Under the pieces are notes generated by a model. The model did no database searches and was not told where the DNA came from. It saw nothing but the letters and a program-made list of their open reading frames with translations. A stretch of 30,097 nt of DNA from Cochliopodium minus (taxonomy: Eukaryota > Discosea > Himatismenida > Cochliopodiidae), in the NCBI GenBank assembly GCA_024220525.1, contig JAMYWO010000408.1, positions 1-30,097 of the forward strand, given 5' to 3'. This document shows, piece after piece, positions 1 to 30,097 of this stretch (position 1 is the stretch's first letter; each line of letters begins with the position of its first letter). The position numbers and the translations under genes are program-made.

Positions 1-1886
1 CAAAATATCACCACCAACACTAGGAAAACCACTATCGCTTGTTTCCAGAACAGGAAAACCAAAACTAATAAAAAAAAAAAGTGAATAAAAAATAAATAAA
101 AAATAAAAAATATAAAAAATAAAAAAATTTGAAAAAATAAAAAAATAAAAAAAAATAAAAAAAATTTTAAAAAACAATTATTACCGAAATTGAATTGCTG
201 CATTTTGATCCTTTACATCAAATTTTGTTTCTTTTTTCGAAAAAGATTTTAATTTTTGAATGAGTTATTAGATTTGTAAATAAACAATAAACTAAAAATA
301 AATCGATTTTAAATTTTTTTATAGTATTGATCGGATGAGATCCAAATTATCGTTTGTAGATATTGATCCTTATCAATCATTTTTACTTTAAAATTTTTTA
401 TTGGGTAGAAGATGATAGGTATGAGGTTATTCAAAATGGATATGATTACCATTCTCGATATGGATCAGATATCATTTGTAAAATATGAATTTTTTTTTAT
501 AAACTTAATGAGTAAAAAGTAAAAACCAAGAATCTCATCAAAATTTTATCAAAATATTTTCTAATTAAGATATGTTATTCTCGGGCATAATGAGCATCCC
601 CAAAATTTTTTTTTGTAAAATCAATTTCAATACATTAGAAAGATAAAGTGATTACAATTATACAAGAAATAATGATTTTAAACATTATACTTGATCTGAT
701 ATAAACAGAACTTGAAAATTTTGATGCCAAGAAATTTCGAATAATTATTCTACTAATTCAAGATTTTTGCAATTTTATAAAATATCACATATTGATATAA
801 CAAGTTTTATAAATCAAATAATAATATCCTCTTTTATAATATCTCTATCTATCTTGAACTATCACTCACCTGATTCAATATGATACAAGATTTTGATGTG
901 AATTTCTCCACGAGCAAGTTTTTTCTTCTTATTTCCCTCATCCTTCTCTGCCCTCAACGGAATCCAAAACTCGAGCTCGGTATCAGGCTTGTAGATCACT
1001 GCTGAGAGGGGCAGGCAACATTGGCCAAGGAAATCTTTGCCAAATTTATCTTTATCCCACACAACAAAATGTATAACATCAAAAAGGACATTGTTGCTTG
1101 GAACACTTTGAAAAAAAAATTAATGTTTGATTGAGAAATAATGATTGATGGCTCAAAATGTTTTTAAAGTTAATTTTTATTGTATCATAAAGCGATATAT
1201 TAAAAGGATACATCAATATTCTTAATGAATGAAATAGATAAATTGATTATTAAAGATGTATGATACATATTCAATTTTTATAATACCTTATTGTATTGGA
1301 TATTATTATAATCATTAACAAATACGAATTCAATCAATTAATTATAAAGATTGAATACAATATTGTTTTTCTCATTATATTGTCCATATTTCTATTATTC
1401 TTCAAAAAAAAACAAGTATTATTTTACAATTTGAATTCCTCATTCCATACTGGATTCAATGTTTTGTATTTGATGGTGGTTGTTTGTTTGTCGAGATGAT
1501 TATAGAATATTTCGCAGAAAGGATCGCTGAATCCATTAGAATCAGCAGATAGCAATTTTTTTCCTTCCATCACTTTGAGAAATAATGTTAGATATATATT
1601 GCTTTTTAAAAATAAATGAAGTTGTTAATTTAACATTCTATAATTTTTGTCAAAATAAAAAATTAAATTAATTTTATTGTTCATGTAATTGATCTTTTTA
1701 ATCAAATTTAATGATTGGATGCTATAATTATTTAACATAAGCTCCATTATGTTTATATTTATTAATTTTTTTTCTTTCCGTCTCGATATTACCATTTATT
1801 TTGATATATTTGCTATTATCTTTATGCAAGGTATCATGATTCAAAGTGAGGGTTTTCTTTTTCTTTTTCGTTTCTTCGCCTCTCAT
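1..1886 (-). CDS. C2-domain protein, 5' part (runs off the left edge)
   Basis: Five exons on the minus strand with matching phase: 1886-1793, 1572-1428, 1105-870, 230-185 and 64-1. The ATG at 1886 follows a run of A. After a lysine-rich N-terminus, residues from about 25 to 155 form a C2 domain: a first strand reading YIKIN-VMEGKKLL, then SNGFSDPF with the first calcium-loop Asp, TLNPVWNEEF, and DKDKFGKDFLGQ with the second Asp cluster. The aspartates argue for a calcium-dependent phospholipid-binding C2. Past the domain the chain continues with RFGFPVLETS and leaves the window, so the effector part is unseen. The donor at 869 is a perfect GTGAGT and restores frame into the 230-185 exon across a 639-bp intron. 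A further exon hidden in that intron cannot be excluded. The gene is divergent from the SurE gene 175 bp away. Confidence 0.75.
231..869 (-). other. Long intron 3 of the C2-domain gene
   Basis: This 639-bp stretch separates two C2-gene exons whose phases match (1 nt plus 2 nt). Unlike most introns in the window it is not dominated by homopolymer tracts. It has mixed-composition sequence, especially at about 320-480 and 540-600, with no open frame of note on either strand. I see no tRNA fold and no convincing second gene. Confidence 0.45.
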
Positions 1887-2061
1887 TTTTTTTTTAATAT
1901 ATTTCAAAGAAAATAAATTAAAGGCTAAATCATTAAGGAGGATCTTGATTGTTGATTGATATATTTTTAGATTATGATCAATTTCCTTTTACAGCAAACA
2001 TAAAATTTGTAATTCAACTAAAAAATAAAAAAAAATCAAAACAAAAAAATTCATAAAGAAA

Positions 2062-3655
2062 ATGGAACAAAAGAAAAAGATATTAGTGAGCAATGATGAT
2101 GGAATAAATGCACCAGGAATAATAGATCTATTAAAAGAGGTAATAAAAAAAAAAACTTTTTATAAATAAATTTTTCAATATTTCAAATCGTCATTTGATA
2201 TACTCAAATTAATTGTTATATCAATACATATCATATCAGTTGGTATCCAGGGATAAATACGAAGTCAAAGTAGCGGCGCCAAGCCAACAAAATTCGGGCA
2301 AAAGTCATTCGATAACACTCGAGAAATACCTGGAAGTTGAATCATTCAAATATGAGGAGCCTGAGTTGGTCAATCTCCAATGTATAAAAGGTAAAATTTG
2401 AACAAATAATTGTTTGTGCGGAGTTTTTTAATTGTTTTGCGGAGTTTTTTTGATTTAAATTCCTTTTAATATAAAATAAATAATAATGATGGTCCATCAT
2501 ATAGGTGGATCTAAGTGACATTAAAAAATAATTCAAAATTAAACTTAAATTTGATTTTTTTTTTTTTTTTTAAATAATAGTTTATGGAACACCTGTTGAC
2601 TGCGTTGCTGTGAGCACACATTCAAATGTGTTTGGGGAAAATTGGAAACCAGATCTGGTTATATCAGGAATTAACGCAGGAGCAAATGTAAAAAAAAAAT
2701 AAAAAATAAAAAAATAAAAAATAAAAAAATAAAAAAAATAAAAAATAAAAAAAATGAAAAAATAAAAAATAAGTACAATTTTTTAAAATAAGAAATTAAT
2801 TAATTTATTTTTTTTTTAGACAGGACTAAATTGTCATTACTCTGGAACTTGTGGAGCTGGTAATTAAAAAAATATAAAAAAAAATCAAATAAAAATGAAA
2901 AAAAAAATTTTAAAATAAAATAAAGATGATAAATATTCAATAAAAAATTAAATATTTTTAGCTAGGGAAGCAGTGATCAACGGAATACCTGCAATAGCTT
3001 GTTCATTAGACTACCCCAAAAACACAAGCATCTGGCACTATCCCTCCGCAGCCAGGATCATCCACAACCTCGTCGACAAATTCTTCGAGGAGAACGCTTT
3101 CGTTCACTTTAAAAAGGCTGTCATCAATGTCAACGTTCCCAACATCCCTGTTGATCAGATCAAGGGTGCGAAGTATGTCAAACAAGGTCCTTCTAAGTTT
3201 TATGGCGAGTATGTGCAAGTGCATGACAAAGAGCCAAAAGCAAATCATAAGGTAATTATTTTATTTAATTAATTTTTAATTAATATTTTTAATTAATTGT
3301 ATTTTTAATTAATTTAATTTTTATTAAAATTATTTTATTTTTTATTTTTTAAACTATTTATTTTTTTGTATTTTTATTTTTTTGTATTTTTATTTTTTAA
3401 ATTTATTTAATTTGTATTTTTTATATTTCAATTTAATATTTTTTTCTTTTCAAATACTTTTTTTTTTGATTAATAAAGTCTTATCGTTTGGAAGTAAAAA
3501 TGGATTTTTGTGATCCTTCAAATGATTACGACTCACAAGCAATAGAAGAAGGGTTTGTGACCATCAGTACATTGGGACTGATCTACACCACTTCTAATGG
3601 AGAAGATGAAAAGTTGCAAAGTTTTAAATACAATTTTTTGCTTGAAGGAATTTAA
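2062..3655 (+). CDS. surE: SurE-type 5'/3'-nucleotidase (survival protein SurE)
   Basis: Six exons: 2062-2139, 2240-2390, 2581-2687, 2820-2859, 2962-3251 and 3479-3655, giving 280 residues against about 250 in bacterial SurE. The family hydrolyses phosphate from 5'- and 3'-nucleotides with a divalent metal. The metal-binding signature is complete: ILVSNDDGINAPGI at residues 7-20, then NSGKSHSIT carrying the conserved Ser, and VISGINAGANTGLN with the conserved Asn. The motif YSGTCGAAREAVINGIPAIA follows, and the C-terminal region has SQAIEEGFVTIS (bacterial form: D..A...GYVSITPL). No targeting signal is obvious, so it is probably cytosolic. The gene converges on the TraB gene with 103 bp between stops. 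SurE is patchy in eukaryotes, but every exon here is bounded by the local type of splice site, so it is a settled nuclear gene and not contamination. Confidence 0.93.
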
Positions 3656-3758
3656 AAAATAAACGAAAATTAAAAAAATTTTGTTTTAAATTGTTTTTAT
3701 TGTTTTTTTTTGTTAGAAATTGTTTTTTTTGTTGAGAAATATATGTTAAAAATTTTTT

Positions 3759-5671
3759 TTATTTGTGTTTAGTCAATGGAGCAGAATTCCAATTTCTTTC
3801 AATCCCGTCCAAATGTACTAGTCCTACAACTCCGACAATCATATTCCCTCTGCAATGTTTTAGTTGCTGTGTCATGTGAATGTCTCTGTCTAGAAAAAAA
3901 AATTTTTGGTAAAAGAAAGAAAAGAAAAGATAAAAAAATACCATTAATTAAAATGTCATAAACCTTTGGGGAAAGAATTTGAAGAATACCACCTAATTTT
4001 TGATATAAAATATTTTTTTATGATTTAATTAATTGATTGTTTTAATTTATTAAATCATTTATTTCTTAAATTATTTTTTATTTTACGATTTGATGATATT
4101 ATTTTTTAATATTTTTTTAATATTTTTTAATATTTTTTATTTTTATTTATTTATTTAATTTTATTATTTTTTTGATTTTTTTACCCAATCTTTTAGCAAA
4201 ATCTCTGTTTTTGATATTTTCCAACACCTTCTCGAGATCGTCGGTTTTCAACATCTCAGTGAGGGTCTGCATATCTTCGGGAGGGATTTTGTTCACATTT
4301 TGCATTAAACCAGATAATTCACCCATTGCTACAAATAGTGTCATTTTTATTTTTTATTTCAAATTTTTTATTTCAAATGTGTTTTTATTTTTTTATTTTT
4401 TATTTCAAATTTTTTATTTTTTATTTTTTATTTTTTATTTTTTATTTTTTATTTTTTATTTCTTATTGTTTATTTTTTATTATTTCTTAATTTTTAATTT
4501 TGAATTATTTCGAATTTTTTATTTCTCATTTCTTATTTTTTTATTTTTTATTTTTTATTTTTAAATTTTGAATAAATTTTTTATTTTTGATTTTTTTATT
4601 TATCAACTTTTATTCATTATTTCTTATTTTTTATTTTTTATTTATTATTCTAATTGTTTATTAATTAATTTCATAAATTTTTTTATTTAATTTTGATTTT
4701 TTTATTTTTTATTTTTCTTTTTTTATTTTTTTTTCTTTACTTACATTGCATGACTTTTCTTTGAGTTTCTTCGATAGGAAGATCACCATAGACCAAGTTG
4801 ATGTTCCTCTCTTTGGCTTCCTCTATTGCCACCTTGAACTCACGACCTTGTTGTAGTCCCATCAGTTTTGCAATGTTTTTTGCCATTGAAAGTTGGCTTC
4901 CTGATAATAAAAAAATAAAACAATAAAACAATAAACATAAAAAAAATAAACAATAAACAATAAAAAAATAAAAAATAAAAAAATAATACAAAAGAATCAA
5001 AAAATAAAAAATAAATAAAAAAGAATAAAAAAAATTAATAAATATTCAAAAAAATTATAATTAAAAAATTAAAAATATTTTTAGCCATGTATAATTAAAA
5101 ATAAACTAAAAATTAAAAATTAAAAAAAATTGAAAAATAAAAGATTCAAAATATTTATTAACCCATCATCATTTTTGAAAAAAATCCCATGGGTCCTCCA
5201 AATCCGAAAGGGTTTGCATTTGTGTTGGTTCCAGCCAACACTTGTTGAGCTCTTTTCTCATCCAATTCCAAGAAGATGGTATCTGGATTCACATTGTTTA
5301 TAACCTATCAAAAATATGATTCGAAAGAGAATTTGGAATGAATTTTTGATTATAATAATTATAATTATTTCACTGAATTTTTAAAAAAATTTTTTTTTTT
5401 GAATATATATTTTTTTTACCTTTCTAACTTCTTCAGCAGATTTTTCAGAGACGTGTGATGTTCCTATAATGAAAAAATCCTATCATATTTTCAGTTTATT
5501 ATATTATAATCGTTATGTAGAGCTAAATTCTGTTACTTTATTGGTTGCGCTGTCTCTCAGATACAATAATGTGTTCCAATCTCCTGTTGATAAATAGTTT
5601 GTGTTCGAATAATATCTATTGAATTGGAATTTGAAAGTTTTCTTTGTACTGTATTTCTTGAATAGCTTCAT
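3759..5671 (-). CDS. TraB-family protein, probably mitochondrial (TRABD-like)
   Basis: Seven exons: 5671-5537, 5479-5420, 5304-5163, 4900-4745, 4328-4185, 3992-3942 and 3889-3759, giving 272 residues (animal TRABD is longer, about 370). The TraB/PrgY signature is complete in order: FFIIGTSHVSEKSAEEVRK (GxxH motif), PDTIFLELDEKR, GREFKVAIEEA, NLVYGDLPIEETQRK, RDIHMTQQL and VGVVGLVHLDGI. The N-terminus MKLFKKYSTKKTFKFQFNRYYS is rich in Lys, Arg and aromatics and has no acidic residue, as expected of a mitochondrial presequence. The family is linked to mitochondria in animals and plants; the biochemical activity is unsettled. A short Gly/Met-rich insertion (GFGGPMGFFSKMMM) interrupts the domain after ELDEKR. 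The short 3992-3942 exon is fixed by phase and by the family match on both sides. Two introns (5162-4901, 4744-4329) are long A- or T-rich tracts of opposite polarity. Confidence 0.88.
4329..4744 (-). other. 416-bp low-complexity intron of the TraB gene
   Basis: On the plus strand this is a nearly pure TTTTTTA-type tract, so it is A-rich in the transcript. It links phase-1 exons with a canonical GTAAGT donor at 4744 and TTTGTAG acceptor. The previous intron, 5162-4901, is T-rich in the transcript, so the two are complementary across the 156-nt exon between them. Confidence 0.8.
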
Positions 5672-6072
5672 TTTTTTTTTTATTACAAGTTTTTAAATAA
5701 AAAATGAAAAGCATAAAATATATAGCAAATTCCCATTGAAATCCATCTTTGATACATCTTGCAAATCTATATCATCTTCAAAATAATCCATAAATCCTTA
5801 ATTTATAAAACGATCTTCAATAGAAATATCAATTATTTGACCAAAAGGAATAAATATAACGTCATAATGATCTTTATATCAATCATAAGAGGATGAAATC
5901 AAAATTATAAAATATCTGCAAAATAAAATAACTATTATAGAAACATTATCTCAATAAAGATCACATTATCGTTTCATTCTCTTTTATAAATATCCTCAAT
6001 AAAAATTCAACGTATAAAAATATAAAATTTTGAAAGAAATGGTGTCAAAAATTAAAAAATAAATTAAAAAAA
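5672..6072. promoter_or_regulatory. Divergent intergenic region, TraB gene / secreted protein
   Basis: The 401 bp between two divergent start codons must hold both promoters. The sequence is AT-rich but mixed, with several TATAAA-like strings (around 5714-5722, 5860-5880, 5985-5995 and 6015-6025). Both ATGs are preceded by A runs. No open frame or RNA gene was seen, and no promoter element can be assigned with confidence. Confidence 0.35.
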
Positions 6073-7372
6073 ATGAAGATGAAAATAATACTCTTTGTAT
6101 TTTCACTGGTATTGTTTATGGTATCAAGTAAAGTGATAATGAGAAATAGAGTAGGAAGAAGTGTATCACATCAATCTGTATTATTACATTTGGACTTTCA
6201 TGGAAGGTGAATAGAAAAATAATAATATAAAAGGAGAGTGAATGGATATAGAATTTTTTTAACATGAACTCTATTCAAAATAGAAGCTTAAAATAGATAT
6301 ACTTTTAACAATAAAATAATTAATATTTTGATAGTTGTGATGACTTTATAGGTCAAAATATTAAAACAAGCACATTGAATCCTTCATCCACATGTTTACC
6401 TATTACTGGATCAGATGATAGTGATGATGTCACCACAGAAATAATTTGCCATAATACAGGCAGAAACAATGCAAAGATAGATGTAATCAACGCTTTCTTG
6501 ACATTAAGCAAAACTCCTGTAAGTAGCTTTGTGGTATCATTCATTCCTCAACATGAGTTCAAATCAAGCAGCAATGTACATTTGACAAGACCATTCTGTG
6601 TCATCTCAAATAATCTTTGTGATAAAGCTAATCCAAAGGTAATCCTAAATATATCCTCATGATTCCAATCAATAACAACCTTATATCAATTATTGATATC
6701 AACATAAAAGAATTATATTCTTTATCAATGTAAATTTAACTTGAAATAATGAACTTAAATTGTTTAAAAACCATAAAATGTTGATATTCTTGATAATGAC
6801 CTTCATAAAACATTATTCACATTAATTTAAAGGTCATTTCTGTTTGTGAAGATGTTCCAGTTGATACAAGAGGCAAGGGTATCGTAAATAAATCTACCAA
6901 CACCGTCTACATCGTCTCCAACAACGCGCCAAAGCCCACCGTCTGCTTCGACTCCCTCACTGATACTTGCTGTAGCTATATCTCTCCCACTAACGGAATC
7001 TGCAAGGAATTTCCCGCTTCCAAATATTTCTTCGATTCTGAATACAGAGGTCCACAAAAGGATATCAATGTTCGCCCTCCATACAACAATCATCCTTTCA
7101 AAAAAGATGAGGATTCTAAATCTTCAGATGATGATAAGAATGTTAATTCCGGCAAGAAGCAGGAGCAGCCTGTGAAGACCAAGAACAACAAAAAAGATGA
7201 AGAAATCAACGATGTTGATGAATCTGAAGAGGAACCTTTGGAGCAAGAGGAGAAGGAGGTTGTTGTCAGAAGGGCTCCTAAGAGTTCCAATGGAAAGCGT
7301 CAAAGAAAGCCTAACAACAGCAACAAAAAACCTCACAAGATCTTTAAACACAAATCTGGAAAGAAACCTTGA
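6073..7372 (+). CDS. Secreted cysteine-rich protein with long charged C-terminal tail
   Basis: Three exons: 6073-6206, 6335-6638 and 6833-7372, giving 325 residues and a TGA stop. The N-terminus MKMKIILFVFSLVLFMVSSK is a clear signal peptide; a second in-frame ATG lies at 6079. The next 190 residues or so contain about ten cysteines (including CDD, STCLP, IICH, PFCV, LCDK, SVCED, TVCF, DTCCS, GICK), an even number that suits a disulfide-bonded extracellular fold. The last 100 residues or so are low-complexity and highly charged, first acidic (DEDSKSSDDDK, DESEEEPLEQEEKE) then strongly basic (RRAPKSSNGKRQRK to KHKSGKKP). No transmembrane segment follows the signal peptide. I recognise no family. 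The basic tail might bind nucleic acid, heparin-like glycans or a cell surface, which is only a guess. Exon 3 has more C at third codon positions than its neighbours. Confidence 0.8.
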
Positions 7373-7484
7373 GTTAAATAAACTTTCAAAAACGTTTATA
7401 TTAAACTATTTTTTTATCTATAAAAATGATTTTAATTTTATTTTATAATATTTAATTAAATTTATAAAAAATAAAATAAAAAAA

Positions 7485-8192
7485 ATGGAAATTGTTGTTT
7501 TGAAAGGAGAGTTATTGAAAATACCAAAATATATTGAGAAATCTATAATCACTTCATTGATTGATGAATCTAGAGATTATCTTACCCTTTCTCTAGTTTG
7601 TAAGAAATGGTATAATCTTTATTTATTCTTCTCCTTTTAATTTACCTGATACAGGAAAGATATATGTGATACGATCAAAGAAGATCGATTTATATGTATC
7701 AATGGAATTACATCAATCCTCGAAAAGGGAGGCATAGTGAAGAATAAAATAATAAACGATATCAACAACCTTGAATATCAGAAATATGCCCTTCATTTCG
7801 AAGATTGTATCTTTTTGGCGGAAGTAAGTAATCACATGGAGGAATATAATCATCGATCAATCTTTATCAACTGCCTATTCACTGAGAATGTAACATTTTA
7901 TGGTGTATTTTTCACTGAAGGGATTCACATGCAATCAAATGTCTGCAAAAAAGAAGTCACATTTTTTGCAGGAGGACATAATAAGACCCAAACATATGAG
8001 TTTATCGGAAATAAATTCTTTCAATTTGTGGATTTCACTGATTCTATTTTTTATTTTGATGTTATCTTCAAAAACAACTTCTTTATGGAGGGAACCAATC
8101 TTTGTGGGAATAAAAACAAGCCGTACAGATGTTCTTTTGATGGAAAATTGATTTTGGAGAACAATGAGGGAAATTTGGAGTTGAATAATTAA
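7485..8192 (+). CDS. F-box protein with a possible beta-helix C-terminus
   Basis: Two exons, 7485-7609 and 7655-8192, give 220 residues. Residues 9-45 (LLKIPKYIEKSIITSLIDES, then LTLSLVCKKWKDI) fit the F-box pattern of Leu-Pro/Ile-x-E, a central helix and a closing L..VCK.W. That suggests a substrate adaptor of an SCF-type ubiquitin ligase. From about residue 100 the chain has short, irregular repeats rich in F, N and T (CLFTENVTFYGVFFTEGI, KKEVTFFAGG, YEFIGNKFFQFVDFTDSIF, VIFKNNFF), which resemble solenoid or beta-helix coils. No LRR, WD40 or kelch domain is visible. The ATG at 7485 has a strong A-rich context and lies 112 bp from the preceding stop. The stop at 8190-8192 is only 26 bp before the ferredoxin ATG. 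Confidence 0.72.
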
Positions 8193-8218
8193 ATAAATTA
8201 AAAATAAATAAAAAAAAA

Positions 8219-9010
8219 ATGATTTTCAAAAAAACATTAAAATTCAACATCACCAAATCCAACAAAAAATCCATATTCAAAGTAAATAAAATGCCAATAA
8301 TGTATAATAGATCATATTCAAAAAGTATTAACGTAATATTCAAAAATACAGACGGTAAAAAATAAGCATCAAAGATTTGAGCATCTCTGATTAATAAATT
8401 TAGAATATGTATATCTTTATATGACCTAAGATGAAGATCAATTATTTCTTAATTTTTTTATTGTTCAGGAAACAATCAGGGGGTAAGAGAAGTATTGGCA
8501 GTACCTCCTGAATCCGTCATAGATGTATCTTTGGCGAACGATATAAGATTACCTTGTGTATGTGAAGGTGATTAACTAGATAATTTTCAAAAATAAAAAT
8601 AAAATATTATATCTCCTTTGTCAAACAAAGATTGATCAATACCATAATCTATTGAAATACAATCTTTACCCAATCATATTTATCATTCCTTTTTTATTAG
8701 GTGCTTTGAGTTGTTCCACCTGCCATGTTTATGTTGATCAAAAATATTATGATATGCTCCCTCCTCCATCTGAAGAAGAATTGGATGTGTTGGATCTCGC
8801 AAAAGATAAACGTGAAAAGTAATCCAAACAATAAGAATTTTCTTATTCTTTTTCCATTTATCAAAAAATAAATTTTTTTTTTTTTTATTTTCTATCCCGA
8901 TTCCCAACAGCTCCAGATTGGGCTGCCAGATTGTATTGACAAATAAATTGGATGGAATCACATTGGAAATTCCTGAATCATTCAATAACTTGATGGGATC
9001 TGCAAGATGA
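8219..9010 (+). CDS. Mitochondrial [2Fe-2S] ferredoxin, adrenodoxin/Yah1 type
   Basis: Four exons: 8219-8354, 8469-8567, 8701-8818 and 8911-9010, giving 150 residues. This electron carrier works in mitochondrial iron-sulfur cluster assembly (Yah1/FDX2) or in heme and sterol modification, taking electrons from ferredoxin reductase. The first 40 residues or so are basic and hydroxylated without acids, a presequence ending near YSKS. The ferredoxin fold starts at INVIFKNTDG. Cluster ligands are in CEGALSCSTC (C-x5-C-x2-C) and the fourth Cys in SRLGCQIVL. The acidic partner-binding helix reads PPPSEEELDVLDLA, typical of adrenodoxin-type proteins. The exon junctions agree in phase (1, 1, 2). Sequence alone does not separate FDX1 from FDX2 function, but as the only visible copy an essential Yah1-like role is likely. 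Confidence 0.95.
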
Positions 9011-9129
9011 TTTCTCCAAATAAAAAATATTTATTAAAAAAAATAAAAAATATTACTTGTATACTCTCCTATACTCTTATATCCTCTTTGTGTTTATTTT
9101 TAAAAGAAATTATTCTTATTATTATTTAA

Positions 9130-10226
9130 ATGGAAGTGACTAATAACAATAGAAGAATCAGAAATGCGACAGTCGAAGATGTAAAAGTGATGCACGATAT
9201 CATAGAAAGAGCATATAGAGGTATTATATCAAAAATAAACTTTTTTTTTAAATTTTTATACAATTGACATCGGTATTCAAATAAACTTTTAATCATTGAT
9301 GAAATATATTGTTGAAGAATAATTCATTGATGTAGATTATCATTATACATTCTTCATTTTATTTTGTGGTTATGGAAAAAAAACATCCGCTAACAAAATT
9401 TTTCTTATTCAAAATATTTATCAAACAAATTAAAAATTAATAAAATTAATAAAACAAAAATTGATTGAACACATTCTTTTCATCTAAGGAAAAAACGAAA
9501 AGACATGGACTACTGAAGCAAACATCTTGGATGGTATAAGAATAACACCAGAAGCGTTGGAAGAGCTAATCAAATCAACAACTAATTGCTTTGTGTTAGT
9601 AGCAGAACAACTCAAAGAAGAAAAGTGGGAAATAGCAGGTTGCATTGTAAAAAAAAAAAATGAAAATTGAGTTTTTTAATATTTTTTAAAAAAAATAATT
9701 TCAAAAATTTTTTATCAATAATTTTTTTTTTTTTAAAAGAAAATTGACTGGAACCCAGAAACTAAAGAAGCAGAATTTGGATTATTTGGTAAAATGTCAT
9801 ATTAGAAATTTTATTTTTAATTTCATTTCATTCACTTTTATTTAATTGAACAGCTGTAAATCCTGACCTACAAAGTTCTGGCTTTGGATCTTTTTTAATA
9901 AAAAATGCTGAAAATTATGCTTTTGGTAAAAAATAAATTTTTTTATTTTTTTATTTTTATTTTTATTTTTTTTTTATTTTTGTTTTTTAATTTATTTTTT
10001 TAAAAAATTTTTTATTTTTTTAAATTTTTTTAAAGAAAAACTTGGAGCAAAATTTTTTTGTTTGCACGTAATCACTGAAAGAAGTGAGCTTTTGAATTGG
10101 TACAAAAAGTTAGGATACAAAGAAACCGAAGAAGTCACCGATTTTGACAGTTTGGTGGGCAGATTTGGTGAACCCACCAAGAAATTGTATTTTGTCCTTT
10201 TAAAAAAAGATGCAAAAAAAAATTAA
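9130..10226 (+). CDS. GNAT-family N-acetyltransferase
   Basis: Five exons: 9130-9220, 9489-9646, 9740-9788, 9854-9925 and 10036-10226, giving 186 residues. It starts RRIRNATVEDVKVMHDIIERAY, the usual first strand and helix of GNAT enzymes. The acetyl-CoA pyrophosphate loop (motif A) is AVNPDLQSSGFGSFLIKNAE, with the Q-x-x-G-x-G pattern, and motif B is ERSELLNWYKKLGYKET. A central strand FVLVAEQL and the EFGLFAV strand complete the fold. Substrate is not predictable; the arrangement resembles small-molecule acetyltransferases more than histone enzymes. It converges on the ankyrin gene with 105 bp between stops. The intron at 9221-9488 is complex, whereas the later ones are short T-rich spacers. 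Confidence 0.88.
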
Positions 10227-10331
10227 AAATTTTTTGGAAAACATTTTCAATTTTTTTTTTTTTTTCCTTTTTTAGTTTTTTTTTTGTTAATAAATTTTTT
10301 TTTGTTTATAAATTTTTTTTTTGTTTTTAAT

Positions 10332-11564
10332 TTAATTTTCAACGATTGAAGAAAATATATCTTTGAAAATTTCAAACAAAATGTATTTTGAAATTTTGAA
10401 ATTCCCCAGTTTTTTGGAAAAACTGATTTTGTAGCAGATCAAGAAATAGAAAATTACTTTTTGGATGTAAAGGGAGTAATATTTGTGATCACTTGGATAC
10501 CATGACTTTTTGTTCTCCAAATAAGCGAAAATTTCTTCACATTTTATTTTTTTTGAAACAAGGACTTCCTTAATGGTCTGGTTTTGATAATTTTTAATTT
10601 TTAAGTCAAGTCCATTACAAAAAGAAATCATAAGGATTGTTTTTAGTTGTTCCTTGTTTTGTAAATCATTTACTTTCGATTTTCCGAAGTAAAAATGAAG
10701 AAAAGTTTGATTTTGATTGTTTTTATGATTGATATCTACTTTTTTATCCAACAAATATTTAATTTCTGCAATAACTATATTCCTTCTATTAAATCTGTCA
10801 AAGAGGATTGAATTTCCATTATTGTCAACTAAATTAGGTTCGCATTTTACTTCTTCTATCAAAAATTCAATGACTTTAAAGTTGTTATTGAAAAAACAAG
10901 AAATGCTAAGAAGATTATTCCCAAAATCATTAACTTGATTAAAATCAAAAAATTTTTCAATTTTCTCAAAAAGATATCTCAAAAGATCAATATTTTCTTC
11001 ATCCCTGCAGATTTTATGAAAAAGTGAACTATTTTTAGTTTTGAGATTTACATCACATTTCACTTCTTCAACTAAATATTTTATAATTTTCAAATTCTTA
11101 TTATTATGACAAGCCATTTGGATCAGACTTCTATCAGAAATGTCTAGTAAATTAACATCACATTTAACCTCTTCAATTAAATATTTGATTATTTTAAAGT
11201 TTTCGTTATGCATAATGGCCAAATGAAGAATCGTCTCTAAACTCTTATTTTTAAGATTAATATCACACTTCATTTCTTCTATAAGATATTTCACAATATT
11301 CAAATTTGTATTGTGTGAAATACAGTAGTGAAAGGGAGTATTCCATCCTTTATTTCTTTTATATATTTGAAATCCTTCCTTAATTTTCTGTTTCAATTCT
11401 CTAACTTTTTTTATTGTAACCAAATCAAAATCACCCACATTAAAATCGCCTGTGTTTTAATTCTAGTTAAATACAAAAAATTTTCTTAATTTTTTAATCT
11501 TACTTTCTAGTTGGGAATACTTTTTAATGTATTTTTGTTTAATCTTAGTTATTTCATTTTCCAT
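10332..11564 (-). CDS. Ankyrin-repeat protein with near-identical repeat units
   Basis: Two exons, 11564-11504 and 11449-10332, give 392 residues. The short first exon encodes a polar start (MENEITKIKQKYIKKYSQLE), and the phase-1 junction uses CACAG as acceptor. Residues 50-320 or so are ankyrin-type repeats at a spacing of about 37 residues, with the recurring block KYLIEE(V/M)KCD(V/I)NL in at least three consecutive units and variants (EFLIEEVKCEPNL, KYLLDKKVDINHKN) later. The similarity between units suggests recent internal duplication. The C-terminal 60 residues are hydrophobic and aromatic (IQKVIFYFLICYKISF), possibly a membrane-associated or packed helix. No catalytic domain is seen. 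The gene is divergent from the glycosyltransferase with just 62 bp between start codons. Confidence 0.87.
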
Positions 11565-11626
11565 TTTTTTTTATTTATTTTAATTTTTATTGAGATAAGA
11601 ATTTCTGAGTATCATTAAAAAAAGAA

Positions 11627-13642
11627 ATGAAGGAAGATTTTAAGATAATGAAGTCCAAAAAATATTTGGAAAGGGAGAATGATATCAATGATGGAGAAAT
11701 GGAGCATCCATGGATAAATTGCCTCATATTGACCCAATATCCAAAGAGAGAAAAGATGATCCAACATGCCATAGCCTCTTTTTTGGGTAAATACAAATAG
11801 TATCTATCCATCATACCTCTATTCCATTCTGTTGATTAATTATTATATGCAAATAAAGAGAAATTAATATTTTGGAACATACTCTTCATATAAATCTATA
11901 TTTATCAATAATATCAACATCCTATACTTATTATTAAGCATATATATTTCTATAATTTTATAAAGTCTCCAATATAATATATATTTTTAAAGATTAACGA
12001 TTCAATATCAAATAGAACAAGATTATGAAAATAAAGTGCTGACAATCATATCAGATGGGTAAAAAAATAAAAAAAATATAAAATATTTGAAAAAAAATAA
12101 AAATCAAAAAATCAAAGAAAATTAAAAATAAAAAATAAAAATAAAATAAAAAATAAAAAGTAAAAAATAAAAAATAAAAATAAAAAATTAGACTAATCAA
12201 AGAAAAATAAAAAATTCACAATTAATTTAATTTAAAAGAAATCAGAAAAATTGTTAATAAAATAAAAAAATTAGACTAATCAAAGAAAAATAAAAAATTC
12301 ACAAATAATTTAATTTAAAAGAAATCAGAAAAATTGTTAATAAAATAATAAAATAATAAAAAATAAAAAATAAAAAATAAAAAATAAAAAATAAAAAATA
12401 AAAAAATAAAAAATAAAAAATAAAAAATGAATAAAAAAAAAAATAAAAAACTATATTTAAAAAAAATCAAAAAAAAATAGTACGGAAGAATCAGAAATAA
12501 CAGAAAATTTGGATAACATTTGCTGCGTGTTAATAGATTCCAAATCTTCCAAAATAAGCATAGGAAATAAAAAAAACATCGCTGCTCAATTAGTTGCGTC
12601 CAGATACATTGTAACCATTGACGATGACGATTTTTCTCTTCCTTCTAGATTCTCTACACATGTCAACAAAATAGGTAAAGAAAATTTTATTTAAAATTAG
12701 ATTTTACTTGTTATTTTTTTTATTTTTTTCAAAATTTTTATTTATTATTTTTTATTTAATTATTTTTATTTTTATTCAATTTCATTTTTTGTTTCATATT
12801 TTTTATTTATTTTTATTTTTATTATTTTATTTTTATTCAATATTTTAATTTTAATATTTGTTTTTTTGTTTTTTTTATTATTTATTTATATTTATTATTT
12901 TTAAATTATTAATTTTTTATTTAATTATTTTTATTTTTTTGTTTCAAGTTTTTTATTATTTTATTGTTTATTATTTTTTAATATTTAATTTTTTTCAATA
13001 TTTCGAAAGGAAAGGGAGTTTATCATAAGTCAAGAATTTCGATTCTCGCGGAGGGAGAGTTAGAGTGTGTAATAGGAGAGAAAATGACAGCTTGTTGTTA
13101 TGCTAATGGCTGTGTTTTGAGGAGTGTAGCATTGGAATTAAAGTGGGATGATATTGATTATTGTGAGGATTTCAAGTTTTACAAGAAAATTCAACAAGTA
13201 AATAAAAAAATAAAAATAAATAGATAAAAATAAAAATAAAAAAAATAAAAAAATAAAAAATAAAAAATAAAAAATAAAAAATATAAAATAAAATAAAAAA
13301 TATAAAAATAAAAATAAATAAATAAATAATAAAAATAAAATTAAATATTAAAAATTAAAAATTAAAAATTAAAATTAAAAATTAAAATTAAAAATAAAAT
13401 TAATAATTTCCTTTTCCCTTTAGCACTCAATTTACAAGAATAAAATGGTAGTCACAATGGATTATTACTATGTGGAGAGATGTCATCCAAACAGAACTTC
13501 GATTGAACATGGAGAAGTGAAAAAGGATATGTCTGAGATGATTCTAGTCACTGGAGAGACTGCCAAAGCAATTCAAATCATCAAAAGTACGATTGAAAAA
13601 TACAAAGATATTGTGTTTATAAGAAAAGCAAATAAAAATTAA
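11627..13642 (+). CDS. GT2-like (GT-A fold) glycosyltransferase
   Basis: Five exons: 11627-11786, 12016-12058, 12481-12674, 13010-13197 and 13424-13642, giving 267 residues. It matches the family 2 fold: NCLILTQYPKREKMIQHAIASFLEQDYENK, a strand TIISDG, then IGNKKNIAAQLVASRYIVTIDDDDFSLPSRF, where the DDDD provides the DxD-type nucleotide-sugar and metal site. The remainder (EKMTACCYANGCVLRS, WDDIDYCEDFKFYKKI) fits the acceptor half. No signal peptide or transmembrane helix is visible, so a cytosolic or loosely membrane-bound enzyme is likely. The acceptor at 12015 was chosen because it restores the Q-DYEN motif in frame; an earlier acceptor breaks it. Coding sequence is 804 bp in a 2016-bp gene. 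Introns 2 (A-rich), 3 (T-rich) and 4 (A-rich) alternate in polarity. Confidence 0.85.
12188..12353 (+). repeat. Two tandem copies of an 83-bp unit inside an intron
   Basis: The unit starts at 12188 with TTAGACTAATC and is repeated from 12271 with the same length. I count two mismatches over 83 positions. It lies in intron 2 of the glycosyltransferase gene, next to a long TAAAAAA-type tract that continues to about 12430. The unit is not simple sequence; it looks like a recent tandem duplication. Confidence 0.93.
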
Positions 13643-13663
13643 TTTTTTTAATTAAATTTTTTT

Positions 13664-16600
13664 TTAATTTTTTTCGTATTGAGAAAGTTTTTTCTTGAGT
13701 TCTTCTATTTCTTTATCTTTATCTTGTATTTGTTTTTCTTTTTCATTGATTTGGAGATTTTTAGAATTGATTTCTATGAGATGCTGCTTCCCTTTTTGTT
13801 CAATGATCTCTATCAATTCTTTTTTGTCATATTTTACATAACTTTCTTTTTGTTGGAACTTGGATCCAATCAGATCATAAAATGATTTTTTTGGGGTTGT
13901 TCTCTCGTATATTTTGTTTTTAAACAAATTGACATTTTCGATCTTCTTTTCTATTGTTTCACTCAAAATTTTATTGTTGTTGATTCTTTCTTCAACATCA
14001 TTCTTTTCAGTTTTAGTAAAAGAAGAAAAAAAGAAAGATCCGCTCCGAACTTTGTTGAAAGGGACATTATTATCGTTAGAGTTTATAATTTGGATGCATT
14101 CATCAATTCCTATCCTTCTATCAATTTCTTTATTCTTCATTTTTTGGATCATATCTTTTATTCTGACAGACAAACCCAAACTATTGTAGTTGGCTTCAAC
14201 AGAATCCAAAACGGAGAAAAAAGTGACACCCAAAGAATAAACGTCGCTCAAAAAACATTCTCTGTCAGTGTTTTGTTCAGGAGGACTAAAATCTTCAGTT
14301 CTACATCGAACTCTCTCTGTATTACTCCCCATCAAATAAGAACTTCCATAATCAACAACCATATAACTTAATTTCTCCCCTTCGATTTCTTTAAACATTA
14401 TGTTGGCAGGTTTAATGTCTCTGTGAAGTATGTTCTTTTCATGCAACGCTTTGATTTGTAAAAGAATGGAAAGCATCATCTCACAAAAGTGTTTTTCGTT
14501 TTCAAACTTGCTCTTCTCCAATTTTTGAGGCAAAAACAGCCCCAAATGATCTCCATCCACCCATTCCAACACAACATATTTTTTCGGGATTTTTTTCGGA
14601 GTGTCGTCCAATACTTCGACTAATTTAGAGTGAATCATAGTTTCTGTGCTGTTTCTGTTTTTGAAAAGGGAGGAGATCGTTTGAAGAGATTCAACTTCCT
14701 TGTCCCACGCCTCTACAAATTCGATTTTGTCACTTTTTCTTTCTTTTATTGCGTGGATTTCTCCGCTTTCGATGTTTATCGTCTTGAAAATTCTTCCGAA
14801 TCCTCCTTGCCCTGCCACTTTCAAAATAGCATATCTTTTCTCGATCAAAAAATCATTCGACAAACAAAAAGAGCATTCTTTAATCACGTTTGGCACAAAA
14901 TAGAAATGTCTTTCACAATTCAAACAATGAATCTTTATTTTATCATCCATTTGGTCACCCATGCTCTCATTCAAATCAAGTTTCTTCTCTTTTCCGATAG
15001 ATTTCTTCTCAACACAAAATTTGATTTGATCGTGGATTCCGTCAATAACTTTGTTAGATATGAATTCCTTGACGCTCTTGTCTATTTTTGAGAAGAGTTT
15101 CTTTGGTTTATGAGGTGAAGAAGTGGATATTTTTATTTTCACCACCACTTTGTTTTCATTTTCTTTAATAAACTCTTCTTCCAATTCTATTATCTCCATC
15201 TGCACAATCGTCAAATCTTTTTCCGACTGCCCAAAATCGAAAATGAAGCCGTCTTTCCAATAAAACTCATCTTTTACTATCTGCATGTTCTCATTCTCAA
15301 TACAACATTTTCTTATCTTCAAGAAAAGTATTTTCCTTAATAAAAAAGTGAAATTAAAATATTAAACAAATTTTTTTAAAAATAAATACTCGTTTAAATA
15401 TTGATATTAAAATTTTAGGAAATATCAAAAGAAACAAATAACAAAGTTTAAAAATTACATTTAAATATAAATTAAATTTTTAAAAATAATTTTTAAAGAA
15501 ATTATTAAAATTAAAGGTTTAAAATAACATATAAACTTTAAAATAAAAATAAAAATTTTCTTTACCACATCGAAGAAGGCTTGAAAGGGAGGAAATATTT
15601 GATTCTCCAATCATGATTCACCTTTATCTCCTTTATTTTGTTCTTAGAATCATTGAGTAAAATATCCACAGGCTTCGTGTTCGGGAAAAGAAAGGGAACC
15701 AAATAAAACTGCTGATATTCTTTGTTGATCTCGATTTTCTTCATTGGTAAGATGAGATCAAACTTTATCATCAGATCTATCAAAAAGGATCTTTTCTCTT
15801 TGGTGTCTTTTCCGAAAATGTTGTCTCCAAGTATCTCGAATACAATCTCACTAACATTTCTTTCATTTAAAATGTAAATATTGTCAACCTTTTATTGAAA
15901 AAAAAAATAAATTCAAAAAAAAATTCAAAAAGTAAAAATAAATTAAAAATGATTAAATTAAAAAATTTTCTTGAAATAAAATAATTTTTTTTTTAAATAA
16001 AAAATTCTTTTAAAAAAAAAATTAAATAATCAAAAAAAAAATAATTTGATAAATTAAAAAATAAAATAAAATAAAATTAAAAAAAATATTTTAAAAAATA
16101 TGAATCTTAAAATATATAAAAAATTCTTTTAAAAAAAATAAAATAATCAAAAAGAATAAAAGTAATTTTTTTTTTTACCAAGGATCTATTTTTCCCAAAT
16201 TTTAATTTCTCATTCTCCAAGTAAGATTTCAATCCTTTTTCTTCAAACTTCTCTTCCAAGTCCTTCAACTTGCCCATCAAAGTGTGGAAACTGATTTTGT
16301 CGACAATGGAAGTTTTCCTCATCTCCTTCCAAATCACATTGACGGGAATTTTTAAATCAAACCCCTTCTTGATTTCCTTCAAATGATTTTCAACGATAGA
16401 TTTCATTTCCTCTCTTCTTTGGTTGCCCCTTTCGATTCTCTCTTCGACCAATGCGTCATAAATGCTTTGAAATATCATCTCGATCTTTTTCCTCCCGAAA
16501 TCAACGATGGATTTGAAAACTACGTTGAACCATCTCGGATCAGTGATGATGGTATCTCTCAAGTTTTCGTTTTTGAAGAATACGATGACTCCGAGCTTGT

Positions 16601-18426
16601 TCAAATCAACGAGATAATCTTCTATGTTGGCGATCGCTTCGTAGGTCTCTTCAACGTTGTTTTCTTTCATCAAAAACTGTTTCAAAGACTCCACCTTCAA
16701 AAAAGGTTCGACATTTCTGTTGAAGTAAATTTTTTCGCTGCTATCTTTCTTTTCATTCAAAAAACTGTTGTTTCCGATCATCTCAAGTTTGTTCTCACTT
16801 TCTTCTTGACTTTTGTTTGCTAATTCACAAATTTGATCGTAGATTATTTTGTGGTTCAATTTTGTAGAGACAGTTCCGTTGTTGTCGTAATCCTTTTTGA
16901 GGATGTCGATGATCGTTTTTAGTCCAGATTTATCGATTTCTCTTTCTCTGTTGTTCAGGCAGTAGAATAAAGTGTATTTGTTCACTAAAAATCCTTTGAA
17001 TTTATGAAATTTCAAATTAATTTTGTTCTCTTCTATCAATCTTAACAATTCTAAAAAAATTTTTAAAATTAAACAAAGAGAATAAATTAGAAATTAAAAA
17101 AAACTCAACAAAAAATTTTTTACCAACATTAATCTGATTCAACCTAAAGTTGACACTGTTTTGATCGAGAAATCCAAGCATATTGGTGTATTGTTTGCAC
17201 AAAATATCAAATTTAGTTCCTATCAACATAAAAGATGCATTCTTCCCAACTTGAGATTGCAAAAAATGAAACCAGTAGTCCAACTTGTTCTTGGTGATTA
17301 TTTCGTGTAAATCCAAAGAACAATCAAACATAATCAAATAGATGCTTCCTTCACTGAAGAAAAAAGAATGAGCAATGTGGTACTCTTCATGTCCTGCGAA
17401 ATCCCAAATGGAGAACAATGTTTCATCACATTTCCATGAAAAAATATCTAAAAAATTATTTAAAAAATTATTTAAAATAAAAAAATAAAAAATAAAAAAA
17501 ATAAAAAAATGTTTTAAAATTAAAAACAGAGTTACCAACACCATGAGTCATCTCTTCTTCTTTTTTTTCGTTCAAAACTTTTCTGTGTGATTCATTGTTA
17601 GAGACAGGATTATTGGAGCCAATAAGCCTCGTTTTAAAAGAAGTTTTCCCGACGTTTTCATTTCCAATGATCATTATTCTTATTCCTTCAAAAGTTCTTT
17701 TCCTTTTGCTCTTTTTTTCACGACCATTTGGTTCATACTCGACAAAATACTCTTTTCCCTTCTCATATAAAATACCCTTGTCTCTCTTTCCATTCTTTAT
17801 AACCCCTTCAAAAAAATCTTCTCCATTTTTTTCTTTACAGCGGAGATTTCCATTGTAGAAAACTCCTTCAATAATGTTCTTCCCTAATCTCCACTTCTTG
17901 TGTGCTTTTAATTTTCTGTTTTGTTCAGAGTTTGCTTCGTAAACGTCATTGATTTTCCAGAAAAAAAATCTGTTCTCATCGCAGATGTATCCCTCTTCGG
18001 GATCTATTCTCCCATCTTTGAACTCCATCCTACAGAAATGATTTTTTTCTTGGTTTTTGTCATCAATTAAAAATATATCAAGTTCTCTGAAATTGGGGAC
18101 TTCTATTTCAAAATAGATTGTATCCCTTTTTCCGTCGTAATTTTCGAAGATTTCAATTATTTTATCATTTCCTGTCACTTCTACATTGTTAAGCTTGAAT
18201 TTTGTGATTTTCGCGTTTCCTGTTTGATATTCGTTTAGATTAAGAATTGACAAGTTTGTCTTCAACAATTCATCGATGTTTTTTATGAAATTGTATTCAA
18301 AACAATAGTAAAAATTCTCGACTTTCAAATTTGTGTCATTCTCTTTATCCCTTTTCTTTATTAAAAAATAAGAAATATAAAAACATATTTTTTATTAAAA
18401 AAAAAACATTTTGTTACAATTTTCAT
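13664..18426 (-). CDS. Roco protein: MORN-like, Roc GTPase, COR, zinc ribbon, Ser/Thr kinase, coiled coil
   Basis: Main exons are 18355-17536, 17447-17124, 17050-16179, 15888-15566 and 15335-13664, 1336 residues in matched phase; a 9-nt first exon (18426-18418, ATG AAA ATT) supplies a start. In order: a novel N-terminus; MORN-like motifs (GVFYNGN, FFEGVIKNGKRDKG, YEPNGRE) at about 170-220; a Roc GTPase with P-loop GNENVGKT near 234, WDFAGHEEY near 291 and GTKFD near 353; COR (LNKLGVIVFF, DPRWFNVVF, YFLPFKPSSMW, YWKDGFIFDFG) at about 385-850; a four-Cys ribbon CLNC..CSFC near 920-940; a kinase with GQGGFG, HAIKE, HRDIKPANIM, DYG in place of DFG, SPPEQ and DVYSLG; and a C-terminal coiled coil. 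All catalytic residues are present. The family signals through GTP-regulated kinase activity. No leucine-rich repeats are visible. The true 5' end may instead be in the RCC1 exons upstream. Confidence 0.87.
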
Positions 18427-18458
18427 TTCGAATGATATTTTCTAAATTAAATAAAAGT

Positions 18459-19950
18459 TTATCCAAAAAAATTATTTGGTTGAAAAAATTTTACAGCTTT
18501 CGAAAGAGTCATATTTTGAATTAACTTTACACCGTTTAATTCAAGTTTAGTTGGAGAATTTACGAGTTTTTCATCTCCCAAGCCAAGTCTACCTTGATTT
18601 CCTCTTCCACAAACAAATGTTTCCTTCATCTCTAAAAAAAATTAAAAACTTTAAACTAAATAATAAAAAATTACAACAAACCATTAACAAATATAGAATG
18701 ATCAGATCCAGTTGAAATAAAAATGATGTTAGATAAAGGAACTTTTGTAAATTCAGTCCTGCTCACAAAATTTCCCAATCCAAGTTGCCCATAACTGTTG
18801 TATCCAGTAGCATAAACACTTCCATCGTCTAAGAAGATGAAAAAAAAAACATATTATTCATTTTTATTAATAAATAAAAATTAAGAAACACCTGTTAAAA
18901 TTAAGGAATGATTTGAGCCACAATGAACGGATGAAATGTTGGGGAATTCTGATGTAACGATTTGATAACAACAATCACGTTTCTCTATGCCTAATTGTCC
19001 CAACAAGCCGTTACCAAAACATTTAAAAGATGTGCATTGTTTCAAATCTCCTTTTGTTAATTCAAACGAAAATAAATTCAAGTATTTATTATTTTTAAAA
19101 AAAAATACTTGTTAAAATAAAAGAATGAAATGCACCACAACAAATGGAAAAGATATTTTGATCTGTCAACAACAGAACAGGATCTCCTAAAGTTTTAAAT
19201 TTTTTTGAGAGCCCGCATTGTCCAAATTCGTTAGACCCCATCACCCAAACTTCTCCGTTTTCTTTTAAAAATAAACAATGTTCACTTCCACAAGATATAG
19301 ATACCACCTTTTCAATATTCATTTCTTCAAAAACTGTGCTAGATTTTTTGAGTTTCTCCCAAACCCCACACCAATACACTTTCCCATCATCTATTAATAA
19401 TGAACTTATTATAAAAATTAAATATAAATAATTTTGTTATACTTGTCAGTATGACAGTAAAACGAGATGCAGCGCAAACCTTCTTCACGTTTGAAGTGAT
19501 GAAAACAAAATCTCCATAATTCTTTACAACTAAACTCAATTCTCCGCTTCCATTGAATCCTTTGTTTCAATTTTAAATAATTTTTTTATTTTAAATTTTT
19601 TCATTTTCAATTTATATTAAATAATACTTTTTCCTTACCACATCCATATAAAGCTCCGCTTCTTTCCAAATAAAAAGAGCATTTTTCACCCAAAACAATT
19701 GATTTGATGCTCGGATTGTTTTTTAATTTCATTGGTTTCAATAATTCTTTTTTAGATATTCCGCATTGAAAATTTGAATTATTTCCAAATGAATAAAGAT
19801 CTCCATTATCTATGAATTTTAAAGTTATAAAGTATTGAATATGTCAAGAAATAATGTCAAAGATGTTTTTTTTTGGGAACAAAATAAAAATAATTTACCA
19901 CACATGAAGATATTGTGCTCCGAAAAACAAGATGATGAGCTTGATTTCAT
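18459..19950 (-). CDS. RCC1-repeat (seven-bladed propeller) protein
   Basis: Seven exons: 19950-19899, 19809-19639, 19559-19443, 19390-19109, 19050-18895, 18828-18682 and 18631-18459, giving 365 residues if it ends at the TAA. Repeats show the RCC1 pattern: DNGDLYSFGNNSNFQCG, SGALYGCGFNGSGELSL, NDGKVYWCG, NGEVWVMGSNEFGQCGL, FKCFGNGLLGQLGI, DDGSVYATGYNSYGQLGLG and TFVCGRGNQGRLGLGD, each followed by a CGSxH-type half-blade (SCGSEHCLFL, HCGSNHSLIL, STGSDHSIFV). Such propellers act as Ran exchange factors, chromatin binders or modules within large signalling proteins. The last half-blade is degenerate; the N-terminal CFSEHNIFMC could close the ring. A donor at 18494 is in phase 0 with the first Roco exon, so these exons might belong to the Roco gene. 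Confidence 0.85.
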
Positions 19951-20365
19951 TTGAGTTTCCCAACAATTTTTTTTTTTTAATTTATTCGTTATAGAAAAAT
20001 AATCCTCCTCGTTTTAAATTAATCAAGATTCTAATAAAGAACCATTGAATTGTTTGATTTATTCAATGATGTGTTGAGAAATCAAAAATATGGAGGATTA
20101 TAAAAGTCTTATTGAATTTACAATCGTCAAATCTGGGCATATCATGATCACCTAACATAACTTTCATTTCTTTATTGATTATGGTTTAAACTATTTCCCT
20201 CTTTTTAATAGACATGTCCAAAATTTACAACTTTCTCATTATAATGAAATGAAAAGAATAATGTTCCTTGAAAGATACAACTTTCAAGAATATATTAATT
20301 TTTTTTCATCAAGAAACTGAATATATAAAAAAAAATTGATTGAGAAAAAATAAGAACTAGTTAAA
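19951..20365. promoter_or_regulatory. Divergent intergenic region, RCC1 gene / QCR2
   Basis: These 415 bp separate two divergent start codons and should hold both promoters. A perfect 10-bp inverted repeat, ATAATCCTCC at 19999-20008 and GGAGGATTAT at 20092-20101, stands out from the AT background and could be a pair of binding sites or a hairpin. The rest is AT-rich with no open frame or RNA gene that I can support. Confidence 0.4.
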
Positions 20366-22376
20366 ATGTTCAAAAAATCAACCAAATATTTCAAGATTCA
20401 AAGAATTATAAATCAAAAGGTATTGTTTATATGCATATCCTTGAAATAAAAAAATATAAAAATAATTTTTATATTATTCATATAATATCAAAAAAGGCAT
20501 TTTATGGTTCTACTCCATTGCATACTATGTTTCCTGGTGTTCCAAGATCTGAAAATGTAAATTATAAATGGACTGAACCTACAGTATCCAATGTTGATGG
20601 AATCAGAGTTGTGGCAATAGAATCCAATACACCACAAACATCCATCACATTATCTTTCAACAGTGGATCAAGAGTAGAATCACCAGAAAATACTGGTGCA
20701 GCAGCATTTTTGAAACAATTTGCATATAGAGTAAGGATATAATGGTTTCTTCATAAAAAATAAAATTATATTTACAATGTAATTATATAATCAATCTTTA
20801 TAAAAGAATAACAAAGAAAAATATAATTGTTGATAGAATATGAAATATTATACTCATTTCAATTACTCATAACGTCATTTATTAATTCTCTTTGTTAAAT
20901 TTTATCAATATTTGCTATCATTTTTAGGCTTCCCCAAAATATACAAGTGTTGGAATCACTAGAGCTATCGAATTGAACACAGTATCCTTCAATTCATCTG
21001 TAAGCAAGGAAGATATTTCTTATAATGCTAATCTCGCAAGATATCAATTGGATTCCTTCTTTCCTGTCTTGGGAGAAGTATGCAATCATAAAATCAGAGA
21101 ATTTGAAGTTAGAGAACTCGAATCTGACTTGTTGGAACAATCTTCCACTTTATCAAGCGATCCATTGAATCTTTTAATTGATAGGTAAAAAAATATATAT
21201 TTTTTATAACGATAAGGGAACCATTTTCTTTATCATTATTATAATTATACTTTAATCTTTCATAATTTTATATTTTATCTCAAATATAAATTTCAATCGA
21301 TTATTCTCCTTCCATTTATTCCTTCCAATTACTAACAAATCTCCTATTTATTTTTCCATATAGATTCCACAGAATCGCATATAGAGGAGAAGGATTGGGA
21401 AATGTTGTTTCTCCTTTCTTATCCAGAGCATCTTTGGAACATGACGAATGGGTAGAGGCTTTGAAAGAATTCCAACGCACTTTCTTGGTCAGAGAAAGAG
21501 CTGTCGTTGTTGGTGTTGGATATAGCCAACAAGAGCTCACCACTCTTGTACAATCCTCATTTGAAGGACTTGCAAAAGGATCCAATGAAGCACCAAAAAA
21601 TACAAAGTAAAAAACATTTTTTTGATACAATCATATCTCATAAATGCTTCAAAGTTTATATTTATTCCATATTTTATCAAGATTGTTAAATATCCTTCAT
21701 ATAATAAATTATTCTAAAAATAATCTTACATATCTTTTTCAAAATCAAAAAAAAAAGATATTATGGAGGAGAAAACTTAGGAGACAGAAACGGAAGCACC
21801 CACTTGTTGATCGGATTCGAGGGACTCCCAATCATCTCCCCTCTCTCCCATGCAGCCAACCTCGTCTACACCATCCTCGGAGGAGGAAGAAAGTACACCA
21901 AAGAAGGTCCAGGAACCGGAAAGACCTCCCTCCTCAACAGAAACCTCGTAGAGAAGCTCCCTAACGTCTACTCCGCTTCCGCTTACAGCGCAAACTACAG
22001 AGATTCCGGTCTTTTCGGTATCTATGTCAATGCTGAAGGTCAACTTGCAAATGTCGTCGATTCTGTCTACGAACAAATCAACTCCTTGAACAAAGTTGAC
22101 AACAATCAACTTGAATCTGCTAAGAAACAATTGAAAGTCCAACTCTCTATTTATTACGATTCCATCAACAAACGTGCTGAATTGGCTAAGCGTTTCGTTC
22201 AGGCTGGTTTGGAGCCTGTTTCTCCTCAGAAGTTCATCGCTTCTGTTGATTCTGTCACCCTTGAGGACTTTAGACGTGTTGTCAAATCTGTATTTTCTTC
22301 TCGCCCTGTTCTTGTTGCTGAAGGTAACATTGCAGGTTTGCCTTCCACCGAACAATTGATCAAAAAAATCAATTAA
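20366..22376 (+). CDS. QCR2: Mitochondrial complex III core protein 2 (M16 family, non-catalytic)
   Basis: Five exons: 20366-20419, 20497-20730, 20928-21184, 21364-21606 and 21758-22376, giving 468 residues. It is a structural subunit of the cytochrome bc1 complex in the inner mitochondrial membrane. The N-terminus MFKKSTKYFKIQRIINQK is a presequence. The N-terminal M16 domain has ITLSFNSGSRVESPENTGAA, and where active peptidases have HxxEH this protein has AAAFLKQF, so the zinc site is lost. Later come a glycine-rich loop (GGGRKYTKEGPGTGK) and the core-2-like stretch SASAYSANYRDSGLFGIYV, then LVAEGNIAGLPST. The DSGLFG block and the C-terminal half favour UQCRC2/QCR2 over MPP-alpha, which remains the main alternative. 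The last exon is the most GC-rich coding stretch in the window, fitting high expression. Confidence 0.9.
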
Positions 22377-22478
22377 ATAAAAAAAAAACCCTTTAAATAT
22401 TTTACTATAAAATAAAATTTTAATTATTTAATTCCTTCTGAATTTATTTTTAAAACATATATACACCAAATCTCATCA

Positions 22479-23990
22479 TCATTTGAATATCTTCAACTTT
22501 TTCTTTTGTGGGTTTTTTATCTCTTTTTTTTCGAACCCTTTTGCCCAGATGATCACCTCGTTTTTCTCACTCAGGATCCCTTTCTCCTTCAGCCTCACTT
22601 CTTCCTTTTCTTTCTTCACCATCTGGTTAAATCCTTTGCAACATGGGATTGATAGACAGATGATTGGAAGATCGAATATCTCATTCATCTTCTTCCAGAA
22701 CATATCTGTGTTTGCATCGGAATGTACTCCCACAATCACTATCATATCAAGATCATCTTTTGAAATTTCGTTGAAATTTAAACATTCAAGATAACCCTTG
22801 ATACATCTCAGATTAATTATCTTTGTTTGCTCTTCCCACTCCTCTTTCATTATCGGATCCACGCTCAACACCTTCCACTTTGTCATTCCTGCCAATATAA
22901 TTCCACATCTAGGATTATTTCCATCTCCCGCACAGATACACAGCACTCTTTCACTCTCCTCGCTGTATTTCCTTTCATGATTTTTTGTTTCTATAAAATT
23001 GAACAGATGATGTACAGCCGCAAAGTTTTCGGTCAACTCTTTCTCACGGTTCTTTTTTTTTCTTCCGAACAACTCCAAAGGTACAATAAATCCTTTTTCT
23101 TTCAATCTTTCCATTTCATTCTTTGAGTAATCGAGTATGAAACTGTCCCTTTCAACATTTTCCTTATTTTTCTTTTTGTTTTCTTTTGTTTTGGGAAGAG
23201 TTGATCTTGCTTCTTTCAAAAACTCAATCACTTCTTTGTTTTCTCCCCTTCTCTTTGCTTCCCTTTGCTTCTTCTTCAGCAGCTGATTTTTCTTTTTATC
23301 GAGTTTTGGCGCCAAAAACTTGATTATCTCCAAATTGAAACTTGAATGAATCATTGCTTGTTTATAATCGATTGCTCCCAAATTTATCAACTTTATAAAT
23401 ACATCAAAATTTCCACTTTCAGAAGCACCAATCCTTTTTAAAAAAATTATTATTTCAATCACAAAAAAATTAATTTTTCTTTACAATCCTTTATCAAAAA
23501 AACTTCCTCCTTTTGATTTTTTGGTAACTAGAAAATCAATCAATCCTTCATTTCCATTGTAAGATGCAAAATACAATGCTTCTTTGAAATTAGTGGCTCC
23601 CAAATGGATCATTTTTTTTGCCAATTCAATGTTACCAGTGATACAAGCTCCGAACAATCCTTTGTTCCAAATTTTATTCCCCCTTTCCACCAATCCATCA
23701 ATTTCTTTTTCATCTCCTTCTATACAAGAATAAAACAAAGTATCATGGTGATTGTTTTTTTCACACCATTCAATCAACATTCTAAGAATCTTTTTGTTTT
23801 TATTATCTTTCTTCAAAAAGTCAAGAATACTTTTCCCTATGTTCATTTTTTTAACATCTATTTTTATGAGACTTTTGGATACACACTCTTCGTCTTCTTT
23901 TCTTATTCCATCAATCAGAATTTCCATTTTACTTTTCTTTTCAAAGATCTTAAGACTTTCATCTTTATTAATCAAATCTAGAAGATTCAT
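22479..23990 (-). CDS. Ankyrin-like repeats fused to a Rossmann-type (methyltransferase-like) domain
   Basis: Two exons, 23990-23485 and 23433-22479, give 486 residues with a TGA stop. The phase-2 junction restores an uninterrupted repeat (FFDKGL-IGASESGNFD). I chose the ATG at 23990, since the frame upstream has no ATG. Residues 1-210 or so contain divergent ankyrin-type repeats (LFGACITGNIELAKKMIHLGA, ALYFASYNGNEGLIDFLV, ESGNFDVFIKLINLGA). A Lys/Arg/Glu-rich linker follows at about 215-270. The C-terminal part holds VLCICAGDGNNPRCGIILA, WKVLSVDP, DMIVIVGVHSDANTD and LPIICLSIPCCKG, the order expected of a Rossmann fold with a Gly-rich loop (GDGNNPR) and an acidic second strand (VDP), resembling SAM methyltransferases. 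Target and activity are unknown. It converges on QCR2 with 102 bp between stops. Confidence 0.75.
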
Positions 23991-24363
23991 ATCTTTCTTT
24001 TCTTTTTTTCTTTTTTGTAATTTTGAAAAAATTATCTTGATTTTAAACAAAGTTTTGATAAATTTATAAGAAATTTTTTTTTGAAAATGAAATATTAGTT
24101 AAGCCACAATGCTGTTCTTCAAATTTTTCTTTCAAAAAAAAATTTTAATAGTGAATTACTCTTTCATTTATCAATTCATTTTAACTATATTGAAAACAAT
24201 CTTATCTTTCCTAAAAGAAAAATCATCGATTTCACGAAGGTAGCAATGGATAATCAAAGTAATCTATAAAAGAACTACTTGAAAAAAGGGAGAATTAAGA
24301 TTATTTATAAAGTTTTGAGGTGAATTTGTAGAATGAACATTCCAAATTGAAAATAAAAAAAAA
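23991..24363. promoter_or_regulatory. Divergent intergenic region, ankyrin-Rossmann gene / methyltransferase
   Basis: The 373 bp between the two start codons are AT-rich. The first 60 bases extend the minus-strand frame without an ATG and probably form the 5' leader of the ankyrin-Rossmann gene. Nothing else recognisable is seen. Confidence 0.35.
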
Positions 24364-25044
24364 ATGATTTTAAAAAAAAAACTTTATAGATCGAATAATT
24401 TTTTAAAGAAGAATGGGATTTCAATGAACAAAAAATTATTTGGATCAATTCAAAAAGATAAAGAATTATTTGCGGGAACATCGATGCCTGATTCAGATTG
24501 GTGGCATACGTTGTTTCCAAATCCAAAAGAGATAATAGAATCATTAAATATACCTCCACATTCAAATGTAATTGATATTTGTTGTGGAGATGGATATTTT
24601 ACCCAACATCTATCACAAAATAACAATGTAGTATTTGGATTGGATCTTGATGATAATCTTCTTGAAATGGCCAAAAGAAATGCAGAAGCACATCAACTTC
24701 AAAATATTCATTATATAAAAGGAGATGCAATCAAATTTGGAGAATTAATACCAATCAAAGCAGATTTCATTTTAATAGCCAATACTTTCCATGGTATTCC
24801 TGAAAAAACATCATTTTGTGAATTGGTGCATTCAAAGCTGAATAACAAAGCAAAATTTTGTGTGATTAATTGGAATAAAATTGAAAGAGAAAAAACAACA
24901 GTAATAGGAAAACCTAGAGGTCCCAGAGATGAAATGAGAATTTCTCCTGAAGAGTTGAGAAAGATTTGTTCTCCTTTATTTCAACAACAATCTATTATTG
25001 AACTGGCACCCTACCATTATGCTTCTATTTTTCAAAAAATCTAA
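24364..25044 (+). CDS. Intronless class I SAM-dependent methyltransferase
   Basis: A single 226-residue open frame with TAA stop. Motif I is NVIDICCGDGYFTQHL at about 68-83, the acidic residue after strand 2 is in FGLDLDDNLLEMAKRN, motif II lies in NIHYIKGDA, and strand 4 is ADFILIANTFHGI. The C-terminal strand FCVINWNK and the PRGPRDEMRISPEEL segment follow. This is the standard class I (seven-strand) layout in a short form, close to bacterial-style small methyltransferases. The first 26 residues (MILKKKLYRSNNFLKKNGIS) are basic and could be a mitochondrial presequence; the alternative ATG at 24424 would drop them. It is the only complete gene of the window without an intron. Substrate is unknown. 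Confidence 0.85.
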   Translation: MILKKKLYRSNNFLKKNGISMNKKLFGSIQKDKELFAGTSMPDSDWWHTLFPNPKEIIESLNIPPHSNVIDICCGDGYFTQHLSQNNNVVFGLDLDDNLLEMAKRNAEAHQLQNIHYIKGDAIKFGELIPIKADFILIANTFHGIPEKTSFCELVHSKLNNKAKFCVINWNKIEREKTTVIGKPRGPRDEMRISPEELRKICSPLFQQQSIIELAPYHYASIFQKI

Positions 25045-25231
25045 AGAAAACATCAAACCTTCAAATGATATCTCCTCCAATATAAGATATGGAATTTCAA
25101 ATTTGAAATTAATAAATATCCTCTCACAAAAAATAAATTATAATTCCTTCAAATTTGCTCTTTAAAAAAGAAATTCATTTAACTTTGAATGTTCTCAAAA
25201 TAAATGGAAATCAAATTAAATAAAAAGTTTT

Positions 25232-27541
25232 TTAATTGTTGTAAATTTCAGTGAAATTATAAGACATAACTGTAATCAAATGATTTCCTTCAATATTTTT
25301 GGCTACGTAAAGAACAATGGTGCATTTCTTTGAAGGGTGCAACAGTTCGAAAGACTTTGTTGATTTCGATTTGCACAAGAGGTGGAGTTCAGATACGTCC
25401 AACGAAGGGATAAGTAGCTCCACTGATCTGTATTTTGTTTTTTGTTCGTCTAAATAGTTGAGAGAGTCTTTGAAAATACCTTTGAATGACTATCATAGAA
25501 ATTTAAATGAATTTTTTTTCAATTTAAAATTTTTAAATTTTTTATTTTTATTTTTATTTTTTATTTATTTTCTTTTTTCATTTTTTATTTTTTATTTTTT
25601 ATTTTTTGTTTTTTATTTTTTATTTTTATTTTTAATTTTATCTTTTTGTTTATTTTTATTTATTTTATTTTTTATTTTATTTTTTAAATTATTTTTTTAT
25701 TCTTACAATGTTTTGGTAGATCAAAATACCAACATAATTAGTAAAAAGAATGGGATGAGGCACGGAATCCAAAGTAGATCTCAACAAAGCATTGGTGGTG
25801 TTGGTAGAAGCGAAGCGGAGGTAAAGGTCCATGTATTTTTGTTTGGAGATCAAACAAAGCACTTTGAGATCTTCATTATCCAAAAATTCTATTTTGTCTC
25901 CCTCCACATCATATGACAACAACTATTTTTCAATAGAAAATAATTTTATTTTTAAATTAAAAATCAAAAATAAAAAATAGAAAATAAATAAAAAATAAAA
26001 ATAAGTTTTTTTTTGTTTTTTGTTTTTTGTTTTTTGTTTTTTGTTTTTTGTTTTTTGTTTTATTTTTTGTTTTATTTTTAGTTTTATTTTTATTTTTATT
26101 TTATTGTTTTATTTTCTTTAATTTTAAAAAAAGTTTTTATATGTTTTTTCATATTATGTTTTTTTTGTCTTCAATTTATTTTCAGGTTTTTTTGATTTTT
26201 TTTTTTTTCAAATTTTTTTTTTTTTTACAGATTCACATCCGATACGATCATAAATAGTGTTTTGAATTTCTTTCTGAGAGGAATTAGCGGAAATTTCGAT
26301 TAAAACGGGGAAATACTTTTTCCTTTTGTATTTGATGAGACACCTAATAAAAAGCTTCTCTTTCTCTTCTTCTGCATTCACTTTTTTTTCTCCTCCAAAA
26401 TTAGTCAAGTCGATATCTAAAAGAATTATATCAAAATAAAAATAAACAAAAAATGTAAAAATAAAAATAATATCAAAAAAAAAAAAATTGAAAAAATTGA
26501 TAGCAAAAAATTAAATTTTAAAAGAAAAATAAAAAAACTAATTAAATCATAATATTTTTTCGATAAAAATAAAATAAATAAATTAAATGATAAATAATTA
26601 AATTTACAAATTAAAACTAAGAATTTTTTTTTTTTACTTTTCGGATCAACATTTAAAACATTAAAACTTTCTTCATCAGTAGAACTCTTTGTTAAAATGA
26701 TGATACAAAAATTTTCTTGGTTGGAAGTGATTGGAATACAAAGAAGTTTGGCGGGAATTTTGTTGACGCTTTGGTGATAAATAAAAGTATTCAATTCAAC
26801 GCATTTTTTATATTGGCGGAAATTTTTGCTTATGTTTTCTAAGGTAAGTTCCTCTGTAATGAGAAGTTTTAATTCTCTTCCTAAAAGGATTTCTTTGGGC
26901 CATGTTAATAGTTGTTTTAGTTTTTCTGATACGAAGATTATTCTTTCAAGATTATCTTTAAATGATTATCGAAAAAAAAACGAATTTGAGTTTAGAATAT
27001 GAAATGATTTTCGAGATTATTAAATATTTAATTTTATTTCACCTAATATTATTTATTATATATTTTTTATTTAAATCAAGCAAAGATATCCTTGAATCCC
27101 AAAAATATATTCAAAATTATGATTCCCTTCTTTTTTTCTTGAATATAAAGTCATCATGATCATTTTATAGAATGTTATTTGGAGTCAATAATTGAAAGTA
27201 AAATTGAAAAAAATATTATTGAGTTCATATTTTTTCATGATTGATGGATATAATGCCAAATTGGGAACATTTTATTGTAATATTCGAAAGGTGATAATAG
27301 TTTCTTTATTTTATACGAAATATAAAAATTAATATATTTTTATTCACTTTTGGATACCTATCAGCATTACTCCATATTGAGATGTCGATTGCAAATAAGG
27401 CAGATTATCAAGGATTTCGTTTCTCATTTGTATCATGGTTTCCAGATTGTAGGGATTGGATGAATTATATAATTTCTGAAAATTGGAATCGAGAATTTCT
27501 CGATTTGAATCCAATACTTTTGAAATTGTCGACAATCCCAT
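25232..27541 (-). CDS. Protein with two PAS domains
   Basis: Five exons: 27541-27358, 26955-26638, 26416-26229, 25922-25707 and 25489-25232, giving 387 residues. PAS 1 (about 50-155) begins QYGVMLIGDNLERIIFVSEK, continues with LKQLLTWPKEILLGREL and closes with strands around FCIIILTKSS. PAS 2 (about 260-385) begins LLRSTLDSVPHPILFTNYVG, has ILIYQNISFKGIFKDSLNYL and ends CTIVLYVAKN, HLITVMSYNFTEIY. These are the usual PAS strand-helix patterns in which the core can hold a ligand or cofactor; no chromophore Cys motif is evident. There is no kinase, DNA-binding or cyclase output domain, so it may act through a partner. The last junction was fixed by requiring phase 0 with acceptor GATAG at 25490. 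Intron 3 (26228-25923) holds a 7-bp microsatellite. Confidence 0.72.
26004..26075 (+). repeat. GTTTTTT microsatellite within a PAS-gene intron
   Basis: About eight successive copies of a 7-bp unit (GTTTTTT on the plus strand) lie in intron 3 of the PAS gene. They grade into TTTTA-type tracts up to about 26110. The stretch just before it, 25938-26003, is A-rich on the same strand, so the transcript could fold back on itself. Confidence 0.85.
26956..27357 (-). other. Intron 1 of the PAS gene (402 bp)
   Basis: This intron links phase-1 exons that together read MLIG-DNLERIIF, an unbroken PAS start. Its sequence is mixed rather than homopolymeric. A 65-residue open frame on the plus strand (26962-27159) has a hydrophobic middle but no family match and sits wholly inside the intron, so I do not call it a gene. 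Confidence 0.5.
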
Positions 27542-27832
27542 TTCAAATTTAAATAAATACTTTCAATTTTATTTAATTTAACTGAAAATTAAATTTTAAA
27601 AGGAATTCTCACAAATTTTCATTGTAAGGAGTTTTTAAAGGTATCGATTGTCTCTTTGACAAATTATTCTGTTAGTAATTACTAAAAAAGATCAAAATGA
27701 CATTTTTAATTTTAAAAAAGGTAATTGAAAATGAAAAACCTCAGTTTGAAATCAATTTTGTAATCAAAAATTATTTGATGAAAAAGAATGGATTTTTGTT
27801 TTTAATAATATATTTTTAATAAAAAAAAATTG
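27542..27832. promoter_or_regulatory. Divergent intergenic region, PAS gene / MYND gene
   Basis: These 291 bp separate divergent starts. An ATG at 27697 opens an 8-codon frame ending at a GTAATT donor-like site, but no acceptor joins it in phase to the MYND exon, so it is more likely leader or chance sequence. Nothing else recognisable is present. Confidence 0.3.
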
Positions 27833-29275
27833 ATGAGAAAAACTTGTAATAGTTGCAGGTGAATAAATTATAATTACCAAATAAAATATTTAATCCATCT
27901 CAAAATACATCAAGAAAATCATTTGATGAATTGAAGAAATGCAGCAGATGCAAAAAAGCAAGTTATTGTTCTGTAAAAAAAAAAAAAATAATATTCCTTT
28001 GATTATACAAATATAAATGAGTATAATGTTCCAATTCTTATTAAAAAAAAATCATGATGAGTGGATATCTCAACATATTTGCTTTCATCATAAAGATAGA
28101 TTGCCAAAAGAAAGATTGGAAGGATCATAAATCATTATGTATACCATCAAACTCCAACACAACCAATACATCAACACAAAAAGAAGGGATAAACATGGAG
28201 AACAAACATGTACAAAAAACGAAGGAAATTTTCAAAAATGAAGGTTTGAAGATCGGAGAAAAATTAAAAGAAGATTCATCATCAGAAGAAAGAGAAGATT
28301 TGACCTATGATCAAAAGTTGGATTATGAAAGAGAAAAAAGAAGGAGCAAATTGGTGAATACAGAGGGCAAAAAACACGACATGATCAAGGATTTCGACAC
28401 CTTTTGGAAGAATGAGGCAACGAATTACGATAAGCAGCATACTTTGTTGTTTATCAAGAAAACAAAGAGGAAGGATTTGTATTTTTTGGTTGATGACAGA
28501 CTTTATGATTCCTTGAGTGTAAAATTTTTTTGGGAATATTGTTTAATTTTTATTTTTTCGTTTTTTTTTTTATAAAAAAATTGTTCAAAAATCAAATAGT
28601 TATTTTTAATTCTCCACAGAGAATTTATTTTCCAAATTATAATATTTAAAAAATTAACTTTAATCATTTGTATTCCTATTATATTTTACATAAATAACAT
28701 ATTATTTTTGTTTATTATATTTGTGAAGAACAACATGTTATTTGGTTATAATAATATTTTTTACACTTATTTTATATTTCTTTTTCACATTCTTATTTGT
28801 GATTTAATAAAAACAATAAAATTAAATTTTAATTTTTTTTTTAAAAAAGAAATATTACGATAACAATAAGCAGATCCAGATCAAATCAAAAGAAATGTGC
28901 TTACAATTTTGCGAAATTGACGATGTTCTTTCAGTGGGAAAACCAATACCGAAAAAAGCAAAAAGGATACTTGCAGTAGAGGTGACTTTGTTTCTCATCT
29001 TCGTTATAAATAACTCTGAGCATCCTCTCCATCATTTGTTTTACGATTTCGACAAAACTACTTACGCAGAACAAATAGAGAATTATGGAAGCAATTTTGG
29101 TGTCCCTGATAAATACAAGGACTATTTTGTAATGGATGAAGATGAGTACCTTGGCGAACATTTCAAAGATCTCAAAAATTTTAACAAACTTTTTGAGAGT
29201 AATCATATGCAAGAGATGGTGAGAGGGATGATGCAAAGAATGGGTAATCTTGGTTTGAACGTTGATGATAAATAA
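27833..29275 (+). CDS. MYND-type zinc-finger protein
   Basis: Four exons: 27833-27858, 27915-27972, 28096-28518 and 28850-29275, giving 310 residues. The N-terminal 45 residues form a complete MYND finger split over three exons: TCNSCRKSFDELKKC, SRCKKASYCS and IDCQKKDWKDHKSLC, that is C-x2-C-x9-C-x2-C-x4-C-x3-C-x7-H-x3-C. The fit to the consensus fixes the tiny 26-nt first exon and its splice sites. MYND fingers bind proline-rich partner peptides. The middle is charged (EDSSSEEREDLTYDQKLDYEREKRRSK), followed by a globular region with FLVDDRLYDSLS-KYYDNN and HPLHHLFYDFDKTTY, and a Met-rich end (MVRGMMQRMGNLG). No SET or other enzymatic domain is recognised. The 331-bp intron 3 is AT-rich and featureless. 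Confidence 0.82.
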
Positions 29276-29882
29276 ATGAAGTAAAAATTAAAATTTAATA
29301 TAAAATGGGTTTATTTTTCATTTCTCTTATAAAATGAAAATTCATAATCATATTTGTTTCATTTTATTATTATTCGTCCCCCTATCATGATAGGAAATCA
29401 AATTGAAAATAAAATTAAAAAAAATAAATTTTAAAATTACTTTTCCAAAGAATTTTTAAAGCGAAATTGTTTTATATAATTAAAATTTAAGTTTTTTTTA
29501 TATATTTATCTTGCATCATATATTTAAATCTCAATTTGAATTGTTAAAGGGATAATCAGTATTTTTGTAATTATAAAAATAAAACTTGAACAAAAAAAAT
29601 TTTTATTTTTTGGTAAAATTTATAATTAAAAATATCTTAAATAGGAATAAATATATACTTAAAATTACTGTCATTGGGAGGTATTAGCTCCAATTCTTTT
29701 TTACTAATAATTTAATCTTCAATACATATTTTAATTCTTAAATTTTCATAATTATAAATTTTGAAATTTTGATTGTCAAAGTTAGATTGATATTCATCTT
29801 TATTGCTCAAATCTTAATATTAATTTTGTAAATTCTTATATATCTTAAAATGTTCAATTATTTAGATTTTGTTTTCATAATA
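29276..29882. other. 607-bp intergenic region without recognisable genes
   Basis: This is the longest spacer in the window. It is strongly AT-rich with short A and T runs and contains no open frame or RNA fold that I can support. It presumably holds the 3' end of the MYND gene and the promoter of the next gene. Confidence 0.5.
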
Positions 29883-30097
29883 ATGGAAAATCAGATTATA
29901 AAATGTGAATGTGATGATAAGAAATGCAAGAAAGAATGTTCTTTAAAACAATTTCTCAATCACTGTTCAAAATTAGGAAAAATGATAGAACCAAACGAGA
30001 ATTTCGTGGAATTTCTAAATAGAATGAAATTGATAAGCACACATAAATTATTTCCAGTTTGGGATCATCAATACAATTCGATAAAGAACAAGATGCA
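29883..30097 (+). CDS. Unknown protein with Cys-rich N-terminus, truncated by the window
   Basis: An ATG at 29883 opens a frame of 71 codons that is still open at the last base. The start is Cys- and Lys-rich (KCECDDKKCKKECSLKQFLNHC), with spacing C-x-C-x4-C-x3-C-x8-C that might bind a metal. It goes on with PNENFVEFLNRMKLISTHKLFPVWDH. Codon use and the lack of stops in this AT-rich setting support coding. The family is not recognised and the gene may have further exons beyond the window. Confidence 0.6.
   Translation, partial: MENQIIKCECDDKKCKKECSLKQFLNHCSKLGKMIEPNENFVEFLNRMKLISTHKLFPVWDHQYNSIKNKM

Follow-up and report, generated by a model that had tools for sequence, protein, structure and literature searches.

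A predicted Cochliopodium minus protein in which an RCC1 propeller appears to precede a Roco GTPase-kinase unit

RCC1 is the exchange factor of the GTPase Ran, a propeller-GTPase pair known in trans. In the amoeba Cochliopodium minus, the minus strand of contig JAMYWO010000408.1 (the window, a stretch of 30,097 nucleotides analysed as a whole) encodes an RCC1-like propeller directly upstream of a Roco GTPase and a kinase. A stop codon that can end the RCC1 frame (TAA 18461-18459) and an ATG at 18426 are both present, 32 bp apart, and nine nucleotides on from this ATG there is a GT, which gives the 9-nt first exon of the original prediction. The question is whether the propeller and the Roco part belong to one protein or to two, and how they are joined.

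The locus is very probably a single gene for a protein of about 1699 residues, containing an RCC1 propeller, a linker, MORN-like hairpins, Roc-COR, a zinc-ribbon-like motif and a kinase (Table 1). The sequence itself shows which domains are present and in what order, that an open frame connects them by way of a conserved microexon, and that RCC1 repeats and Roc lie together in stop-free frames of paralogues. The idea of one RCC1-Roco-kinase protein, put forward in the original prediction, agrees, at about 1690-1700 residues, with the spliced frame, the Pfam domains, the layout of the paralogues and the frame at locus C243. LRRK2, the Parkinson's protein, contains a GTPase-kinase unit. The RCC1 propeller appears to be placed directly N-terminal of a unit of this type, in what seems to be a family of large proteins for signalling in a single-celled eukaryote.

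Table 1 Predicted features of the RCC1-Roco-kinase gene, in window positions
Feature	Position	Strand	Basis
Whole gene	19950-13664	minus	spliced model: 13 exons, 1699 residues
RCC1-like propeller, seven blades, exons 1-7, residues 1-355	18495..19950	minus	spliced model and Pfam
Exons 1-4	19950-19899, 19809-19639, 19559-19443, 19390-19109	minus	spliced model
Exons 5-7	19050-18892, 18828-18682, 18631-18495	minus	spliced model
Intron 7, 53 nt, GTAAAA..TTTAG, phase 0	18442..18494	minus	five paralogues have an intron here
Microexon, 24 nt, KISFEMKI, holds ATG 18426	18418..18441	minus	27-30-nt counterparts in C127, C153, C91, C32, C75
Intron 8, 62 nt, GTAACA..ATAAAG, phase 0	18356..18417	minus	spliced model
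Linker without Pfam match (from residue 364) and MORN-like beta hairpins (~residues 531-580)	17705..18355	minus	10-locus alignment
Roc GTPase, residues 589-717, split by intron 17535-17448	17206..17680	minus	PF08477
COR region, ends approximate, introns 17123-17051, 16178-15889, 15565-15336	15250..17123	minus	COR-A match ~16718-16500
Zinc-ribbon-like CxxC...CxxC preceding kinase (named by eye)	14864..14926	minus	cysteine pairs across loci
Protein kinase, residues 1312-1526 or slightly beyond, HRD and DYG	14186..14830	minus	PF00069
C-terminal tail, coiled-coil-like end, stop codon 13666-13664	13664..14185	minus	spliced model

The GTAAAA donor at 18494 is in phase 0 and in frame with the acceptor ending at 18356, as had been predicted. 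Splicing directly between them yields 5076 nt including the stop, with no internal stops; the earlier value of 5073 nt is the same frame minus its stop codon. When introns had to be at least 40 nt long and a phase-0 exon 9-60 nt long and stop-free, the 139-nt gap between the two sites contained 18441-18418 as its sole path, which extends the coding sequence to 5100 nt. Among 2000 dinucleotide shuffles per gap, such paths occurred in 70 for the window and, for the paralogous gaps, in 161 (C127), 217 (C153), 40 (C91), 289 (C32) and 121 (C75); the six loci are related, and therefore these rates must not be multiplied. The gaps of C153 and C75 each hold a second, nested path.

The six loci, including the window, share one layout, in which the last RCC1 blade is followed by an intron, a phase-0 microexon of 24-30 nt, another intron and the next exon. 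The flanking introns are GT-AG and 46-81 nt long, and 131-169 nt separate the last RCC1 exon from the next exon. Some loci contain N, among them C32, C91 (in three places) and C127 (1886 N). Over five loci, with C75 left out, the microexons have a mean pairwise identity of 0.73, and the introns on either side have 0.48 and 0.56. The pair formed by the window and C153 counts against the microexon, since at 0.52 it is not more conserved than the introns (0.45 and 0.61). Judged by this comparison, exon 7 most likely joins the rest of the gene through the 24-nt microexon.

A fused gene that uses the direct splice from 18494 to 18356 would also be in frame, and the 24-nt exon can be skipped without a frame shift, which counts against the microexon model. 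Nevertheless, this structure is very unlikely, because each of the six loci has a microexon with GT-AG flanks at this position, and five of the encoded peptides are similar. Thus the in-frame join of the original prediction stands, whereas its direct splice gives way to the microexon. The existence of both the TAA and the ATG could instead indicate two adjacent genes, the first for an RCC1 protein that stops at 18461-18459 and the second for a Roco protein that begins at 18426. Unspliced exon 7 runs for 11 further codons past the donor to this TAA, so that retention of intron 7 would produce an RCC1-only protein, which counts against a single protein. In-frame ATG codons are also found in the microexons of C127 and of the diverged C75, where it is the last codon. 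Furthermore, the RCC1 genes at C9, C41 and C115, which are similar to that of the window, have no Roco match in the ~3, 1.5 and 0.9 kb of downstream DNA fetched, respectively, and there are Roco loci without an upstream RCC1 part. However, two genes would require both the 9-nt first exon and an intergenic space of 32 bp, and the proposed Roco start falls inside a microexon that lacks an ATG in C153, C91 and C32. The order of RCC1 followed by Roco recurs in all six loci, and in paralogues the two parts share a stop-free frame. Two separate genes are therefore extremely unlikely.

The single-gene reading is also consistent with paralogous loci elsewhere in the genome, in which matches to the Roc-COR query were counted by hand on 43 contigs. 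At C243:10114-11193, one stop-free frame of 360 codons contains RCC1 repeats and Roc from the P-loop to DFAG, so the fusion there requires no splicing; PF00415 scores 79.4 bits (cut-off 21.7), and Roc remains below its cut-off (25.7 against 27). At C30:119701-118760, a single frame runs from the last blade through the MORN-like part to the P-loop, with both Pfam scores below the cut-offs (RCC1 15.8 against 21.7, Roc 17.4 against 27). One or more blades share a frame with the MORN-like part at C461:12465-13052, which has no Pfam matches at E ≤ 0.01, and at C243:20639-19743. Of the 24 loci examined, which are not an unbiased sample, 12 carry RCC1 blades ahead of Roc on its strand; no such blade was seen in the other 12, and these count against the fusion. 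At C338, the P-loop shares a frame with ankyrin repeats that lie ahead of it.

The spliced protein matches the RCC1-like domain PF25390 with 278.1 bits (cut-off 150) and PF00415 with 124.7 bits (cut-off 21.7), the latter with four stretches that pass individually. It appears to have the seven RCC1 repeats that define an RCC1-like domain (RLD). Seven blades were located one by one with an HMM, but this HMM was built from the same blades, and the count is thus not independent for the window. The N-terminus of the propeller resembles those at C9, C115 and C41, and less so that at C77. In searches of PDB sequences, the propeller matched UVR8 (2.1e-38) and RPGR (1.1e-35) best, and RCC1 at only 1.6e-23; by sequence, it seems nearer to UVR8 and RPGR than to RCC1 proper. 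None of the 30 PDB sequences matched by the propeller is named as a Roc-COR protein.

The exon behind the propeller was predicted by AlphaFold2 with a mean pLDDT of 64.4, reaching ~89 across exon residues 181-210. The MORN family gave no Pfam match (window frames at E ≤ 1, spliced protein at E ≤ 0.01, paralogue searches at E ≤ 0.05, others at ≤ 0.1 and 0.01), and MORN is therefore a by-eye description.

The Roc domain scores 65.4 bits with PF08477 (cut-off 27), and the spliced protein contains the G1, G3 and G4 motifs as the P-loop GNENVGKTSF, switch II DFAGHEEY and TKFD. TKxD is present in all 20 aligned loci. G1 was compared in 20 loci and G3 in 18, and most of them carry the motif; it is broken or changed in C22 (G1) and in C461 and C100 (G3). 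Switch II reads IWDFAGHEEY in the spliced window protein; the FFYFAGHEEY of the window row in the motif alignment results from merging overlapping unspliced frames. COR follows directly after Roc, as in the Roco family, with a COR-A match (PF16095, E 1.6e-7) of 31.7 bits, just under the cut-off of 35.3, which counts against the assignment. COR-A passes this cut-off in paralogue C4 (38.7 bits) and scores 28.4 bits in C75, where COR-B has 26.7 against 27, and 25.2 in C186; C127 has no COR match in Pfam at E ≤ 0.05. PDB matches of Roc-COR are 4wnr and 3dpu, which are the best, and LRRK2, and the alignment with 4wnr spans Roc and a stretch of COR.

Both cysteine pairs of the zinc-ribbon-like motif are present in all 15 loci aligned there. 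The kinase (PF00069, 90.2 bits, cut-off 31.7) lies C-terminal of COR, as in Roco group 2. The tail has a weak match to PF16808 (E 0.014, under the cut-off).

Roco group 2 (LRRK2, LRRK1 and the Dictyostelium Roco kinases), as described in excerpts of PMC6337361, shares with the window protein an N-terminal interaction region, Roc with its GTP-binding motifs, then COR, and a C-terminal kinase. The window protein differs in having an RCC1 propeller and MORN-like hairpins where group 2 has LRR before Roc (no LRR family matched the spliced protein at E ≤ 0.01), a zinc-ribbon-like motif ahead of the kinase, a histidine at one position of switch II (15 of the 18 loci aligned), and a kinase for which the PDB search at E ≤ 1e-12 gave a single match, a calcium-dependent kinase; in this search LRRK kinases seem not to be the nearest. 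The best PDB matches of its Roc-COR are prokaryotic, 3dpu and 4wnr, which we take to be Chlorobium tepidum Roco and Methanosarcina barkeri Roco2 (names partly from excerpts of PMC6337361); in the same excerpts, prokaryotic Roco proteins have LRR in front and no kinase. RCC1 repeats, with strong Pfam and PDB matches, are common to RCC1-like domain proteins such as UVR8, RPGR, HERC1 and RCC1. Alsin (ALS2) combines an RCC1-like domain with MORN repeats, as here by eye, and differs by exchange-factor domains (DH-PH and VPS9) instead of Roc-COR-kinase; a frame at one paralogue also matches Alsin_RLD weakly (22.4 bits, cut-off 100). NEK8/NEK9 join a kinase and an RCC1 propeller in one protein, but their kinase is N-terminal and they contain no GTPase. 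No description of an RCC1-Roco protein was found in the PMC literature among the matches listed, a scope outside which most subscription journals lie, so its absence is unproven; the excerpts of PMC6337361, PMC8923023 and PMC11550330 do not describe one.

From the predicted domain order, a division of labour can be put forward that we consider somewhat more probable than its alternatives. The protein would work as a Roco kinase, in which Roc-COR is a GTP-driven, probably dimeric, switch and the C-terminal kinase provides the output. In place of the LRR input region, the propeller and the MORN-like hairpins would bind a partner or membrane and gate the switch, the propeller serving as input rather than as an exchange factor. 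Since RCC1 acts on Ran and the propeller here lies in cis to a GTPase, it could instead catalyse nucleotide exchange on the Roc of the same protein, as the original prediction hinted. This is unlikely: the claim is unsupported by the matches of the propeller, which favour UVR8 and RPGR over the Ran exchange factor, and many RCC1-like propellers are not known to act as exchange factors. For full-length prokaryotic Roco proteins, a low nucleotide affinity, in the micromolar range, is also reported, and whether Roco proteins need exchange factors is debated, those reported for LRRK2 being without proof of direct action (excerpts of PMC6337361). We regard it as a long shot, if a slightly better one, that the locus represents a lineage-expanded Roco subfamily whose propeller directly regulates the nucleotide cycling of its own Roc in cis, and in which an intron flanking the microexon could switch between RCC1-only and full-length forms. 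If true, a pair of the RCC1-Ran type, otherwise known in trans, would here have become a single protein whose output is a kinase.

At the 24-30-nt microexon, automated gene prediction could break genes of this family in two or cut them short. It seems from this family that an RCC1 propeller, or ankyrin repeats as at C338, can stand in for the LRR region of LRRK2-type proteins. This offers a way of asking which aspects of Roco regulation are intrinsic to Roc-COR.

The gene rebuilt on the minus strand of the window encodes, in one reading frame, an RCC1 propeller, a linker, MORN-like hairpins (named by eye), a Roc-COR unit and a kinase, in this order. The stop codon, start codon, donor and acceptor on which the original prediction was based are all present, and joining the donor directly to the acceptor gives an open frame of 5076 nt. 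However, the last RCC1 exon is separated from the next exon by a 139-nt gap, in which an in-frame stretch of 24 nt provides the sole path under the limits set; among 2000 shuffled versions of this gap, 70 had any such path. The predicted fusion in one frame stands, whereas the direct join is probably incorrect, because of this microexon and the microexons at the same place in five paralogues.

Features of the window and of related loci on other contigs (C numbers) of the same genome
Feature	Location	Strand	Description
Rebuilt gene with microexon	window 19950-13664	minus	13 exons, 5100 nt, 1699 residues
RCC1 introns 1-6	window 19950-18495	minus	all phase 1
Last RCC1 exon	window, ends 18495	minus	
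Donor	window 18494	minus	GTAAAA, phase 0
Stop codon	window 18461-18459	minus	TAA
Microexon	window 18441-18418	minus	TTTAG before, GTAACA after
Start codon	window 18426	minus	ATG
Acceptor	window, ends 18356	minus	
Next exon	window, starts 18355	minus	
RCC1-Roc frame	C243:10114-11193		360 codons, stop-free
RCC1-MORN-like frame	C243:20639-19743		three blades
RCC1-MORN-like-P-loop frame	C30:119701-118760		last blade
RCC1-MORN-like frame	C461:12465-13052		weak blade
COR-kinase half	C91:46299-49163		no Roc match
RCC1-Roc half	C91:64385-68446		no COR match
Single N	C91:46179, 65527, 68260		
Ankyrin-Roc frame	C338:34369-37968 (L077:70-3669)	plus	1200 codons
Ankyrin-repeat frame	window 10332-11456	minus	374 codons; PF13637, 97.5 bits
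Peptidase M16 C-terminal domain	window 21708-22376	plus	51.4 bits
Class I methyltransferase frame	window 24337-25044	plus	52.1 bits
PAS-like frame	window 26426-26965	minus	26.9 bits, cut-off 27

The genome (44,654,751 bases in 598 contigs) was searched with the Roc-COR query, which matched 101 pieces on 43 contigs (contigs counted by hand; scores given for the best candidates only). Five loci besides the window contain the last blade (RCC1 repeat), a short intron, a microexon of 27–30 nt, a second short intron and the next exon. In all six loci, the introns measure 52–81 nt on the 5' side of the microexon and 46–64 nt on the 3' side. The microexon peptides are KISFEMKI in the window, EISQIEMKI in C127, IILQIEIKI in C153, EISELEIII in C91, EISQIEIKI in C32 and the diverged EIKIKFSLEM in C75. 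The next exon starts with (K/R/I)RE(N/K)E in four of the five paralogues, resembling KRDKE of the window, and differently in C75. Among the ten pairs formed by these loci with C75 omitted, mean identity was 0.73 in the microexon, whereas the introns on either side averaged 0.48 and 0.56, and shuffled microexons 0.42; in the window–C153 pair, the microexon (0.52) was no better conserved than the introns (0.45 and 0.61).

Of the six microexons, three contain an in-frame ATG (window, C127 and C75) and three lack one (C153, C91 and C32). This does not alter the odds of the fusion, since the argument is carried by the C243 and C30 frames, in which RCC1 and Roco parts are joined without splicing. 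The C243 RCC1-Roc frame extends from the P-loop to DFAG in its Roc part (25.7 bits, slightly below the cut-off of 27), and its RCC1 part reaches 79.4 bits (PF00415, cut-off 21.7), with three blades recognized by a profile built from the blades of the window (E 2.7e-13, 4.3e-10 and 5.2e-4). In the C30 frame, Pfam matches are weak and under the cut-offs (RCC1 15.8, Roc 17.4 bits); the same profile detects the blade (E 1e-7), and the later part is 47.5% identical to the window protein (blastp, E 1.8e-46). Blades are also joined to the MORN-like part in the second C243 frame (E 5.8e-16, 2.4e-10 and 0.029) and in C461 (E 0.011), where no Pfam match at E <= 0.01 was found. The central idea of one RCC1-Roco-kinase protein is strongly supported.

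The spliced protein scored above the cut-offs for PF25390 (278.1 bits), RCC1 (124.7 bits), Roc (65.4 bits) and kinase (90.2 bits), and under that for COR-A (31.7 bits, E 1.6e-7, cut-off 35.3), which the C4 paralogue passes with 38.7. COR-B of C75 reached 26.7 against a cut-off of 27, and the COR exon of C127 gave no COR match at E <= 0.05. The closest solved sequences to the Roc-COR part are 4wnr, 3dpu and LRRK2; the propeller is nearest to UVR8 and RPGR, and the kinase to a calcium-dependent kinase. The kinase profile comprised ten rows, the window row being a COR exon only; its 60 matches listed are all to kinases, both calcium-dependent and of other kinds (TNIK, CDK12, NEK2, DAPK2/3 and others), with no LRRK name among them. 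GTP-binding and kinase motifs are intact in the window and altered in some paralogues, such as C50 and C19 at HRD. A switch II histidine is present in 15 of the 18 aligned loci (N in C75, Q in C387 and C19), and the C243 frame has K. We take this position to correspond to LRRK2 R1398, whose change to histidine is reportedly protective, according to the title of a study.

Five of the first six RCC1 introns of the window lie at approximately the same blade position, following ..HS..LT or the corresponding residues, which would fit blades having been copied along with their introns. Blades 3 and 4 share one exon. RCC1-like and Roc/Ras-like families look expanded in the genome, with at least 147 PF25390 and at least 155 PF08477 matches, counted per exon. 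RCC1 genes at C9 (L056), C41 (L047) and C115 (L048) closely resemble that of the window and have a similar start; no Roco match was found in the approximately 3, 1.5 and 0.9 kb fetched downstream, respectively. The Peptidase M16 domain in the window resembles a mitochondrial processing peptidase or bc1 core subunit.

Upstream DNA was taken for 24 loci. In 12 of them it carries RCC1 blades in the same orientation (window, C127, C153, C186, C22, C302, C30, C32, C461, C75, C77 and C91 at 64–68 kb), a biased frequency because the strength of the match and the proximity of RCC1 guided the choice of loci; C32 came from an RCC1-linker search rather than the Roc-COR search. The upstream DNA fetched for the other 12 (C91 at 46 kb, C4, C193, C108, C387, C217, C19, C50, C234, C100, C83 and C76) contained no blade. 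The two C243 loci, chosen for nearby RCC1 matches, are outside the 24. Single Ns interrupt the C32 locus and the two C91 loci, and 1886 N lie upstream in C127. The C91 halves lie approximately 20 kb apart in the reverse of the expected order, each beside a single N, possibly owing to a scaffold join error. The C338 frame, which the contig end follows shortly, combines many ankyrin repeats (PF12796, 162.7 bits), a MORN-like part and a Roc P-loop, and so places another N-terminal domain before the Roc unit. In a FastTree phylogeny of the Roc-COR-kinase part of 20 loci, which left out those under 250 residues (such as C32, C91 at 64–68 kb, C76 and C83), RCC1-bearing loci are scattered over several branches; several nodes are poorly supported, the lowest value being 0.18. 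The tree would fit an early fusion followed by losses or exchanges.

The literature searched contained no description of an RCC1 propeller combined with a Roco kinase; similar proteins may already be present in public eukaryotic sequence collections. The suggestion that the propeller serves as an exchange factor found no support here and is improbable. The protein is a Roco kinase that carries an RCC1 propeller, and a division of labour is reasonably likely in which the Roc-COR unit would act as the switch and the kinase as the output, while the propeller and MORN-like hairpins would replace the LRR as an input or anchoring region.
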